This document shows, one piece after another, positions 1 through 64,000 of a DNA stretch of 64,000 nucleotides (position 1 is its first letter; each line of letters begins with the position of its first letter). The stretch is from NCBI RefSeq assembly GCF_004791025.1, contig NZ_SRUO01000024.1, positions 1-64,000 on the forward strand, given 5' to 3'. The stretch comes from Mesorhizobium sp. M4B.F.Ca.ET.203.01.1.1. GTDB lineage: Bacteria; Pseudomonadota; Alphaproteobacteria; Rhizobiales; Rhizobiaceae. A program made the position numbers and the translations under genes. A model generated the notes under the pieces. The model did not search any database, had not been told where the DNA came from, and saw only the letters and a program-made list of their open reading frames with translations.

Positions 1-162
1 ATCCGCCAGCGGATCGCCGAGGCTGCGCGTATCCTGGAGATCGAAGCGCTGCTTCACCGACGGCCGTCGCAGCTCTCCGGCGGGCAGCGCCAGCGCGTGG
101 CCATCGGGCGTGCGATCGTCAAGGAGCGTCTCGAAAAGGGCAGCATCCAGCGGATCCGCTAG
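1..162 (+). pseudogene. ABC transporter ATPase fragment (MalK/UgpC-like), cut at both ends
   Basis: The frame is open from the window edge to a TAG at 160-162. It carries the ABC signature LSGGQ followed by [11 protein letters not shown], the form typical of sugar-importer (CUT1, MalK/UgpC) ATPases. About 40 residues match the family. The reading then leaves it just after the signature helix, before any Walker B (LFDEP) motif, and ends 13 residues later. The part upstream is outside the window, but with no Walker B, D-loop or H-loop this copy cannot be a working ATPase. I infer a deletion at about position 120. Confidence 0.7.
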
Positions 163-1928
163 TGCCCGGCCGGCAACCCTCTAGTGTCGACCTTTCAGGA
201 ACCTTTCTCGCGAAGCAGCGAATTCCAATCGGTTCCAATCAAGTCGATCAGACGCCTGGCCTCTTCCTCCTGATGCCAGTCTCCCTCGTCAGCCGCTCTG
301 CCAGCAGCTTTAGACGGGCTTTGCGCTCATCCCCATTGTCGATTGCCGGGCACCGCGAAAGTTAGCTTTTGTTTCGTTGCTAAAAGGCCCGCCGACCGAA
401 GCCGGCGGGAGAAGGTTGGACTTGCCAGGGTCTCTGGCAAAAAAACAACGGGCCGACCCGGCTCTTGTTTCAGCTTTAGCTAAAATGTGAAGCCCGCCGC
501 CAGACGGCAGCGGGCCACATTACAACGGCCGGAAGGCTAGCGGGGTTGGGAACAATCCGGCCGGCAATTTCCAACGAAAGGGGCGAGTTTTTGTTCCGAG
601 GCATTTTTATAGGTCGGCAAAACCTTAGCCCCCCTTTTTCCAGTTTAGGCCCGGCGGTCAAACCCCGAGCCCCTGCCCTTGGCCGCCGGGGTCGTGTGAC
701 TCGCGACCATCATCGGGATGGCTATGCGATCGTGCCGCGCGCGTTGCAAGTTCATGTGGAAACTTGCGTGAAAGGGTTGCGGTAGGATTGCTGATTACGC
801 CGTCTCGCCCATATTCGCAGCCATGGTCGCGGGGCATGTTGAATTGGCGCTGTTTGAGCAGACGTTCATCAATCCAAACGGTTTGCATCGGCCGTTTCCT
901 GATCGGGTAGGTGACGCGGCAGAGAAAACCGGAGGGTCGGTTCTGTTCGATGTTCGCGTTGATGGTGACGTAGAGGTTCAGCGGATGGCGGCGATCGGAT
1001 ACGGTGCAACCGGCACGGCGATAATTGTGATGCAAAAGAGCGGGGAACTTAGGTGCGCGTCAGTGAATGGCGACACGCGCTTTCTGGTTGAGGAGCTTAC
1101 CGCCTGGTACGCGTCACCACTTCACGAGCAAGCGCACGTTGACTATCACGGCACGGCCATAATCTTGCTCGCGAAGCTCCGTAGCGCGGGCCACTTCACC
1201 CGTTCCTAGCCGGACCAGCGCGGGATCCTTAAAAAGAAGGGCAGTCTTTTGGCTAAGCGATGGCCCGGCCTGCTTCTACGGGGACTCAGGATAGCAGGCC
1301 GGGCCACACTCCACCAACGGACCCGGAGTTTCAGAATATTGGGGACTCAGGTAACGGTTCCACAACTTATCTTTTTGGCGAGTTCCAGCGTGAGGGCCGC
1401 GCATGGCCTACGTGCCACACCGCGATTAGGCCCAACCCGCGAATCGAATCCACACACATAGGCGCTCCGTGGAACAAATTCCGATCGGCCAATGACTGCC
1501 CCGCGGGTCGTAAAATTGAAACATAGCCGGACCGCGCGGCGATGAACGCCACCGCTCATCGTGTCGGCAATTGGGACAGCTTGGCGTCAACTGCCCCGCT
1601 TTGCCAAGATGAGTTTATTTCGCGCTCGTCAGAACAAGCAGGCTACTTTGGGTCGCGACTCTGGGCTCATCCGATTTGAGGATAGAGGAACCCAACACCC
1701 ACCGCTTTTTTGCCAAGTAGCAGCGAAGATTGACGGGCCTATAACCTCGCCAGCCGGTAGCCTTGCCGGCTAGACCCGGCGGTCAACAAGCGCCCATCCC
1801 CGACCGTCGGGCTGCTGCTGGACGCCTTGAGGATGGTCGTGTTTGGTGACAGAATAATAGGGTAAGGGACGACAAATTGAGGGCTGCCGTTATCGCGTTA
1901 CAGCGGAGTATTCGAACCCGCTGACTTG
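163..1928. other. 1.77 kb without a recognisable gene
   Basis: Several short open frames occur on both strands, the longest at 823-1209 (+) and 658-1035 (-), which overlap each other. None shows a recognisable domain or a convincing ribosome binding site. With the truncated ABC ATPase at its left edge, the stretch looks like decayed DNA. Confidence 0.5.
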
Positions 1929-2093
1929 GTGCTCCAGCGGGTGTTTGACCAAGTGTGCATCGAACGCCGCTTAGCCCAAAAAAGCAAGGAACAGAGGGAA
2001 GACCTCGCCGCGGAACTCGTCAGCGTTTACCGGAACGGGATCACGGACGAAGGGGAACTGTTGCAGGCACTTTCTAAGCGCCGCTTGGCTTAG
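1929..2093 (+). CDS. small conserved-looking protein, 54 aa
   Basis: A short frame reads LQRVFDQVCIERRLAQKSKE and on through a charged helix to ELLQALSKRRLA and a TAG stop. The sequence is rich in Glu, Arg, Gln and Leu, looks helical, and has protein-like codon use. Similar small proteins of unknown function are familiar from rhizobia, but I cannot name a family. The start is uncertain: GTG at 1929 and TTG at 1926 are both possible, and the open frame extends further upstream without an ATG. Confidence 0.45.
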   Translation: MLQRVFDQVCIERRLAQKSKEQREDLAAELVSVYRNGITDEGELLQALSKRRLA

Positions 2094-2169
2094 GCCATCA
2101 CCGCAGTTTTCTGGCGCTAACGGCAGCGCGACATCGTCGGCATGTCCGCCAGCTGCCCGATTGAGTCGC

Positions 2170-2466
2170 TTACCTAAGCACCCACCAAGCGGTGACCGCC
2201 CACAGCAAAAACAAGAGCGCAGCACACGCGATCAATATTGCTCTTAGCATTCGCCACCTTGGCGGCTCAGCCGGCAGAAGCCCAAATTGCTGCGCACGCT
2301 CCGTAGCGATTTTCAGCAGGGCCGCAGTGGTTTCGCGTGGCGTCCATCCTTGTGCCTCGGACGTAGTCATCAGCGCTGCGATGGCGGCCTCTAATGCGAC
2401 TTCACAGTTGACGTCCCGATCTGGGCTACCCCTTGGCAATATCGGTGGTTCGACGGCTCGCGACAT
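2170..2466 (-). CDS. small protein with C-terminal membrane anchor, 98 aa
   Basis: The first 70 residues are soluble and helical (EVALEAAIAALMTTSEAQGW then a run ending in ATERAQQFGLLP). A basic turn and one strong hydrophobic segment follow (about residues 75-96, AILIACAALLFLLWAVTAWW). The layout is that of a tail-anchored inner-membrane protein with its N-terminal domain in the cytoplasm. No family is recognised. It lies tail to tail with the 54-residue gene at 1929-2093. ATG start at 2466. Confidence 0.6.
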   Translation of the reverse strand: MSRAVEPPILPRGSPDRDVNCEVALEAAIAALMTTSEAQGWTPRETTAALLKIATERAQQFGLLPAEPPRWRMLRAILIACAALLFLLWAVTAWWVLR

Positions 2467-3758
2467 GCAGAAACAAAGCCGATGGCGGATGAAAGGTTCC
2501 CGCGCGCATCAGGCCTTCCAGTCGCGCCACAGAGCATCAGCTTCGTCCGTTCCATGCCCTAGATGGAAATATTAGCGACTGCTTAACGAAGCCAGCGGCC
2601 GCACCAGACTCATTCGCATGGCGAAGGGCATCAAGATCGGCGAGAGGTAGCTATCACCGCGACAGTACGGCGCCGGGTGACGGAAGGACGGGTGAGCGTC
2701 TCGATCCTCTCCTACGGCTTCGCGCACCCCATCGTAGACAAGACGTCGACGGCGAAGAAGGGCCAGCCAATCGAACTGATAGGCGACGTCACGCAACGCG
2801 CGGGCACGTCTACGCGGTCGTCAGGACGCCGAATGGCAACGAGGACAGGGCCTTGCGGCACCACCACGCCCATGATCCAAGGCACGGCCCCGCCAAGCTC
2901 GACATCGGACCCAAAGGCTCAACGAAAGATGAACTTCCGAGTCGGAACGCTTGAGAGGGAAGAGGATTCCAATTGACTATTCGCGGGTTAACCTGTCGCG
3001 TCCCTCGACCCCGGCTCTCTCTTCAATTGCTCGGCTTACCCGCATTGCAATGCGGTCGCCGCACCTGAATCGAGCAAGGCGGTGACGCACGACACGTCCC
3101 GGCGGGCCTGGTCAATGTGCAGCCCTTCACGGCCGCACAGCGTCGTCCCGCAACTGCCCTCCCGCGCCGGCATGCGCTGGCCGGGATAACTGGGCTTCGC
3201 ACCGGCGCCATGGGTATCCAAAGGAGCAGCGGAACCGCCAGCCGAGTCTCCTTGCCGAATTATAAGAGCCTCAGACTCACACTACGTCGGTGCAGGCCAT
3301 CGACAAGGTCGCTCAGAATGCGTCTTGCACGCGTCGCGGGCTATCAATCTTCGTGATCACCTGCGGCGTATCGCCCTTGCGGAGGAACTTCAGGGTGCGG
3401 TCCAATTTCCTTTTCGATCCCCCACTTTACGGCAACACTCGGAAAGCATCCCCAAGTGGGCGACGTTCTCACAAGAGAGTCGCAGTGGCAGGCGCAATAA
3501 GCTCAAGCAGCTATCAGCCCTCGAATTGGAGCGATCATAGGGTCGGCATAACGCCTGCCTCATCGTCGATCCGCTGATATCGCCACAATGCGCTTAGCAC
3601 TGATGACGCAGGATGATCTGCAGCATCCTGTTTCGGCGGCACGGGGTTTAGCGTCCAACCTTCCGCCATGCGCCATTAATCTGTTTGCGCACGAAAGCGC
3701 TCAACAACCTCTAAGGTTCATGGCGTGAAGGGAGTGCCAGTCCCGACCCGCCTCCTCT
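2467..3758. other. 1.3 kb without a convincing gene
   Basis: Short frames at 2677-2976 (+) and 3290-3577 (+) have no recognisable domain, poor starts and compositions like random high-GC sequence. The right end leads into the csbD promoter. Confidence 0.4.
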
Positions 3759-3784
3759 GGAACAATAGAGCGCGAACAACCGTT
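3759..3784 (+). promoter_or_regulatory. EcfG-type (general stress response) promoter of csbD
   Basis: GGAAC at 3759-3763 and CGTT at 3781-3784 are 17 bases apart, matching the alphaproteobacterial EcfG consensus (GGAAC, 16-18 bases, CGTT). The csbD start is 33 bases downstream. Confidence 0.65.
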
Positions 3785-3816
3785 TTGATTTGTGTAAACC
3801 CAAGGAGGCTATCGCC

Positions 3817-4020
3817 ATGGACTGGAACCGCGTTGAGGGAAACTGGAAGCAGGTCAAAGGCAAGGTCAAGGAGCAGTGGGGCAAACTCACTGACGATGAC
3901 CTGGACCGCATCGCCGGCAGACGGGACCAACTCGAAGGCAAGATCCAGGAACTTTACGGGATTGAAAAGGATCGTGTGCGTCGGGATATCGACGACTGGT
4001 ATGCCCGACAAGGTTGGTAG
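3817..4020 (+). CDS. csbD: CsbD family stress protein, 67 aa
   Basis: MDWNRVEGNWKQVKGKVKEQ followed by WGKLTDDDLDRIAGRRDQLEG is the classic CsbD-like fold of four short amphipathic helices, at normal family length. CsbD proteins are small, abundant, cytoplasmic stress proteins of unknown biochemical role. The ATG at 3817 is chosen because AAGGAGG at 3802-3808 sits 8 bases upstream; an in-frame TTG at 3790 would put that site inside the gene. An EcfG-like promoter lies upstream. The last codons and stop fall in a short imperfect tandem repeat (4013-4028 and 4029-4045). Confidence 0.9.
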   Translation: MDWNRVEGNWKQVKGKVKEQWGKLTDDDLDRIAGRRDQLEGKIQELYGIEKDRVRRDIDDWYARQGW

Positions 4021-4061
4021 AATTCCGTGTTGGTAGAATTGCCGTTGGGCCATCGATGGGG

Positions 4062-4084
4062 AGGCGCTGGCGCGTGCAGCGCCT
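4062..4084 (+). terminator. hairpin after csbD
   Basis: AGGCGCT (4062-4068) pairs with AGCGCCT (4078-4084) across a 9-base loop, followed by TTCGTTTT. It is placed as the rho-independent terminator of csbD. Confidence 0.6.
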
Positions 4085-4215
4085 TTCGTTTTGAGGTGCG
4101 CGACTGACGCGCCCCCGCGGAAGAGCGGCGAGCTAGACCGGACTCCAGGACGCCCCGGCTTCTATCTCATGCACGTTTGGAGCTCACCGCTCCGGATCAG
4201 CTACACCGACAGGCA

Positions 4216-4701
4216 TCAATCCTCTCTGGAGCGAGCACGAGGCCTCAACCATGAGCGTGAGCGTGGTGAACGGCTGCGATCCATTTGTCGCATCACCGGA
4301 GTTACCATCACGCCATGCATAACAATTGAAGTCAACACGGCGAAGCACACAGTCACCCAAAGAATTGTCACACCCTCAAATTCAGCCTGCCCGAGCGCAA
4401 ATGCGAGGTAATAGAACGAGCCAAGGACGCGGATTCCAAAAAAAGCAATCACGGGCTTTTCGCGTGATGACGCTGGAAATCCGATTAACCCAATCCACCC
4501 CGCCAGGGGTCGCACCACGAACAATACCAGGGCGGTAGTGACGATCACCTGCCAGCTCAAGGCGCCAAAAATCGACCCTTCTGCGATGGCTGCTCCAAGG
4601 CAGACCAGCAGGACCATCATCAGCAAACGCTCAATCTGCTCCGCGAAGTCATGCAAGCTCTCATGATACTCTTGCTGCCGCTCGACGGACCGTAGCGCCA
4701 C
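4216..4701 (-). pseudogene. cation:proton antiporter, C-terminal fragment
   Basis: The 161 residues match the end of a CPA-type Na+/H+ antiporter: EYHESLHDFAEQIERLLMMV, then hydrophobic segments ending in WVTVCFAVLTSIVMHGVMVTPV. Four or five membrane spans remain, against the 11-13 of the full family. Following the frame upstream gives only about 40 more residues (to a TGA near 4800) with no transport core. The N-terminal two thirds, with the ion-binding acidic residues, are missing. GTG at 4701 is the first start in frame. I read it as a deletion remnant. Confidence 0.7.
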
Positions 4702-4833
4702 GGCCGCGATGCTCCATGACTTCTCGTGGAATATCCGCCACGTAACTCCGCTCGCATGCTTCGCTGCTGGCTGGTGGTGCGAGCAGCCTAGTCTTCACCA
4801 AAACGCTCGACCGCCAGTCAACGCGCGAGCCTA

Positions 4834-4871
4834 TTTTCTGTTCACCCTCCTCTTTTCTGTTCACCCTCCTC
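4834..4871. repeat. perfect 19-bp tandem duplication
   Basis: The unit TTTTCTGTTCACCCTCCTC occurs twice with no gap (4834-4852, 4853-4871), between the antiporter fragment and the DUF6600 gene. No function is evident; it resembles a slippage product. Confidence 0.8.
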
Positions 4872-5047
4872 GGCTTCTAGATCATAAGTTCCTGGTTTTC
4901 GGCGCATATCGCCATTTCGGATCAATGACGAATGCACACCGCCCAGCCGCCACAGGTGGCCGCGAAGGATAGAAGCCAGGATTGCAGCTGTGCCCGCAGT
5001 GCCAACAGCGGGCACCGCGAAGAGCGGTTAGTCTAACCGCCACAAAC

Positions 5048-6433
5048 CTAGCAGTTCGCCTCAGTCTGCGGATCACACGCCTTTTTTTCTTGCTTCTGTG
5101 GCTTGGGTTTTACCGCCTGCCCACCCTGCTGCTGCTCGGCGGCGGGTTGCTCCTTGGCCTTTTTCTGCGGCTTGGCCGCCTGCTCGGGCTCGCCCTGCTG
5201 CTGCTCGGCGGCGGGCTGCTCCTTGGCCTTCTTCTGCGGCTTTGCCGCCTGCTCGGGCTCGCCCTGCTGCTGCTCGGCGGCGGGCTGCTCCTTGGCCTTT
5301 TTCTTCGGCTTTGCCGCCTGCTCGGGCTCGACCTGCTGCTCGGCCGCAGGCTGCTCCTTGGCCTTTTTTCGCGGCTTGGCCGCCTGCTCGGGCTCGCCCT
5401 GCTGCTGCTCGGCGGCGGGCTGCTCCTTGGCCTTTTTCTTCGGCTTTGCCGCCTGCTCGGGCTCGACCTGCTGCTGCTCGGCCGCAGGCTGTTCCTGCGT
5501 CTTTTTCTGCGGCTTGGCCGCCTGCTCGGGTTCGGCCTGTTCGGTCGAGGCAGCGCCTTCGGTCGGCTTCGATTTCCGGCCAGCTTGAACCTTCTTCACC
5601 TCCCCGATATCTTTGATCTCAGCTGGTTTGGCATCGGCATCGGCTTTCACCTCGCCTTCAAAGACCTTGACCGTATTGTTTTCGATTTTGCCAGACTGCT
5701 CGGGCGCGTCGGTCTTGCTGACCTTGACGACAGTCACCTCCTGGTTCGTCTCCTTCTCGATCACATCAACATCTATGACTTTGTTGATCACCACGTTGTT
5801 ATGGATCGTCACATCGCCAACCGGCTCGGCTGCCTCGACAATGCGCACAAATTCCGGCTCATCACGGATAACGACGACAGAAATGTCTGCCGCAAGGAAT
5901 TCGCGTGTGGGGACAACGACCCAGTAAAAATCCGGCGTCGCGTCGAAGGTCACCTCGATTGAAGTCAAATCCGGATCACGACGCGGCGGCAGCGGAGCCC
6001 AAATCAGGTGCTGCCTGTCACGACGCCAACTCACCCAGGCTGGCGCCCAACGAGTGCCCGGGACCCAGTACCAGCCGATGTCGTCGGCATAGCCCCACCG
6101 GCCGTAATGGTACGTCGCCCAGCCGAATGGCTCGTCGGATACCCAGAGCCAGCCATACTGCTCAGTATAGACCCAGTGTCCAAGGGTATATGGACGCCAA
6201 TCGTCAGGTACATCAGCCGGCACGAAAACGGCCGCTCCGTGGTACGAAACCCAGTCACCATGAGAAGAAAGGTCCTGGTAGAATGTGCTGATCGAAACGT
6301 TTGTGGCAGCCCGTGCCTCGGACACGAGCGACAATGGCGTAATCGGGTTGGGAATCTCGACGATGGTGAGCAGACAGGCGGCTACGCCGCCCAGCATCAG
6401 TCGTACCGCATTTTGAGCAAGGACGCGTTTCAT
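5048..6433 (-). CDS. exported DUF6600 protein with Lys/Gln/Glu repeat tail, 461 aa
   Basis: Residues 1-43 are a signal peptide (basic start, hydrophobic core with VAACLLTIV, cleavage after EARA). Residues about 50-180 form a Trp/Tyr-rich DUF6600 domain with repeated GHWVYT, YGWLWV and GRWGY motifs. Then come a linker of about 100 residues and six near-identical repeats of 22-23 residues beginning EPEQAAKP. The protein ends in a short basic tail with two cysteines (ACDPQTEANC). Its function is unknown; the layout suggests a periplasmic or surface protein with an extended charged tail. ATG at 6433 follows a GGAGGAAA site. An EcfG-like promoter at 6472-6496 suggests stress induction. Confidence 0.85.
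   Translation of the reverse strand: MKRVLAQNAVRLMLGGVAACLLTIVEIPNPITPLSLVSEARAATNVSISTFYQDLSSHGDWVSYHGAAVFVPADVPDDWRPYTLGHWVYTEQYGWLWVSDEPFGWATYHYGRWGYADDIGWYWVPGTRWAPAWVSWRRDRQHLIWAPLPPRRDPDLTSIEVTFDATPDFYWVVVPTREFLAADISVVVIRDEPEFVRIVEAAEPVGDVTIHNNVVINKVIDVDVIEKETNQEVTVVKVSKTDAPEQSGKIENNTVKVFEGEVKADADAKPAEIKDIGEVKKVQAGRKSKPTEGAASTEQAEPEQAAKPQKKTQEQPAAEQQQVEPEQAAKPKKKAKEQPAAEQQQGEPEQAAKPRKKAKEQPAAEQQVEPEQAAKPKKKAKEQPAAEQQQGEPEQAAKPQKKAKEQPAAEQQQGEPEQAAKPQKKAKEQPAAEQQQGGQAVKPKPQKQEKKACDPQTEANC
5122..5535 (-). repeat. six coding tandem repeats of 66-69 bp
   Basis: The unit encodes EPEQAAKPQKKAKEQPAAEQ plus two or three residues, usually QQ and then G or V. Copies differ mainly at the ninth residue (Q, K or R), and copy three lacks one Gln codon. 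Every copy stays in frame, so copy number could change without breaking the gene. Confidence 0.9.
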
Positions 6434-6471
6434 CCCAGTTTCCTCCGAAACAGATCGCCCTTCATCTTTGA

Positions 6472-6496
6472 AACCCGCCGGCTGTCGGATTGTTCC
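6472..6496 (-). promoter_or_regulatory. EcfG-like promoter of the DUF6600 gene
   Basis: Read on the minus strand, GGAAC (6496-6492) and GGTT (6475-6472) are 16 bases apart. The -10 element matches the CGTT consensus at three of four positions. The start codon is about 40 bases downstream. Confidence 0.45.
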
Positions 6497-7016
6497 ACTT
6501 TGCCCGTATCCGCTCGTGCAACGGCTTGCATCCGAAACGGGCCTAGCCAGCCTCCTTGCTGCTGCGAGGGAGGGAAGGCTGCAAACCCGGGTAGCCCTAT
6601 CTGACCTTCGAAAGGGCAGCGCGAGAGCAAATCATGGTTCAAACCTTGGAGCGGTGTCGGCTCTCAAGTTGTATGATGAGCTTGTCGCTAATCCGGCGAG
6701 GACATCCGCATCAGCGCACATTGCAGCGCCCGGAACCAACGGGGTACCCAGCGGTTCTCTTTTGGAAGGGGTCGCTGGCATGAGGATGCGGCAGTATGGT
6801 TGAACTTGTGGTTTTGGAACAGGCGGTCGCCAGGCGACGCATGAAGCGAGCAGAAAAATCTCCCCACCAGGCAAAGGCAATAGTCGGCGAGAGCTGCGGG
6901 CTCGCGGTTAGCCTCGCCCTTTGCGCTCGTATGCGGAGCCGCCAACGGCTCGTAGCCAGAGGGCGACTGCCGAAGGCCGTCCCGCCGACAAGTGCAGACT
7001 GAGGAGAGCAGTCGCG
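6497..7016. other. 520 bp without a recognisable gene
   Basis: Overlapping short frames on both strands show no domain. It probably holds the promoter of the small gene at 7017. Confidence 0.4.
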
Positions 7017-7208
7017 ATGTTGTTTGAACCTCTCAACATGGATGGCCGAAAGCGAAGCGCCATCTACCACGCAGCACGGCTTTCGATGCTGCGCGAGCGG
7101 CTAGCCAAGAAGCTCGAACAGGTGGACCAAGCAGCCGATCAGGTTGAACAGGCGGCGGCCGATTTGGTTGAGGCCGCGCATCAGCCCGCCGTCCTCGCCA
7201 GAGGCTGA
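7017..7208 (+). CDS. small coiled-coil protein, 63 aa
   Basis: The protein starts MLFEPLNMDGRKRSAIYHAA and continues as one long amphipathic helix with heptad-like spacing (LEQVDQAADQVEQAAADLVE). No family is recognised. ATG at 7017 is preferred because GAGGAG lies about 10 bases upstream; the open frame runs further up only through poor sequence. It ends 8 bases before the end of the convergent LysR gene. Confidence 0.55.
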   Translation: MLFEPLNMDGRKRSAIYHAARLSMLRERLAKKLEQVDQAADQVEQAAADLVEAAHQPAVLARG

Positions 7209-7216
7209 ACCACCGC

Positions 7217-8158
7217 TCATGTGCTTCGCCCGGGTCGAGCAGCATTTGTTCCCGAATTGCTGGGCGTATCCCCTGCCCTATTCCTGGCAACAGCAACCAA
7301 CCGGAGCACAGAACGCTTTGGATTCGAGTCGAGCCAGACAGCCCTGATTGAGCTGACACTGTTTTGCCCTGCCAGCGGTTTCCACATCGTGGATTCGATG
7401 GCGGTCGTCCTGGCACAGCTTTCCTCGGCCAAAGTAAAGCCCTCCCCAAGTTGCACCTTGAGAGCGACCGTCGCTTGGTTCGCTCGGCACGTCTGCACTG
7501 CCGGGCCGCCGGTTGCTGCGATGCGCTCCAACAGTCGCAGGTCGAATAGCGGCCCCTCTGGCCCGACTGGAACGAGCAAGCACATTTCTGCAAGATCGGA
7601 CCATGCGACCACGGGCCTGTCGACGAGCGAGTGAGACGCCGGCAAGAGGACGAAGAGGCGCTCGTGCCAAAACACTTCGCTGCAACAGGAAGGGACGGCG
7701 CCAAAGTCGTGAGTGAACACGAGGTCGAGGTGCCGGCGGCGTATGGCTGACAGCCACCGCCCCGCGGGAACATCCTCGATGCTAAAGCTCACGTCCGGGT
7801 AGAGGCTGCCGAAGCGAGCGATGATGCCTCTTAGGAATTCTCCTCCCCTCACACAACACAATCCAATCCGGAGCGTCTTTGCGTCCTTGTCTCCGACACG
7901 GTCATCGAAAGCGTCCAGCAATCCTTCGTAGTGAGCTCGCACAACATCGATCCAGGCTCGACCCGGCTCCGTCAAACGAACGCCGCGGACATCGCGTTCG
8001 AACAATTGGACTTCCAAGTGTTGTTCGAGCTTGACGATGTTTCGGCTCACGGAGGATTCTCGAACCCTCATCGCCCTTGCCGCCCGCCTCAGGCTGCCAT
8101 GATCGACCGCTGCAAGGGCGTACGCCAGTAGCCGCAACGCGTTGCCGTTCGGCGTCAT
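7217..8158 (-). CDS. LysR family transcriptional regulator, 313 aa
   Basis: Residues 5-64 are a LysR winged helix-turn-helix (GSLRRAARAMRVRESSVSRN, then LEQHLEVQLFERDVRGVRLT). The remainder is a substrate-binding domain with a normal RIGLCCVRGGEF start; the last 20 residues are low complexity. It follows the SAM-dependent enzyme gene on the same strand, 129 bases downstream, so it may be cotranscribed with it and act as the local regulator. Its inducer cannot be told from sequence. Confidence 0.85.
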   Translation of the reverse strand: MTPNGNALRLLAYALAAVDHGSLRRAARAMRVRESSVSRNIVKLEQHLEVQLFERDVRGVRLTEPGRAWIDVVRAHYEGLLDAFDDRVGDKDAKTLRIGLCCVRGGEFLRGIIARFGSLYPDVSFSIEDVPAGRWLSAIRRRHLDLVFTHDFGAVPSCCSEVFWHERLFVLLPASHSLVDRPVVAWSDLAEMCLLVPVGPEGPLFDLRLLERIAATGGPAVQTCRANQATVALKVQLGEGFTLAEESCARTTAIESTMWKPLAGQNSVSSIRAVWLDSNPKRSVLRLVAVARNRAGDTPSNSGTNAARPGRST

Positions 8159-8287
8159 GCCTCGGGCGCTTTGCCGACGGGGATGGTGTCAGTTTCGGCG
8201 CAAGGCGTTCCCATTCTTCGTTGGTGCAGGAGGCAGTCAATAGGTTCCCTCCGTGCGCGCGGCTGAAGAAGTTCGCCGAGGCACATT

Positions 8288-9274
8288 TCACGGGTCGGCA
8301 TGATCCGTCAGGCTTCGATACAAGCCCCCTTCGTAGACATACTCATGTGGAATGGCCGGGTCCGCCATCTGCGAGACGTACAGGTTAAGATTTTCCCGGC
8401 TGTTGCTCGCCGCAAGGCTGCAGAAATTTCCGCTGTTCCAGGTCATGACGCAGTGTTTGAAATGCGTCCCTACAGCGCGCGACATCTCCTCAAGCGTTAC
8501 CTCGTTGTTGAACATCGTGGTCAGCACCGCGGTCTTCTTAGCCTCGATCTGCTCTTGCTGGAAGTAGCGAGCCTTGAAGCCGAAATCCTTCTGGTACTCG
8601 CGGCGCAGATAGTCGCTGTCGTCAACCGCCCGAAATTTCTCGAGGAATACGAAGATGCCTCCTTCCTTGAGATGCTGCGCCACGAACTCAATCTGTTTGG
8701 GTCTGTTCGGCGAGTACATTTGAAAGGTGGTATCTTCGAGGATTATGTCGAATCCGGAAGCGAATTTGCCCAACCGGGCGTTTGAATTGAGGACGGCCTT
8801 GGTCAGTCGATGGAACGGGCCGACAAAGAACTCGGCGTCTGGCGGTTCGCCATATGCCATGAAGCACTTGTAATTTTCCGCGTTAGGACTGCAGGAGAGG
8901 CTGTGGATTTGCCCGCGGGACAATTCCGACAGTGTTCTCGCCATGGTGCCCTCCGCTGTGCCAAGGCTATATAACGACAGCTGGGCACCGCGAATTCGTG
9001 CATATCTCAGCACGCCGTAAGCCATCCGGCACTCCTCCTCCAACCGGTAGGGAATGCTGCTGTGATAGTGCTGATCGAAGAAGCCTTGTCGTGCCGCATG
9101 CAAGCCGATCAAGTCGCGAATGAGGTTATCGTTCGGAAGAAGCCTGGAATCGACCTCGGGCTTGCGTGTAGGCATTCCGCTTTCGCCGGCTGCCGTCGTC
9201 GCGAAAAAGCCTGACAGTTCGTTGATCCGCGGGGCGCGGTCGCATTCAGCCAGAAAGTCGTCGAGTCCTCGCAT
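8288..9274 (-). CDS. SAM-dependent enzyme (methyltransferase-fold), 328 aa
   Basis: A class I SAM-binding core lies in the middle: LYSLGTAEGTMARTL is motif I, SLSCSPNAENYK takes the place of the acidic loop, FDIILEDTTFQMYS is motif IV and LKEGGIFVFLEKF is the post-motif. The N-terminal 120 residues and the tail (CVMTWNSGNFCSLAASNSRE) do not look like a standard methyltransferase. It could methylate a small molecule or be a SAM-using cyclase or lyase of the AzeJ/VioH kind; that is speculation. ATG at 9274 is chosen because GGGAGG lies 9 bases upstream; the frame is open to 9457. It is divergent from the AraC gene. Confidence 0.65.
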   Translation of the reverse strand: MRGLDDFLAECDRAPRINELSGFFATTAAGESGMPTRKPEVDSRLLPNDNLIRDLIGLHAARQGFFDQHYHSSIPYRLEEECRMAYGVLRYARIRGAQLSLYSLGTAEGTMARTLSELSRGQIHSLSCSPNAENYKCFMAYGEPPDAEFFVGPFHRLTKAVLNSNARLGKFASGFDIILEDTTFQMYSPNRPKQIEFVAQHLKEGGIFVFLEKFRAVDDSDYLRREYQKDFGFKARYFQQEQIEAKKTAVLTTMFNNEVTLEEMSRAVGTHFKHCVMTWNSGNFCSLAASNSRENLNLYVSQMADPAIPHEYVYEGGLYRSLTDHADP

Positions 9275-9540
9275 CGAATTGTGCCTCCCACTACCCGTGT
9301 GATCGGTGAGATGCCTCAACTCGACAAGTGCACCAAGATTAGCGCCGAGTAATATTCTTGGTGGTCGAGTATTAGCGGAGGCGAGGAATAGAATGGCCTT
9401 GTAGAAGCGGCTTCCATCGAATTGCGATTTTTTCGCTCGCGCCACATCAACCGACAACTCTGAATTATTTGTGAGTTGTCCAACAACCTATGGTTAGGCA
9501 CAAACAGGAGGATGAGTAGTCACCGAAGGAGTCGCTTCGA
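9275..9540. promoter_or_regulatory. divergent control region with inverted repeat
   Basis: This 266-bp gap separates the SAM-enzyme and AraC genes. GACAACTC (9453-9460) and GAGTTGTC (9473-9480) form a perfect 8-bp inverted repeat around a 12-base AT-rich spacer. Its right arm overlaps a second small palindrome, GTTGT-CCA-ACAAC (9475-9487). It is a likely operator for the AraC or LysR protein. Confidence 0.5.
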
Positions 9541-10431
9541 TTGGCGGATATTTTTTGCCTCGACCCGACCACATTCCGCCGTTCGCGGCACCAAACCCTT
9601 GTTCACCAATATGAGAGCTGGGGGAACATACGCGCAGACGTAATTAAGAGAACGGGTTTAGAGCGGCAAGAAACGAGAATTGCCTACCCCCGGCATATGT
9701 TCTTGATGAACTTGAAGGGTGCCGCCCGGCGCGGAGAAGACTTCGTCGACGGTCGCCGGTTTTCTTTTTCGGCTAGGCGGCCCGGTTCGATTATCTACAT
9801 CCCCGCCGACAGCGAATGGACTGGTTGGGATGAGGGTGACGCAATCGCCTCATACCTGCTCGTGTCCATCGCGCAGGAGTTCGCAGATGAGACCTTCGAA
9901 GGATTTGCATCCTACCGCCGGGCGGGACTGCCCCCGTGGATCGGATTCCGTGACAACACCATAGAAGTGGCGTTGCAGAGAATAGCCGCCGAGCTCAGGT
10001 TTCCTGATCCAATAAGCACGACGATGGTGGAGAGCCAGGTCACGCAATTGTTCGTGCAAATGGTCAGGTTGAACCGAACCGGCCGCAAGCTGGCAAAAGG
10101 CGGTCTCTCGACTTTCGATCTCAAGCGCGTCGTGGGAATGATGGAGCCATCCCCAGACGCCAAACCCACGCTGACCGATCTAGCAAAAGAGCTAGGTATC
10201 AGCCGTTTTCATTTCGGCAGGGCGTTCAAGCAGTCGACTGGAATGACGCCGCATGCCTTCATCGCGCAGCGTCGATTGGTACAGTCCGCGGACATGTTGC
10301 GGTCGACGGATTTGTCGGCGACAAAAATCGCGATGGAATGCGGCTTCGCAAGCTCAAGCCACCTCACGACCGCGTTCAAACGCGCCTTTGGCACGAACCC
10401 CATAGAGTTTCGGCGCAAATCCAGGATCTAG
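9541..10431 (+). CDS. AraC family transcriptional regulator, 296 aa
   Basis: The N-terminal 180 residues resemble the AraC-binding-like (AraC_binding_2) sensor domain. The C-terminal 100 residues carry two helix-turn-helix units (LTDLAKELGISRFHFGRAFK and LSATKIAMECGFASSSHLTT) and end with the usual F-G-x-x-P-x-E-F-R. The start is TTG at 9541, supported by GAAGGAG 9 bases upstream. It sits directly before the MFS gene (68-bp gap) and divergently from the SAM enzyme, so it probably controls this cluster. Confidence 0.85.
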   Translation: MADIFCLDPTTFRRSRHQTLVHQYESWGNIRADVIKRTGLERQETRIAYPRHMFLMNLKGAARRGEDFVDGRRFSFSARRPGSIIYIPADSEWTGWDEGDAIASYLLVSIAQEFADETFEGFASYRRAGLPPWIGFRDNTIEVALQRIAAELRFPDPISTTMVESQVTQLFVQMVRLNRTGRKLAKGGLSTFDLKRVVGMMEPSPDAKPTLTDLAKELGISRFHFGRAFKQSTGMTPHAFIAQRRLVQSADMLRSTDLSATKIAMECGFASSSHLTTAFKRAFGTNPIEFRRKSRI

Positions 10432-10499
10432 CCCGGAGCCCCTTTTATTCAGCAAGGAATTGAAAGGCTCGGCATCCCGTTAAATCCGACATCGCCGGA

Positions 10500-11732
10500 G
10501 TGGGCATGACATGCGGTCAATGGATGGGTGGGCCGCCGATGTCACGCGAAGTTCGGTTTCATTATGCCAAAGGAACGCTCCGTGAGCCCCGCGCTTTCAT
10601 TGGCTTCCTTGCCAGTGCGTTGTCCGCGTCTGTCGGACGAAACGGCTACTACATCGCATGCTCATGGACCCTCGTCGAAGCAGGGTATGGAAGCGCGAGT
10701 GTCGCGACGTTGCTCGCGATCGTCAGCGTTGTCGAATTTGTCGCGAGCCCCCTGGCTGGCGCAATGGCGGATCGGTTTGACAGACGACTGCTGAATATCG
10801 CAGCGGACGTTAGTCGCTTTGCCGTCATGCTCGCCATAGCCTGCGCGCTTCCCTATCTGGACTTGTTTCCAGCGATCTGGTGTTCAGCGATTCCCTTTGC
10901 GCTATGTGACCGAGTTGCACTTACGAGTTCGCAGTCAATGATCCCTCTCGTTGCGGGAGGCGATCTGACAGCTTCATATTCCATTGTCTTCTTCGTCACG
11001 CAGTTCGGATGTCTTGCGGCAGCGCTGCTCGTGGGTGCGTTACCAAACGACCATTCCGCTACCCTGGTGTTCGTCCTCCTTGCCGTATGTTTTCTTGTTT
11101 CGGCGGGAAGCTTGTCCTGCATTCGTGGCGGCTCGGCGTCTGGCGAACGCAAAGTCAACGGGCTTGCTCTCAATATTGACGGGCGCCTGGTTCGTCTCTT
11201 CGCCGTCTACGCGCTCCTATATGGAGGCGCGGTTTTGCTCAGCGTGATGGGATCTAGCTTCGTTTTCGTAGAACAGAAGGGCACTGCCGCGGACTTCGCT
11301 CGCGTCGAGGCAGCCTGGTCGGCGGGTTCTCTGATCGGAGCGGCACTGCTCAGTCGGCTGACAGGAACGATAAGTCCTCATACATTGCACCTCATGGTTT
11401 TAGGTTTAACGGCGCTCGCGCTGATGGCGCTGGTACCTTTGCGCGCGCCCTGGACATTGACCATGTTTGCCGCGCTTGGGTTTCTCTACAATCTGGGCCG
11501 GGTCAGCGTCGAGGTCACACTGCAGTCGCGTGTACCCGATAAGGCCTTGGGCAGAGCCAAAGGTGCCATGCACAGCCTCGCAGTCGGGCTTGGGTTTGTC
11601 ATTTTCAGTATCGCAAGCGTTTTGGGAGACCAGGCCTTTCCGTCGACGATCTTCCTCGGTTTCGCTGTGGTGCTTCTGTTCGGCGTTTCTGCCTTGAGCA
11701 TCAACGTGGCTCGGCAAGAGGGGGATCCATGA
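10500..11732 (+). CDS. MFS transporter, 410 aa
   Basis: About 12 hydrophobic segments are spaced as in the major facilitator superfamily. The loop between spans 2 and 3 reads GAMADRFDRRLLNIAADVSR, matching the G-x-x-x-D-R-x-x-R-R signature. The family resembles the enterobactin-exporter-like MFS proteins, so export of a small molecule is the reasonable guess. The start may be GTG 10500, ATG 10506 or ATG 10539. The TGA stop at 11730-11732 lies just before the next gene's GTG, so the two are almost certainly cotranscribed. Confidence 0.85.
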   Translation: MGMTCGQWMGGPPMSREVRFHYAKGTLREPRAFIGFLASALSASVGRNGYYIACSWTLVEAGYGSASVATLLAIVSVVEFVASPLAGAMADRFDRRLLNIAADVSRFAVMLAIACALPYLDLFPAIWCSAIPFALCDRVALTSSQSMIPLVAGGDLTASYSIVFFVTQFGCLAAALLVGALPNDHSATLVFVLLAVCFLVSAGSLSCIRGGSASGERKVNGLALNIDGRLVRLFAVYALLYGGAVLLSVMGSSFVFVEQKGTAADFARVEAAWSAGSLIGAALLSRLTGTISPHTLHLMVLGLTALALMALVPLRAPWTLTMFAALGFLYNLGRVSVEVTLQSRVPDKALGRAKGAMHSLAVGLGFVIFSIASVLGDQAFPSTIFLGFAVVLLFGVSALSINVARQEGDP

Positions 11733-11733
11733 C

Positions 11734-13134
11734 GTGCATGAGCTAGCAGGAGCCGCAGGAGCGAAACAGGCCGTACTCAGATCGCTGGCGACACTCTACC
11801 CGTGGATGCAACACTACTATTCCCGTCCGATCCGCGACTACGCGGCCAGGCTGTACGAGGCACCAGTTTCGACAGCCATGCCTGAAAGTCGGCAATACGC
11901 TCTGGCCAAGCTGCTCGACGCGATCAAAAACGCCGGGAAGCGAAATGGATTGCCGATCGACGCGGTCGCAGAAATCTGCAGGGAATTTGAAGAGCGTCGC
12001 GTTTTGCAGACGGGTCCTCACCTGCTGCTCCTGATAGACCCGGAGGCTTACTACACTCACATCCTTAGCCTCGTGGGCCTCTCGGCGCATGGCTGCTCTA
12101 CCTACCTGTCCTATGCCGTTTCCACGGTGAGCCTCGTTGAAAGGGCTCGCAAGGGCCCGGGCTGGCTCACAATTGATCAGACGCCGATCAACGTCTTCGG
12201 CCTCACCCGAAGCCGCATGATCGGGTACAGCCTTCTGACTGGGCCTGGAGCCTATCGGTTCGAACTGGTGCCTGCGGAACAAGGCGCTGAGCCAGACGCG
12301 CTTGCGGTGCTTCACAATCTTCTGCCGAAGGGCCAATTCGAACGGCCAGCACATGCCATAAAGGAAGCCAATTGCAGCCTGTGGCCGAAGCTGTTTGGAA
12401 GCCGCTTTACCTTCTTGCAGATCGACGACGAGGATATTGCCGACCTGGTGGCGGACCATCTGTCGGAAAAGAACTCCTGGCTGCGTACGAGGCTGCTGGA
12501 AGACCCAAGGCTCGCGTTGAATATGCTTGCAGAGATCGACAGGCTTGCAGACGGCCCCTGGAGTGGCTGGCTCGCGCGCGGTACCGACTTCTTCTGGTTC
12601 TATCAAAACGGAAGGCGCCTGCCACTGCGGCTGGTCGCTGGCGAACTCGTCAATCCGGCAACAGGGTTGAAGATGGTTCGCTTCGAGGCTTCCGAAATCA
12701 TCGAGCGGTTGGCCGACCGCAGTCTAATTCCGAATCTCCTCCTCATGTTTCTGGTCGTGTCGGTCCTGCCGGGCGTCCGCGCGCTCGGAGGCAGTCATCA
12801 GCCGGTCTACTACCCCCTCATGCGCTATGTGGTCTGCCGCGCACTCGAGGCTGGAGATGTGGATGCCGATCTGCGGGAGGCTCTCGTGGCCGATGATCTA
12901 CCTGGCGCTTGGGGACACCGAGTAATTGAGTGCGATGACGATCTCTTGGACGTTTTTCGAAACGGAGACATGGCCGTGTCCAGCGATATCATGGACCGGC
13001 TCGGAAAAATTCCCTTCGCAAAAGCCTGTGGAAGTATGACCAGTTTTACTTCGGACGCGTCGTGGCAAGAGCTTAGCAGACAGTTGGGCGAGCAGGCGAT
13101 CTCCCCCACTGATGCGGAATGGGCCTTTTCCTGA
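11734..13134 (+). CDS. protein of unknown family, 466 aa, coupled to the MFS gene
   Basis: I do not recognise the family. It is soluble, with no signal peptide. Visible blocks: GPHLLLLIDPEAYYTHILSL and a following Gly/Ser/Thr-rich stretch (HGCSTYLSYAVSTVSL, residues about 90-145), a region with SLWPKLFGSRFTFLQIDDED, and a hydrophobic patch (LIPNLLLMFLVVSVLPGVR) near residue 340 followed by GGSHQPVYYPLMRY. Size and mixed alpha/beta look suggest an enzyme. GTG start at 11734, 1 base after the MFS stop, fits translational coupling. Its product is probably made or used together with the transporter and the SAM enzyme. Confidence 0.75.
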   Translation: MHELAGAAGAKQAVLRSLATLYPWMQHYYSRPIRDYAARLYEAPVSTAMPESRQYALAKLLDAIKNAGKRNGLPIDAVAEICREFEERRVLQTGPHLLLLIDPEAYYTHILSLVGLSAHGCSTYLSYAVSTVSLVERARKGPGWLTIDQTPINVFGLTRSRMIGYSLLTGPGAYRFELVPAEQGAEPDALAVLHNLLPKGQFERPAHAIKEANCSLWPKLFGSRFTFLQIDDEDIADLVADHLSEKNSWLRTRLLEDPRLALNMLAEIDRLADGPWSGWLARGTDFFWFYQNGRRLPLRLVAGELVNPATGLKMVRFEASEIIERLADRSLIPNLLLMFLVVSVLPGVRALGGSHQPVYYPLMRYVVCRALEAGDVDADLREALVADDLPGAWGHRVIECDDDLLDVFRNGDMAVSSDIMDRLGKIPFAKACGSMTSFTSDASWQELSRQLGEQAISPTDAEWAFS

Positions 13135-13220
13135 GCAGAGCAGTAGGCGCAGGACATCACGCTCAGTCGAGCGATCTGTTCTGGAGATATCGATCAGTCC
13201 GCTGCGCTAACGGCTTATCG

Positions 13221-13361
13221 ATGACATGCCCCTGCAAACGGTTCAGTCAGGAGACGCAGCGCAACTACCTGCGCGACCTCGGACGGTCCGCGAATCTCCT
13301 GAGGTTGGAACAAGGACTGTTCCCGCAGACCGCAGCACGGCTTCCCGGCTATGGCAGATGA
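13221..13361 (+). pseudogene. possible tyrosine recombinase N-terminal scrap
   Basis: The stretch CKRFSQETQRNYLRDLGRSA resembles the start of the SAM-like core-binding domain of phage-type integrases. Nothing of the catalytic domain (R-H-R-Y) follows. The match is short and may be chance. Confidence 0.25.
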
Positions 13362-13395
13362 AGTCGGAGCAGTGCGACCGCAGCTTATCGCTTTC

Positions 13396-14763
13396 TCAGA
13401 CAGGACTCACTGCGCCGTCAGTGTGAACAGCGAGATACTGCGCCCGGCGTGCGAACAGGCCCGGCACCACCGCGTGGACCTCGGCAATCAATTCCTGCAC
13501 GTCCGCAGTCAGGAGGTTGCCGTTCTCGACCAGGATCTTTCCATCGACCATTGTCATATCGACGTCGCTACCGCGGACAGCGTGGACGAGGTTGTGGTGC
13601 AGGTTGAAATAGCGCCCGCTCATCAACGGCGTCATGCGCGGCGTGTTCGTGCGAACTGCGATGATGTCCGCTTTCTTGCCAACCTCCAACGAGCCGAGCT
13701 CATGTTCGAGGCCGATGCTGCGCGCTCCCGTGATCGTGCCCATGCGGAGCACATCCCAAGCGTCGAGCGCCCCCGCGTTCAACGTGTTGAGCTTGGCCAG
13801 CAGCGACGCGCACTTCATGTCGTCAAACATGTCGAGATTGTTGTTCTCTTTTTCACCGTCGGTGCCGATGCCGACCGCCACGCCGGCAGCCAGGAGCTTC
13901 TCGACGGGCGCCGTGCCGCTCGCAAGCTTCATGTTGCTGACGGGATTGTGGACGACCCCCACCCCGTGCTCGGCGATGATTTCAATTTCGCTGTCGTCTA
14001 GCCAGACGCAGTGGGCGAGCAGCACCTTCCTCGGTTCGAATAGCCCAAGATGCCGAAGTGCGTCGACAGGCCTCAGCCCGTAGCGGCGTTTCATTTCGCG
14101 CAGTTCGATCTCAGCTTCATTGCTGTGGGTATGGAAGCCGGTATCGAACTTCCTGGCGAGATCGATCACGCCGGCATACTTGTCTTCGGTCGCGTAGAAG
14201 GCGTGCTCCAGGCCGACCCAGACATGGATGCGGTCGTCGCATTTGCGGTGCCATTCCTCCAGCAGCCGCTCATTCGTCTCCAGCGTCTCGAAATAGTTGT
14301 AGTCGGGATGCTCGCCCACGTAAGGCACGAGCACCGAACGGTTGCCGATCGTCGCCGCCGCGCGCGCGCTGCCATCCATGTAGCGCCACATATCGACAAT
14401 CGTCGTGGTGCCCGACAGCACCGCCTCCGCATAGCACAGCCAGGAAGCAACTTCGGCCTCGCGCGGGTTCAGCACCCTGTGCATCGGGTCGATGAACATC
14501 CTTAGCCAGTCCCAGACGGGAAGGCCCTCCGCTGTCCCGCGCAGAATGCCCGAGTGGCAATGCGCGTTGACTAGCCCGGGCATCAGCAGCCGGTTCTTCA
14601 GCCGGCGAAGCTCGGCGCCGGGATTTGCCGTTTCGAGCGACCCCCTGTCGCCAATCGCGGCGATCCTGTTGCCGCGAACAAGCACAGCGCCATCGGCAAT
14701 GACCCGATCTTCGCTGTCCATGGTGATGACGGTGTCGGCAGAGATCAGAATGTCTTTTGTCAT
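13396..14763 (-). CDS. amidohydrolase family protein (SsnA/AtzA/TrzN-like), 455 aa
   Basis: It is a full-length metal-dependent hydrolase of the cytosine deaminase/chlorohydrolase-like group. Metal ligands are visible: H68 and H70 in NAHCHSG, H211 and H213 in FHTHSNEAE, H251 in LLAHCVWL and D302 in GIGTDGEKENNN. These enzymes deaminate or dechlorinate purine, pyrimidine, triazine or adenosine-type substrates in the cytoplasm; the substrate here cannot be told. ATG at 14763. It is divergent from a LysR gene 85 bases away, which is the likely regulator. Confidence 0.9.
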   Translation of the reverse strand: MTKDILISADTVITMDSEDRVIADGAVLVRGNRIAAIGDRGSLETANPGAELRRLKNRLLMPGLVNAHCHSGILRGTAEGLPVWDWLRMFIDPMHRVLNPREAEVASWLCYAEAVLSGTTTIVDMWRYMDGSARAAATIGNRSVLVPYVGEHPDYNYFETLETNERLLEEWHRKCDDRIHVWVGLEHAFYATEDKYAGVIDLARKFDTGFHTHSNEAEIELREMKRRYGLRPVDALRHLGLFEPRKVLLAHCVWLDDSEIEIIAEHGVGVVHNPVSNMKLASGTAPVEKLLAAGVAVGIGTDGEKENNNLDMFDDMKCASLLAKLNTLNAGALDAWDVLRMGTITGARSIGLEHELGSLEVGKKADIIAVRTNTPRMTPLMSGRYFNLHHNLVHAVRGSDVDMTMVDGKILVENGNLLTADVQELIAEVHAVVPGLFARRAQYLAVHTDGAVSPV

Positions 14764-14848
14764 GGCCTGACGCTACACCGGCGACCGTTGATGACAAGCG
14801 CATAGATTCGGGCATAGTGTTCGCAAAAATAGGACGAATGCTTGACGA

Positions 14849-15772
14849 ATGGATGGCCGCATGCCCTTGATCACGCAGGCAGCCCGGGTGTTGGAAATGG
14901 TTGCGCGCTATGGCTCGATCCGGCGCGCCGCGGAACGGGTTAACTCGGCTCCGTCGGCCATCAACCGGCACATCTTGAACCTCGAGGCCGAATTCGGCAC
15001 TCCGCTTTTCGAGCGGCTGCCGCGCGGCATGCGCATGACCGAAGCCGGAAAGGTCGTGGTCGAGCGGATCAGAGTGTGGCAGTTGGAGAACCAACGCGTT
15101 CTGGCCTCTGTTGGAAACTTGAAGGGGCACCCGGGCGGGCACATCAGGGTCGGCTTGATGGAATGCCTGGCGGCGGAGTTCCTGCCGCAAGCCTTCAGCG
15201 GTTTACGGCTTGAACATCCTGGTGCCTCGCTGCACGCGACGGTCGGGGGCACAGCCGAAATCGCGCGTCAGCTGACGGCCGACGAAATCGATCTCGCAAT
15301 CACCTTCAATGCGCCTCGCGACGCCGGCCTCAAGATTGTGCATGAGACGCGCTTTGAAATGGGTGTCGTCATGCGGCCGGATCATCCCCTCGCCGACCAG
15401 GCGGAGGTACACGTCGACGACCTGTTCGATCACCCTCTCATCATAGCCGACAATTCACTCACGATCGGTCCGGTCGTGGACGATATGCTGGAGCGCTCGC
15501 GAAGGCCGCCGATCAGGACGGTGACGACGAACTCGGTGACAATGCTGAAGACCATGGTGGCCCAGGGAATGGGAATCAGCATACTCACCTCAATCGACGT
15601 CTTCAGCGAGGTTCGTGCCGGAAGCCTCGGTTTCAGGCCGCTGGCCGGAGCGCGCATGGTCGAGCTGCTGTCCGTTGCGGCGCGAGACGTCAAAGCACTC
15701 AATCCAGCAACGCGCGACCTCGCGCATATCATCGGCGCGACACTGGAAAGCCTCAGTCTGACCGGACCGTGA
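14849..15772 (+). CDS. LysR family transcriptional regulator, 307 aa
   Basis: N-terminal winged helix-turn-helix (YGSIRRAAERVNSAPSAINR, LEAEFGTPLFERLPRGMRMT), then a type 2 periplasmic-binding fold effector domain. ATG at 14849; a second ATG at 14861 is possible. The divergent position suggests that it controls the amidohydrolase gene. Confidence 0.9.
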   Translation: MDGRMPLITQAARVLEMVARYGSIRRAAERVNSAPSAINRHILNLEAEFGTPLFERLPRGMRMTEAGKVVVERIRVWQLENQRVLASVGNLKGHPGGHIRVGLMECLAAEFLPQAFSGLRLEHPGASLHATVGGTAEIARQLTADEIDLAITFNAPRDAGLKIVHETRFEMGVVMRPDHPLADQAEVHVDDLFDHPLIIADNSLTIGPVVDDMLERSRRPPIRTVTTNSVTMLKTMVAQGMGISILTSIDVFSEVRAGSLGFRPLAGARMVELLSVAARDVKALNPATRDLAHIIGATLESLSLTGP

Positions 15773-15828
15773 GTCCCGATCCGCCAAGGGTCCCTTCCGG
15801 GCGAGTAGACAATACCCGGCTCCGCCTA

Positions 15829-16005
15829 TCACCGCGTCCTTCCGTCTTCTTTCTTGGCGAGTCGGTCCAGCAAGGTCTTAAGCCGATTGGGCAACCACTT
15901 TTCAACGCGAAAGATCGGCAGCCCACGCAGATGCCACCGCACCGCCTCGCTCGCAAATTGGCGGCGCAGCAATTCGGCCAGCTTCTCGCGTCGATCGCCG
16001 GGCAT
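15829..16005 (-). CDS. small conserved-looking protein, 58 aa
   Basis: The sequence runs MPGDRREKLAELLRRQFASE, then a helix and LPIFRVEKWLPNRLKTLLDRL. It is strongly charged and helical, and typical of short hypothetical proteins in rhizobia; no function is known. The start is uncertain: ATG at 16005 lacks a clear ribosome site and the frame is open up to 16050. Confidence 0.5.
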   Translation of the reverse strand: MPGDRREKLAELLRRQFASEAVRWHLRGLPIFRVEKWLPNRLKTLLDRLAKKEDGRTR

Positions 16006-16308
16006 TATTCTTGAACCCGGTCCAATCAAATTTGTTCCTGTATCGATCACCAGGCTTAAGCCGTGTTGCCTCAGAGCCTCGTATGTCGAGTCGGCCCCCA
16101 GGGACCCCAGGCAAGCGATAACGACTGACGGCCCTAATCAATGTCACACCCGAAGTCCCTATTGCGAAACTGCGCAAGGCGCATATTGTTTGGCATAGTC
16201 GGGGTCGTAATCGACAGTCCAAGGACATGGGCGGTGGACGCGGTGCTAAGTTAGGTGGTTTGGTCGAGGATTTGGTCGAACTAATAGAGCCGTCCGGGGT
16301 AAAGGGCC

Positions 16309-17811
16309 ATGAGTAATGCGGCCATGGGGCGAGCCCAGCGTGAGCCAGCCGAGGGCGATATCGTCCGCGAGCAAGCCGTCCTCTTTCGCCTCACCGACCG
16401 ACTTTACCGAGCCAACGGCCTTGGGGAGATATATGATGCAGCGCTGAATGCCATATGCGATGCCCTCGGTTCGTCGCGCGCCTCGATCCTGAGATTTGAC
16501 AGCCACGGAGTCATGAGCTTCGTCGCGTGGCGCTCACTCTCTGAAGAATACCGCGAGGCAGTTAACGGCCACACGCCGTGGACACGCGGTGAACACAATG
16601 CCGAGCCAATCTTTGTTGAGGATATTCGTCTCAGCGGTGAATCTCGGCAACTCATCGACACGGTCCTTGGCGAGGGAATCGAAGCGCTGGCCTTTATCCC
16701 GCTTGCCAGCTCCCACGAGCTCATCGGCAAGTTCATGGTCTACTATCCAGCACCCCATCGCTTTGCCGATCGTGAACGCGAACTTGCGTTGACCATTGCC
16801 CGTCAGCTCGGGTTTGCGATTGAACGGAAGCGGGCGGAAACAACGGCAGCGCGACTGAGCGCGCTCGTCGAATCCTCGGATGATGCAATCATCGCGACCG
16901 ATACGGATGGCATCGTCACGGACTGGAACAGCGGCGCCGAGCGTCTCTACAGCTACGGCCGCAAGGAAATGATCGGACGCCCGCTCATGTTGCTGATACC
17001 GCCCGATCGCCAGAATGAGGAGCGGGAGATTCTGGCGCGCATTCGCAATGGAGAACATGTCGACCATTTCGAGACCGTTCGCCTGCGCAAGGATGGCAGC
17101 AGCATTCCCATCTCTTTGACCGTTTCCCCAATCGCGGACGCGTCTGGCGCAATTGTCGGTGTCTCCAAGATCGCCCGTGACATTTCCGAGCGGCTGCGCG
17201 CGCAAGAGCAGCGGGAGCTGCTGCTTCGCGAGATGGACCACCGCGTGAAGAATCTCTTTGCCATCGCAAGCTCCATCGTCAATTTGAGCGCGTCAGCCGC
17301 TGAAACGCCGGCCGCGCTGGCCTCCACCGTTTCTGACCGGCTCGGCGCCCTCGCGCGGGCGCATGCGCTGACGATGTTCCCCTCGACTGGCCCCTCTGTT
17401 CAGGTCGCGACGAGCCTACATGCATTGATCGCCGCAATCCTCGCGCCATACCGCCATGGAGCTGACGAGCATCCCCGCTTCGCGATCAGTGGCATCGATA
17501 TGCCGGTCCCTTCAGCGATGATCACGCCGCTTTCTCTCTTGCTACACGAATTCGCCACCAACGCTGCCAAACATGGCAGCCTCTCGGCGGCCGCCGGCTC
17601 AATAGAGATCGCTTGCTCCAATAGCGACGGTAAGGTGACTGTCCAGTGGAGGGAGGTAGGAGGACCATCTCCAGTCGAAACCGAAGACGAAGGTTTCGGG
17701 AGCCGCTTGGTACGCGCCGCCGCGAGTGAGCTTGGCGGAGTCGTCCGAGATTGGGACCCCGCCGGAATTGTCCTTGAGATCACGATCGATATTGAAAGAT
17801 TCTCGGCCTGA
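16309..17811 (+). CDS. HWE-family sensor histidine kinase (GAF-PAS-HWE), 500 aa
   Basis: A GAF domain spans residues about 35-180 and a PAS/PAC pair about 185-300 (DAIIATDTDGIVTDWNSGAE; GVSKIARDISER). The phosphoacceptor block LREMDHRVKNLFAI supplies the His. The ATPase has LHEFATNAAKHG as N-box and GFGSRLVRAAASELGG in the G region, with the W-x-E motif in QWREVGG. No membrane span is seen, so it is a cytoplasmic sensor. HWE kinases of rhizobia often feed PhyR/NepR/EcfG, which would fit the stress genes and EcfG-like promoters nearby; that link is inference. Its last 32 bases overlap the convergent gene. Confidence 0.9.
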   Translation: MSNAAMGRAQREPAEGDIVREQAVLFRLTDRLYRANGLGEIYDAALNAICDALGSSRASILRFDSHGVMSFVAWRSLSEEYREAVNGHTPWTRGEHNAEPIFVEDIRLSGESRQLIDTVLGEGIEALAFIPLASSHELIGKFMVYYPAPHRFADRERELALTIARQLGFAIERKRAETTAARLSALVESSDDAIIATDTDGIVTDWNSGAERLYSYGRKEMIGRPLMLLIPPDRQNEEREILARIRNGEHVDHFETVRLRKDGSSIPISLTVSPIADASGAIVGVSKIARDISERLRAQEQRELLLREMDHRVKNLFAIASSIVNLSASAAETPAALASTVSDRLGALARAHALTMFPSTGPSVQVATSLHALIAAILAPYRHGADEHPRFAISGIDMPVPSAMITPLSLLLHEFATNAAKHGSLSAAAGSIEIACSNSDGKVTVQWREVGGPSPVETEDEGFGSRLVRAAASELGGVVRDWDPAGIVLEITIDIERFSA

Positions 17812-18460
17812 TGCCGAGCCGCTTGTCAGCGCAGCAGCCCATCGCCCTCAAAGTCTTCCCGCGCAGTTTGGCCTTCGTGCTTTCGTCTCGGTCATTCCTG
17901 GCTGAACGGGGAGCCTCACGCAGCCTCTTCTGCGCACGCTTGATTGCCGCCTTGGCGGCGGCCCGTCGGCGGTTCTCCGCGGCTGTCGCCGCATCCTCGT
18001 TACGCCAGACTGTGACCAGGTCGCGGTCGAGCACATCCTCGATATGGCGCGGGTCGAACACGTGGAACGTGATCTTCCTGGCGCGGCCGCGAAGCTTGAC
18101 CGTCCTGGTCCCGGCGCTCTGCAAACGTCCGGTTTTTAGCCAGCGGTGGCGCTCGCCGGGCGAGATCGTCAGGATGTCCTCGACTTCGCGCGGGATCACC
18201 GGCAGGTCTTCGATGTCCTGCATGGCTTTGGACACGATCGCCGTTGCCGCATCGACATCTGCCTCAGAGGCCTCCGGCAGTCGCAAGGACAGCACCCGGG
18301 ATTCGATGTGAAGCAAGTTTCTGAGCGCAGACGGCAGACGCGAGCGGATCTCTAGGAAAATGCCCCTCGTCCGCATGGACGATCCCAGTGTCGCCGCCGG
18401 CGACAGCGGCCACTCGGCGATCAATTTTGAGGTCGGGTCGATTTTTGGGCGCGCGGGCAT
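17780..18460 (-). CDS. hypothetical protein with basic C-terminus, 226 aa
   Basis: No named family is recognised, though proteins of this look are common in rhizobia. It begins MPARPKIDPTSKLIAEWPLS, has a central segment with EDLPVIPREVEDILTISPGE and WLKTGRLQSAGTRTVKLRGR (reminiscent of an excisionase-like fold), and ends in a Lys/Arg/Ala-rich tail. ATG at 18460 is preferred to the open-frame start at 18640, since the latter would overlap the neighbour's EcfG promoter. It may bind nucleic acid, judged only from the basic tail. Confidence 0.55.
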   Translation of the reverse strand: MPARPKIDPTSKLIAEWPLSPAATLGSSMRTRGIFLEIRSRLPSALRNLLHIESRVLSLRLPEASEADVDAATAIVSKAMQDIEDLPVIPREVEDILTISPGERHRWLKTGRLQSAGTRTVKLRGRARKITFHVFDPRHIEDVLDRDLVTVWRNEDAATAAENRRRAAAKAAIKRAQKRLREAPRSARNDRDESTKAKLRGKTLRAMGCCADKRLGIRPRIFQYRS

Positions 18461-18575
18461 GCCGGAAAGATAAGGTGTCCCGCCTGCAAACACTACCCGA
18501 CGCCCCGTGCACTTTTTTGCACAGACGCGAAACTCGGAACGCCAATTTCTCAGTGCGGGGGTGGCACCGATTGTT

Positions 18576-18600
18576 GGAACAAACGCTGCGCCCCTCTGTT
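18576..18600 (+). promoter_or_regulatory. EcfG-like promoter of the DUF4142 operon
   Basis: GGAAC (18576-18580) and TGTT (18597-18600) are 16 bases apart, one mismatch from the EcfG consensus. The DUF4142 start is 39 bases downstream. Confidence 0.55.
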
Positions 18601-18638
18601 TGTCTTCCAGGCACAATTCTGTGCGTTGGAGGATATCC

Positions 18639-19388
18639 ATGAAACTTCATTTGCTATCGGCTGCGCTCTGCACGGCGGTCGGACTGGGTTTTGCCCATCC
18701 GGCGCTCAGTGCCGAAAAGGCGCAGGATTTCATCAACAAGGCCGCGCAAGGTGGGATCTTCGAAGTCGAGTCCAGCAAGATCGTCCAGGGCAGGGCGAAA
18801 GATCAGGCCATCAACGACTTTGCCCTGAAAATGATTACCGATCACGGCGCCGCCAACGCCAAACTGCAGTCGATCGCCGGCGAGCAGAAATTGCAGGTTC
18901 CGGCTGACACGGACGCCAATCACAAGAGTGACCTCGAGGCGTTAAGATCCACGAACGGGGCACCCGACCAGTCTTACGTGAAGATGCAGCAAGACGCGCA
19001 CGCCGACGCGGTCAAGCTGTTCCAGGACTATGCGGCCGACGGCGACAACGCGGATCTCAAGGCATTCGCACAGCAGACGTTGCCGACACTCAAGATGCAT
19101 CAGGAGATGATCGAAAAGATTGCCTCCGGCAAAACCGACAATACGGCAACGACCAGCACCGCACCCGCGGCGACAGACACAGACCAGAACGTATCTGCTC
19201 CGGTGCCTGGAGCGAACAGCTTTACGGAAGCCCAGGCGAAATCACGGATCCAGGATGCCGGCTTCGCCAATGTCAGCTCATTGACGAAGGACGACCAGGG
19301 CATCTGGCGCGGCACCGCCGAGAAAGACGGAAAGCAGGTAGCCGTAGCGCTCGATTTCAAAGGCAACGTGGTTGCCGGCGCTCAATAA
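18639..19388 (+). CDS. exported DUF4142 protein, 249 aa
   Basis: A signal peptide ends at PALSAE (residues 1-24). The next 140 residues form the DUF4142 helical, ferritin-like domain (AQDFINKAAQGGIFEVESSK; DFALKMITDHGAANAKL; QQTLPTLKMHQEMIEKIASG). A Thr/Ala-rich linker and a PepSY-like end (SRIQDAGFANVSSLTKDDQG) follow. DUF4142 proteins are periplasmic and linked to stress; their activity is unknown. ATG at 18639 follows TTGGAGGA. It begins a two-gene operon with the next gene (25-bp gap). Confidence 0.85.
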   Translation: MKLHLLSAALCTAVGLGFAHPALSAEKAQDFINKAAQGGIFEVESSKIVQGRAKDQAINDFALKMITDHGAANAKLQSIAGEQKLQVPADTDANHKSDLEALRSTNGAPDQSYVKMQQDAHADAVKLFQDYAADGDNADLKAFAQQTLPTLKMHQEMIEKIASGKTDNTATTSTAPAATDTDQNVSAPVPGANSFTEAQAKSRIQDAGFANVSSLTKDDQGIWRGTAEKDGKQVAVALDFKGNVVAGAQ

Positions 19389-19413
19389 CCGAACTCATAC
19401 GATGGAGTGAAAC

Positions 19414-20019
19414 ATGACGACTGTCACCGGACTTTTCGATGACTATCAGGACGCGTCCGACGCAGTAAGCGAGCTGGAAGCGATTGGCGTGCCGCGAGAC
19501 GACATCAGCATCGTGGCGAACAATTCCGACAATTGGTATCGGCGGGACGAGACCTCGGAAGCCGGCGACGATGCCGCGGCCGGCGCGAGTCTGGGAGCGC
19601 TCGTGGGCGGCGCGGGCGGCCTCCTTACCGGGCTCGGAATCATGGCCATACCCGGTGTCGGGCCTGTGGTGGCGGCCGGCTGGCTAGCTGCTACGGCAGT
19701 CGGCGCGGTGGGCGGCGCGGTGGTTGGCGGAGCTGCCGGCGGAATTGTGGGCGCGCTGACGGAATCCGGCGTTCCTGAACGCGATGCTCATGTCTATGCC
19801 GAGGGCGTTCGCCGCGGCGGCAGTCTCGTGACTGCCAAAGTCGACGATCGGCTCACCGGCGAGGCTGAACGCATCCTGCGAGGCGAGCGTTCCGCCAACC
19901 TGGACGAGCGGCGAAGCGCTTATGAGGCCAGCGGGTGGACGGGATTCGACGCGACCGCAGAGCCTTATGATGACATCGAGGCCGAACGCGATCGCGTTCG
20001 CCGAACCACACCACTCTAA
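19414..20019 (+). CDS. YflT/general-stress-17M-like protein with glycine-rich membrane segment, 201 aa
   Basis: The N-terminus (VTGLFDDYQDASDAVSELEA, then GVPRDDISIV) matches the heat-induced stress protein YflT domain. Residues about 57-115 are a Gly/Ala/Val-rich hydrophobic hairpin, followed by ESGVPERDAHVYAEGVRRGG, which repeats the fold's ligand-like motif. Proteins of this type are widespread in alphaproteobacteria and of unknown function. It is the second gene of the DUF4142 operon and is followed at once by a strong terminator. Confidence 0.8.
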   Translation: MTTVTGLFDDYQDASDAVSELEAIGVPRDDISIVANNSDNWYRRDETSEAGDDAAAGASLGALVGGAGGLLTGLGIMAIPGVGPVVAAGWLAATAVGAVGGAVVGGAAGGIVGALTESGVPERDAHVYAEGVRRGGSLVTAKVDDRLTGEAERILRGERSANLDERRSAYEASGWTGFDATAEPYDDIEAERDRVRRTTPL

Positions 20020-20026
20020 AAATGAG

Positions 20027-20050
20027 GCCCCGTCGAACTCACGACGGGGC
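20027..20050 (+). terminator. rho-independent-like terminator
   Basis: GCCCCGTCG (20027-20035) and CGACGGGGC (20042-20050) pair perfectly over a 6-base loop and are followed by TTTATCTT. It closes the DUF4142 operon 8 bases after the stop codon. Confidence 0.8.
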
Positions 20051-20139
20051 TTTATCTTGCCGGGCGCACGAGGCATCCGAATTTTTGATTGTCTGCTCAT
20101 CAGGTACATCTAAGGCAACCCCACGCAGGAATAGAGGGG

Positions 20140-20910
20140 ATGACCCGGATCGCCACCTTCAACGTCAATGGTGTCAATGGGCGCCTGCCGGTGCTGCTGA
20201 AGTGGCTTGGCGAGACTGACTACGACGTGGTCTGCCTTCAGGAACTGAAAACATCGGACGTCAAATTTCCGATCGAGGCGATTCGGGACCTCGGCTTTAG
20301 CGCAATCTGGCACGGCCAGAAATCCTATAACGGCGTGGCAATCCTGGCCCGAGGGAGGGATCCGGTCGAGCGCCGCCGCGGCTTGCCGGGCGACCCCGAT
20401 GATACGCATAGCCGCTATCTCGAGGCGGAAATCGACGGTCTCATCGTCGGCTGCATCTATCTGCCCAATGGCAATCCCGCGCCAGGGCCAAAGTTCGATT
20501 ACAAGCTCCGTTGGTTCGAGCGTCTCGTCACCTACAGCCAGTCGCTGTTGGGCGAGCGCGCGGTGCTTTGTGGTGATTACAACGTCGTGCCCACCGAAAT
20601 AGACGCCGCTGTTCCGGCGCGCTGGCTGGGCGATGCCGTCTTCTTCCCCGAAAGCCGGAAAGCCTATGCCCACATGCTAACCTTGGGTTGGGTGGATGCG
20701 GTGCGTCGTATCCATCCAGACAAGGGCATATACACCTACTGGAACTTTTCCTATCGCGGCGGCTACGACCGAAGCTCAGGGCTGCGGATGGACCACCTGC
20801 TCGTAAGCCCGTCCCTTGCGAAGAGCATTCTGGCCGCGGGAGTCGATGTCGAGACCCGAGGATGGGAAAAGCCGAGCGATCACGCACCCGCCTGGATCAA
20901 CGTCGGTTAA
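20140..20910 (+). CDS. xthA: exonuclease III-type DNA repair nuclease, 256 aa
   Basis: It has all the motifs of the exonuclease III/AP endonuclease family: FNVNGVNGR near the start, VVCLQELKT with the metal-binding Glu, GDYNVVP with catalytic Asp/Asn, and KPSDHAPAW with the final Asp-His. Length is normal. It cuts DNA at abasic sites and trims 3' ends in base excision repair. ATG at 20140 is chosen as the family start after AGAGGGG; an upstream in-frame ATG at 20089 is in non-family sequence. It is followed by a YCII gene and then ligD. Confidence 0.9.
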   Translation: MTRIATFNVNGVNGRLPVLLKWLGETDYDVVCLQELKTSDVKFPIEAIRDLGFSAIWHGQKSYNGVAILARGRDPVERRRGLPGDPDDTHSRYLEAEIDGLIVGCIYLPNGNPAPGPKFDYKLRWFERLVTYSQSLLGERAVLCGDYNVVPTEIDAAVPARWLGDAVFFPESRKAYAHMLTLGWVDAVRRIHPDKGIYTYWNFSYRGGYDRSSGLRMDHLLVSPSLAKSILAAGVDVETRGWEKPSDHAPAWINVG

Positions 20911-20999
20911 GACCCTTTGCGCAATTGCAGTTGCAGAAAGTCTGCCCGGCAGCCGTCGCCCACGCTTCACGTCGAAACCCCTGAAAGGAGACCTCTGAA

Positions 21000-21323
21000 A
21001 TGCCAAAGTTCGTTACGATCCAATATGGCGATCGGGCCGGATATGACCGCACGCCCCAACCCGTCAGGGATGCCGCTCATGAACAGGACGCGAGGTTACG
21101 CTCCGAAGGCGCCCTGATAGGCAGGGCGGGGATGCCGGTACAGGTGCGCAACCCGGCTGCGTCGGGGGTGGAAACTCGCGATGGTGCGTTCATGTCGTCA
21201 GAACTGCCGATCGCCGGATTTGCAGTGATCGAAGCTGCTGACCTCACCGAGGCAATCGACAAAATCTCGCAGGTCCCCTGTGCAGTCGCGCATGGCGTCG
21301 TCGAGGTGTGGCCTCTGGGCTGA
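21000..21323 (+). CDS. YCII-related / DGPF domain protein, 107 aa
   Basis: The size and pattern (KFVTIQYGDRAGYDRTPQPV, EQDARLRSEGALIG, IAGFAVIEAADLTEAIDKIS and a final VEVWPL) match the YCII/DGPF alpha-beta barrel group often found next to ECF sigma factors. Activity is unknown. ATG at 21000 follows GAAAGGAG. It lies 89 bases after the exonuclease gene, possibly in one transcript. Confidence 0.75.
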   Translation: MPKFVTIQYGDRAGYDRTPQPVRDAAHEQDARLRSEGALIGRAGMPVQVRNPAASGVETRDGAFMSSELPIAGFAVIEAADLTEAIDKISQVPCAVAHGVVEVWPLG

Positions 21324-21848
21324 AAATCCAGTGCAGTCTTGCCTGAATGCTCCGCTAGGCGTCCGAGGCGGCCACGGCGCTGATGGTTCACCGCAATGAG
21401 GAGGCCCATGCGGGCATCAAGCGGGGGCTCGAGAAGGTTTCGCATAATAAGGTGTAGCCAACTCTTCGCGCCCCACAGGTGTAGCTGCGGAGGTACGACA
21501 ATCGGAGGTGAACGGCCCTGTCATGGGCGCGAAAACCCCTGCGCCCGTCGCCATGGACGACGCCCGTGCCGATTGCGAGGCGCGCCGGGACCACCTTTCG
21601 AGTGCGAAGTGTGAACTTGGAGAGGCGTGTTTGAGCGGCTTCAACGTCAGTAGCCAGGTTCTTGCGCGTCCCAGCGACAATGGGCGGGGAAATCGAGAAG
21701 ATGGTGGAGGGAGGCAGCCAGTACGGATCCAACTGAGAGCCGGCCGAGTCGCTGCAAGCGACTCGGCAATGACGGAGACAAGCTCCACTGGCAGCGAAAC
21801 TAAAGAAGCAGTCGTGCGTTGGACGCGATTAAGCCATTTCTTCTTGGG
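21324..21848. other. 525 bp without a clear gene
   Basis: Overlapping short frames on both strands (for example 21508-21861 +, 21388-21732 -) show no known domain. No Ku gene, the usual partner of LigD, is present here. Confidence 0.4.
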
Positions 21849-23762
21849 ATGGGGCGGGTGAGTGTGGTCAAGCCAACGTCGCGTAAAGCAAATCAGGGGT
21901 CAACCGCTCGTCAAGCGAAGTCGCCTACGAGTGACCCAGCCAATTCAGAACTGCCCACTTTTCGGCCTGTCCAGCTCGCAACGCTCGTGGACGTCGTCCC
22001 TGCCGGCGACCGCTGGCTCCACGAAATGAAATATGACGGCTATCGCATTCTAGTCGCCGTCGGCAGCGGGCAAGCGCGTGCTTACACGCGATCTGGCCTG
22101 GACTGGTCTCACCGTTTTCCTTCCATTCTTTTGGAAACCAGCAAGCTCAAGGTCGGGTCCGCCCTGATTGATGGCGAGGCCGTCGTTGTCGATGCAAACG
22201 GACGATCAAACTTCCAGGCCCTTCAAAACGCATTGAAGGGTGCGCCGTCGACCATCGACTTTTATGCCTTCGACCTCCTTCAACTCGACGGCGAAGATCT
22301 CACCAGGCGTCCTCTCCTTGATCGCAAGGAAAAGCTCCAGGCCATTTTGCCCGCGAAGAACCCTGTGCTTCGTTATTCCGATCATATCCTGGGTCGCGGA
22401 GAAGAGTTGCTCGAGCGCTTTTGCGCAGCTGGTCTCGAGGGGGTGGTTTCGAAGCTCGCCGATTCTCCTTATGTGGCGGCCCGCGGTGGAAACTGGCTCA
22501 AGATCAAGTGCATCAAGCGGCAGGAGTTTGTGATTGTCGGCTGGACGCCGTCCGACAAGGTCCGCGCGTTCCGGTCATTGATCCTTGGAGTGCATGACGG
22601 CGGCAAGCTGCGTTATGCGGGGAAAGTCGGCACTGGCTTCGACACAGCTGAGCTTTTCCGCCTCATGAAGATCATGGCACCACTCGAGCAGAAGGCCGCG
22701 ACCGTCGAGGCGCCGCGAGCCGAAGTTCGCGGAGCACACTGGCTTCGACCCAAGTTGGTGGCGGAGATTGCCTTCACAGAGATGACCAACGAAGGAACGT
22801 TGAGACATCCGAGCTACCTTGGTCTGCGCGAAGACAAGAAGGCGGCCGCGGTCGTGCTGGAGACGGAACGTCGCACAGCCAAGCTGACCGCGGCGCCGGC
22901 GAACACCATCGCTATCAGCAACCGTGACCGCGTGATCTATCCGGAGTCCAATATTACCAAAGGCCAGCTTGCCGACCACTATGCGGCCGTCGCGGAGATC
23001 ATGTTGCCTTGGGTCGGCAGTCGGCCGATCAGCCTTGTTCGGTGTCCCCAGGGCCGGGCCAAGAAGTGCTTTTTCCAGAAGCATGATGCCGGGAGCTTTG
23101 GCGACAAAGTCCACCATGTCGGCATCATGGAAAAGGACGGTCACGAGGAGCCATACCTTTATGTCGACGACGCCGATGGGCTGATGACCTGCGTCCAGAT
23201 GGGAACGATCGAGCTGCATGGGTGGGGAGCACGGATAGAGGATGTCGAAAAGGCCGACCGCCTCGTCTTCGATCTCGACCCGGATGAGGGTCTCGATTTC
23301 GAAGCCGTCCGCGCCGCCGCTTTCCAGTTTCGTGATATTTTGAAATCGCTGGGCCTTACGACGTTCCCGATGCTGACGGGAGGCAAAGGAGTGCATGTGA
23401 TCGCGCCGCTCACCCCACAGGCCGAATGGCCGCAAGTGAAAGACTTTGCGCATCGCCTCGCTCAAGCGGTCGCTCAAAGCGATCCCTCTCACTTCACGGC
23501 CGCGTTGTCGAAGGCCCGCCGCAAGGGTCGCATCTTTGTCGACTATTTGCGCAACCAGCGTGGGGCGACCGCGATCATGCCTTATAGCGCGAGGTCCCGA
23601 CCTGGCGCTCCGGTCGCGGCGCCGATCACCTGGGCGGAGATGAAGACGATTGATGCGCCCTCGCATTTCCACGTCGGCGATGCTCCTGAACTGAAGAAAC
23701 GCGCAGCTAGCAAATCTCTGGCGGGATGGGGTCGAGCCGACCAATCATTGCCGGATCTGTAG
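21849..23762 (+). CDS. ligD: ATP-dependent DNA ligase LigD (ligase and polymerase domains), 637 aa
   Basis: The N-terminal half is an ATP-dependent ligase: catalytic Lys in LHEMKYDGYR, then LIDGEAVVVD, FYAFDLLQLDG, LEGVVSKLADSPY and WLKIKC, and an OB fold. The C-terminal half is the LigD primase-polymerase domain with RVIYPESNITKGQLADHY, RCPQGRAKKCFFQKH and the metal-binding DLDPDEG. The phosphoesterase domain of three-domain LigD is absent, as in several rhizobial paralogues. It acts with Ku in non-homologous end joining, but no ku gene is in the window. The start is uncertain: ATG 21849 (no strong site) or 21819. Confidence 0.9.
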   Translation: MGRVSVVKPTSRKANQGSTARQAKSPTSDPANSELPTFRPVQLATLVDVVPAGDRWLHEMKYDGYRILVAVGSGQARAYTRSGLDWSHRFPSILLETSKLKVGSALIDGEAVVVDANGRSNFQALQNALKGAPSTIDFYAFDLLQLDGEDLTRRPLLDRKEKLQAILPAKNPVLRYSDHILGRGEELLERFCAAGLEGVVSKLADSPYVAARGGNWLKIKCIKRQEFVIVGWTPSDKVRAFRSLILGVHDGGKLRYAGKVGTGFDTAELFRLMKIMAPLEQKAATVEAPRAEVRGAHWLRPKLVAEIAFTEMTNEGTLRHPSYLGLREDKKAAAVVLETERRTAKLTAAPANTIAISNRDRVIYPESNITKGQLADHYAAVAEIMLPWVGSRPISLVRCPQGRAKKCFFQKHDAGSFGDKVHHVGIMEKDGHEEPYLYVDDADGLMTCVQMGTIELHGWGARIEDVEKADRLVFDLDPDEGLDFEAVRAAAFQFRDILKSLGLTTFPMLTGGKGVHVIAPLTPQAEWPQVKDFAHRLAQAVAQSDPSHFTAALSKARRKGRIFVDYLRNQRGATAIMPYSARSRPGAPVAAPITWAEMKTIDAPSHFHVGDAPELKKRAASKSLAGWGRADQSLPDL

Positions 23763-23856
23763 CCCCACTCCGCGAAAAGGCAGCAAGGCTGGACTAGGGG
23801 GCCTCACTGCCTTTGGCGTGATTGGAACCTGCGGAGATTGGCCCCGTTTGCCTTGA

Positions 23857-25225
23857 ATGGCCAAAACCGATCCGCGGACAGTCGCCAGTCTGCTTAGGGA
23901 ATACGCACATCGCACGTCGCTGCGCGGAGACAATCCCTATCGCACCAAGGCTTACTTGCGCGCGGCCGATAGTCTGGCTGCGTTGTCGCAGCCGCTTGAT
24001 CGGATCATCGCCGCGGGCGCCCTCACCAGAATCCCGGGAATCGGGGACGCGATCGCGGACATTGTGCGCAAGCTCTATGAAATGGGTACACATCCACGCC
24101 TTGAGACGCTGCGCGAGGAGGTGCCGGCAGGTGTGATGGAGCTTTTTACAATACCTGGCCTGCGGCCTGACAAGATCCTGAAGCTCCATCAGGCGCTCGG
24201 TGTGAACTCGTTGGCCGAGCTCGAAGCCGCGGCAAAGGCAGATCGCATCCGGCCTGTCAAAGGCCTTGGTGCTTCGCTTTGCCCTCAAACCCGACGGGCT
24301 CTACCGCGGGAGAAGGCTGATCGCATCAGCGACAGAGGAGGAAATCTACGGAGCGTTGGACCTGCAGTTCATCGAACCTGAACTGCGCGAAGGCAGGGAC
24401 GAGATTGAGCGGGCAGCGCGGCGGCAACTCCCTACCCTCGTCCGGGATGAAGATCTGCATGGTATCCTGCATTCTCACACGACCGCATCCGATGGCACCG
24501 AAACGCTAGAGGCAATGGCTGAAGCGACGCGCAAGCGCGGGTTCGACTACTTTGGTGTCACCGACCATTCGCAGTCTGCCCACTACGCGGGCGGCCTCAC
24601 ACTGCAGGAGATTGCCGAGCAGCACCGTGAAGCGGATCGGCTGAACAAGAGGTATGGCGGAAAATTCCGTGTCCTAAAGGGCATCGAGGCAGACATCCTC
24701 GCCGACGGCTCATTGGATTATCCGGACCACGTCTTGAAGCAGTTCGATTTCGTTGTCGCGAGCGTGCACAGCCGCTTCAAGTTGCCGAAGAAAGAGCAGA
24801 CGGACCGTATCATTGAGGCAATCGCGAACCCCCTGACGACAATCATCGGGCACATGACCGGTCGCCAATTGTTGCGTCGTCCCGGCTACGAGCTCGACGT
24901 CGACAAGGTCGTCAGAGCGTGCGCGAAATATGGTGTCGCTGTCGAAATCAACGCGCATCCCTGGCGTCTCGATCTCGACTGGCGCTGGCATCAGAAGGCC
25001 CTCGACTACGGCTGCATCTTCAGCGTCAATCCGGACGCCCATTCAATCCGCGAACTCGACCACATGCATTGGGGCGTCGAAATGGCCCGCAAGGGAGGTG
25101 TCCCCAGAGACCGGGTTCTCAATGCGATGGGTTTGACGGCTCTGCTTGCGCATCTTTCAAAGCGCAAGTCCGCCCGCAACGGCGGCAACCGTCACTCGCC
25201 TGCGAAGAGCCCTAGAGCCGCGTAA
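23857..25225 (+). pseudogene. polX: PolX family DNA polymerase lacking its polymerase core; two out-of-frame parts
   Basis: Part one (23857-24381) begins with the PolX helix-hairpin-helix domain: YRTKAYLRAADSLAAL, LTRIPGIGDAIADIV and VMELFTIPGLRPDKILKLHQ, up to RIRPVKGLGA. The match then stops. Part two (24266-25225, another frame) resumes with LRFALKPDGLYRGRRLIASA and an intact C-terminal PHP phosphoesterase domain (HSHTTASDG, FGVTDHS, EINAHPWRLDL, NPDAHS). About 170 residues, holding the catalytic palm, are missing at about 24270-24280, and the join shifts frame. Part two could be translated from TTG at 24266. It directly follows ligD. Confidence 0.8.
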
Positions 25226-25374
25226 CGAGCGGCGGTCTAGCACGAGTCGCTGCCTGGAACGCGATCCGCGGCCGGGCTCCTTGCCGGAAACAGATCCGCG
25301 ACCCTCACCCCCGACGTAGCATCAGGTTCTGCATGAGCCTTCAGTCTAAGCCGGTAGGACATGGACCCACTCCC

Positions 25375-25399
25375 GGAACGCAGGGCCTTTGTTTTCGTT
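25375..25399 (+). promoter_or_regulatory. perfect EcfG promoter of the PRC-barrel gene
   Basis: GGAAC (25375-25379), 16 bases, CGTT (25396-25399): an exact match to the general-stress sigma factor consensus, 61 bases before the ATG. Confidence 0.75.
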
Positions 25400-25460
25400 G
25401 GTAGAAATGACGTTGGCAGATCCGACGGTCAATCAACCAAGGCAACAGGAGGAATTTCAC

Positions 25461-26315
25461 ATGGTCCGCAAGATACTGGCTACGGTGGCCACGGCTGCTC
25501 TCATGTCGACGGTGCTGTGCACCGCCGGTGCTTACGCCGCAAATACCGCCAAACCCGGTGCCCAGACGGAGGTCGTTGCTCCGGTCACGGATGGCAGGCT
25601 CGTTTCCAAGATCATGGGAGCCGCGGTCTACGACAGCACCGCAGATGACGCGACGAAGATCGGCGATGTTAATGACATCGTCCTCGACAAGAACGGGAAC
25701 GCCAAACTCGTCGTCATTGGCGTCGGGGGTTTCCTCGGCGTGGGCGAAAAGAATGTCGCCTACGATTTCAACAAGCTTGAATGGATCAACAAGAACGGCG
25801 ATCGCTGGCTGGTCGCAAAGACGACCAAAGATGAGCTTAATGCTCAGCCCAATTTCGATACGACGGCCTACGATCCTGCGGCAGCCTCGATGACCCAGCC
25901 GAGCAAAAGCACGGCGGACACTCAAGCGACAACTGCCAAAACCGATACGACTGCGACGGCCTCGATCGACAAGTCGAGCTTGACCGAAATGCCGTCAGAC
26001 AAAATCAGCGCGGCAAATCTGATCGGAACCAACGTCTATGGCGCAGACGATGCGAAGGTCGGCGAGATCGGCGACGTGATCCTGACAGGCGACAAGAAGG
26101 TCGACTCGATAATTGTTGATGTAGGCGGCTTCCTGGGCATTGGCGAAAAGAAGGTCGCCGTCGGCATGGAGAACCTCAAGTTCTTGACCGACAAGAACGG
26201 CAATCGCTACCTCTATACGAACTTCACCAAGGACCAGCTGGAGGCGCAAACTGCCTACGACAAGGCCACTTACGCCCAAAACCGCGATAAGCAACGGATA
26301 ATCATCAACAAGTAA
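25461..26315 (+). CDS. exported protein with two PRC-barrel domains, 284 aa
   Basis: A signal peptide is followed by two similar PRC-barrel units: residues about 45-130 (KIMGAAVYDSTADDATKIGD, LVVIGVGGFLGVGEKNVAYD) and about 180-270 (NLIGTNVYGADDAKVGEIGD, SIIVDVGGFLGIGEKKVAVG). A Thr/Lys/Ala-rich linker joins them. Such proteins are periplasmic and of unknown role, often stress induced. ATG at 25461 is fixed by CAGGAGGA 7 bases upstream. A perfect EcfG promoter lies upstream and a hairpin follows the stop. Confidence 0.9.
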   Translation: MVRKILATVATAALMSTVLCTAGAYAANTAKPGAQTEVVAPVTDGRLVSKIMGAAVYDSTADDATKIGDVNDIVLDKNGNAKLVVIGVGGFLGVGEKNVAYDFNKLEWINKNGDRWLVAKTTKDELNAQPNFDTTAYDPAAASMTQPSKSTADTQATTAKTDTTATASIDKSSLTEMPSDKISAANLIGTNVYGADDAKVGEIGDVILTGDKKVDSIIVDVGGFLGIGEKKVAVGMENLKFLTDKNGNRYLYTNFTKDQLEAQTAYDKATYAQNRDKQRIIINK

Positions 26316-26325
26316 AGAACTACCG

Positions 26326-26353
26326 AAGCGCTCGTCGTCCACGGCGGGCGCTT
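26326..26353 (+). terminator. hairpin after the PRC-barrel gene
   Basis: AAGCGC (26326-26331) pairs with GCGCTT (26348-26353), with further pairing inside and a 4-base loop. The T-run is weak. Confidence 0.5.
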
Positions 26354-26526
26354 TGGTCATCCGGTGACAGAAGCGGGCCTTGAAATTAGCCGACGAGGTT
26401 CGTCATAGCTCTGCAGCGATCAGCGACCTCGTCCTGTCTGATGTCCCTCGCGTGTCGAAAGAGACGCGGTCAGAGGGGCTGGCCTGACCTCGCAGATCAG
26501 TCTCTCCTGATATCCGCAGCATAGCG

Positions 26527-26841
26527 GTGACTAAGATGTATCTCATCCAAATCCTGTTGCCACTATCAGACAACCAGGGTCAGCCGTACCCCCGAAGAGA
26601 TTTCGACCGTCTGAAAGAGGAACTGGCGGCTCGCTTCGATGGCGTCACGGCCTATCTCCAGGCACCTGCGGAGGGTCTTTGGAACGACCGCGGAAAAACA
26701 GACAGTGACGATATCGTCGTCTTCGAGGTGATGACGCCAAGCATGGATGTTTCAGATTGGCGGCGCCGGCAGGGCGACCTGGAGCACCTCTTTCGGCAGG
26801 AAAATATTGTGGTCCGCTATTGGACGATAACACTCGTTTGA
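26527..26841 (+). CDS. small hypothetical protein, 104 aa
   Basis: A compact alpha/beta protein: MYLIQILLPLSDNQGQPYPR, then LKEELAARFDGVTAYLQAPA, and DIVVFEVMTPSMDVSDW. The look is that of small rhizobial proteins of unknown function. GTG at 26527 or ATG at 26536 could start it; neither has a clear ribosome site. It stands alone. Confidence 0.65.
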   Translation: MTKMYLIQILLPLSDNQGQPYPRRDFDRLKEELAARFDGVTAYLQAPAEGLWNDRGKTDSDDIVVFEVMTPSMDVSDWRRRQGDLEHLFRQENIVVRYWTITLV

Positions 26842-27274
26842 AGCTCAGGCTCGCTGGCCACTCCGGAACAAGACGGCATTCAGGTTGCGAGGCGAGAGGC
26901 CTGGTCGCACCTGGCGCCGACGCTCAATGTCATCGGCAAGACGCATGATCGGCATCATCCAGATCGCACTGCCATTGTATCAATGACGACCGGCGCCTCC
27001 ACCGACACGGTCGTCTCCCACGATCATGGCAAGCGTTAACCGCCACACCAGGGTTGTCGTCAAGACCCACTCCATTTGGAACCGCCGCGTCTCCTCATCG
27101 TTGAACCAAAGGCTCCATAACTTCAAAGCGATAGTGGCACGTGACCAACAGCTCGACATTCATAAGCGTGCGGCTTGAGTTTTTTGAACCAAATTTCCAA
27201 CCGATAGGGATCGGATCGATGCTGGCTGCAACAAATGCCGTGGCTGCCGCTCTTTGCATTGCACGGCCCAAGCA
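26842..27274. other. 433 bp without a gene
   Basis: No frame of note on either strand and no recognised site; presumably the leader of the transporter remnant. Confidence 0.5.
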
Positions 27275-27877
27275 ATGACCGATGTCAGCTCGGAAGTTGA
27301 GCGAGAGCAAAGCAACACGGTTGCCAAAGGGCCATTTCAACGTTTCCTGCGCATTATTGGCCCCGGCTTCATCACCGGCGCCTCGGATGACGACCCCTCA
27401 GGGATAGGCACGTATAGCCAGGCCGGAGCCCAACTCGGGTTCAACATCGGCTGGACCATGCTCTTTACCTTTCCTCTTATGGCGGCGATCCAGGAGATTG
27501 CGGCTCGGATAGGTCGCACCACGGGCAAAGGCATCTCGGGCAACCTTTCTCGCTATTACCCTGCCCCCCTGCTTTATCTTGTGGTCGTCCTGCTATTTTC
27601 CGCCAATGTGATCAACATTGGTGCCGACTTAAGCGCGATGGCTGATGCGCTCAACCTTCTGATCGGAGGGCCTAGCTCGGTCTATGTCCTGGGGTTTGCG
27701 CTGGTCAGCGTGGCGGCAATCGTGTTCCTCAAATACAGCCGCTACGTGAAAATCCTTAAATGGACCACGCAACGGCAGGAGACGGCTTTCGTTCCGGCGA
27801 CTTCGCCACACCAGAGTCCCGAGGCGAAATTCATACCTGCGCGGTTGGCCGCGGCTGGCGACCGGAACTGGCGGTGA
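27275..27877 (+). pseudogene. Nramp-family metal transporter, N-terminal fragment
   Basis: The first 160 residues match the Nramp-related divalent metal transporters: FLRIIGPGFITGASDDDPSG, GTYSQAGAQLGFNIGWTMLF and four to five membrane spans, ending at IVFLKYSRYVKILKW. After this the sequence becomes soluble, charged and unrelated for 40 residues until the stop. A full protein has 11-12 spans, so about two thirds are missing. The break is near 27765. The foreign tail contains the promoter of the DUF892 gene, which suggests that a deletion joined transporter and stress gene. Confidence 0.8.
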
Positions 27878-27888
27878 CGCCACGCGTT
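27864..27888 (+). promoter_or_regulatory. perfect EcfG promoter of the DUF892 gene
   Basis: GGAAC (27864-27868), 16 bases, CGTT (27885-27888), 35 bases before the DUF892 ATG. Confidence 0.75.
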
Positions 27889-27923
27889 CTCCAAAGATCT
27901 TTCGGCAATGGAGATTGGGCGCT

Positions 27924-28430
27924 ATGGGCCTGTTTACGAAGGACATCAGGACGATGGACGATCTGTTCCTGCACGTTTTGCAGGACATCTACTATGCCGA
28001 AAAACAGATCCTGAAGGCGCTCCCCGATATGGTTGAAAAGGCCACCAACCGGGATTTGACGGCGGCTTTCAAAGCCCACCTCGCCGAGACGCAAAAGCAC
28101 GTCCAACGGCTCGAGCAAGCCTTCGAGCTTATCGGTGAAAACCCGAAGGGAACGACCTGCCCGGCGATCGATGGCATCATCAAGGAAGCCAACGGGATCG
28201 CAGGCGAGGTTGCCGAGAAGAAAGTGCTCGACGCCGCCTTGATTGCCGCCGCGCAGGCCGTCGAGCATTATGAGATTACCCGCTACGGAACTCTGATTGC
28301 GTGGGCGCAGCAGAGCGGCAACGAAGCCGTCGTCCGCCTTCTCACTGCGACCCTCAACGAGGAAAAGGCGGCTGACAAGAAACTCACTACCATCGCCGAA
28401 CGGAAAGTCAACGAGAAGGCGTCGAGTTGA
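27924..28430 (+). CDS. DUF892 / YciE-YciF ferritin-like protein, 168 aa
   Basis: The start MGLFTKDIRTMDDLFLHVLQ and DIYYAEKQILKALPDMVEKA, with later HYEITRYGTLIAWA, are hallmarks of the DUF892 four-helix bundle. E and H residues are at ferritin-like di-iron positions. Members are cytoplasmic stress proteins (YciF type) that may bind iron or act against oxidants. ATG at 27924 follows GGAG; a TTG at 27915 is also in frame. It begins a probable operon with the FAD/Rieske and cupin genes. A perfect EcfG promoter lies upstream. Confidence 0.9.
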   Translation: MGLFTKDIRTMDDLFLHVLQDIYYAEKQILKALPDMVEKATNRDLTAAFKAHLAETQKHVQRLEQAFELIGENPKGTTCPAIDGIIKEANGIAGEVAEKKVLDAALIAAAQAVEHYEITRYGTLIAWAQQSGNEAVVRLLTATLNEEKAADKKLTTIAERKVNEKASS

Positions 28431-28453
28431 TCGATGCGCTCGGGGACGCTTGC

Positions 28454-30007
28454 ATGAACGCGCGCGCTGAACTCACCCGATCCCTCTGGATGAAGGTCGC
28501 CGTCTATCCCGATGCGCCGAAATTCTCGGGCAAGAAGAGCTGTGACACAGTCATCATAGGGGCCGGGATCGCCGGACTGTCGATCGCTCACGAACTGGCC
28601 AACATCGGCCAGAAGGTCATCGTCATCGATCGCGGAACGATCGCCGGCGGTATGACATCGCGAACCACGGCGCATCTGGCGCCGATCTGTGACGATGGGC
28701 TCAGCGCGTTGATCAACCTGCGGGGTGAAGACGTTGCAAGGCTGTTCCAGCAAAGTCAGGAGGCCGCGGTCGCCCGCATCGAGGAAAACGTCTCGGAGTT
28801 ACGGATCGACTGCAATTTTCGCAGGTTGGACGCGTTTCTGTTTCCGGCGATGGGTATCGACCCCAAGGACGCCCGCGATCGACGCCAGCAAGAATTCGAT
28901 GCGGCACGAAAGGTCGGGGCCGCTGTCGAACTGGTAACTGGCTTGCCGCTCAAGGGCTTCGAGGAGGCGCCGGTCCTGTGCTACCCCAACCAGGCGACTT
29001 TCCATCCGTTGAGATATCTGCGTGGGCTTGCGGGATCGATCCGCGAAAGCGGCTCCCTCATTTTCGCCGACAGCGCCGCGACCTCCGTCGAGGAACTGCC
29101 CGAGGACGGCGTGCGCGTCTCCACCGAGAACGGCGGCGTGATTGAAGCGGGATCGGCCGTCGTCGCCACGAACTCGCCGATCAACGATCGCTTTCAGCTG
29201 CACACCAAGATGTCGCCCTACCGGACCTACGCGATTGCTTTCACATTGCCGAAGGGTGCGCTCCCCGATGCGTTGTTCTGGGACACGGGCGATCCTTACC
29301 ACTACGTCCGAATGAATCCCGGTCCCGGCTCGGTTGACTATCTGATCGCAGGCGGAGCCGACCACAAATCCGGCGAATCCGACGACGGCGACATTCGTTT
29401 CGAGGCAATCGAGGCCTGGATAAGAGCGCTCGTGCCAAGCTTGGGCAAAGAGGTCACGCGCTGGTCGGGGCAGGTTCTGGACACCATCGACTATTGCGCC
29501 TTCATCGGCCTCAATCCCGGCAGCAAGTCGGTCTATGTCGTCACCGGCGATTCCGGCCAAGGAATAACGCATGGCGCGCTGTCCGGCTTGCTGGTGAAGG
29601 ATATGATTTCGGGCAAGGAGAACCCGTGGGCCGAGGTCTACGACCCGTCGCGCAACACGCCCTCCGGCGTGATCAACTATGTTCGTGAAAACCTGTCCGC
29701 GGTCAAAAATCTCGCCGGCTATTTGCTTCCGGGTGACTTGAAGTCACTGGCCGAGCTTGCGCCTGGCCAAGGCGGCGTCCTGCGGGACGGACTGCGCAAG
29801 ATCGCAGCCTGCCGCGATATGGCTGGAAAGCTCTATCTGAATTCCGCCGTCTGCACGCATTCTGGATGCGAAGTGGCCTGGAATTCCACCGAGCAGTGCT
29901 GGGACTGCTGCTGTCATGGCTCCCATTTTGCTCCCGACGGCATCGTGCTCAACGGGCCGGCCGTTGGTCGTCTCAACCCCGTGGACGCACCGGCGGGAGG
30001 AACATGA
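28454..30007 (+). CDS. FAD-dependent oxidoreductase fused to a Rieske domain, 517 aa
   Basis: Residues about 30-400 are a DAO-type FAD oxidoreductase with VIIGAGIAGLSIAHELANIG as the dinucleotide-binding motif and VVTGDSGQGITHGALSGLLV near its end. The last 60 residues are a Rieske [2Fe-2S] domain: CTHSGC and, 17 residues later, CCCHGSHF supply the Cys-His/Cys-His ligands. This layout is known in many soil bacteria but has no settled substrate. The DUF892 stop lies 24 bases upstream of ATG 28454. Its TGA overlaps the next gene's ATG (ATGA). Confidence 0.9.
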   Translation: MNARAELTRSLWMKVAVYPDAPKFSGKKSCDTVIIGAGIAGLSIAHELANIGQKVIVIDRGTIAGGMTSRTTAHLAPICDDGLSALINLRGEDVARLFQQSQEAAVARIEENVSELRIDCNFRRLDAFLFPAMGIDPKDARDRRQQEFDAARKVGAAVELVTGLPLKGFEEAPVLCYPNQATFHPLRYLRGLAGSIRESGSLIFADSAATSVEELPEDGVRVSTENGGVIEAGSAVVATNSPINDRFQLHTKMSPYRTYAIAFTLPKGALPDALFWDTGDPYHYVRMNPGPGSVDYLIAGGADHKSGESDDGDIRFEAIEAWIRALVPSLGKEVTRWSGQVLDTIDYCAFIGLNPGSKSVYVVTGDSGQGITHGALSGLLVKDMISGKENPWAEVYDPSRNTPSGVINYVRENLSAVKNLAGYLLPGDLKSLAELAPGQGGVLRDGLRKIAACRDMAGKLYLNSAVCTHSGCEVAWNSTEQCWDCCCHGSHFAPDGIVLNGPAVGRLNPVDAPAGGT

Positions 30008-30612
30008 TGCCCATACTTGAGCGCGGCAAAACACTCGTCGAGAAGATCACCGGCTGGCAACGACCCTCAAGCGACGAGCTCGGTCGGCTGGTGCGCCAGC
30101 GCAAGGCCAATGCATTCCGCTTCGAGGACGACGGCATCATCCCCAATCATCCCCACTGGCCGTTGGTCGTCTATCGCGGCGTCGTGAAACTGCCTGCCGA
30201 ATTCGATCCGGCCGCAATCTTCGAGGAGCTCTTCGAGCGCAACAACTGGAAGGGGTCCTGGCGAAACGGCATCTACGATTATGCGCATTACCATTCCCGC
30301 ATACATGAGGTTCTTGGCGTCGCTCGCGGATCGGCAAAGGTGAAGTTCGGAGGCAAGCATGGCCGCACGCTCACCATCAAGGCGGCAGACGTCGCTATTT
30401 TGCCAGCAGGCACTGGTCACCAGTGCCTCGCGGCGAGCAAAGACTTTCTCGTGGTTGGCGCCTACCCGCCCAACGGCACATACGATGAATGTTCTAGGAG
30501 CGAGGACCATGCCCACGCCGTCAAGACCATTTTCAAGGTCGCTAAACCACGACAGGATCCCGTCTACGGTGGCAGCGGTGCGCTTTTCGACATTTGGAAA
30601 GCATTTCGGTAA
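30004..30612 (+). CDS. cupin domain protein (YjlB-like), 202 aa
   Basis: A double-stranded beta-helix of the cupin type is evident: HYHSRIHEVLGVARGSAKVK holds the first metal motif (H-x-H and E) and ILPAGTGHQCL the second. The N-terminus (FRFEDDGIIPNHPHWPLVVY) matches the YjlB family. Likely a metal-dependent small-molecule enzyme or binder; the substrate is unknown. ATG at 30004 overlaps the previous stop by 4 bases, so it is translationally coupled to the FAD/Rieske gene. Confidence 0.85.
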   Translation: MMPILERGKTLVEKITGWQRPSSDELGRLVRQRKANAFRFEDDGIIPNHPHWPLVVYRGVVKLPAEFDPAAIFEELFERNNWKGSWRNGIYDYAHYHSRIHEVLGVARGSAKVKFGGKHGRTLTIKAADVAILPAGTGHQCLAASKDFLVVGAYPPNGTYDECSRSEDHAHAVKTIFKVAKPRQDPVYGGSGALFDIWKAFR

Positions 30613-30733
30613 GCGCTGAGCGCTTCCGCCCATTTCCTCTGGATGCCTCGATGGCGGGCGGACAAAGGACCGCGCCAATGCACTTCGCCTAAGGAGCAAC
30701 TGGCTCTGATCGCCGTTAAGACGGACAGAGATT

Positions 30734-31675
30734 ATGGACATCAACGTTCCCAGGAAAGACACAGGCCTTGACGAGCGACGTAAGCGCCGCAGGCTGCGCC
30801 GCGAAAAGCAGCGCGCAGAGAACGTGGGGCGCGCGGAAAAAATGCACCTCGCACGGCTGGCGGGCAAAGGGCCCGGCCGCCATTCGACCGAGTTGGCAAA
30901 CTCCGCCTATGTCGGCTGCTCCGGATGGTTCTACTGGAAATGGCGCGGAAAGTTCTATCCGGCTGAGATGCCAACCTCCGAATGGTTCACTCATTATGCG
31001 CAGCAGTTCGACACCGTCGAAATAAACGCATCCTTCTATTCCTGGCCGACCGTCGCGAATGTGAAAACCTGGCTTCGTCAGCCCGGAACGCGCGCGTTCG
31101 TTTACACCATAAAAGTCTGTGAGCTGATCACGCACGTCAAGAGATTCGAGGATACCGAAACCCTGGTAAAAGATTTTGGACTGATAGGCGATATCCTTGG
31201 CAAGCGGATGGGCTGCTTTCTCTTCCAGTTTCCGCCAAGCTATCGCTTCACCGAGGAGAGGCTCCGCGCCATTCTGAGCCAGCTCGACCACACGCGACGC
31301 AACGTTGTGGAATTTCGTCATGCCAGCTGGTGGAACGAGACCGCCTATTCCGCCTTCCGCGAGAGCGGCACGATATTCTGTTCCTGCAGCGGTCCACGGC
31401 TTCCGGACGTTCTGGTTCGCACAGCCAACGATATTTACCTCCGAATGCACGGTCCGGAGCGCTGGTACAGGCACGACTATTCCGAAGGCGAGTTAGCCGA
31501 ATGGGCCGAGAGGATCAAGAACAGCGGCGCGCGGAGAGCCTGGGTTTATTTCAACAACGACTATGAAAGCTTTGCGCCCTGCAACGCTTTGACCATGCGC
31601 CGGCTGCTCGATCAAACAGGCTTCGATCAAGCTCCGTCCGAAGTGGATGTTCCCGTGGCGGCTCCCTCATCATAG
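30734..31675 (+). CDS. DUF72 family protein (YecE-like), 313 aa
   Basis: After a very basic 50-residue leader comes the DUF72 TIM barrel: YVGCSGWFYWKWRGKFYP, FDTVEINASFYSWP, FLFQFPPSYRF, VEFRHASWW, YLRMHGPERWYRHDYSEGEL and WVYFNNDYESFAPCNAL. All family motifs are present. DUF72 proteins are widespread, and their activity is not established. ATG at 30734. Confidence 0.9.
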   Translation: MDINVPRKDTGLDERRKRRRLRREKQRAENVGRAEKMHLARLAGKGPGRHSTELANSAYVGCSGWFYWKWRGKFYPAEMPTSEWFTHYAQQFDTVEINASFYSWPTVANVKTWLRQPGTRAFVYTIKVCELITHVKRFEDTETLVKDFGLIGDILGKRMGCFLFQFPPSYRFTEERLRAILSQLDHTRRNVVEFRHASWWNETAYSAFRESGTIFCSCSGPRLPDVLVRTANDIYLRMHGPERWYRHDYSEGELAEWAERIKNSGARRAWVYFNNDYESFAPCNALTMRRLLDQTGFDQAPSEVDVPVAAPSS

Positions 31676-31712
31676 TATGAAATCCGCGTCCGATGAATCC
31701 GCCAACAAAGCG

Positions 31713-31940
31713 CTAGCTTCTGGGGCTCGGCATGGTGTCCGAAAGTTTGCGAGCGGCCAGAAACATTATCGTGTACGCGGCTTTTCGCCGGTCCCACCCC
31801 GCAGCGGCGGTTCTGTCGAGCAAATCGTCTAGAACCGGGTCGAGCGCGACCTTCAGTTCCGCTTCGTAGTTCAGATCGGTGGCCGCGTGTGACGGCGGCG
31901 GAATCACGTTGAAGTTCGTCACGTTCATGGCTTTATCCAT
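31713..31940 (-). CDS. small protein downstream of groEL, 75 aa
   Basis: The sequence NVIPPPSHAATDLNYEAELK, then LDDLLDRTAAAGWDRRKAAY and TIMFLAARKLSD, looks like a folded helical protein. No family is named. It begins 47 bases after groEL on the same strand, with a hairpin between, so it may be a readthrough third gene of the chaperonin operon. ATG at 31940 with a second ATG at 31928. Confidence 0.6.
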   Translation of the reverse strand: MDKAMNVTNFNVIPPPSHAATDLNYEAELKVALDPVLDDLLDRTAAAGWDRRKAAYTIMFLAARKLSDTMPSPRS

Positions 31941-31947
31941 TTGTCAG

Positions 31948-31974
31948 GTGCCCGCGCCTCATGGGCGCGGACAC
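31948..31974 (-). terminator. GC-rich hairpin between groEL and the next gene
   Basis: GTG-C-CCGCGCC and GGCGCGG-A-CAC pair around a 5-base loop with one mismatch. There is no T-run on the minus strand, so termination is likely partial, or the hairpin protects the groEL mRNA end. Confidence 0.45.
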
Positions 31975-31986
31975 CGCCGTTTCTCG

Positions 31987-33992
<2,006 letters not shown>

Positions 33993-34101
33993 ATCGTTCT
34001 CCTTCTGGACAAACAGATTTTTGAGGTTCTTCCACACCGGACCGGCAATATCGGATCGGTGCGGGGTGCGGCGACCCCTCGCGGGCATCGCGCGCATATC
34101 G

Positions 34102-34130
34102 AGCTAGTTCTGCGACTTTTCGGTTTCAAG
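34102..34130 (-). promoter_or_regulatory. RpoH-like heat-shock promoter of groESL
   Basis: On the minus strand CTTGAA (34130-34125) and CTAGCT (34107-34102) are 17 bases apart. The -35 is the perfect rhizobial RpoH core; the -10 is weaker. Confidence 0.45.
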
Positions 34131-34147
34131 AGGTTCGGCAGAATTTT

Positions 34148-34174
34148 TTTTCACTCGCACCAATCGAGTGCTAG
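34148..34174 (-). promoter_or_regulatory. CIRCE element (HrcA operator) upstream of groES
   Basis: TTTTCACTC (34148-34156), exactly 9 bases, GAGTGCTAG (34166-34174). Compared with TTAGCACTC-N9-GAGTGCTAA, 15 of 18 positions match. HrcA repressor binding is the known role. No hrcA gene is in the window. Confidence 0.75.
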
Positions 34175-34328
34175 TGCCATGAAAACATGTGGCTAATTTG
34201 GATTACAGCCGTGCATTCCCGCTTGAATTTTCCCGACGAAGGAACAAGATAGTCCGAGCCTTCGCCGCCGGCGATGGCCTCAAAACAGGAGTCTGACAAA
34301 GGAGCTTTTGGAAAGACGGAGGATCACG

Positions 34329-34670
34329 ATGGACCGACACAATCCCAAGCCGATCATTCCTTCTCTTGTTCCCGAAACATCCGACCTCGCGCTCGACCGT
34401 TTGTTGTCGCCGGCGCGCCATTTCACCCATCCAGACGACGTCCTTAAGGAGGATACGCTCGACATTCAGGAGAAGCGGGCGATCCTCTCGTCCTGGGGCT
34501 CGGATGCCTGCGCGGTGGAATCCGTTCCGACGCTGCGCCGACCGCCGGGAGCCGAGCAGACGATCACCTTCGATCAGATCATGGATGCCCTATGCCGGTT
34601 GGACGACGCAAACCGCCCGATCCCGGCTGAGAGTGGCCACAGGCACATGTCTGACCGCCTGGACGCCTGA
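34329..34670 (+). CDS. hypothetical protein upstream of usg, 113 aa
   Basis: It starts MDRHNPKPIIPSLVPETSDL and contains DRLLSPARHFTHPDDVLKED and KRAILSSWGSDACAVESVPT. The family is known only as hypothetical in rhizobia. ATG at 34329 follows GGAGG with good spacing. It precedes usg by 23 bases and is probably cotranscribed. No domain is recognised. Confidence 0.75.
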   Translation: MDRHNPKPIIPSLVPETSDLALDRLLSPARHFTHPDDVLKEDTLDIQEKRAILSSWGSDACAVESVPTLRRPPGAEQTITFDQIMDALCRLDDANRPIPAESGHRHMSDRLDA

Positions 34671-34693
34671 TGTCGTAAGTCAAGGAGACGCAT

Positions 34694-34972
34694 ATGGTCA
34701 CTGCGGTCAGCAGGGAATTCCTCCTGCAGATGGAAGGCTACGGCCTGACCACGGCCGAAATCCACTACCATTTTCCTGACCACCCGAGCCTGCTTCAGCT
34801 CTATGTCTGGCAGGAATACGATCTTGCGCCGAACTTCCCGGAGCTGAAAGGCTTTCTCGACTATTGGGAAAGCGAGCTGGACGGCGCGCTGCACTCCGTG
34901 CGCGTTGCCCACCACCGGCTGATCAAGCCGTCGGGATGGCGCGCCGTCGACGGGGTCATTGCCATCCAATGA
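34694..34972 (+). CDS. usg: Usg family protein, 92 aa
   Basis: The sequence (SREFLLQMEGYGLTTAEIHY, FPDHPSLLQLYVWQEYDLAP, ELKGFLDYWESELDGALHSV) is the conserved Usg family of alphaproteobacteria, complete in length. Its function is unknown. ATG at 34694. Its last 17 bases overlap the convergent DUF982 gene. Confidence 0.9.
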   Translation: MVTAVSREFLLQMEGYGLTTAEIHYHFPDHPSLLQLYVWQEYDLAPNFPELKGFLDYWESELDGALHSVRVAHHRLIKPSGWRAVDGVIAIQ

Positions 34973-35279
34973 AGCTCATCTCGGGCCGCAGGGCGCCGAT
35001 CATCCGTGGTTGGCTTGACTTGCGAGGAGCGCGCGCTGCCGGCAGAACCAACCCAGCCCGCCTTGCCGCCCTGAGGAAGGCCTTGTGCGCATCGCGGGCG
35101 CTGCGCCATCCGTCCAGCGCGTCGCGGCAGGCGCGCGCGGCAGCACGCCAACTCCCTCCGCGCGCCCAATGGGGCCACTGCTGGTCCAGGCATTCTAGTG
35201 CCTCTAAACTGCTGGCGACCCTGCGCGAGGAGAGGGAAAATCCCAGGGTAACAGGTTCGGGAAAACGAACGTCATTCAT
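34956..35279 (-). CDS. DUF982 protein (copy 1), 107 aa
   Basis: The pattern FPEPVTLGFSLSSRRVASSL, EALECLDQQWPHWARGGSWR, AARACRDALDGWRSARDAHK and AFLRAARRAGLV is the DUF982 signature: a small rhizobial family of unknown function, multiplied in Mesorhizobium. ATG at 35279 follows CGGAGGAAGTG. It lies 85 bases after the 59-residue gene on the same strand and has a longer C-terminal tail than usual. Confidence 0.8.
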   Translation of the reverse strand: MNDVRFPEPVTLGFSLSSRRVASSLEALECLDQQWPHWARGGSWRAAARACRDALDGWRSARDAHKAFLRAARRAGLVLPAARAPRKSSQPRMIGALRPEMSFIGWQ

Positions 35280-35364
35280 CACTTCCTCCGTTTTTCACGT
35301 CTTTTGCCAGCAAGTAATCGTCCTGCTCGGGGCGCCAAGAGGAGCTCTTGCCGCACCGGAGCGC

Positions 35365-35544
35365 TCAATCGTCCTCGTCGGCATCAAGGAGGTCGATCAG
35401 TTGGGCAACGCGCGTGCCCGGCAGCGGCCGTCCTTCGCCCATCAGCGCCTCGTCGCGTTGAACGCCGGTGGACAGGATATCGGCGATGAGCGTTTCGTCC
35501 ATCGGCCCAAGGACCGAGACAAGGTCCTCACGTGTCATTATCAT
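35365..35544 (-). CDS. short acidic protein, 59 aa
   Basis: It reads MIMTREDLVSVLGPMDETLI, ADILSTGVQRDEALMG and TRVAQLIDLLDADEDD, then TGA. It is a helical acidic protein with good codon use and a GGAGG site 5 bases before ATG 35544 (a second ATG is at 35538). I know no family. It sits between two DUF982 genes on the same strand. A 28-codon open frame runs into its ATG, ending ATGA, which hints that a partner gene upstream has decayed. Confidence 0.65.
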   Translation of the reverse strand: MIMTREDLVSVLGPMDETLIADILSTGVQRDEALMGEGRPLPGTRVAQLIDLLDADEDD

Positions 35545-35879
35545 CGTTTCCTCCGTCCATGTCCGGAAACGGACGCCACCACGGGCTTCTCGATGACAAC
35601 CTCGACGCCATCCGGGTCAAGGGCGTAGGGCTAGCAGCTACAGGGCATCGCATCCATGGGCTGGTCGCCCGGTCCCGATCCGCATCGGCAGGAAGCCTAT
35701 CTGGCGGGGTCAATTTCTTCCTTGCCAACTCGCATCCCCAGCCAACGCTCCAAGGACTGGCGGTTCGTCGTGGTTTTAGATGATCAGAGAGATCAGAGGC
35801 CATGTCGCTCTCCGCTTGTACTGATCCTTTTCGCGATCGACCGGATGCTGCGGCGGTACGGAGACCGCCGCTGCGAATT
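35545..35879. other. 335 bp with only a coding remnant
   Basis: Just upstream of the short acidic gene a minus-strand frame reads YALDPDGVEVVIEKPVVASV and ends ATGA, but it is cut by a TAG at its beginning. Nothing else is recognised. Confidence 0.4.
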
Positions 35880-36191
35880 TCAGGCATCAGTTTCCACAGA
35901 GTGGTCCGCGCCGATCTTCGGCCCTGTCATCCATGACGGCGCCACGGGGACATCCTCGATAACCCCGACCCTGCGAGCCCAAGTCGTAAAGGTTTTGTGT
36001 GCCGCCTCGAGAGACTTCCCGCCGTCGTAAGCGGAACAGCACGTTTCAGATGCCGCCGCGTGAAGAAGGCCACGTCTTTCGACCGGCCATTCCTCAAGGA
36101 ACTCTATGGCATCCATAACACAGTCGATCCTTCGGAGAACGAAGCCGTCGTCCCTCACAAAAATCGGCTGCTTGAACGTTCCACTTTCCAT
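35880..36191 (-). CDS. DUF982 protein (copy 2), 103 aa
   Basis: MESGTFKQPIFVRDDGFVLR, DAIEFLEEWPVERRGLLHAA, CCSAYDGGKSLEAAHKTFTT and a final PVAPSWMTG mark a DUF982 member, close to copy 4 (38316-38621). ATG at 36191 is set by AAGGAGG 5 bases upstream. An RpoH-like promoter lies about 110 bases upstream. Confidence 0.85.
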   Translation of the reverse strand: MESGTFKQPIFVRDDGFVLRRIDCVMDAIEFLEEWPVERRGLLHAAASETCCSAYDGGKSLEAAHKTFTTWARRVGVIEDVPVAPSWMTGPKIGADHSVETDA

Positions 36192-36298
36192 AGCAACCTC
36201 CTTCTGGCCGTGGAGCGCATACGAGACCCCATTCAGCGGGAATAGCCGTGCAAGGGACACGCACAATTTCCACAGTGACGCGATGGGGTCACAGAAAA

Positions 36299-36328
36299 AA
36301 TATTGGAAGTGCCTCTTGTGAGTTCAAG
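36299..36328 (-). promoter_or_regulatory. RpoH-like promoter of DUF982 copy 2
   Basis: On the minus strand CTTGAA (36328-36323) is followed 18 bases later by AATATT (36304-36299), with CC just before it, close to CTTGAA-N17-CCNTAT-type heat-shock promoters. The distance to the ATG is long, about 108 bases. Confidence 0.4.
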
Positions 36329-36628
36329 AGATTGGCACACCGGGTTTCCACCCTTCCGCGGCGGTTTGACTGGCTTCCGATTCAATGACCCTCCGTCCGA
36401 AGAAATCCGCAGTGCCGGCTAGCCGCGCCCCCAATTCATTTTCCTTTGGCTCGCAGCTTGCCACCCTGAACCGAGGGTGGGAGGATCTGGTCTGGGCTTC
36501 CTGTCACGAAGACAACGACCATGCCCTTGCCGCGTGACAGTTCCGATGCGATCTGCGTGGCGTTCTGCAATCCCTCCCCGATTGGCGAAGGACGGCGGCA
36601 GCTCAATCCGCCGCCGCCCCCAACTGCC

Positions 36629-37135
36629 TCAGTGCTTGATTTCGATGCGCTTGGCCTGGGACTGCGCTTTCGCGGTCTTCGGCAGCGTGACCGTCAGCAC
36701 ACCGTTCTTGAAGCGGGCGTCTATCTTGTCCTGCTCGACCTCGTAACCGAGGCGGATACGGCGCTCGAAGCGGCCGTAGTAGCGCTCCGAGAACTGCCTG
36801 TCCTTATCTTCCATCTCCGAGCGCTTCTCGCCCTTCAGCGTCAGCACGCCATCGTCGAGCAGGACCTCGATGTCCTTCTCCTCCAGACCGGGTACTTCGG
36901 CGGTCACCTTGACCGCCTTCTCGCCGTCGGAAATCTCGACGCTCGGCCAGCCGCCGCCGAAGGAAGAAGCCCTAAAGGCCGGCAGGCTGGAATCAAAGCC
37001 ACGGAACACGTCGTCGAACAATCGATTCACTTCGCGATGCAAGGACAGGAATGGATCGCGATCATTGTCTCGAAAGACGCTCGGAAGCTGGTCGCCATTG
37101 CCACGGCTCCACGGAATAAGATCACGGACACTCAT
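36629..37135 (-). CDS. Hsp20 small heat-shock protein, 168 aa
   Basis: A complete alpha-crystallin domain: WPSVEISDGEKAVKVTAEVP-G-LEEKDIEVLLDDGVLTLKGEKR, ERYYGRFERRIRLGYEV and DARFKNGVLTVTLPKT. The N-terminal arm has NRLFDDVFRGFDSS. It is of the class that holds unfolded proteins as an oligomer. It follows another hsp20 on the same strand by 95 bases, likely one heat-shock operon. Confidence 0.93.
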   Translation of the reverse strand: MSVRDLIPWSRGNGDQLPSVFRDNDRDPFLSLHREVNRLFDDVFRGFDSSLPAFRASSFGGGWPSVEISDGEKAVKVTAEVPGLEEKDIEVLLDDGVLTLKGEKRSEMEDKDRQFSERYYGRFERRIRLGYEVEQDKIDARFKNGVLTVTLPKTAKAQSQAKRIEIKH

Positions 37136-37230
37136 ATGTCGTCTCCTTCTGTTCGGTCATGGATTACAAGACTTTCCGGCGCGCCGGGCCCATCGTCCGG
37201 CGCCTTGTCCAGTCGGTCAACCGGACAGCG

Positions 37231-37707
37231 TCAGGCAGCCTGGGTGTCGGCCTCGATCTGCCTCGCCTCGGCTTTCGGCTTTGCCTTGACGCTACCGATT
37301 TCGATGCGGCGCGGCTTCATCTCTTCAGGAATCTCGCGCTTGAGATCGATCGTCAGCAGACCGTTCACGAGGCTGGCGTTCACGACCTTGACATGGTCAG
37401 CCAGTTCGAACCGTCTACGGAAGGCCCTTTCGGCAATGCCGTGGTGCAGGTATTCGGCATTGTCTTCCGCGGGCTTCTGGCCGGACACCATGAGCATGTT
37501 GTGCTCCTGGGTGATGTCCAGCTCATCCTGCGAGAAGCCGGCCACCGCCATGGTGATGCGGTAGTCGTCCTCCCCTTTTTTGGCGATATCGTAGGGAGGC
37601 CAGTTGTCGACTGTCTCCACACGGCTCGCGGCTTCGAGCGCGTTCAACATTCGGTCGAAGCCGATGCCCGACCGGAACAGGGGGGTGAAGTCGAAAGTGT
37701 TTCTCAT
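37231..37707 (-). CDS. Hsp20 small heat-shock protein (IbpA-like), 158 aa
   Basis: MRNTFDFTPLFRSGIGFDRM, WPPYDIAKKGEDDYRITMAV-AGFSQDELDI, the loop LHHGIAERAFRRRFELADHV and LVNGLLTIDLKREIPEEMKP identify the IbpA/HspA class of rhizobial small heat-shock proteins. ATG at 37707 follows AAAGGAGGATG. An RpoH-like promoter lies about 100 bases upstream. It differs in class from the downstream Hsp20, so the two may form mixed assemblies or serve different clients. Confidence 0.93.
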   Translation of the reverse strand: MRNTFDFTPLFRSGIGFDRMLNALEAASRVETVDNWPPYDIAKKGEDDYRITMAVAGFSQDELDITQEHNMLMVSGQKPAEDNAEYLHHGIAERAFRRRFELADHVKVVNASLVNGLLTIDLKREIPEEMKPRRIEIGSVKAKPKAEARQIEADTQAA

Positions 37708-37810
37708 AGCCACATCCTCCTTTGAGCAACATGGGTACAAGCTTGCTGTCGGACGCTTTCTTGCATCCGTCCGACAGGCCGGTCCCGAAATGGGCCTCCG
37801 GCATTTTACG

Positions 37811-37838
37811 ATTTAGTTAGGCGATTTCGCCATTCAAG
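37811..37838 (-). promoter_or_regulatory. RpoH-like promoter of the hsp20 pair
   Basis: On the minus strand CTTGAA (37838-37833), 16 bases, CTAAAT (37816-37811). This matches the rhizobial heat-shock sigma consensus in the -35 and partly in the -10. Confidence 0.45.
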
Positions 37839-37960
37839 GCCTGAAAAGGCAGTCTGCCAGCTTAGTCCGGTCGGGAAGGTCCTGGCTGGAATGCCAAGGC
37901 GGAGAGGTATCGATCTTCAAGACTATGCAGCGCCACAGTTTGCGGCGCATTGCGGCTGGT

Positions 37961-38000
37961 GACCTCGGGGCGACGGCCGAATGGCCGTCGCCCCGAGGTC
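37961..38000. terminator. perfect 18-bp stem hairpin
   Basis: GACCTCGGGGCGACGGCC (37961-37978) and its exact complement (37983-38000) flank a 4-base loop, GAAT. It begins 9 bases after the DUF982 copy 3 stop. No T-run follows, but stem length and position make transcription termination or mRNA protection likely. Confidence 0.7.
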
Positions 38001-38009
38001 GATTGCTGA

Positions 38010-38297
38010 TCAGACGTGCAACGGTTTCGCCGTGTTTTTGACTGGCGTCATCGTTCCGTCTTCCACCAGGATGTCCTTCTTCCTAGCGAACCGCACGAGA
38101 ATGCCGCGCGCGGTCTCTGCGTCGATGTCGCCGGCCAGCGCGGCTTTGCAGGCGCGGATCGCCGCCTTTTGCTCCGGACTGTTGCCACACCAATCCGTGA
38201 CGAACTGGTACGCATCGACAACGGAGTTCAATTGCCGCGGAAAACCAAGCCCGACCCAAACGCGAACGGGCTTTTCGAAAGGCTGGGAAAGCATCAT
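38010..38297 (-). CDS. DUF982 protein (copy 3), 95 aa
   Basis: FEKPVRVWVGLGFPRQLNSV-VDAYQFVTDWCGN, then IRACKAALAGDIDAETARGI, fits DUF982. Two adjacent ATGs (38297, 38294) follow GGAGGG; the second is better spaced. It lies 18 bases after copy 4, so they form an operon closed by the long hairpin at 37961-38000. Confidence 0.85.
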   Translation of the reverse strand: MMLSQPFEKPVRVWVGLGFPRQLNSVVDAYQFVTDWCGNSPEQKAAIRACKAALAGDIDAETARGILVRFARKKDILVEDGTMTPVKNTAKPLHV

Positions 38298-38315
38298 TTC
38301 CTCCCTCCGAAACAG

Positions 38316-38621
38316 TCAGGCGGCAATGCCGCCGGTCTGGCCCATCTTCGCGCCGGCCATCCAGGGCATCGCCGTTGTAACATCCTCGAGGATTTTCACC
38401 GACCGGGCAAAGCCGGCGAACGCGTCGCGGGCGACTTTCAAGGGCACGCTGCCGTCGAAGGCGCGGCAGCATGCCCGCTTCGCAGTCTCATAGATCACGC
38501 CGCGCCGGTGCAAAGGCCATTCATCGAGGAAATCGAAGGCATCCTCAAGGCAGGCTATTTCCTGAATGAGACCTTCCGCGGCCCTCACGAACAAAGGGCT
38601 TTCGAATGTTCTCTCGCTCAT
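38316..38621 (-). CDS. DUF982 protein (copy 4), 101 aa
   Basis: MSERTFESPLFVRAAEGLIQ, DAFDFLDEWPLHRRGVIYET, CCRAFDGSVPLKVARDAFAG and TTAMPWMAG form a DUF982 member very like copy 2. ATG at 38621 is fixed by GGAGG 5 bases upstream; the TTG at 38633 lies within that site. It is the first gene of the two-gene DUF982 operon with a good sigma-70-type promoter upstream. Confidence 0.85.
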   Translation of the reverse strand: MSERTFESPLFVRAAEGLIQEIACLEDAFDFLDEWPLHRRGVIYETAKRACCRAFDGSVPLKVARDAFAGFARSVKILEDVTTAMPWMAGAKMGQTGGIAA

Positions 38622-38696
38622 AGAAACCTCCAATTCTTTGAACGATTTCGGGTTGTTGACGATGGTCGCCCCAACGAACGGCGGCGACCTGCGAAA

Positions 38697-38725
38697 AATA
38701 TGTGAAGGTCGATTTCCAGCGTCAA
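38697..38725 (-). promoter_or_regulatory. housekeeping-type promoter of the DUF982 operon
   Basis: On the minus strand TTGACG (38725-38720), 17 bases, CATATT (38702-38697). This is a strong match to TTGACA-N17-TATAAT-like promoters. The base before it gives CTTGAC, which also resembles an RpoH -35. Confidence 0.5.
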
Positions 38726-39416
38726 GACCGGATGATCACCGTCGCAAAAATTTCTGGGAACCTAGCTCTCGATAATGGCGCAAGCGAGTTCGCGGGGGTC
38801 TTCGTCGAGCGTGCCGATGAGCGCCGACGACTCGCCAAGCGCATCTGCCGGTAGGTAGTCCATTCCATTAACGAAAGAGCCAAGAACAAATGCCTGGCCT
38901 CCAGCCCGCGTTCCACACCGCGACTTTCGAATCACAAAAGGCCAACATTGGCCTGCCCATTCCGTCAGTTCCGTTGATCAATAGTAATGGCTGGAATGGG
39001 GCCGAGATCGGAACGTCCGCTTTCGGGATGATTGGGCTAGAAAGCCAACCTTTTCACACCGCCATCGTAGCGCCGATCGCTTTGGGCCCCAGCGGACGTT
39101 CGGATACTTGCAAGACTACTCTCACTCCGGAACTCGCCGTCTCATCGCATTGGGCGGTGCGAAGAAGCAGTTCATATACTCCTCACTTGGATGCAGGCAG
39201 ATATGAAAAATTGTGGTCACCGGACGGCAGCGCCTCCCTATACGGAATCTGAAACAAATGCTGTCGGGTCACTAGGTGGTGGTCGCCAGGAAGTAGTGTA
39301 ACGGAAAAGCCACTCGGTCCAGTCTTCACCGATGCGCCCGGGATGCGCTCGCAATCGCCTCCCAGGTCATCTCCCTTGCATCAAGCTGGCGGATAAGGCC
39401 AGCCGCGTACCGCATC
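38726..39416. other. 690 bp with no sure gene
   Basis: A 33-codon frame at 38762-38863 (-) reads MDYLPADALGESSALIGTLD and ELACAIIES; it looks protein-like but is too short to call. A minus-strand frame ending at 39326 (REMTWEAIASASRAHR) may be another scrap. Otherwise nothing is recognised. Confidence 0.35.
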
Positions 39417-40847
39417 ATGCGCGCCCGCGCTTCCGCCCGAATCAACGGGTACAGACTCGCAATTGACGCCGCGGAATGGCCTATCGAACCGACAGGCCGG
39501 AGCCGGTCGGCGGCCATCATAGCTCTGGCCATTGCCTTGTTTGCGGCAGGACTCCTCTGGGGCTTTAATCATCGCGTCGATGGGAGTGGCGCCGGGGCAG
39601 CTCTGCCCTCCGTTGCGGTGCTGCCATTTGGGATGATCGGTGGTGATGCGGACCAGCAGCGGCTGGCTGACGGCCTGACCGAGGACATCATCACTGACCT
39701 TGCCCGATTTCCAGAATTTCGGGTGATAGCTAGCAATACGACCACAGCCTACAAGGAGAAGACGTCTAACACGAAAGAAGTGGGGGCGGCCCTCAATGCT
39801 GCCTTCAATGTCGAGGGCTCGATCCAGCGCCAGGACGATCGCGTGCGCATCACGGCGCAACTTGTTGAAACTGCGACCGGCAAGCACATCTGGTCGGACC
39901 GGTGGGATCGGCCCGAAAACGACTTTTTCGCGATTCAGACCGAGATCGCGGAGCAGGTCTCGAACCGGCTCGGCGGTGGCGCAGGCCTGATTCAAGAGGC
40001 GGGCCGCCGGGAGGCGCATCGCAAGCCGCCAGCGAACCTCAACGCCTCCGAGCTCTATCTTCTCGGCACCGAGCGGCTCGAGCGGATCAATCGCGACGAT
40101 CTGGAAGAGGCGATCCGGCTTCTCACACGGTCGCTGGAGGTTGATCCCTCCCTCGCCCGGGCTTGGATCGAGCTTTCGCACGCCCACAAGGTCCTTGCCG
40201 GCTTCGGGGTGGAGCCCCTGCGGAACCGAAAGCAGGCTGCCGATGCTGCGATGCGCGCGGTCACGCTCGACCCGGGTGACGCAGAGGCGCATGTGGTCCG
40301 CGCGATTACCCTGGCCGAGAGCGCCGATCTGGCGAAGGCGAAGGCGGAGTTCGACACGGCCCTCAGCATGGCGCCGAACGAGTTCGAGATCCTGACCTTC
40401 TACGTTACCTGGGCGGCCATGTTCGGCGAGCCCGAACGCGGAGCCGAATTGGCCGACAGGGCGATCAGCCTGAACCCGAACTTCCCGATGTGGAGCACCC
40501 GTCCGCTCAACGTCACCTACTTCTGGGCCGGCCGTTACGAGGACGCCCTGCGCATGACGGACCGGCTCGGCCCTGACAATTACGATCGCTGGGTGGGGAC
40601 GTTTCGAGCTGCCGCGCTTGCGGCTCTGGGCCGGACGGATGAGGCGCGGACGCTTGTCGCGTTCACCCTCCAGAAGTATCCGGACTTGAGCATAGAGGGA
40701 ATAATCGCCAACCTCCCCTTCACCGAGGTACAGCGGAACCGGCTGATCGAAACGATGAGCCTCGCCGGCTTTCCACGCTGTGCCAAATCTGAGGACCTCG
40801 CCAAACTTGAGCAACCGGTCCGGTTGCTCGGATGCAAGTCGCCGTAG
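39417..40847 (+). CDS. TolB-like / TPR membrane protein, 476 aa (cyclase-less relative)
   Basis: Residues about 31-50 are one membrane span. Then a TolB-like N-terminal domain (PSVAVLPFGMIGGDADQQRL, DGLTEDIITDLARFPEFRVI, VEGSIQRQDDRVRITAQLVE) and a TPR array with LEVDPSLARAWIELSHAHKV and DPGDAEAHVVRAITLAES. In rhizobia this body usually follows an adenylate cyclase domain or a DNA-binding domain. Here the N-terminus is only 30 residues, so it is either a naturally short form or has lost its output domain. It compares directly with the gene at 47412. ATG at 39417 has no strong ribosome site. Confidence 0.75.
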   Translation: MRARASARINGYRLAIDAAEWPIEPTGRSRSAAIIALAIALFAAGLLWGFNHRVDGSGAGAALPSVAVLPFGMIGGDADQQRLADGLTEDIITDLARFPEFRVIASNTTTAYKEKTSNTKEVGAALNAAFNVEGSIQRQDDRVRITAQLVETATGKHIWSDRWDRPENDFFAIQTEIAEQVSNRLGGGAGLIQEAGRREAHRKPPANLNASELYLLGTERLERINRDDLEEAIRLLTRSLEVDPSLARAWIELSHAHKVLAGFGVEPLRNRKQAADAAMRAVTLDPGDAEAHVVRAITLAESADLAKAKAEFDTALSMAPNEFEILTFYVTWAAMFGEPERGAELADRAISLNPNFPMWSTRPLNVTYFWAGRYEDALRMTDRLGPDNYDRWVGTFRAAALAALGRTDEARTLVAFTLQKYPDLSIEGIIANLPFTEVQRNRLIETMSLAGFPRCAKSEDLAKLEQPVRLLGCKSP

Positions 40848-40921
40848 ACGGCAAGCGACAGACTGCATGATCGAGTGGGGCGCATTCTGTTCGCACGAAG
40901 GCACCGTAAGGAGGTATCGCC

Positions 40922-41218
40922 ATGATTATCCGCATTTATCGCGGCACGGTCTTTGCTGGAAAGCAGCGTCTCTGGCAGGAGCGTGTTGAGTCACTTTCTA
41001 TTCCCTGGCTGAGGAAGCAGGCGGGCCTCATCGCCTTTTACCCCGGTAAGCCACCTGCGGAGAGTACGGGCAGGACGTTCTGCATGGTGATGGTCTGGGA
41101 TGGCCTGGAGTCGGTGAAGGCTGCTATCGGGCCAGACTGGAATAACGCGATTTATCATGGCGATGAAGCCGAGTTGATCGAGTCTGCTCAAGTCGAGCAC
41201 TTCGAGCTCTTTCCGTAG
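40922..41218 (+). CDS. antibiotic biosynthesis monooxygenase (ABM)-like protein, 98 aa
   Basis: MIIRIYRGTVFAGKQRLWQE, LSIPWLRKQAGLIAFYPGKP, TFCMVMVWDGLESVKAAIG and a C-terminal VEHFELF form the dimeric ferredoxin-like barrel of ABM-type proteins. These handle or oxidise small aromatic molecules, but many have no known substrate. ATG at 40922 has an ideal AAGGAGG site. It stands between two TPR signalling genes. Confidence 0.75.
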   Translation: MIIRIYRGTVFAGKQRLWQERVESLSIPWLRKQAGLIAFYPGKPPAESTGRTFCMVMVWDGLESVKAAIGPDWNNAIYHGDEAELIESAQVEHFELFP

Positions 41219-41563
41219 GCTGCCGAGTGCAGGGCAACAATTGGCCGAAACCGGACCGTCAGGTCTCGACTGTCATTGCTTCAATAGCGGCCCTTCTGCA
41301 GTCGACGCGATTCCGGCAAGAGCGATCTGCTTAGTCGATGGCGGCTTTTGATCCTCGCGCGACGTTTCCGCTGCGCAGCGGATGGCCGACTTGGGTCATC
41401 AGTTCCGGTTCCGGAAGGACATTCTTGCCCCGCCACTTCCAGACATTTCTGGTCCTATTAAGGGGACCTTCAGCCGAGGCCGAATCGACTCTTCTCGGAC
41501 CCGTTTTCACGCATCCATGATGGGCTTTTGGTGTATTATTGTGTTTTCATACAGGAGGGGGAC
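41219..41563. other. 345 bp without a gene
   Basis: Only short frames with no match; presumably the promoter and leader of the large cyclase gene. Confidence 0.5.
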
Positions 41564-44500
41564 GTGGACGTCGCCACCTGGCTTCGCGATATCGGCCTGG
41601 GACAATACGAGAAGGCCTTTCGCGACAACGATATTAGTGGAGAGGTTCTTGCCCACCTGAGGGCCGAGGATCTGACGGGACTCGGCGTGACCTCCGTCGG
41701 TCACCGGCGCAAGCTGCTCGATGCGATTGCCTCATTGGCCCTGGTTTCGAGGTCGGCGCCCATTGGCGCATCCGCATCGCTGAAGACGGCGCTGCCTTTA
41801 TCTGCCCCGACAGAGGCAGAGCGGCGGCAGCTCACGGTGATGTTCGTCGACCTCGTCGGGTCGACCGAGCTAAGCCGACAGCTCGACCCCGAAGAACTGC
41901 GGGCGGTGATGCGGCGTTACCGAAGCGCGGTAACCGATGAAGTTGACCGTTTCGGAGGGCACGTCGCCAAGTTCTTGGGCGATGGCATTCTTGCATATTT
42001 CGGCTGGCCGAAGGCACAGGAGGACGCGGCTGAACGGGCGGTCAAGGCTGCCCTTCGCATTGTGGCAGCAGCCGGTGGAATCAAGACGCAAGAGGTTCCT
42101 CACCTTCGTGCACGCGTCGGTATTGCCACAGGGTTGGTGGTCATCGGAAGCCTAGGGGAAGGGGAAGCAGAGCACCCGGACGAGATCGTCGGGGAGACGC
42201 CGAACCTCGCGGCACGGCTGCAGCAGGCGGCAGGGCCGGACCGGGTTGTGATTTCCGAAACCACCCGGCACCTCGTCGGGGGGATTTTCGACCTGGAGGA
42301 CCTGGGAAGGCAGCCGATCAAGGGGATCGGCCCCTCGGTAGCCCTCTGGCGGGTCCACGGCATCGGGCGCAGTGAAAGTCGGTTCGAGGGACTTCACGGC
42401 ACGATACTCACGCCGTTCGTCGGCCGAGGCCGCGAGATTGATCTGCTGCTCGAGCGCTGGGGGCGGGTCAGGCGAACGATGGGCCAGGTTGTCCTCCTAA
42501 CTGGGGAACCCGGGATCGGAAAATCGAGACTGGTGCGCTTCTTCGGGGATCGAGTGAGAGGGGACCGGCTCCAGGCAATCCATTTCGACGCCTCGCCATA
42601 CTACGCGAACTCGGCGCTACGGCCCGTCATCTCGGAAATCCGGCGCTCTGCGGAGTTTGCAAACATTGACCCGGACGAAACACAGTTCAGGAAGCTCGAG
42701 CTTCTTCTGGGAAGGGCTTTGGCCGATACCACCGGCGCCATCCCTGTCATCGCCGATCTGCTCGGCGTTCGAACCGGCGAGCAGCATTCGTTACGTGATC
42801 TGACCCCTCAGCAGAGGAAGGCCATAACGTTTGCAGCGCTGCTGAACTGGGTTGAGGGGCTCGCGACGCGGCATCCGCTGCTCATGGTCATCGAGGACGC
42901 ACAATGGCTCGACCCGACAACGCTGGAATTGGTCGATCGGATCAACGATCGGATCGCCCAATTGCCCGTGCTGCTGCTCGTCACTTTTCGGCCGGAGTTC
43001 AAGCCGACCTGGAGCGGCGCACACGTTGACTGGATCGTGCTCGAACGGCTCGATCCGATTGAGGCAGCCGCAGTAGCCGAGGCCGTTGCGGGCAAGCGTC
43101 TTCCGCAGGAAGTCTTGAACGAGATCGTCGCGCACACCGACGGCGTTCCGCTGTTCATCGAGGAATTGACCAAGGCGATGCGCGATCTCAACGTCCTTGT
43201 CGACGCAGGAGATCATTTCGACCTTTTGGGATCTCTGCCTGCAGTCACGGTTCCCGTGACACTTCAGGACGCGCTGATGGCTCGGCTCGACAGCCTGCCG
43301 CCCTCCGCAAGGCATGCCGCGCAAGTCGGTGCCGTGATTGGGCGGGAGTTCGATCGTACGCTGCTGGCGAGCGTGAGCGACATGCCTGCCGGTGAATTGG
43401 AGACGGCGCTCTCGGAACTGATCGGAGCCGAGCTAATCTTGAGCGGCGGCACCCCGGCCAGCCCGGCAAATATCTTCAAGCACGCTCTCATTCAGGACGC
43501 CGCCTACGAATCGCTCCTCAAAAGGCGCCGCCGGGAACTGCACGGCGCGATTGCCGACGCGCTGGTCAACAGATTCAAGGACACGGCCACAGCTCATCCC
43601 GAACTCGTCGCCGGCCACTACGGCAGGGCCGGGCTCGTCGAACAGGCAGTGCCATATTATCAGGCTGCGGCACGCACGGCGATCATGCGCTCGGCGACAA
43701 GAGAAGCGTTGGGTCAGCTCAATAACGGTCTCTCGCTTCTCGAAACGCTGCCGGAAGGCTTGGAGCGCAACCAACTTGAACTCGGGCTCCGCCTTGCGCT
43801 CGGCGATGCGCTCCGGGCGGCTAGAGGCACGGCGGCAGTCGAAACGGGCACCGCTTATGCTCGCGCCCGATTCTTGGCAGGGCAAACGGGAGCGGAGCAC
43901 GAGAACCTCCGGGCCTGCTATGGCGAGTTTCTCTGTTACTACAATCGCGCGGAGCTCGATCGCGCGCGCGAAGTCGAAAACCAGCTGATGCGCGCGGCGG
44001 CGCGCGCATACGGCGAGGGTGGCCCAATCGGAGCGGACGCCGCCGGATTCGTTGCCCTTTGGATGGGCGATTTTGCCACCGCACGCTCTTTCCTGGAACA
44101 GCGGGTCTCGACAAGAGCACCTGACCTGGACCCTCTGCTCGGTGCGGACATCGCCGACGCCGGACCGAACCTATACCTTGCCCGGACGCTACTCATTCTG
44201 GGCTACCCCGAGCAGGGGTACCGGCGGTGTCGGCAGGGTCTGGAAACTGCGGAGAATACGCGCCAGCCCTTCGCGATCGCGTTGGCTCTCGCCAACACGT
44301 GCGTCTACTACCAGTTGTGCAAAGACTGGCTCGCCCTTCGGCGCGACAGCGAGCGCCTGATTGCTCTCGCGTCCGAAAAGTCCATGCCTGCAATGTTGAA
44401 TAAGGGACGGGGCTTTCGAGCTGCCGCACTCATCGCTGAAGGAAATGGAACCGAAGGCCTCGAGACCCTCAAATCCTGCTACGAGCACGACGTGAACGCC

Positions 44501-44959
44501 GATTACCTGGTGATGATGCCGTACTACGGGTCTATTCTGGCTGAGGCTTACCTTAGTAGTGGCAACGTCGAAGATGCGCGACGCGTGCTCGACGACGCGT
44601 TCGAGCGTGCGACTTCGACCGGCGAGCGTTGGTTTGATGCCGAGCTGTACCGACTGAAAGGGGAGTTTGCTTTGCGCGAGCCTGGTCGCGACGGCGACTT
44701 GGCGGCAGAATCTTTCGGCAAATCGGTAGAAACTGCCGGGGCGCAGGCCGCCAAATGGTGGGAGTTACGAACTTCGACGCGACTCGCACGGCTGTGGGCG
44801 GAGCGAGGCGCCCGGGAGAAAGCCCACGATTTTCTGACAAACGTTCGCGACTGGTTCACCGAGGGTTTTGAAACTGCCGACGTCAGAGAGGCCGAGGCAC
44901 TGCTCAGCGAGCTGGAGCGTGCTACGCTATTTGGCTCGCCCTCGGCTCGGCGTGAATAG
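41564..44959 (+). CDS. SAM domain-adenylate/guanylate cyclase-ATPase-TPR protein, 1131 aa
   Basis: Residues 1-58 are a SAM interaction domain (VATWLRDIGLGQYEKAFRDN, LRAEDLTGLGVTSVGHRRKL). Residues about 90-260 are a class III cyclase with the metal-binding Asp in VMFVDLVGSTELS and GHVAKFLGDGILAYFG. Next a AAA/STAND ATPase with P-loop LLTGEPGIGKSRLVRF and LLMVIEDAQWLDPTTLELVD, then a long TPR-rich region. This is the AfsR/MalT-like cyclase found in many copies in Mesorhizobium; the trigger is unknown. GTG at 41564 follows AGGAGGGGG with good spacing; the frame is open to 41528. Confidence 0.9.
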   Translation: MDVATWLRDIGLGQYEKAFRDNDISGEVLAHLRAEDLTGLGVTSVGHRRKLLDAIASLALVSRSAPIGASASLKTALPLSAPTEAERRQLTVMFVDLVGSTELSRQLDPEELRAVMRRYRSAVTDEVDRFGGHVAKFLGDGILAYFGWPKAQEDAAERAVKAALRIVAAAGGIKTQEVPHLRARVGIATGLVVIGSLGEGEAEHPDEIVGETPNLAARLQQAAGPDRVVISETTRHLVGGIFDLEDLGRQPIKGIGPSVALWRVHGIGRSESRFEGLHGTILTPFVGRGREIDLLLERWGRVRRTMGQVVLLTGEPGIGKSRLVRFFGDRVRGDRLQAIHFDASPYYANSALRPVISEIRRSAEFANIDPDETQFRKLELLLGRALADTTGAIPVIADLLGVRTGEQHSLRDLTPQQRKAITFAALLNWVEGLATRHPLLMVIEDAQWLDPTTLELVDRINDRIAQLPVLLLVTFRPEFKPTWSGAHVDWIVLERLDPIEAAAVAEAVAGKRLPQEVLNEIVAHTDGVPLFIEELTKAMRDLNVLVDAGDHFDLLGSLPAVTVPVTLQDALMARLDSLPPSARHAAQVGAVIGREFDRTLLASVSDMPAGELETALSELIGAELILSGGTPASPANIFKHALIQDAAYESLLKRRRRELHGAIADALVNRFKDTATAHPELVAGHYGRAGLVEQAVPYYQAAARTAIMRSATREALGQLNNGLSLLETLPEGLERNQLELGLRLALGDALRAARGTAAVETGTAYARARFLAGQTGAEHENLRACYGEFLCYYNRAELDRAREVENQLMRAAARAYGEGGPIGADAAGFVALWMGDFATARSFLEQRVSTRAPDLDPLLGADIADAGPNLYLARTLLILGYPEQGYRRCRQGLETAENTRQPFAIALALANTCVYYQLCKDWLALRRDSERLIALASEKSMPAMLNKGRGFRAAALIAEGNGTEGLETLKSCYEHDVNADYLVMMPYYGSILAEAYLSSGNVEDARRVLDDAFERATSTGERWFDAELYRLKGEFALREPGRDGDLAAESFGKSVETAGAQAAKWWELRTSTRLARLWAERGAREKAHDFLTNVRDWFTEGFETADVREAEALLSELERATLFGSPSARRE

Positions 44960-45416
44960 CCGTGGCCGTTTGTTGGTGGAAGGGGCAGCGCGTTCAAAGG
45001 GCGCTGTCGCGCCAATTGCAGTCATTCCAGTCTTTCACAATCGAGAGAAAACGAATTGCCCAGATTTGCTTCTGCGTGAAGCGGTCGCTTGGTGCCGTAC
45101 CTTCTTTCCCACGTTCCAAGCTACGCGCTCGCGCCTATCTAGCATCATCGAATTGAGAATGGCCCATGTGAGTTCTCCTCGGCTGGGATTGGCCGAAGTA
45201 CAAAGGTGCAGGGCATTCGCCGCTTGGGGGCGATAAGCGGACTGGCGGCTTTTGGCGTCGGAAGAACGATAGCGGACGCAACTGTCAGAAGGACTGGTGC
45301 CTTCGCCTGACCACCCCGGACGTTGAGTTGACCCCAGGCAACAGTTGGAAACTGGTGCCGAAAACGGTCCTTTGGTTGCCGCTATCTAATGAAGATTCCG
45401 GAATGGGGACTTCAAA
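44960..45416. other. 457 bp without a gene
   Basis: Short frames only. No hairpin or site stands out. Confidence 0.5.
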
Positions 45417-46028
45417 TCAGCAGCGTCCGAGGATATCGACCTTGATGGGTTGGTCGAAGACGAGCGAACCCTCACTATTGAGGTGCGCCGCTGCAAGTAC
45501 CTCCGCTATTAGGGCCGATTTGTCTTTCTCCACAATGTCGCGTCGCGATAGATCGACAGCTACGACGCGATCCAAAAAGTCTTCCACTGTTCGAAAGACT
45601 TCTCGACGAACATAGTTCAGCGTGGTCATCCGGATGAGCATTCCAGAGAGTATGGCTGTTTCGATTGCGCGTTGCGCCGCTTGCCGGACAACGGTCTCGT
45701 CTTCGATCAAGAGAAGGACGGAGAAGAAGTTGCCGGTGGGCAACGGCTCGATGATGATCACAACGCCGTCTGGCCTAACAACACGGCCAGCTTCGCGAAG
45801 CGCTGCCGCATCGCCATTTCGGGAACGTGGTGGAGCACGGATCATCACGGCAATGTCGAATGTCGCCTCGTCAAAAGGAAGCGCCTCGGCAACACCTTTG
45901 AGGAAGCTGACCTGCGGAACAGCGGCGGTGGCAGCCCGTATAGCGTCCACTCCCGGATCGATAGCGGTTACATATGCGCCCTCAGCAGCAAGTTGCCTCG
46001 CAAAACTGCCGGTGCCGCAACGTTGCAC
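45417..46028 (-). pseudogene. class I SAM-dependent methyltransferase, 5' end missing
   Basis: The frame begins in motif I (GTGSFARQLAAEGAYVTAID-PG) and continues with ALPFDEATFDIAVMI and AGRVVRPDGVVIIIEPLP, ending in a normal C-terminus. The 30-40 residues that normally precede motif I are absent, and its 5' end overlaps the end of the flavin monooxygenase remnant in another frame. The usual D-x-G of motif I is replaced by a sequence that starts at the break. A deletion seems to have fused the two genes near 46020. Confidence 0.7.
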
Positions 46029-46993
46029 TGCTCGTTCCCTTGACCGGCGCCCGCGGCCAGGCCAGCGGCCCGTTCGTCTGCTTCCTCCTGAGGTCGAGTC
46101 ACTTTTGTTGCGATGTGGCTCACCAGATGGTCCGACTCCTCTGCAACGGCCGGAATGGTGCCTGATTTGCGCGTTACCGCAAAGTCGAGGCCGGCGAAAT
46201 AGAGCCCGGGAATGGTGCCCATACCGTCCTCGTGCTTCGGCTGGCCGGCCTCATCGAGGACCCCGGGAATCTTCACCCATGAAAAGTCGCCCGAGAATCC
46301 GGTGCACCAGATGATCGAAGAGATGCCGCTTGCGGCCAAGTCGGTCGATCGGATCGGCGGGCTCGGCACGCTCGACGCAACCGTTTCAGCAGGATCATCC
46401 TCAGCCGGCGGCGCATCGATGCCGGCGCGCTCGATGTACTCGTCGATCACCCGCTTCGCGTAGGCCGAGGCTTCGTCTGCGAACCGCATGTGGTCGTCGA
46501 CGTCGTCACCGAAGGCCAGGCTGCCATTCACGATGCCATTGAAACGGCCGAGCAATACGACCCCTTGGGCGCTAAGGACTGCAAGCTGATTGTGTGGGTC
46601 GCGCCGAGCAGCGGGCGCGGCGGCGGCCTGCCGCCGTTTTCCAGTATGAGCTCACGGCGCGGCACGTCGGCAAAGCCGGAGATGGTGAGCCAGTTGAACG
46701 AGTCGCCACCCCGGTAGCGGCGCATTAGGCGGCCAGTGCGGCTCGTCGCCAGAAACACCCGACGTCCGGCTTGCACCAGATCCTCGGCAATCTGGCCACC
46801 CGATTGACCACTCTCGACGACTAGCACGGCGCCCTCAACAAGCTCGGCCGGGTTGCGGTAGGCAGAGGAATCGACCTGGCGAACTATGGTCGGCAGGTCT
46901 GACCACCATGCTGGCCGGGCCTGGCAGGAAATAGCTGACGCCAAGGCCGGCCGAGCCAGCGCCTATGACGACCGCATCAAGAATCCCCCTCAT
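45968..46993 (-). pseudogene. flavin-containing monooxygenase (CzcO-like), broken into three frames
   Basis: Piece one, from ATG 46993, has the FAD motif AVVIGAGSAGLGVSYFL. About 100 residues are then missing. Piece two (ending near 46530) has AYRNPAELVEGAVLVVESGQ-SGGQIAEDL, the NADPH-binding region with the first Gly of GxGxSG lost. Piece three (46555-45968) has DHMRFADEASAYAKRVIDEY and IIWCTGFSGDFSWVKIPGVL-DEAGQP up to PGLYFAGLDF. At least one large deletion and two frame changes prevent a functional protein. It resembles the second monooxygenase remnant at 53000-53889. Confidence 0.75.
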
Positions 46994-47411
46994 GTGCCCC
47001 CGCCAAAATCGTGCCGCCGATAACGACTGCGTGTGAGGGCGAACGACACCAGGCTCACCCTGCAAAGGCAGCAGCATACTGCAAACTGCTGTTTCCGGGA
47101 ATTCCAAAGGACGAAAGCCACCCCGAATCCAAGCCCCCGAACCACCGTCGACTGTATCGACTGTCAGTCTCTTCTGATTACGAATATCGTCTGCCAACGG
47201 CTGAAACCGGTCACTTCACGGGTGCGGTGCCAATGGCTGATCTGAAGCGCAAGGCCGACGTTCGGCAGACTGGAGCGCTTCTGATCCTGTCGTGGCGGGA
47301 AAGCATCGGTTGGTTGATCGTCCAGGCTCACCGGAGGAACAGCGACACTTATGGACTTGTCTGCACGCCGTGACTATCCTGATGCAGCAGTCACGATCGT
47401 TCTGGTGACGG
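46994..47411. other. 418 bp without a gene
   Basis: Short overlapping frames with no domain. It should contain the promoter of the cyclase-TolB gene. Confidence 0.5.
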
Positions 47412-49157
47412 ATGGCCAAACATAGCGCGCCGCGACGCCTCGCCGCGATAATGAGCGCGGACGTCGTAGGGTATTCGCGCCTGATGGGGCTCGACGAAGT
47501 GGGGACTCTCAAAGCGCTGAAGCAGCGGCGCAGCGAAGTCCTGGCACCTCTCATCGCCAAATACCATGGGCGTCTCGTAAAGGTGATGGGCGATGGGGTG
47601 CTGGTGGAGTTCGCAAGCGCGGTGAACGCCTCTCAATGCGCGCTTGATCTGCAGCACGAAACAGCGAAGGCCAATGGGCCACTGCCTGAGCCCAAGCGCA
47701 TCACCTTGCGCATTGGGGTCAACCTCGGTGACGTTATCGTCGAGGGGAGCGATATCTATGGCGACGGTGTCAATGTTGCGGTGCGGCTCGAAACCGTCGC
47801 GGAGCCTGGCGAAGTGTGCATTTCCGCGAGCGTGTTCGACCAGGTAAAGCGCAAGCTCGACGCCGCCTTTGACGATTTGGGAGAGCAAGCACTAAAGAAT
47901 ATTGCCGAGCCCGTGCGCGTGTATCGTCTGCGGCCGCTGCCGGGCGGTCATATCGAAAGTGTCATCGAAGCGACCCCGCCGAGGCTTCCCGCCAAGCCTT
48001 CTTTGGCGGTTCTTCCGTTCACCAACATGAGCGGCGATCGCGAGCAGGACGTCTTCGCGGATGGGCTGACTGAAGACCTAATCACCGACCTGTCTAGAAA
48101 TGAGGGGTTGTTCGTCATCGCGCGACACTCCACGTTTGCTTACAAAGCCAAGGCGATAGACGTCCGCCAGATCGCCCGCGAGCTTGGCGTCCGTTATGTG
48201 TTGGAAGGCAGTGCGCGCCGCCTCGACGGACGTGTTCGGATTAACGTCCAGCTTATCGACGCGACCGGCGGCGATCACCTCTGGGCTGAGCGGTTCGACC
48301 GCAGCGTCGAAGACATATTCTCGGTGCAGGACGAGGTAACGGGCAAAATTGTCGAGGCCCTTGTCGGCCGACTTACCACGTTGCCTGCGCGCAGCCGCCC
48401 GAAAAATCTCGAGGCCTATGAGCTCTGCTTGCGAGCGCGTCCACTCATCGCCCACCTTGCCGGATCCGCCGAAGCAATCCGCGAGTGCGAGATCCTGCTG
48501 AGAGAAGCGGTCACGATCGAGCCGGATTATGCTGAAGCCATGCGCTGGCTGGCCTTCACGCTTTGGTCGTATTGGGCTCACAGCATAGGCTCGCCGGAAA
48601 CTAAGAGGCTAGAGTCGATCGAGTTTGCGCTTCGTTCCGTAGAACTCGATCCGAACGACGCTGGCAATCACTGGGTGGTTGGCTACCTGCAGGCCTATGA
48701 GCGTCGTTGGGCAGAGTCGGAAGCCGCTTTCGCCGCCGCTCTGGCGCTCGATCCCAACCACGCGGATACCCTTGTTATGAGTGCCGAAATGCTGATGTGG
48801 GACGGCCGTATCGTTGAGGCCAGGGACATGATCCTCAGGGCTTTTCGGCTTAATCCGCACCCAGCCGGCTGGTATTTCTGGATCTTGGGAATGGTCCACT
48901 ACGCTGCCGGCCGATATGATGCGGCAATCGACACCCTGCGCAATGAGGCGACCTATCGCTCGGGATCAAGGAAGGTGCTTGCAGCCGCGCTTGCACTGGT
49001 GGATCGCGACCGCGAAGCTCGTCGAGAGGCGAACATCTTTATAGCCAATAACCCCCAGTTTTCCCTAGGACGGTGGGCTGCCTCCCAGCCGGCGCGCCAT
49101 TTGGTCGTGGTCCAATACTTCGTCGAGGGGATGCGCAAGGCCGGGCTGCCTGACTGA
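47412..49157 (+). CDS. adenylate/guanylate cyclase-TolB-TPR protein, 581 aa
   Basis: Residues 1-180 are a class III cyclase domain: RRLAAIMSADVVGYSRLMGL has the metal Asp, GRLVKVMGDGVLVEFASAVN the second metal region and GDGVNVAVRLETVAEPGEVC the dimer arm. Residues about 195-310 are TolB-like (PSLAVLPFTNMSGDREQDVF, DGLTEDLITDLSRNEGLFVI). The rest is TPR. No membrane span is evident, unlike the protein at 39417. Such proteins abound in Mesorhizobium and are presumed cAMP producers with unknown input. ATG at 47412 lacks a strong ribosome site. Confidence 0.9.
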   Translation: MAKHSAPRRLAAIMSADVVGYSRLMGLDEVGTLKALKQRRSEVLAPLIAKYHGRLVKVMGDGVLVEFASAVNASQCALDLQHETAKANGPLPEPKRITLRIGVNLGDVIVEGSDIYGDGVNVAVRLETVAEPGEVCISASVFDQVKRKLDAAFDDLGEQALKNIAEPVRVYRLRPLPGGHIESVIEATPPRLPAKPSLAVLPFTNMSGDREQDVFADGLTEDLITDLSRNEGLFVIARHSTFAYKAKAIDVRQIARELGVRYVLEGSARRLDGRVRINVQLIDATGGDHLWAERFDRSVEDIFSVQDEVTGKIVEALVGRLTTLPARSRPKNLEAYELCLRARPLIAHLAGSAEAIRECEILLREAVTIEPDYAEAMRWLAFTLWSYWAHSIGSPETKRLESIEFALRSVELDPNDAGNHWVVGYLQAYERRWAESEAAFAAALALDPNHADTLVMSAEMLMWDGRIVEARDMILRAFRLNPHPAGWYFWILGMVHYAAGRYDAAIDTLRNEATYRSGSRKVLAAALALVDRDREARREANIFIANNPQFSLGRWAASQPARHLVVVQYFVEGMRKAGLPD

Positions 49158-49273
49158 CAAGTGTGCCGGTCGTAAATACGCCAACGGCGGCTCTCGGCGA
49201 ACCACGACGTCTAGCGAGGTCGCCGGTTATGTCCGCTTTGAGGCATTGGCGAAGCTGACTTCAACGGCCGACA

Positions 49274-49393
49274 TGAGGCGCGAAGCTGCCATCCAGAACG
49301 CCCAAATACCGAATGTCCCACTTTGTCCATAAGCACCCGCAATTCAGCCTGATGCGCGACGCAGAAAGTTCGAAAAGCTTCCAGGAACCCCAG
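49274..49393. repeat. diverged 120-bp repeat, copy A
   Basis: It shares with 53955-54081 the blocks GAAGCTGCC/CAAGCTGCC, CCATAAGCAC, CAGAAAGTTCGAA and GAACCCCAG in the same order and spacing, at about 75-80% identity by eye. Possibly the end of a mobile element or of a duplicated gene. Confidence 0.6.
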
Positions 49394-49537
49394 CGAATTA
49401 GACGCACTCTGGCGAGTTTCGCCTCAGCGAAATCCATCTCACAGCTTCGCTGGTGGGATTTATCTCGGCATCGCTCAAAATTGCGGTATAGGACAGATGC
49501 GTGAGGCGTGCTTTATCCCTATTTTAGGAGCGAATAC

Positions 49538-49992
49538 TTGAGCGATCAGAACGAAGCCCAAACGGCCGATCTCGTCGGGCTGACTGCAGACATTGTTTCT
49601 GCCTATGTCAGCCAAAATCCACTACCCGTTGCTGGGTTGCCAGATCTCATCGCGTCGATTCATTCGTCACTGACAGGCCTTGGCCAGCCGAGCGTGACTG
49701 AGTTGCCGAGTCAGGAGCCAGCCACAAATCCCAGAAGGTCGGTAACGCCGACTACATCGTCTGCCTGGAAGACGGGAAGAAGTTCAAATCGCTGAAACGG
49801 CATCTCGCTGTACACTACGGGCTCACTCCGGACGAATATCGCGAGAAATGGGGATTGAAGCCGGATTACCCGATGGTTGCGCCGAACTACGCGGCTCAAA
49901 GATCGACGCTCGCAAAGGCGGCGGGGCTCGGACGCAAACCGCAGCCCACCCTAGCCAAGAAAGCTCCTGCCCAGCGCAAACCTAAGGGTTAA
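49538..49992 (+). pseudogene. mucR: MucR family transcriptional regulator with one frameshift
   Basis: Frame one, from TTG 49538 (AGGAG 7 bases upstream), reads SDQNEAQTADLVGLTADIVS and AYVSQN, the MucR/Ros start, and goes off after RRSVTP. In the next frame the zinc-finger half follows at once: [40 protein letters not shown] and a basic tail ending at TAA 49990-49992. Inserting one base near 49753 restores [13 protein letters not shown]. MucR represses exopolysaccharide and other genes. Mutation or sequencing error are both possible. Confidence 0.85.
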
Positions 49993-50006
49993 TGCGGCGA
50001 GCTTCT

Positions 50007-50030
50007 GGAGCGTCCCATCTCGGACGCTCC
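50007..50030 (+). terminator. rho-independent terminator of mucR
   Basis: GGAGCGTCC (50007-50015), 6-base loop, GGACGCTCC (50022-50030), then six T. A textbook terminator 15 bases after the mucR stop. Confidence 0.9.
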
Positions 50031-50335
50031 TTTTTTGTTTTTCGCCCGAAACGATTGACCGGCACGTGCCGGGACGCGCACTACCTTATCCTAGGGCGTC
50101 CTTCGACATTTGCGTTCTCGACAGAGCGTCGCCGATAGCAGAACAATGCTTCCGCCATAGTGGCGCGCAAGGCGCGCTGAGCAATCGTCTGGCGGAAGAT
50201 CAGGCACGCGCCTTCGTAGCTGCTATAGACGTTCGCCGCTGTCGCAGCGGCGGCATAACGCCGCTCGCCTCACGAGCCGATGCGGCGCAATGTCCTTGAT
50301 GATCAGGAGGATCACTTCCCCCGGCAAGCAACGAC
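50031..50335. other. 305 bp without a gene
   Basis: Short frames without domains. It separates the mucR terminator from the convergent exported-protein operon. Confidence 0.5.
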
Positions 50336-50593
50336 CTACTGGAAATTGAAATACAGTGCCGGCGGGTACTGCGACCCGTCGGTGGCCGGCACACTTGCCT
50401 GCGCCGCGGGCTTGACCCCGCCTGTGGCCATGTTGTCCAGCGGCGGCTTGGCCTGCTCGGCCTTGGCGGCAACTTCCTGCGTCACCGGGACTTTCGTCTG
50501 GGCCTCCGCCGTCTGCGACAGGGCAAGCACGACGAACAGCCCTGACATAACGAATTTCCTGACGGTTTTGCTCTCCTGGCTCTGTGGCCTCAT
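50336..50593 (-). CDS. small exported protein, 85 aa
   Basis: A signal peptide ([22 protein letters not shown]) is followed by a short Pro/Ala/Lys/Gln-rich mature part ending PPALYFNFQ. No family is recognised. ATG at 50593 overlaps the upstream stop as ATGA, so translation is coupled. Likely periplasmic. Confidence 0.6.
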
Positions 50594-50832
50594 GGCTTGA
50601 AACCAGTCGCGTCGAGCATGGCGACCTGGTTGCCGTCGATGTAGAAGCGGATCGCGTGCGCCTCGTTGTCGACGTCTATGCGCGTCGGTTGCGCGGCCAG
50701 CGCCGCCGGGGCGGTCCTGGCATATTTCGAGGGAAAATCCCCAGCCGGTGCGTAGTGGAAGAGTAACGCCAATGCGATGCATCCGGCGGTAAATACAAGG
50801 AAGGTAAGTCTGGAAGAGGTGGTCGACGTCAT
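50590..50832 (-). CDS. small membrane-anchored protein, 80 aa
   Basis: One N-terminal membrane segment ([20 protein letters not shown]) and a 45-residue outer part with [27 protein letters not shown]. No family is recognised. Its TGA overlaps the ATG of the exported-protein gene, so the two make a small operon, presumably of interacting envelope proteins. Confidence 0.6.
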
Positions 50833-51513
50833 CTAGTCGTTCCTTCAGGTTGAAGTGGCATCTACGTTTCGGTTGCTCCAGAAATCGAAACATGACATTT
50901 GGCGTAACCAAGCTCTGTTCAAGGACCTTATGCCATATGACCACAGCTAGAAGGCGGCAGCGGTCGGCGGGCGAAAAAGTGATGGTACTCTCGGCGCGCA
51001 TACGCGCGACCCGCGCACTAACGCCCAACAGGAATTCCGAACAAGAGATTTCAAATGTCGGGTTTTTCTTTACTAGCGAATCTTTATTGCCGCACCAAAG
51101 AGCCGCAGCTTTTATGCTCGCCGACATCGGCTAGACAACTTTCATCGATGCTAACCTTGGAGGTCACACTACATTGGCTAGTATAACCTGGGTATCCCGA
51201 TCACACGGTCACGTCGCCGCATTGTTCGGAGGCTATCGCCGATACATTTGCAGGGCAACAATACCGAGAGAGGCTAAGCTTACAATTTATATGTAACGCA
51301 TGGTTGTTCCTTTTTATTTGATAAGTTACTGGAAGAGATGGAACAAATCTATTGCCCAACCTTTCATTGATTCTGAATGATCGATGTCGCTTGAAGGTAT
51401 TTCTTCACTCATATGTCGACAGGTTTAATTATGTCGATGACGGTGCTGCTGTCTTGTGCTATGTTTCGTTCAGCCTGCTGCAAGAATTGCAGCGGTGGTG
51501 CCGGAGGCTGCCG
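50833..51513. other. 681 bp without a sure gene, AT-rich near its right end
   Basis: No domain is recognised in any frame. The stretch 51270-51350 is AT-rich compared with its surroundings and probably holds the LysR gene promoter. Confidence 0.45.
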
Positions 51514-52422
51514 ATGCGTTACCTGAACTCCGCTCACTATATCGATGTGGTGGCCAAGACCGGTTCGATCCGCGCCGCCGCAGAATTGCTCGCCATAACC
51601 TCGACGGCGCTCAACCGGCGTATATTGGCGATGGAGGCCGAACTCGGCGTTGCGATTTTCGAGCGACTGCCTCACGGCGTGCGATTGTCCAGCGCCGGCG
51701 AACTTCTAGTGCAGCACATGCGCAACCAGTTATCCGATATGGAGCACGTGAAATCGCAGATTGCAGACCTTGCTGGCGCCCGGCGTGGCCATGTGGCGGT
51801 CGCCTGCAGCCAAGCGCTATTGCCCTACCATTTGCCGATGCAGATCTCACTCTACCGCAAGGAACATCCGAATGTGACCTTCGGAGTGCACCTGCGCGAC
51901 CGGGAGGAGGCCGAGCGTGCCTTGGTCGATCACACGGCCGACATCGCCATCGTCTACGAGCCAACCCGGCTGGCTGCTTTCATGACGCTGATGCGGGTGC
52001 ACCAGCCGGTGCATGCGGTTATGCGGCCCGATCATCCGCTGGCTTCTCACGAGACGGTGCGCTTGCGCGCTTGCCTCGACTATCCAATCGCGCTTCCCAC
52101 ATCAAGTTACGGCGTGCGCTACCTGCTCGACATCGGGGCGCAATCGTCATCGCTGCAGCTGGAGCCGGTGATTCAATCGGACAGCTTCGAATTCCTGCGC
52201 AACCACGCTATCTCGGAGGATATCATCACCTTCCATTTCCCAATTGGCCTGTCCCACCAGACGATGACCGGTGATATGATCTCCCGGCCGCTCGACCCGC
52301 GCGACGTGCCCGCTGGCATGCTCTATGTCGGCCAACTCAAGGGCCGCACCCTGCCGGTGGCCGCTGCCCGTTTTGCTGACCAGCTTTCCGACTCGCTGGC
52401 GCAGCAGTATGACGTGTCGTGA
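51514..52422 (+). CDS. LysR family transcriptional regulator, 302 aa
   Basis: Helix-turn-helix at the N-terminus (TGSIRAAAELLAITSTALNR, MEAELGVAIFERLPHGVRLS) and a full effector domain (GHVAVACSQALLPYHLPMQI). It is close in type to the regulator at 14849. ATG at 51514 gives the standard LysR beginning MRYLNSAHYIDVVA; the open frame begins at 51352 but adds non-family residues. No obvious target gene survives beside it: the next genes are remnants. Confidence 0.9.
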   Translation: MRYLNSAHYIDVVAKTGSIRAAAELLAITSTALNRRILAMEAELGVAIFERLPHGVRLSSAGELLVQHMRNQLSDMEHVKSQIADLAGARRGHVAVACSQALLPYHLPMQISLYRKEHPNVTFGVHLRDREEAERALVDHTADIAIVYEPTRLAAFMTLMRVHQPVHAVMRPDHPLASHETVRLRACLDYPIALPTSSYGVRYLLDIGAQSSSLQLEPVIQSDSFEFLRNHAISEDIITFHFPIGLSHQTMTGDMISRPLDPRDVPAGMLYVGQLKGRTLPVAAARFADQLSDSLAQQYDVS

Positions 52423-52709
52423 TGGCACCTGCCACTCAGCTTGATGACTGGATTAAGGCTGTCGGGGTAAGCGTTGCCGGTGTATGCGCACCCGTCAGGT
52501 GCGCAGCGACACCGTCCGGGCCACGCTTCACCTACTTTCGACGTCCTCTTCGGGGCCGAGAGAAGACCGGCGGGTTCGGACTGCGAATCCTCGAGAGCTG
52601 ACATTCAGGTTAGGTGGTATCGTCGAGACGTGGCCCGATGCCGAAACATGGAAGCAGGTGGCCACAATCGAGAGAGGAGGGGGTTGGGCATTCACGCAGC
52701 CTCCTGGAA

Positions 52710-53010
52710 TCACACGTCGCTGAGCAAGGGCGCACTCCTGCGCTGCTTGGCTTGCGGGTTGACGATATCGGCATGTCCTTCGCCGCTCATCATCGCCCAG
52801 AGGTTCTTGGCCGCATGCCAGCCGATGGCCTGAGTTCCTTCAGTCGTCCAGGCCGCGACATGCGGCGTGCACAAGACGTTGGGTAGCGAAAACAGCGGAT
52901 CGTCGGTCTTCGGCGGCTCCTGGTCGAACACGTCGAGCGCCGCACCAGCGGACTGCCAGCATCAGAGCGACCGCGTGCTCGCTGACCGTGAAGATCTGAA
53001 AATCGCACAG
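52710..53010 (-). pseudogene. D-isomer 2-hydroxyacid dehydrogenase, two pieces with the centre deleted
   Basis: The C-terminal piece (52931-52710) has ALDVFDQEPPKTDDPLFSLP and NVLCTPHVAAWTTEGTQAIG, with the catalytic His region of the family. Directly upstream, in another frame, is FTVSEHAVALMLA, a motif that normally lies about 130 residues earlier. The whole NAD-binding fold between them is gone, and nothing of the N-terminus is present. Closest to phosphoglycerate-type dehydrogenases. Confidence 0.75.
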
Positions 53011-53889
53011 GCCCGAATCAGGGCGCGCAATGTTGTTATTGCGACCGGTCCGTTTCAACATCCGATTGTTCCGGGATACAGCCACGCAGTACCAGCCTCG
53101 ATCTGTCAGATAGATGCGACTTGCTACCGAAACCCTCAACAGCTGCCGCCGGGGACTGTTCTTGTGGTAGGCAGTGGCAACTCGGGCTGCCAGATTGCAG
53201 ATGAACTGTTGCGCAGTGGCCGACAAGTGTTTCTTGCTGTCAGCCGACACAGCAGAGTGCCTCGGCGTTATCGTGGTCAAGATCTTATCTGGTGGTACGA
53301 AAAGTTGGGCCGCTTCGACGTGACCATCGACTCGTTCCCCAATAGGAGGCATCCGCCGTCGGTAATCTTGACCGGCATGGACGGGGGCTATGATCTTGAT
53401 CCGCGTCGGTTAGGCGTTGAGGGTGCTACTTTGCTTGGGCGATTGGTTGGGATTGCCGATGGTACAGCAATGTTTGCCGATGACGCTATGGAAACGCTTG
53501 CGGCTGCCGACAAAAGCTATGCCGGCTTTTTGGAGGCCGCAGACCATCTGGCCGCTACGGATGCGATGCAGTCGGAACTGGACCAGCAGGACCGCTCGCT
53601 GCCACCCCTGACTCTCCAGGTCGAGAGTATGCGCGCCTTGAAATTGAGTCAGGAGAACGTCCGCACGATCATCTGGGCGAGCGGATACGGCTATAACTAC
53701 GGCTGGGTGAATCTGAAGATCATCGATGCTAACGGCGCTCCTGTCCAACAGCGCGGCGTCACCGCTTGTCAGGGAGTCTATTTTCTTGGGCTTCACTGGA
53801 TGCAAACGTTCCGGTCGGCCGTCCTGTCCTTTGTCGGGCGTGACGCGGCTTACATCGCCGATCACATTGAGAGCTTGGCGCCGATTTAG
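53000..53889 (+). pseudogene. flavin-containing monooxygenase (CzcO-like), N-terminus lost
   Basis: From about 53015 the frame gives RARNVVIATGPFQHPIVPGY, TVLVVGSGNSGCQIADELLR (intact NADPH motif), SRVPRRYRGQDLIWW and IIWASGYGYNYGWVNL up to GVYFLGLHWMQTFRSAVLSF and a normal end. The FAD-binding N-terminal 110 residues are missing. In their place the sequence meets the gutted dehydrogenase head on. The remaining frame is intact over about 290 residues, so the loss may be recent. Confidence 0.75.
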
Positions 53890-53954
53890 ATGATGAGCGA
53901 CAGCCTGAGCAGGGAGTCGGACCAAACTGGTATCTGGGGCGTGGTCTCGTAGTT

Positions 53955-54081
53955 TGAGGCGCCAAGCTGCCGTCCACATGCTCCTAAACCCGAATCTGCT
54001 GTCTCGCTTTATCCATAAGCACTCGCAGTTCCGGCTGAGGCAGCGACCCAGAAAGTTCGAAGAGCTTTCCATGAACCCCAG
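53955..54081. repeat. diverged 120-bp repeat, copy B
   Basis: This copy corresponds to 49274-49393 in the same orientation, with shared blocks AAGCTGCC, CCATAAGCAC, CAGAAAGTTCGAA and GAACCCCAG. Confidence 0.6.
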
Positions 54082-54152
54082 GGGGTTCCGCTAGTGGAAC
54101 TAAAAGCGACCGAATTTGCTGCTCCGCCACGGCACTCGCGCCTCGCTCGCTA

Positions 54153-55481
54153 TCACCCCCTCAGTGGAAGCGGCTGGTCTCCAAGCAGCACCCTGACCAC
54201 GACGTCACGAGCATCATTGGGATCAAGGGAGTGCCTTGCGATCAGGTCGCTGCATTCGGTGACGATCTGATCGGCGTCGTGCATGAGCTTGAGCTGCTTG
54301 TAGCGATCGTGGTGATGCAACCCCATGCTTTCACCAATCACTTCAAGGATATTGATGATGCGGAATGGCCAATCGCGCTCGTGAGCACACAGTTCGCGAT
54401 GATCGGAATGATAAACCGCAACCAGCGCATCAACACCCGCGTCACGCGCCGCTTCAAGTTCTCTCAGCTGCAACTCACGCTTGAACTTAGGAAGCACACC
54501 GACATGCACGCTCTGCAGACCCACCGCCGGCTGATGCAGTTCCACAAGCTCAATGCCGGGGACCATCTTTAGGATTTCGGTGGCAGCCTCCACCACGCCG
54601 GCTACGCCAGGATGCTTGTGAAGCGCGACGCGAATGTCGACCCTGTGCTGCAGGTGCGGCCTCAACTGCGCCAGCCGGTCGCGGAGGAATCGCATAAACG
54701 GCTTCATCTCGAATGGGCGGGAGCCGCGCTGTCGTTCCACCGTTGGCAGGATGTTTTCTGTGAACTGGACGTAGCAAGTCGGACACCAGGTGATCACCTG
54801 TCCCAACCTGGAGTGCGACAACTTCTCCATCGAGCTGGACCCCATGCGACCGGTCATCTCGGCGTCGCCGGCCTTGAGTTGCGAAATGCCGCAACAATGG
54901 CTGGGACCGCCCATAACCTGGTAACTGATGCTGAGTTCGTCCATGATATCGAGGGCAAGCAAGGCAATGTGTGGCGTCTTGAGCACATTGCAGCCGGTGT
55001 AGAACACAAAGTCCGCCGGCTCGGTGGGCATGGATACTGACGCTGATTTTTGACCCAGCCGTTCCAGGACCTCCGTATCGAGTTGCAAACGCGACAGCAT
55101 CGTTACACCGCGGCTGACCTCACGGTATCTCTCCACGCCTTGCCGGCGTCGTTCAGCAAGCTCCTTGTCAGCCTTCGCGACGCTAAGGCGTGCCATGGTA
55201 AGGAGAAAGCGTGGATTGACGCCGTAGTCGCACGCCTTGATGCATTCTCCGCTGAGCATGCAGGAGGCTGCCCATTCGCGCGACGTCTCCGGACCGTTAC
55301 CGGTGCGGACAAGATCGAGGATACCACCGATGAGGTCTTCGGACTTCGCCTCCGGGATGCCGGCGGGCACCACGCTTGGGCAAACCTCAACGCACTTGCC
55401 GCATCGCGTGCAGGCATCAAGCATATCCTGGACGCGTTCGCCCAGAACCGTCTCGAAGGATGTCTCGTCCACCGGGAGCAT
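54153..55481 (-). CDS. Fe-S oxidoreductase (HdrD/GlcF-like, CCG domain), 442 aa
   Basis: Two [4Fe-4S] ferredoxin motifs are at residues 24-35 (CTRCGKCVEVCP) and 74-84 (CMLSGECIKAC). Then cysteine-rich domains: FVFYTGCNVLKTP with GGPSHCCGI and TWCPTCYVQF form the first; the second is degenerate, its normal CCG being replaced (ALHKHPGVAG). The family includes the Fe-S subunits of glycolate oxidase and heterodisulfide reductase, which pass electrons from a flavin dehydrogenase to quinone. No flavin subunit is adjacent. The first ATG-like start is at 55481; the frame is complete. Confidence 0.85.
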   Translation of the reverse strand: MLPVDETSFETVLGERVQDMLDACTRCGKCVEVCPSVVPAGIPEAKSEDLIGGILDLVRTGNGPETSREWAASCMLSGECIKACDYGVNPRFLLTMARLSVAKADKELAERRRQGVERYREVSRGVTMLSRLQLDTEVLERLGQKSASVSMPTEPADFVFYTGCNVLKTPHIALLALDIMDELSISYQVMGGPSHCCGISQLKAGDAEMTGRMGSSSMEKLSHSRLGQVITWCPTCYVQFTENILPTVERQRGSRPFEMKPFMRFLRDRLAQLRPHLQHRVDIRVALHKHPGVAGVVEAATEILKMVPGIELVELHQPAVGLQSVHVGVLPKFKRELQLRELEAARDAGVDALVAVYHSDHRELCAHERDWPFRIINILEVIGESMGLHHHDRYKQLKLMHDADQIVTECSDLIARHSLDPNDARDVVVRVLLGDQPLPLRG

Positions 55482-55755
55482 CGCGGACTCCGAGCCTGCC
55501 TAAGAATGCGCCGTACGCGCGCATTGGCAGCTCGGAAATTAACATAGAAATCGGCAATCTTGAAGGACGAGGCTTTCGTACGCCGCGATGACTAAACTGC
55601 GTGAAGCGAGATCCGCGGCCTGTGAATTCGGCTGTTCGCGCTTTGACATCACATCCAGTACCTTCGCGAGCTGCCTCTCCCGGTGTCTCGGCCCTCACAA
55701 CTCGCCATGTAGTAACCGTCTCACCCGTCATTTGTTCAACAAAATACTCTGGCAT
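55417..55755 (-). CDS. small hypothetical protein, doubtful 3' half
   Basis: The first 50 residues (MPEYFVEQMTGETVTTWRVV, RAETPGEAAREGTG) look like a genuine small rhizobial protein. The second half is Arg/Pro/Ser-rich and overlaps the start of the Fe-S gene on the same strand. A frameshift near 55600 is likely. No family is named. Confidence 0.4.
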   Translation of the reverse strand: MPEYFVEQMTGETVTTWRVVRAETPGEAAREGTGCDVKARTAEFTGRGSRFTQFSHRGVRKPRPSRLPISMLISELPMRAYGAFLGRLGVRDAPGGRDILRDGSGRTRPGYA

Positions 55756-55812
55756 CGGGGGCGTTCCCTAGGCTGACTGGGATTCCAACTTCTGACGAAG
55801 CTGCCCTCGACC

Positions 55813-56461
55813 ATGAAGCAGCCGGTCGAAGGCGCTGGCGACGTGTGGACCTGGACCGCGCTGGATAGCGACAGCAAGCTTATCGTGTCGTGGCTGGTCG
55901 GCGGCCGTGACGGCGAATATGCGCTGGCCTTCATGGATGACGTGAAGGACCGTCTTGCCAACCGCGTCCAGCTTACGACCGATGGCCACCGCGCCTATCT
56001 CAACGCCATCGAGGAAGCCTTTGGGGCCGACATCGATTACGCCATGCTGGTGAAGCAGTACGGCGAGCCGGAAAGCAACAAGTCGCCAGAGCGCCGCTAT
56101 AGCCCGGCTGTCTGCACTGGCGCGGTCACGACGCGCGTCGAAGGCAATCCCGATCCGGAGCATGTCAGCACGTCGCATATCGAGCGCGCCAATCTCACCA
56201 TGCGCATGGCGAACCGCCGCTTCACGCGACTTACCAATGCCTTCTCAAAGAAGTTCGAAAACCACGTCCACATGGTCGCGATCTACACCGTCTGGTACAA
56301 TCAAAATGCACAAGACGCTGAAAATGACGCCGGCAATGGCCGCTGGCGTGTCCAAGACGCTCTGGTCGATGGAAGACCTTTGCGAGAAGATGGACGCAGT
56401 TGCGCCGAAGCCCGGCAAGCGGGGCCCTTACAAAAAGTCAGTGGCCGAAATTTCAAACTGA
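55813..56461 (+). mobile_element. IS1-family transposase remnant
   Basis: DVWTWTALDSDSKLIVSWLV, RVQLTTDGHRAYLNAIEEAF and the end FTRLTNAFSKKFENHVHMVA with YTVWYN are diagnostic of IS1-like DDE transposases of rhizobia. The N-terminal helix-turn-helix and first part of the DDE domain are missing. After WYN the frame shifts and continues as MHKTLKMTPAMAAGVSKTLW and EDLCEKMDAVAPKPGKRG, so a few codons were lost near 56300. No terminal inverted repeats were identified. The element is dead. Confidence 0.85.
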
Positions 56462-57062
56462 GACACTACCAAATTGTCTGCAAGCGCTCAATGAGGGCGC
56501 CAGCCCATCGTTGACCAAGTTAGGGCGTGAAATGGCCGGCGCAGTCGGGCGCTCGTTGCTAGATCTATCGCACCGCGCCGGCCTTTGCGGGAAAGGAAGA
56601 AGCCCCAAACCCCGCTACGACTAATTTATTCGAACATTAGAGTTCACTCAATTAGGACCGAGTGCCCTGGTCACTCGGCCTAAAGAGCGTTTCTTGACTG
56701 CTGCACCCGTCCTGTCCCGTTCCACCGGATTGAACTCGACTTCCTTCCCGGTGCTTCCCTTCAATGGCTTACGTTGCCTTGTGCGGCACCAGCGGCGTCT
56801 TCCTCGTGAACTCTAACGCGCGGCGCGAGATGCTTTCCATGCGCCGAGTCGCGCCATCAACGCCGGAAAGTAGGCGTAAGGCAGGGCCTTTCGTGATGTT
56901 CTTGGCGACGGAACGTTGGTCCGACTGCACGTTGAAAGCGCTTTTTCGGGAATAAAAGGACAGGGCGCGGCGTTGAAGAGGTTAAGGGACGCCCGTCCCT
57001 GCCGGGCAACTAAAGGTAGCGCATCGGTCGGGACGTTGAACTCCAAACAAATGGAGACCGGG
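56462..57062. other. 600 bp without a gene
   Basis: A GGAAC (56909-56913) and CGTT 15 bases later lie about 130 bases before the next gene; the spacing is one short for EcfG. No frame is recognised. Confidence 0.4.
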
Positions 57063-57353
57063 ATGCGAACACTTATCATCATTGCAGCGTTTTCGCTGCT
57101 CGCCGGCCCTGCGTCGGCAGCCGATCACCTTTTTACCGCCACGGAGGCAGGCGGTTTGACGACCGACAGCCAGCCGTTCCGAAACGGCATAAACAACACG
57201 GCTCCGACAGGCGAGGACGTGCCTGGCGGGGGTAGTCCGCTGTCGGGTGATGACCATACCGTCCCGGCCACCGACACCCAGACAGGTGCGGCGACCAAGG
57301 ACATGCCGGCGGCCACGCAGGACAAGACGGCTCCATCAGCCAACGCCCGCTGA
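57063..57353 (+). CDS. small exported protein, 96 aa
   Basis: A signal peptide (MRTLIIIAAFSLLAGPASAA) and a Thr/Asp/Gly/Ala-rich, probably unstructured mature part with no cysteine. ATG at 57063 follows GGAGACCGGG. No family is recognised; periplasmic location is inferred. Confidence 0.65.
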   Translation: MRTLIIIAAFSLLAGPASAADHLFTATEAGGLTTDSQPFRNGINNTAPTGEDVPGGGSPLSGDDHTVPATDTQTGAATKDMPAATQDKTAPSANAR

Positions 57354-57811
57354 CAATCGCGTCGCTTCGTGACAGGCGTTGGCGCGGCAGCTCTCGCCCG
57401 TCCGGCTGATATCAAATTTTGATGCTGGACGGGCACGCGGTCCGTCAGAAGCGATGGAGCGCAAATCGGACGGCCACGGCAGTCGCGGGGGCTATGGCCT
57501 CGGCGGGAGATTGAGCGCGCTGGTTTGCCAGTAGAACTTCCATTCACCGGTTCGGAGCTTCGAAAAGATTTTGCAGACGCGACCCTTCCAGGGAAAATCA
57601 GCGCCAGTCGTTTTGTTTCGTCAAAGGGTATCGATGTCGACCACGGCGAACGCCGCGTCCTCTGTTGGGGCAACTTCGATTTTCGCGTCGCGCATTCACC
57701 TCGCTAGTTAATATTGATGAGCCCAAGTCATCCAACCGATGGATGGAAGCATCTTATGCCAGTGCTATATTGAGCGTGAGGGCGGCAACCCGGTTTTGCT
57801 TGGGGTTAATT
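57354..57811. other. 458 bp without a gene
   Basis: No frame with a domain and no clear regulatory motif. Confidence 0.45.
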
Positions 57812-58048
57812 ATGAGCAAGACTCTTATTGCTGTAACCGCAATCGCGATCAGCATCGGCTATGCCGATGCCAAGGATCGCAGGGTACAAACTGCGACCCT
57901 CCTGCACACCAACGTGATGAACCACGCGGTTTGCAACGGATCAAGCTCCCTCTTCGAAGTCCTCGGCGGCATGTGTTTACTCGTCAAGGGCTCGACGATC
58001 TATGGCGACTTCGCAGACCTTTCCCAGATTAACGCTGTGGGCTGGTAG
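57812..58048 (+). CDS. small exported protein with two cysteines, 78 aa
   Basis: A signal peptide (SKTLIAVTAIAISIGYADA-K) and a 58-residue mature part with HAVCNGSSSLFEVLGGMCLL-VKG: two Cys 15 residues apart that could form a disulfide in the periplasm. No family is recognised. ATG at 57812; the frame is open upstream to 57665, but the signal peptide fixes the start. Confidence 0.55.
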   Translation: MSKTLIAVTAIAISIGYADAKDRRVQTATLLHTNVMNHAVCNGSSSLFEVLGGMCLLVKGSTIYGDFADLSQINAVGW

Positions 58049-59331
58049 CCGGAGCAATCCGGAAGCGCGCAATTGAACTGCCATGGAGGGGTGGGTTGTG
58101 CGGCAGATTGCTATCCGACTGGCCGCCGAGATCGGGACGGCGATCGGCAACGCTTTCCGTTTCACGGGCTTCGGCGCCTGCGCTACTTGTTCACTGGCGG
58201 CCATGGCCGCGTCCGAGCAAGGAGCTGGCCATCGGCGGCTACTCCGTGCGGCTAACCATTCGGCTTTTCAGGGCCTTGCATTGGGCTACCATGACGCTCA
58301 TCGTGTAAGAATGCTGGGCAGGGGGCTCACCCCGCCTTATGACCAGCTAGGCCCGGTCCAAGGCATCTCCCGTCACGAGATCCGAAGCCGGGCCGCCCTT
58401 TAGAATGGACAAGTCTCTGACAATCGCGCTCTTCATCGCGACCGCAAACTGGCGGTTCGCGGCATGCATTCTATAGCGCACACGAACGTAACGGTTCGCA
58501 GCCAGAACTGTCATTTGCGTACAAAATCAATGACTGAGATTCTTCGCGACCACCCTTCGAAAGTCGACACCTGAAATCAATTGGTCTGGCAATCTTCAAC
58601 CCCTGATGGGACAGAAACGCATTATGATATGTGTTGTGGATAGTGACAGTTCGTTCACTATGAACCGGCCTTCTCATTGAAGGCGCCCATCGAGCGCCTA
58701 ATGTGATCCACAACGCCGTTGTCGCTTGGGGCGGCCCCCCGAGCTGGCGACCGACAGTTCAGTTCCCGCCAGTCTGCGTTGATCACCGGCTTGTCCGTGA
58801 TCGGAAAATGATTTGGAATCCGACAATCTCATTTTGCCCCGATGCTGCCGAACGTTTGCCACAGATGCCACCGGACGCGCCACCCGAGCGAGTTTGACCT
58901 GAAGCCGACCTTGACTTGGTGGCTACGTCTTATTCGATTGTTTCATGGTCAGCTGGCGATGCTGTCTTACGCGGAACGCAATGGTTACGAGTTCGATCGA
59001 CCGGAATGCGGGCAATGCTTTGGCCCGGGCTACAACCCGAGGCGCATTCGTGACAAGGCGATCCGGGACCGTTGAGCCTCCCGATGCAGGGCGAGGGGTA
59101 CATCATATAGACGAAATTTCCTTATCCGGGTGTTCGGTGGCTGATGAAACCGACAAGCCGAATGAGCATCGCGCATCGCGTATCATCGCGGGCTACATGA
59201 CCGGCATCTCTAACAAAGGAGAGTTGATGGAGCTCTCCCGCAGCTTTGAGCCGTGAGAGCGTCCAAAGGTGCCGCGCTGCTGGGCGCCGCCGTGCTGTTA
59301 TCGTTCCGTTCAGAAAGCCAGACCTAACTTC
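58049..59331. other. 1.28 kb of decayed sequence
   Basis: A frame at 58842-59075 (+) has two CxxC pairs (CHRCHRTRHPSEFDLKPTLT; ECGQCFGPGYNPRRIRDKAI), like a zinc-binding scrap, but the start is poor. A frame at 58083-58403 (+) has a short hydrophobic part. Neither is convincing. Confidence 0.35.
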
Positions 59332-59425
59332 CCGGAGTTGCCTGTTGAGCAACGCGGCCGGCCTTCACTCTGATAGTCCTGCCTTGAGGTCGACCGCCAT
59401 GTTCTCGTGCACGGCTCCGGCGGCG
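59332..59425. repeat. 95-bp direct repeat, copy 1
   Basis: It is nearly identical to 62760-62854: it starts CCGGAGTTGCCTGTTGAGC and ends GGCTCCGGCGGCG, with one or two differences. It covers the 3' end of the broken gene at 59365-59770. Confidence 0.9.
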
Positions 59426-59770
59426 GCAACTCGGTCCCAATTCTCACGGCGGGACGGTAATGCGAAAGCCAGCCGAAGCATCGCATTGAAGTCGTCCTGC
59501 GCGCGGGTGGCCTCATCGAAGCGGCGCAAGACCCATGCCTCGCTGCGTCCTGCAGCAGGCCAGCCAACATCCCGCTGGCAAATGCCCCAATATTGTCAGC
59601 GTCTGAAGGCAGAACCTTCGGAAGGAGCTCGTCTTTCACGCTCTCAGACACGCGGCTCGCAGCCATCGCATAACCTCGGGAGTCCGGTCGTTCCACGTCT
59701 TGCGCAAAGGTGATGATAATTTCGAGCGGCGTTACCTCGACGGGGGCCGCGGCTGCATCCGCTAGCGGGC
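59365..59770 (-). pseudogene. unrecognised protein gene with frame breaks
   Basis: From the left of the gene (on the minus strand) one frame reads ADAAAAPVEVTPLEIIITFA, SESVKDELLPKVLPSDADNI and GAFASGMLAGLLQDAARHGS. It then shifts to FDEATRAQDDFNAMLRLAFA, LPSRRENWDRVAAAGAVHEN and MAVDLKAGLSE with a TGA at 59365-59367. The pieces are clearly protein-like, but I do not know the family. The last 20 codons are duplicated at 62760-62854. Confidence 0.5.
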
Positions 59771-60074
59771 AGTCACATCGGTTGGCTCAAGCGGATCAAA
59801 CACTCTGCGCATCGGCGCCAAGGAGTGTTCGTCCATAATCATCACTGAACGATTCATGCCTGTTGATCTACCCACCCAACTGCTCGCGAAACGCAGTCCC
59901 GGCAGGTTCATCAAAATGTGCAGATGCCGAAGCGAGCCGCTCGGCCGCCTGCTCTCGCCAAGGCGCCGCAAAATGCGCCCAGTGCCCAAGGAGCGAGGTC
60001 CAGCGAGCGGAGTCCTGGCCGGCTGCCTCTCTCCTCGGTCCGGTCCGAATGGACAACCTCCTGAAAGCTCACAC

Positions 60075-60194
60075 CTAGAGCGGGGGCCCTTTGCCATTTG
60101 GGGACTCCCTCCGCCAGAATCTCCTTCGAGGGAGCTTGAGCCTCGTCGGATTTCCAAGCGCTTCGAGCTGCTTTGCTGCTTGTTCGAGTTTCAT
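60075..60194 (-). pseudogene. ArsR-type regulator, N-terminal scrap
   Basis: MKLEQAAKQLEALGNPTRLK is the start of an ArsR-family winged-helix repressor. The match ends after 22 residues, and the DNA-recognition helix is absent. It may be the lost regulator of the arsenic operon on the same strand, though it now lies downstream of it. Confidence 0.5.
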
Positions 60195-60368
60195 GGAAAT
60201 AGGAATAGGCATTTCCGGCCAAGCCGTCAAGGCAATTTCGAATATTGTGGAAATACAGGCGGCGGGTTCGCCTACCGTCAACGTATTGCTGGTCGAACGT
60301 GATATATATGCCCTGGAGATGGAGGCGTGGCCGCCGATTGCGCGCATGGGTTCTGGCGGCGAGTGAGC

Positions 60369-60929
60369 ATGGCAAACGAAGGCGAAACCATCGTCCTGGG
60401 CATTCCCATTCCGTCCCGCGATACGGTGTTTCTGTCTGTCGTGGCTCTTCATGTCCTGTTCGGGCTTGCCGCCGTGATCACCGGCGCTGGCGCGATGTTC
60501 GCTCAAAAGGGACGCGGCCGGCACTCGAGGTTCGGCATCATCTACTTCTGGTGCCTGTGCGGCGTGTTCGTCACCATGAGCGCCCTATCGCTCATGCGCT
60601 GGGCGGAAAACTCCCACCTGTTCGCACTGGGGAGTATTTCCTTCGCATCCGCCTGTTTCGGACGCACCGCCGCCCGGCGACGCTGGCGCCAGTGGCCCAG
60701 GCTGCATCTCACAGGCATGGGCCTCTCCTACATCGTGATGCTCACCGCATTTTACGTCGACAACGGCAAGAACCTGCCGCTTTGGAAGGAGCTTCCGGCC
60801 ATTGCATTTTGGATTCTGCCCGCGGCGTTCGGAATGCCGATAATCCTGCGCGCCTTGTTTCGACACCCGGTGGTCCTGGAGCTCGATCGCTCGCGAGCGG
60901 CAACCGGCAGATCGGCAAATTCAGACTAA
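60369..60929 (+). CDS. membrane protein (DUF2306-like), 186 aa
   Basis: Five or six hydrophobic segments: VFLSVVALHVLFGLAAVITG, FGIIYFWCLCGVFVTMSALS, LFALGSISFASACFG, LTGMGLSYIVMLTAFYVDNG and FWILPAAFGMPIILRALF. The motif H-x-x-x-G-x-x-x-x-x-x-G with basic GRGRHSRFG is typical of DUF2306-like integral membrane proteins of unknown role. ATG at 60369 has only a weak ribosome site. Confidence 0.7.
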   Translation: MANEGETIVLGIPIPSRDTVFLSVVALHVLFGLAAVITGAGAMFAQKGRGRHSRFGIIYFWCLCGVFVTMSALSLMRWAENSHLFALGSISFASACFGRTAARRRWRQWPRLHLTGMGLSYIVMLTAFYVDNGKNLPLWKELPAIAFWILPAAFGMPIILRALFRHPVVLELDRSRAATGRSANSD

Positions 60930-60954
60930 GAGGCGAGCGGCTTGTCGGGCTTCC

Positions 60955-61103
60955 AACGCGCCTCACGCTGCACCGCTCGCGCAACGAGCCATAGAGCATC
61001 AGCACACGCGGCTTGGGATCGAGGGCGGGGTTTCGAGCAGTTCCTGCAGGTCGACCGGCTGAAACTGTTCCTGGTCGACATTCGCCAAGGAGTCGTCGGG
61101 CAC
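60955..61103 (-). pseudogene. arsH: arsH, N-terminal fragment
   Basis: From GTG 61103, 5 bases after arsC, the frame reads ANVDQEQFQPVDLQELLET. One frame change near 61030 then gives KPRVLMLYGSLRER, the FMN-binding start of ArsH. The match ends there, so the remaining 180 residues are lost. ArsH is an NADPH-FMN oxidoreductase of arsenic operons. Confidence 0.7.
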
Positions 61104-61107
61104 GCGA

Positions 61108-61530
61108 TCAGGCAACGCGCCGGCCCTGGGCGTCGATGACGACTTCGCCGTCTTCCTTCGTGAACGAACCGATATCCGGATTAGGGAGGATGCTGAGCAC
61201 GGCTTCCGATGGCCTTGCGAGGACAACGCCGAGCGGCGTGACGACGATGGGTCTGTTAATTAAAATCGGATGCTCGAGCATGAAGTCGATCAATTGGTCG
61301 TCGGTCCATTTTGAATTGCCGAGATCGAGCTCCGCGTAGGGCGTGCCCTTCTCGCGCAACAGTTCGCGCGGCGTCATGCCCATGTGGCCGACCAGTTCCA
61401 AGAGCTTCTGGCGCGACGGCGGGTTCTTGAGATATTCGATAACTTCAGGTCCCTCGCCGGACTGCCTGATCATCGCCAGTGTATTGCGCGAAGTGCCGCA
61501 ATCGGGGTTGTGATAGATCGTGATCGTCAT
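61108..61530 (-). CDS. arsC: arsenate reductase, glutaredoxin-dependent, 140 aa
   Basis: MTITIYHNPDCGTSRNTLAM has the catalytic Cys-x-x-Ser-Arg region. KNPPSRQKLLELVGHMGMTP, LREKGTPYAELDL and HPILINRPIVVTPLGVVLAR-P complete the family at normal length. It reduces arsenate to arsenite with glutaredoxin in the cytoplasm. ATG at 61530 overlaps the aqpS stop (ATGA), showing coupling. The frame is open upstream, but the family start is clear. Confidence 0.95.
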   Translation of the reverse strand: MTITIYHNPDCGTSRNTLAMIRQSGEGPEVIEYLKNPPSRQKLLELVGHMGMTPRELLREKGTPYAELDLGNSKWTDDQLIDFMLEHPILINRPIVVTPLGVVLARPSEAVLSILPNPDIGSFTKEDGEVVIDAQGRRVA

Positions 61531-62228
61531 TCGGCGGCTTTCAATTTCGAGTTGGCCACAGGGGAGGATTTCGGTTCTGCAAGCAACCATCCGGCGACGA
61601 GCAGAGCGACAACGGCGCCAAGAATTTCGGCAACGATGAAGGCAGGCAGGTCAACTGGTCGGATTCCTGCGAAGGTGTTGGAAAAGGCGCGCGCGATCGC
61701 CACCGCAGGGTTGGCGAAGGACGTCGAGGCGGTGAACCAGTAGGCGGCGGTGATGTAGAGCCCGACCAGCCACGGAATGGCATCGGAGCGGAAGCGCAGG
61801 CCGGCCAGGATGGTGAAGACCAGGCCGAAGGCGGCCACCGCTTCCGCAAACCATTGACCCGACCCCGTCCTAGCGTGTGTCGAAATCTGGACGAGCGGCA
61901 ACTCGAACATCCCGTGCGCGACCAGCGTGCCGATGATCCCGCCGACAATCTGCGCCAGGATGTATAGCACGGCGGCATTGGCGGTGATATCGCGCCGCAG
62001 TCCGAAAACGAGCGTCACGGCCGGATTGAAATGAGCACCAGAAATCGGACCGAGGACGGTGATCAGCACCACGAGGATGGCGCCCGTCGGCAGCGTGTTG
62101 CCGAGCAGGGCCAGGGCAACGTCACTGGTCAGCTTCGCGGCCATGATCCCCGAGCCGACAACGGTCGCGACGAGGACTGCAGTGCCCAGTGCTTCCGCCA
62201 CAAGGCGGCGTGGCAAATCGGCGCTCAT
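61527..62228 (-). CDS. aqpS: aquaglyceroporin of the arsenic operon, 233 aa
   Basis: Six membrane spans and both NPA boxes (SGAHFNPAVTLVFG and TSFANPAVAIARAF) mark an MIP channel. Directly followed by arsC, it corresponds to AqpS, which in Sinorhizobium lets arsenite leave the cell after ArsC makes it. ATG at 62228 (MSADLPRRLVAEALG) is the family start; an upstream ATG-like start at 62267 lies in the preceding fragment. Confidence 0.92.
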   Translation of the reverse strand: MSADLPRRLVAEALGTAVLVATVVGSGIMAAKLTSDVALALLGNTLPTGAILVVLITVLGPISGAHFNPAVTLVFGLRRDITANAAVLYILAQIVGGIIGTLVAHGMFELPLVQISTHARTGSGQWFAEAVAAFGLVFTILAGLRFRSDAIPWLVGLYITAAYWFTASTSFANPAVAIARAFSNTFAGIRPVDLPAFIVAEILGAVVALLVAGWLLAEPKSSPVANSKLKAAE

Positions 62229-62232
62229 CAGC

Positions 62233-62448
62233 TCAACCTGCCTGGGGCAGGTTGCGACCAATCTCATCCAGGCTCTTTTGCAAAGCGAGCTTGTCGAGCT
62301 TGTTCATAGGCAGGCTGACAAAGATCGAGATCCGGTTGTTGAGCATCCGAAAGGTATCAGCAAAGGCTAGATGCTTCTCCGCCTCAGTGCCTTCCACCGC
62401 TGCCGGATCGGGCACTCCCCAATGCGCCGTCATTGGCTGACCCGGCCA
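62233..62448 (-). pseudogene. arsenate reductase of the low-molecular-weight phosphatase type, C-terminal fragment
   Basis: WPGQPMTAHWGVPDPAAVEG and DTFRMLNNRISIFVSLPM are the end of LMW-PTPase-like arsenate reductase proteins of rhizobia. The catalytic P-loop (C-x5-R) and first 90 residues are missing; upstream the frame is Arg/Pro/Ser-rich noise. The stop is 4 bases before the aqpS ATG, so the original operon was probably arsR-arsC-aqpS-arsC-arsH. Confidence 0.7.
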
Positions 62449-62759
62449 AGAGCGAGAGCGACAAGACCTATCATCGCCCGGGCGGCAAGGCCATGCCAGG
62501 GACGATGGGGGGCCTTCCCGTCGCTCGCTTCGCTCATATATCCCGCCCACGCCGCCATCGCGCCCCAGCGGCACACCTCGTATCGCAGTCTGGAGCCGCC
62601 GGGGACATTCGTCAATCAGACCGTGGTTCCGGCCCACAGTGCGCGGGGCAATAGGCTCGCCACGGGTCATTCGCGGAATTGCATAGGTCCGATTGCGCCG
62701 AAGAAGACCCGATATAACGCTCAGGCTCAAGGGAGCGCTTTCCGTCCTAGGACGTCCTT

Positions 62760-62854
62760 CCGGAGTTGCCTGTTGAGCAACGCGGCCGGCCTTCACTCTG
62801 ATAGTCCTGCTTTCGAGGTCGACCGCCATGTTCTCGTGCACGGCTCCGGCGGCG
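62760..62854. repeat. 95-bp direct repeat, copy 2
   Basis: This is the second copy of 59332-59425, same orientation, 3.4 kb away. The two copies bracket the membrane protein gene and the arsenic genes. Here no gene body is attached. Confidence 0.9.
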
Positions 62855-62972
62855 TTGCTCCTGACACGAGTGGTTTGTCCGTCGGTCGCACTCCACGTGA
62901 AACGAACGTCTCAGCCAAAACTTGAAAACTACCGGTCGGCGGCGGCCGACCGGTGATCCTCAAAATCTATCT

Positions 62973-63215
62973 TTATTTCGCCGATAGCGCAGCCAACAGC
63001 TCTTCGAATGTGCCGGGATAATAGGCCACATTGTGCCAGGGTCGTTTACTTAGGACATCTGCCAGAGCTTTCGCCTGTCGAGCATCGCGGCCGAATAGCA
63101 CAATGCGCGTGTCAAAGTCATCGAGCGGCATAGGGCTACCCTTCACCTTCACAGCAACTTCAGGCGGGAGATTTTTAGCTCCTGGAATGCTTCCCTTTGC
63201 GAAATCCTCTCCAGG
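62973..63215 (-). pseudogene. rhodanese-like protein, C-terminal fragment
   Basis: DFAKGSIPGAKNLPPEVAVK, MPLDDFDTRIVLFGRDARQA and YYPGTFEELLAALSAK follow the second half of a rhodanese fold. The expected catalytic Cys loop reads LFGRDARQA, without Cys, so it would be inactive even when whole. Its N-terminus is replaced by the DUF1403 fragment. Confidence 0.6.
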
Positions 63216-63528
63216 CGCCAAAAATGGCGCCGGCAGGACCGGGATCGGCGCCGGCCGGGCAAAGCTGCCAGGCGTCGCACAGGCCGGCTTCGTCCTCGGC
63301 GCGACCCGCGAGCCGCATGCTGGCGGCGGCGCATTTGAGCGCCAGCCGCTGGCGCCAGGCGCCGTCCCAGCTGGCTTGCGCCCGGGCCAGCGTGTCGAGG
63401 GCAGCCAGGGCGACGCCTGCCCGGAAAGCGGCGTCTGCGTCATGCATGGCACCATCGGCCGCGAGCGCCCAGGCCGGGACGGCCGGCGGCACCGACGGAG
63501 CTGCGGTCGCGGGGTCGAGGCGAATCAT
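63215..63528 (-). pseudogene. DUF1403 family protein, N-terminal fragment
   Basis: MIRLDPATAAPSVPPAVPAW, ALAALDTLARAQASWDGAWR and QRLALKCAAASMRLAGRAED with CDAWQLCPAGADPGPAGAIF are typical of the start of DUF1403 proteins, a rhizobial plasmid-borne family. The match ends at IFGAW, near 63215, where rhodanese sequence begins in another frame. About two thirds of the protein are missing. Confidence 0.65.
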
Positions 63529-64000
63529 GCTTTCGAGGGTAAATCGGGCGTGCGGTTTGTGCCATGATTTTCACATCAAAACGCACAGCTTGTCGGATAC
63601 ACAAAACGAATGATAATGTTGCCAGCCACTTAGCCGCGCCGGCGCGACATCGTATTGGTTAGAGTTCTCTGTTGGCGCTTCGGACGAAGTCTTTGTTTTA
63701 GGTTGCTCTTCAGAAGCGACTGTTCGGCTAATGGAGGCGTAGAACGCACGGTTGGCCTTTTCGAACCGTGCCCAAACCGGCGGTCAAACCAGCTTGAGTT
63801 TAGTCGGCACCAGTTCGCCGTCCGTCTGCCTGATCTTCATCGCATTGTGGGACGGTCAATTCTTTCCCGATTGCGGCTATGAGGGCGGACACGCGGGCAC
63901 GCACTCGCGGAGGAAGTCGAACAAGACGCTCGATCAAGCGTCGACCTTCTGCGCTGGCAATGAAGCCAATGCGCTCATCGACTGGTAGATGTGAAGCCTC
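63529..64000. other. 472 bp without a recognised gene
   Basis: Two overlapping plus-strand frames (63655-63882, 63752-63988) have no known domain. The second contains IFIALWDGQFFPDCGYEGGH and could be part of a gene that continues beyond the window; not supported enough to call. Confidence 0.35.

Follow-up and report, generated by a model that had tools for sequence, protein, structure and literature searches.

Two genes that match no recognised family, one for an enzyme with a methyltransferase-type predicted fold (the SAM-type enzyme) and one for a protein of 466 amino acids (P466), form a unit in the window, the whole 64,000-nucleotide stretch of DNA analysed here. The unit is probably the core of a mobile system that makes, exports and re-imports an amino-acid-derived specialised metabolite. 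Its gene content, linkage, co-occurrence, predicted folds and mobility are established. A literature search, run mostly on the enzyme families, returned no published description of the cluster among the matches listed.

All five open reading frames of the original prediction are present as described. On the reverse strand, the SAM-type enzyme (8288..9274, 328 amino acids, with a class I methyltransferase predicted fold nearest to CmoA and its kin) is followed downstream by a LysR-family regulator (7217..8158; Pfam PF00126 and PF03466). On the forward strand lie an AraC-family regulator (9541..10431; PF12833, listed with a TTG start), an MFS exporter (10500..11732; above the cut-off of PF07690 and below that of TIGR00900) and P466 (11734..13134), a predicted ATP-dependent amide ligase with a BshC/class I tRNA-synthetase-like predicted fold, conserved residues and no Pfam match. 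LysR cluster members occur in 21/80 named loci of the neighbourhood map, and the window's LysR gene adjoins the SAM-type enzyme in Mesorhizobium-type loci only. An amidohydrolase gene (13396-14763) adjoins the cluster; its nearest models, N-ethylammeline chlorohydrolase and 5'-deoxyadenosine deaminase, are matched below every cut-off, and the product was considered as a candidate salvage partner of SAM chemistry.

The frame of the SAM-type enzyme is open from 9457. Most congener matches take up the homology only at residue 47-65, and in the three that extend to residues 2-9 the alignment runs across stop codons. Because the conserved part begins there and the longer matches cross stops, ATG 9274 (residue 62) is the likely start; the divergent control region that separates the SAM-type enzyme gene from the AraC gene therefore spans 9275..9540 (no strand), which matches the 266 bp originally proposed between the diverging halves. 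A single base separates the MFS stop from the P466 start (TGA-c-GTG), and the gaps in the four congener loci compared are 1, 1, -4 and -11, so that the suggested translational coupling of P466 to the transporter is plausible.

The control region holds a candidate operator at 9453..9480, the perfect 8-bp inverted repeat GACAACTC-12 nt-GAGTTGTC (9453-9460 / 9473-9480). It sits in a well conserved intergenic block in an alignment of ten rows, which represent seven distinct loci since some loci are the same genomes twice (L009/L035, L010/L033 and L013/L029 among them). The repeat is also perfect in L010 (= L033), whereas the remaining five distinct loci have imperfect versions. The control region holds two perfect 8-bp repeats whose halves are 3-30 bases apart, and 32/500 dinucleotide shuffles of it carry at least one. 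The repeat is thus present as claimed; on its own it is weak evidence, and its use as strong evidence was dropped.

Co-occurrence ties the two orphan genes together. The SAM-type enzyme is encoded in 12/37 genomes of the window's genus, always in one locus with P466, and full-length close P466 homologues are present in 12/12 enzyme carriers against 0/25 non-carriers (Fisher p 5.4e-10, kinship ignored). A gene for an MslH-like protein is found in 12/12 carriers against 4/25 non-carriers (Fisher p 9.8e-7, kinship likewise ignored); the four congeners that have it without the SAM-type enzyme are G001, G003, G011 and G031, and P466 fragments are present in G011 and G031. P466 and the MslH-like gene share one contig, at most 94 kb apart, in 10/12 carriers.

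The neighbourhood counts, which cover 80 of 138 relatives, place P466 within the fetched flanks of the SAM-type enzyme in 56/80 named loci, and it was not seen in 24/80. The two proteins are thus not mostly apart, as the original prediction of a make-and-export pathway required, and neither matches a housekeeping family. P466 is a frequent part of the layout rather than a fixed one, and the pair of enzyme and exporter also occurs by itself. The MslH-like gene was seen in 27/56 loci with P466 (not in the flanks of the other 29/56) against 0/24 without it, an alanine racemase in 0/56 against 10/24, and neither P466, MslH-like gene nor racemase in 14/80, all within flanks of at most 8 kb, shorter at contig ends, so that the racemase and MslH-like absences are lower bounds. 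These associations are not phylogenetically independent: only 4-5 independent pairs can be drawn from the tree, and none of the sign tests reaches 0.05. In labelling the tree, the MslH-like gene was credited to the window from 51 kb away on its contig and to Rm41 from a stretch of 29 kb, unlike the practice for the other rows.

The layout had been called minimal. The make-and-export reading is supported, and the unit is larger, with an uptake module 51 kb from the cluster, just past the window end, that comprises an amino-acid ABC importer and the MslH-like protein. An XRE-type regulator (63800..64000 in the window, with its frame continuing to contig position 64240, reverse strand) and the MslH/CapA-like protein (contig 64370-65677, reverse strand) are followed by an SBP match (contig 65718-66533), permease matches (contig 66696-67265 and 67463-67951) and a LysR match (contig 68832-69722, forward strand). 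The SBP is nearest to the Lys/Arg/Orn family. The block shares 53-64% identity with its counterpart on R. etli p42d, where the make/export and uptake modules lie side by side; the p42d uptake block has no annotated ABC ATPase.

Both companion genes are of isomerase type. The MslH-like proteins keep seven of the eight catalytic positions of the MslH lasso-peptide epimerase/CapA family. By alignment, with positions assigned by motif, Glu44, Asn87, His88, Asp91, His259 and His261 are kept in 27/27 (Glu44 in 18/27 by text pattern) and His295 in 25 of 27, the other two rows being gapped there. The companion protein differs from MslH in falling far below the curated cut-off of its nearest NCBIfam model, NF038314 (122 and 151 bits against 700, two proteins scanned), and in having Gln at the position of Asp11 in 27/27, and lasso-peptide genes were not noticed. 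An Ala mutant at Asp11 of MslH is inactive according to PMC10406935, so epimerase activity of the MslH-like proteins is unsure. The alanine racemase of the P466-less loci scores 187 bits with TIGR00492 against a cut-off of 168 (one protein scanned), and the PLP lysine motif K-x3-YG-x-G is present in 10/10.

Relatives of the cluster are carried on plasmids of root-nodule bacteria, with the same gene order across genera and on plasmids, and a two-gene form is found on plasmids of gut bacteria. The enzyme with a LysE exporter and without P466 occurs in E. coli, Klebsiella, Pectobacterium, Streptococcus equinus and a Rhizobium MAG; in E. coli this pair is the main cargo of 5.7-kb plasmids, whose remaining cargo is one 238-amino-acid protein without a family. 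Importer, isomerase-type, regulator and presumed synthesis genes are linked on plasmids beside traA/traG. The opine systems of Agrobacterium likewise place an amino-acid-type importer, an isomerase-type gene and regulators beside tra genes on conjugative plasmids, whereas here the bacterium itself holds the presumed synthesis genes.

The predicted structure of P466 points to a ligase. The model is nearest to BshC, the bacillithiol cysteine ligase (Z 17.0, 359 residues, rmsd 4.3 A, 8% identity), followed more weakly by class I LysRS (Z 12.2 over 285 residues) and MshC (Z 6.7 over 253 residues). Although the BshC-type core fold is predicted to be shared, sequence kinship is not significant: 0/35 family members match Pfam, and hhalign profile-profile comparison with 20 BshC sequences gave P 0.39 and 0.53, so that membership of the BshC sequence family (PF10079) was rejected. 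Both local profile alignments land on the same segment. No gene for bacillithiol came to notice. Because no significant profile similarity links the two families, it is the fold that carries the assignment, by which P466 is probably an amide-forming ligase. A class-wide search that used the P466 alignment as query gave matches in 2/385 genomes, the window's own among them, and the family is therefore rare in that sample. More distant, weaker relatives belong to plasmid clusters of Bartonella and Streptomyces, which in both cases also encode an exporter and have an ATP-grasp gene. A divergent paralogue with 27-32% identity occurs in 24/37 genomes of the genus and was left out of the cluster-member counts; in both loci read (L024, L025) it lies 3' of a GNAT gene.

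An AraC regulator with an MFS exporter and a modifying enzyme, or LysE with a methyltransferase-like enzyme on mobile plasmids, is also a resistance layout. On that reading nothing would be produced: a toxin from the environment would be inactivated by the SAM-type enzyme and P466 and expelled by the exporter. We consider such detoxification unlikely: a BshC/synthetase-type ligase fold would be unusual in that role, the clusters of the distant P466 relatives also hold an ATP-grasp gene, and the accompanying amino-acid ABC importer and isomerase-type gene fit use of a compound better than defence.

Neither the SAM-type enzyme nor P466, as encoded in the window, has a match in Pfam or in NCBIfam at E<=1; Methyltransf_31 is matched by 2/41 SAM-type family members (best E 0.0019) and not by the window protein. 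The AF2 model (pLDDT 90.5) has a Rossmann-like methyltransferase fold, and the best among the 50 PDB matches listed reaches Z 19.3 over 214 residues (1im8), followed by Z 19.2 (4gek, 4iwn) and 18.2-18.7 (3dtn, CysG and BelI entries); the top matches are class I SAM-dependent methyltransferase superfamily enzymes. STING chains, which appeared at a profile E of about 0.03, fell to E 0.6 with a wider alignment and were taken as chance. The ribose-binding acidic residue expected where strand 2 ends is absent from all 41 sequences: strand 2 of the model comprises residues 123-129, and in the numbering of the protein encoded in the window residues 127-129 and 131 are only S/A/T, C/T, S and N/T/S, with an invariant Pro at 130. 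Because no acidic residue ends strand 2, SAM binding is not assured. The use of SAM, named in the original prediction, is inferred from the predicted fold.

The enzyme could instead be an azetidine-2-carboxylate (AZE) synthase like AzeJ or VioH, the cluster exporting AZE or an AZE peptide. The fold class and the logic are the same: in published AZE clusters (PMC11794875), which frequently lie close to mobile elements, an enzyme of methyltransferase fold that consumes SAM is accompanied by tRNA-ligase-like enzymes, N-acetyltransferases and transporters. The signatures given there, PFNxxGN and RxxYYxxC, are found in 0/41 members of the SAM-type family; membership was rejected on this test, and the reading is improbable. 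Neither AzeJ nor VioH appears in the 50 fold matches listed, which does not exclude them.

In staphylopine biosynthesis, the aminobutyrate group of SAM is transferred to an amino acid, and condensation, export and re-import follow. An opine-type metallophore pathway of this kind would account for the SAM-type enzyme, racemase, exporter and importer, each of which occurs in the loci. It is quite improbable given that the importer is of the amino-acid type and that neither an opine dehydrogenase nor a nicotianamine-synthase-type gene came to notice among the genes of the loci read; no pointer was found to the metal ligand named among the products in the original prediction.

CmoA, the carboxy-SAM synthase, is the nearest profile to the SAM-type family (hhalign probability 87.5%, with a CmoA profile of 5 sequences only) and one of the tied nearest folds, alongside the SAM-binding proteins BelI, CysG and 3dtn. 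The two share the class I methyltransferase predicted fold, their EKF and TxQ segments align, and CmoA Glu164 aligns with an invariant Glu. That the enzyme makes carboxy-SAM to feed carboxymethylation is nevertheless very improbable. CmoA Arg199, which according to PMC3663124 binds the carboxymethyl group and holds its carboxylate, falls in a variable column (K14, T8, N6, E5, R3, S2, A2, Q1 of 41), the NCBIfam scan at E<=1 gave no match to TIGR00740, and none of the five genes was recognised as encoding a carboxymethyl transferase; CmoA membership was rejected on the first two counts. The SAM-type enzyme further differs from CmoA in lacking the acidic residue after strand 2 and in having an extra N-terminal helical part, and a tRNA-modification context was not noticed. 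Unrelated genes brought together by chance, a reading that could draw on the lineage-limited LysR gene and the loci where P466 was not seen, are hardly credible in the face of 12/12 co-occurrence and the conserved order.

In the make, export and re-import system that we favour, the CmoA-fold enzyme would convert primary metabolites, either SAM with itself or SAM with an amino acid, to an amino-acid-like product; because enzyme and LysE are, but for the 238-amino-acid protein, the cargo of small E. coli plasmids, this should be a single-step pathway. P466 would then activate a carboxylate and join it to an amine, yielding an amide conjugate of the first product. From family-level evidence, the MFS protein would export the conjugate and the LysE exporter would handle the unconjugated form. 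The Lys/Arg/Orn-type ABC importer, its parts likewise assigned by family, may take the compound up, and the substrate of the isomerase encoded beside it on the same strand would depend on P466: where P466 is lacking, an alanine-racemase-type enzyme would act on the free amino acid, and where P466 is present, an MslH-like protein would act on the amide-bound form. The two halves would be under the control of the LysR, AraC and XRE regulators. The product most likely serves an opine-like role, as a private nutrient or signal shared among carriers, or acts as an amino-acid antimetabolite.

More tentatively, bacteria may carry a mobile opine-like economy of their own, in which the core enzyme would form a new amino acid from SAM in a single step and the modules would be interchangeable: LysE/MFS export and a racemase for the free amino acid, or MFS export and an MslH-like epimerase for the amide conjugate made by the BshC-fold ligase. 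Its vehicles would be the 5.7-kb E. coli plasmids, Mesorhizobium genomes and the symbiotic, Ti and At plasmids. On pAt15955 the enzyme and P466 genes lie behind the orphan LuxI-type gene traI At_2, which gave no AHL seen by the biosensor used and may take the cluster product as substrate or signal.

The old 'type A microcins' of E. coli are amino-acid antimetabolites, and the E. coli enzyme and LysE cassette might match them; no paper tying the two together was among the matches listed. The enzyme and exporter pair makes the question of the product directly testable with two genes. If the proposed system is correct, natural-product chemistry would gain two enzyme families that Pfam does not cover, and the orphan AHL-synthase-like gene of A. 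tumefaciens 15955 would gain a possible explanation. Nodule bacteria would then be seen to make amino-acid metabolites repeatedly from plasmid genes, p42d, the symbiotic plasmid of R. etli CFN42, being one of the carriers.

Five intact genes occupy positions 7217-13134 of the window: a LysR regulator and a 328-aa SAM-type enzyme on the minus strand, and an AraC regulator, an MFS exporter and a 466-aa protein (P466) on the plus strand. The regulators and the exporter each match their own Pfam family. As the original prediction had supposed for P466, neither it nor the SAM-type enzyme matches a Pfam or NCBIfam model at E<=1, and P466 has no sequence match to solved structures at E<=1. Homologues place the probable start of the SAM-type protein at ATG 9274 rather than at the upstream end of its ORF. 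The 266-bp divergent control region and its 8-bp inverted repeat are both present as first described; the repeat sits in a conserved block, is perfect in one of six further aligned loci, and has comparable counterparts in 32 of 500 shuffles.

Other features of the window deserve mention in their own right. A 461-aa ORF (5048-6433, minus strand) ends in a C-terminal stretch of near-identical EPEQAAKPKKKAKEQPAAEQQQ-type repeats and has no NCBIfam match at E<=1e-10. An amidohydrolase (13396-14763, minus strand), adjoined by a second LysR gene, is nearest the N-ethylammeline chlorohydrolase and 5'-deoxyadenosine deaminase models, under all cut-offs. At 61108-62267 (minus strand), an arsenate reductase (TIGR00014, above cut-off) beside an aquaporin-family gene forms an arsenic-resistance layout.

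The co-occurrence of SAM-type enzyme and P466 homologues, proposed as a check on the cluster, holds for every enzyme carrier in the genus. Among 61 genomes (the window's own, 36 congeners and 24 others), the enzyme is present in 12, every one Mesorhizobium, and all 12 encode a full-length close P466 (at least 37% identity) in the same locus (Fisher p 5.4e-10). Congeners without the enzyme yielded no full-length close P466; two of them (G011, G031) hold P466 fragments. Gene content was read in 13 carrier loci: the window's own plus 12 more, of which two belong to genome G034. Eight keep the complete five-gene arrangement LysR-SAM / AraC-MFS-P466. LysR was not called in L014 and L015, although L014 starts 284 bases from the enzyme and the same copy, as L045, does show LysR. 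L017 has no MFS gene; of the five genes, just the enzyme and P466 are present in L022 and L023, the two loci at 53% identity. In the second G034 copy (L014 2354-5512), the AraC-MFS interval is broken by ORFs resembling, by reading, a transposase and a group II intron reverse transcriptase. A divergent P466 paralogue (G000:C220:294880-296178; L024 6791-8176) is carried by 24 of the 37 genomes surveyed in the genus and lies directly 3' of a GNAT gene in both loci read.

Structure prediction and fold search suggest a CmoA-like fold for the enzyme and a BshC-like fold for P466. For the enzyme (model pLDDT 90.5), the closest structure is CmoA/YecO, at Z 19.3 across 214 residues with 16% identity; 3dtn, CysG and BelI entries tie with it to within 1-1.1 Z. 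Profile searches weakly favour CmoA (E 0.005; hhalign P 3.6e-6, with P466 as control at 0.37). Unlike in CmoA, the Arg199 position is not conserved in this family, and no acidic residue follows strand 2. AZE synthase was also considered and rejected, its motifs being absent from the family. For P466 (model pLDDT 88.4), the best structural match is BshC, at Z 17.0 across 359 residues with 8% identity; class I LysRS follows at Z 12.2, and other class I synthetases and MshC match more weakly (Z <8). All of these enzymes either form adenylates or ligate amino acids. Sequence profiles found no P466-BshC link.

Both families extend well beyond Mesorhizobium. A scan of named genomes found 138 relatives of the enzyme, and the best 80 of these include Mesorhizobium, Rhizobium, Phyllobacterium, Shinella, Agrobacterium, Hoeflea, Brucella cytisi, Brucella pseudogrignonensis, Pectobacterium and Streptococcus equinus; P466 is encoded in the flanking sequence of 56 of the 80. 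Among 72,556 plasmid records, the enzyme was found in 200 with the window protein as query and in 204 with the Pectobacterium protein, and P466 in 150, none of them enterobacterial. Plasmid matches include R. etli CFN42 p42d, and the enzyme also matches the Ti plasmid pTiL51_94. On p42d the gene after the enzyme (L147 15178-15648) is an SMa0974-family conjugal transfer regulator, which links this locus with the transfer region of p42d. By reading, a TraR-like ORF lies 3' of the enzyme in L062, L064, L081 and L095.

The smallest form of the system pairs the enzyme with a LysE-family exporter directly 3' of it, in Pectobacterium and S. equinus (Pfam PF01810) and in a Rhizobium MAG (assigned by reading only). 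This two-gene cassette (L148 553-2082) sits on the 5716-bp E. coli plasmid pSTEC2018_607-j, a tiny mobilizable element, together with genes for replication, mobilisation and a 238-aa familyless protein. Of 5,426 E. coli genomes, 24 contain matches to the cassette; the match spans 80% or more of the cassette in 19 of these and is confined to the LysE half in some of the others. The matches fall at 30 places, all of them on plasmids and none on a chromosome. The enzyme and an exporter can thus form a potentially complete unit, with a substrate expected from primary metabolism.

P466-bearing loci are often flanked by a second module, which encodes a CapA/MslH-like protein together with a binding protein and two ABC permeases; the p42d block has no annotated ABC ATPase. 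The window genome's copy of this uptake block (XRE, MslH-like, binding protein, two permeases, LysR) begins at contig 63.8 kb, the window's very end, 51 kb from P466. Within the genus, the MslH-like gene is present in 12/12 enzyme carriers versus 4/25 others (G001, G003, G011, G031). It shares a contig with P466, at most 94 kb away, in ten carriers and lies on a different contig of a draft genome in two (G019, G025); the G032 copy has one in-frame stop and one G034 copy is split. The closest family for the binding protein is Lys/Arg/Orn, at 217.7 bits, short of the 256-bit cut-off. For the companion protein it is the MslH peptide epimerase, with scores of 151 and 122 bits where the cut-off is 700, and the MslH Asp11 position is Gln in 27/27 MslH-like proteins.

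Across the 80 loci (best 80 of 138 relatives), the MslH-like gene and an alanine racemase, which sits amid the uptake genes in an annotated example, appear to replace one another. The former occurs in 27/56 loci with P466 versus 0/24 without (Fisher p 5.5e-6), the latter in 0/56 versus 10/24 (p 1.2e-6). Dereplication at 85% (38 loci), 75% (21) and 70% (15) gave p of 2.8e-4, 0.001 and 0.007 for the MslH-like gene and 9.1e-4, 0.012 and 0.14 for the racemase. A tree of 52 enzymes contains five changes in P466 presence; the MslH-like gene tracks P466 in 2-4 of 4 independent pairs and opposes it in none, while the racemase opposes it in 1-2 of 4 and tracks it in none, too few pairs for significance. 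Racemase locus L092 nests, on a long branch, among P466-bearing Rhizobium (support 90, unstarred) and is an independent swap if that join holds. The exchange suggests one isomerase role filled by two enzymes, in which the racemase would act on a free amino acid and the putative epimerase, with its Gln at the Asp11 position, on an amide-bound one.

Enzyme and P466 relatives also occur in other gene contexts. On pAt15955, an AHL synthase (At15955_RS25205), the SAM-type enzyme (8-bp overlap), P466 and GNAT lie on one strand as an apparent operon (397452-401174; L161 8175-11897). This synthase corresponds to traI At_2 in a 2021 study (PMC7856919, abstract and sections 14 and 19). The study places the gene in an uncharacterized locus and reports in section 14 that a biosensor detected no AHL; its authors read the gene as non-functional or its product as invisible to the biosensor. 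Near the enzyme and P466 in L093, L094, L096 and L102, genes of DDAH, ornithine-cyclodeaminase, arginase and arginine-deiminase type recur in varying sets (DDAH-type only in L102), hinting at an arginine-related substrate. The first three loci also hold a gene that by reading is PRMT-like, with no Pfam match. Distant P466 relatives lie on Bartonella kosoyi plasmid pTLV-1 (L159 5743-7140; 26% identity), in a cluster with ATP-grasp and MATE genes, and on a Streptomyces linear plasmid (L160 7344-8960; 28% over half length, E 5e-6), with ATP-grasp, amidinotransferase and MFS genes.

The minimal make-and-export pathway originally proposed from the layout is supported as a reading, and the system extends further, and is more mobile, than the window reveals. 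Its most likely function is to make an amino-acid-derived metabolite, with SAM as a candidate substrate, to export it and to take it up again; the compound may serve as a signal, a private nutrient or an antimetabolite. We rate the system as a compact specialised-metabolite cluster that follows an opine-like logic and rests on two enzyme families with no Pfam entry.
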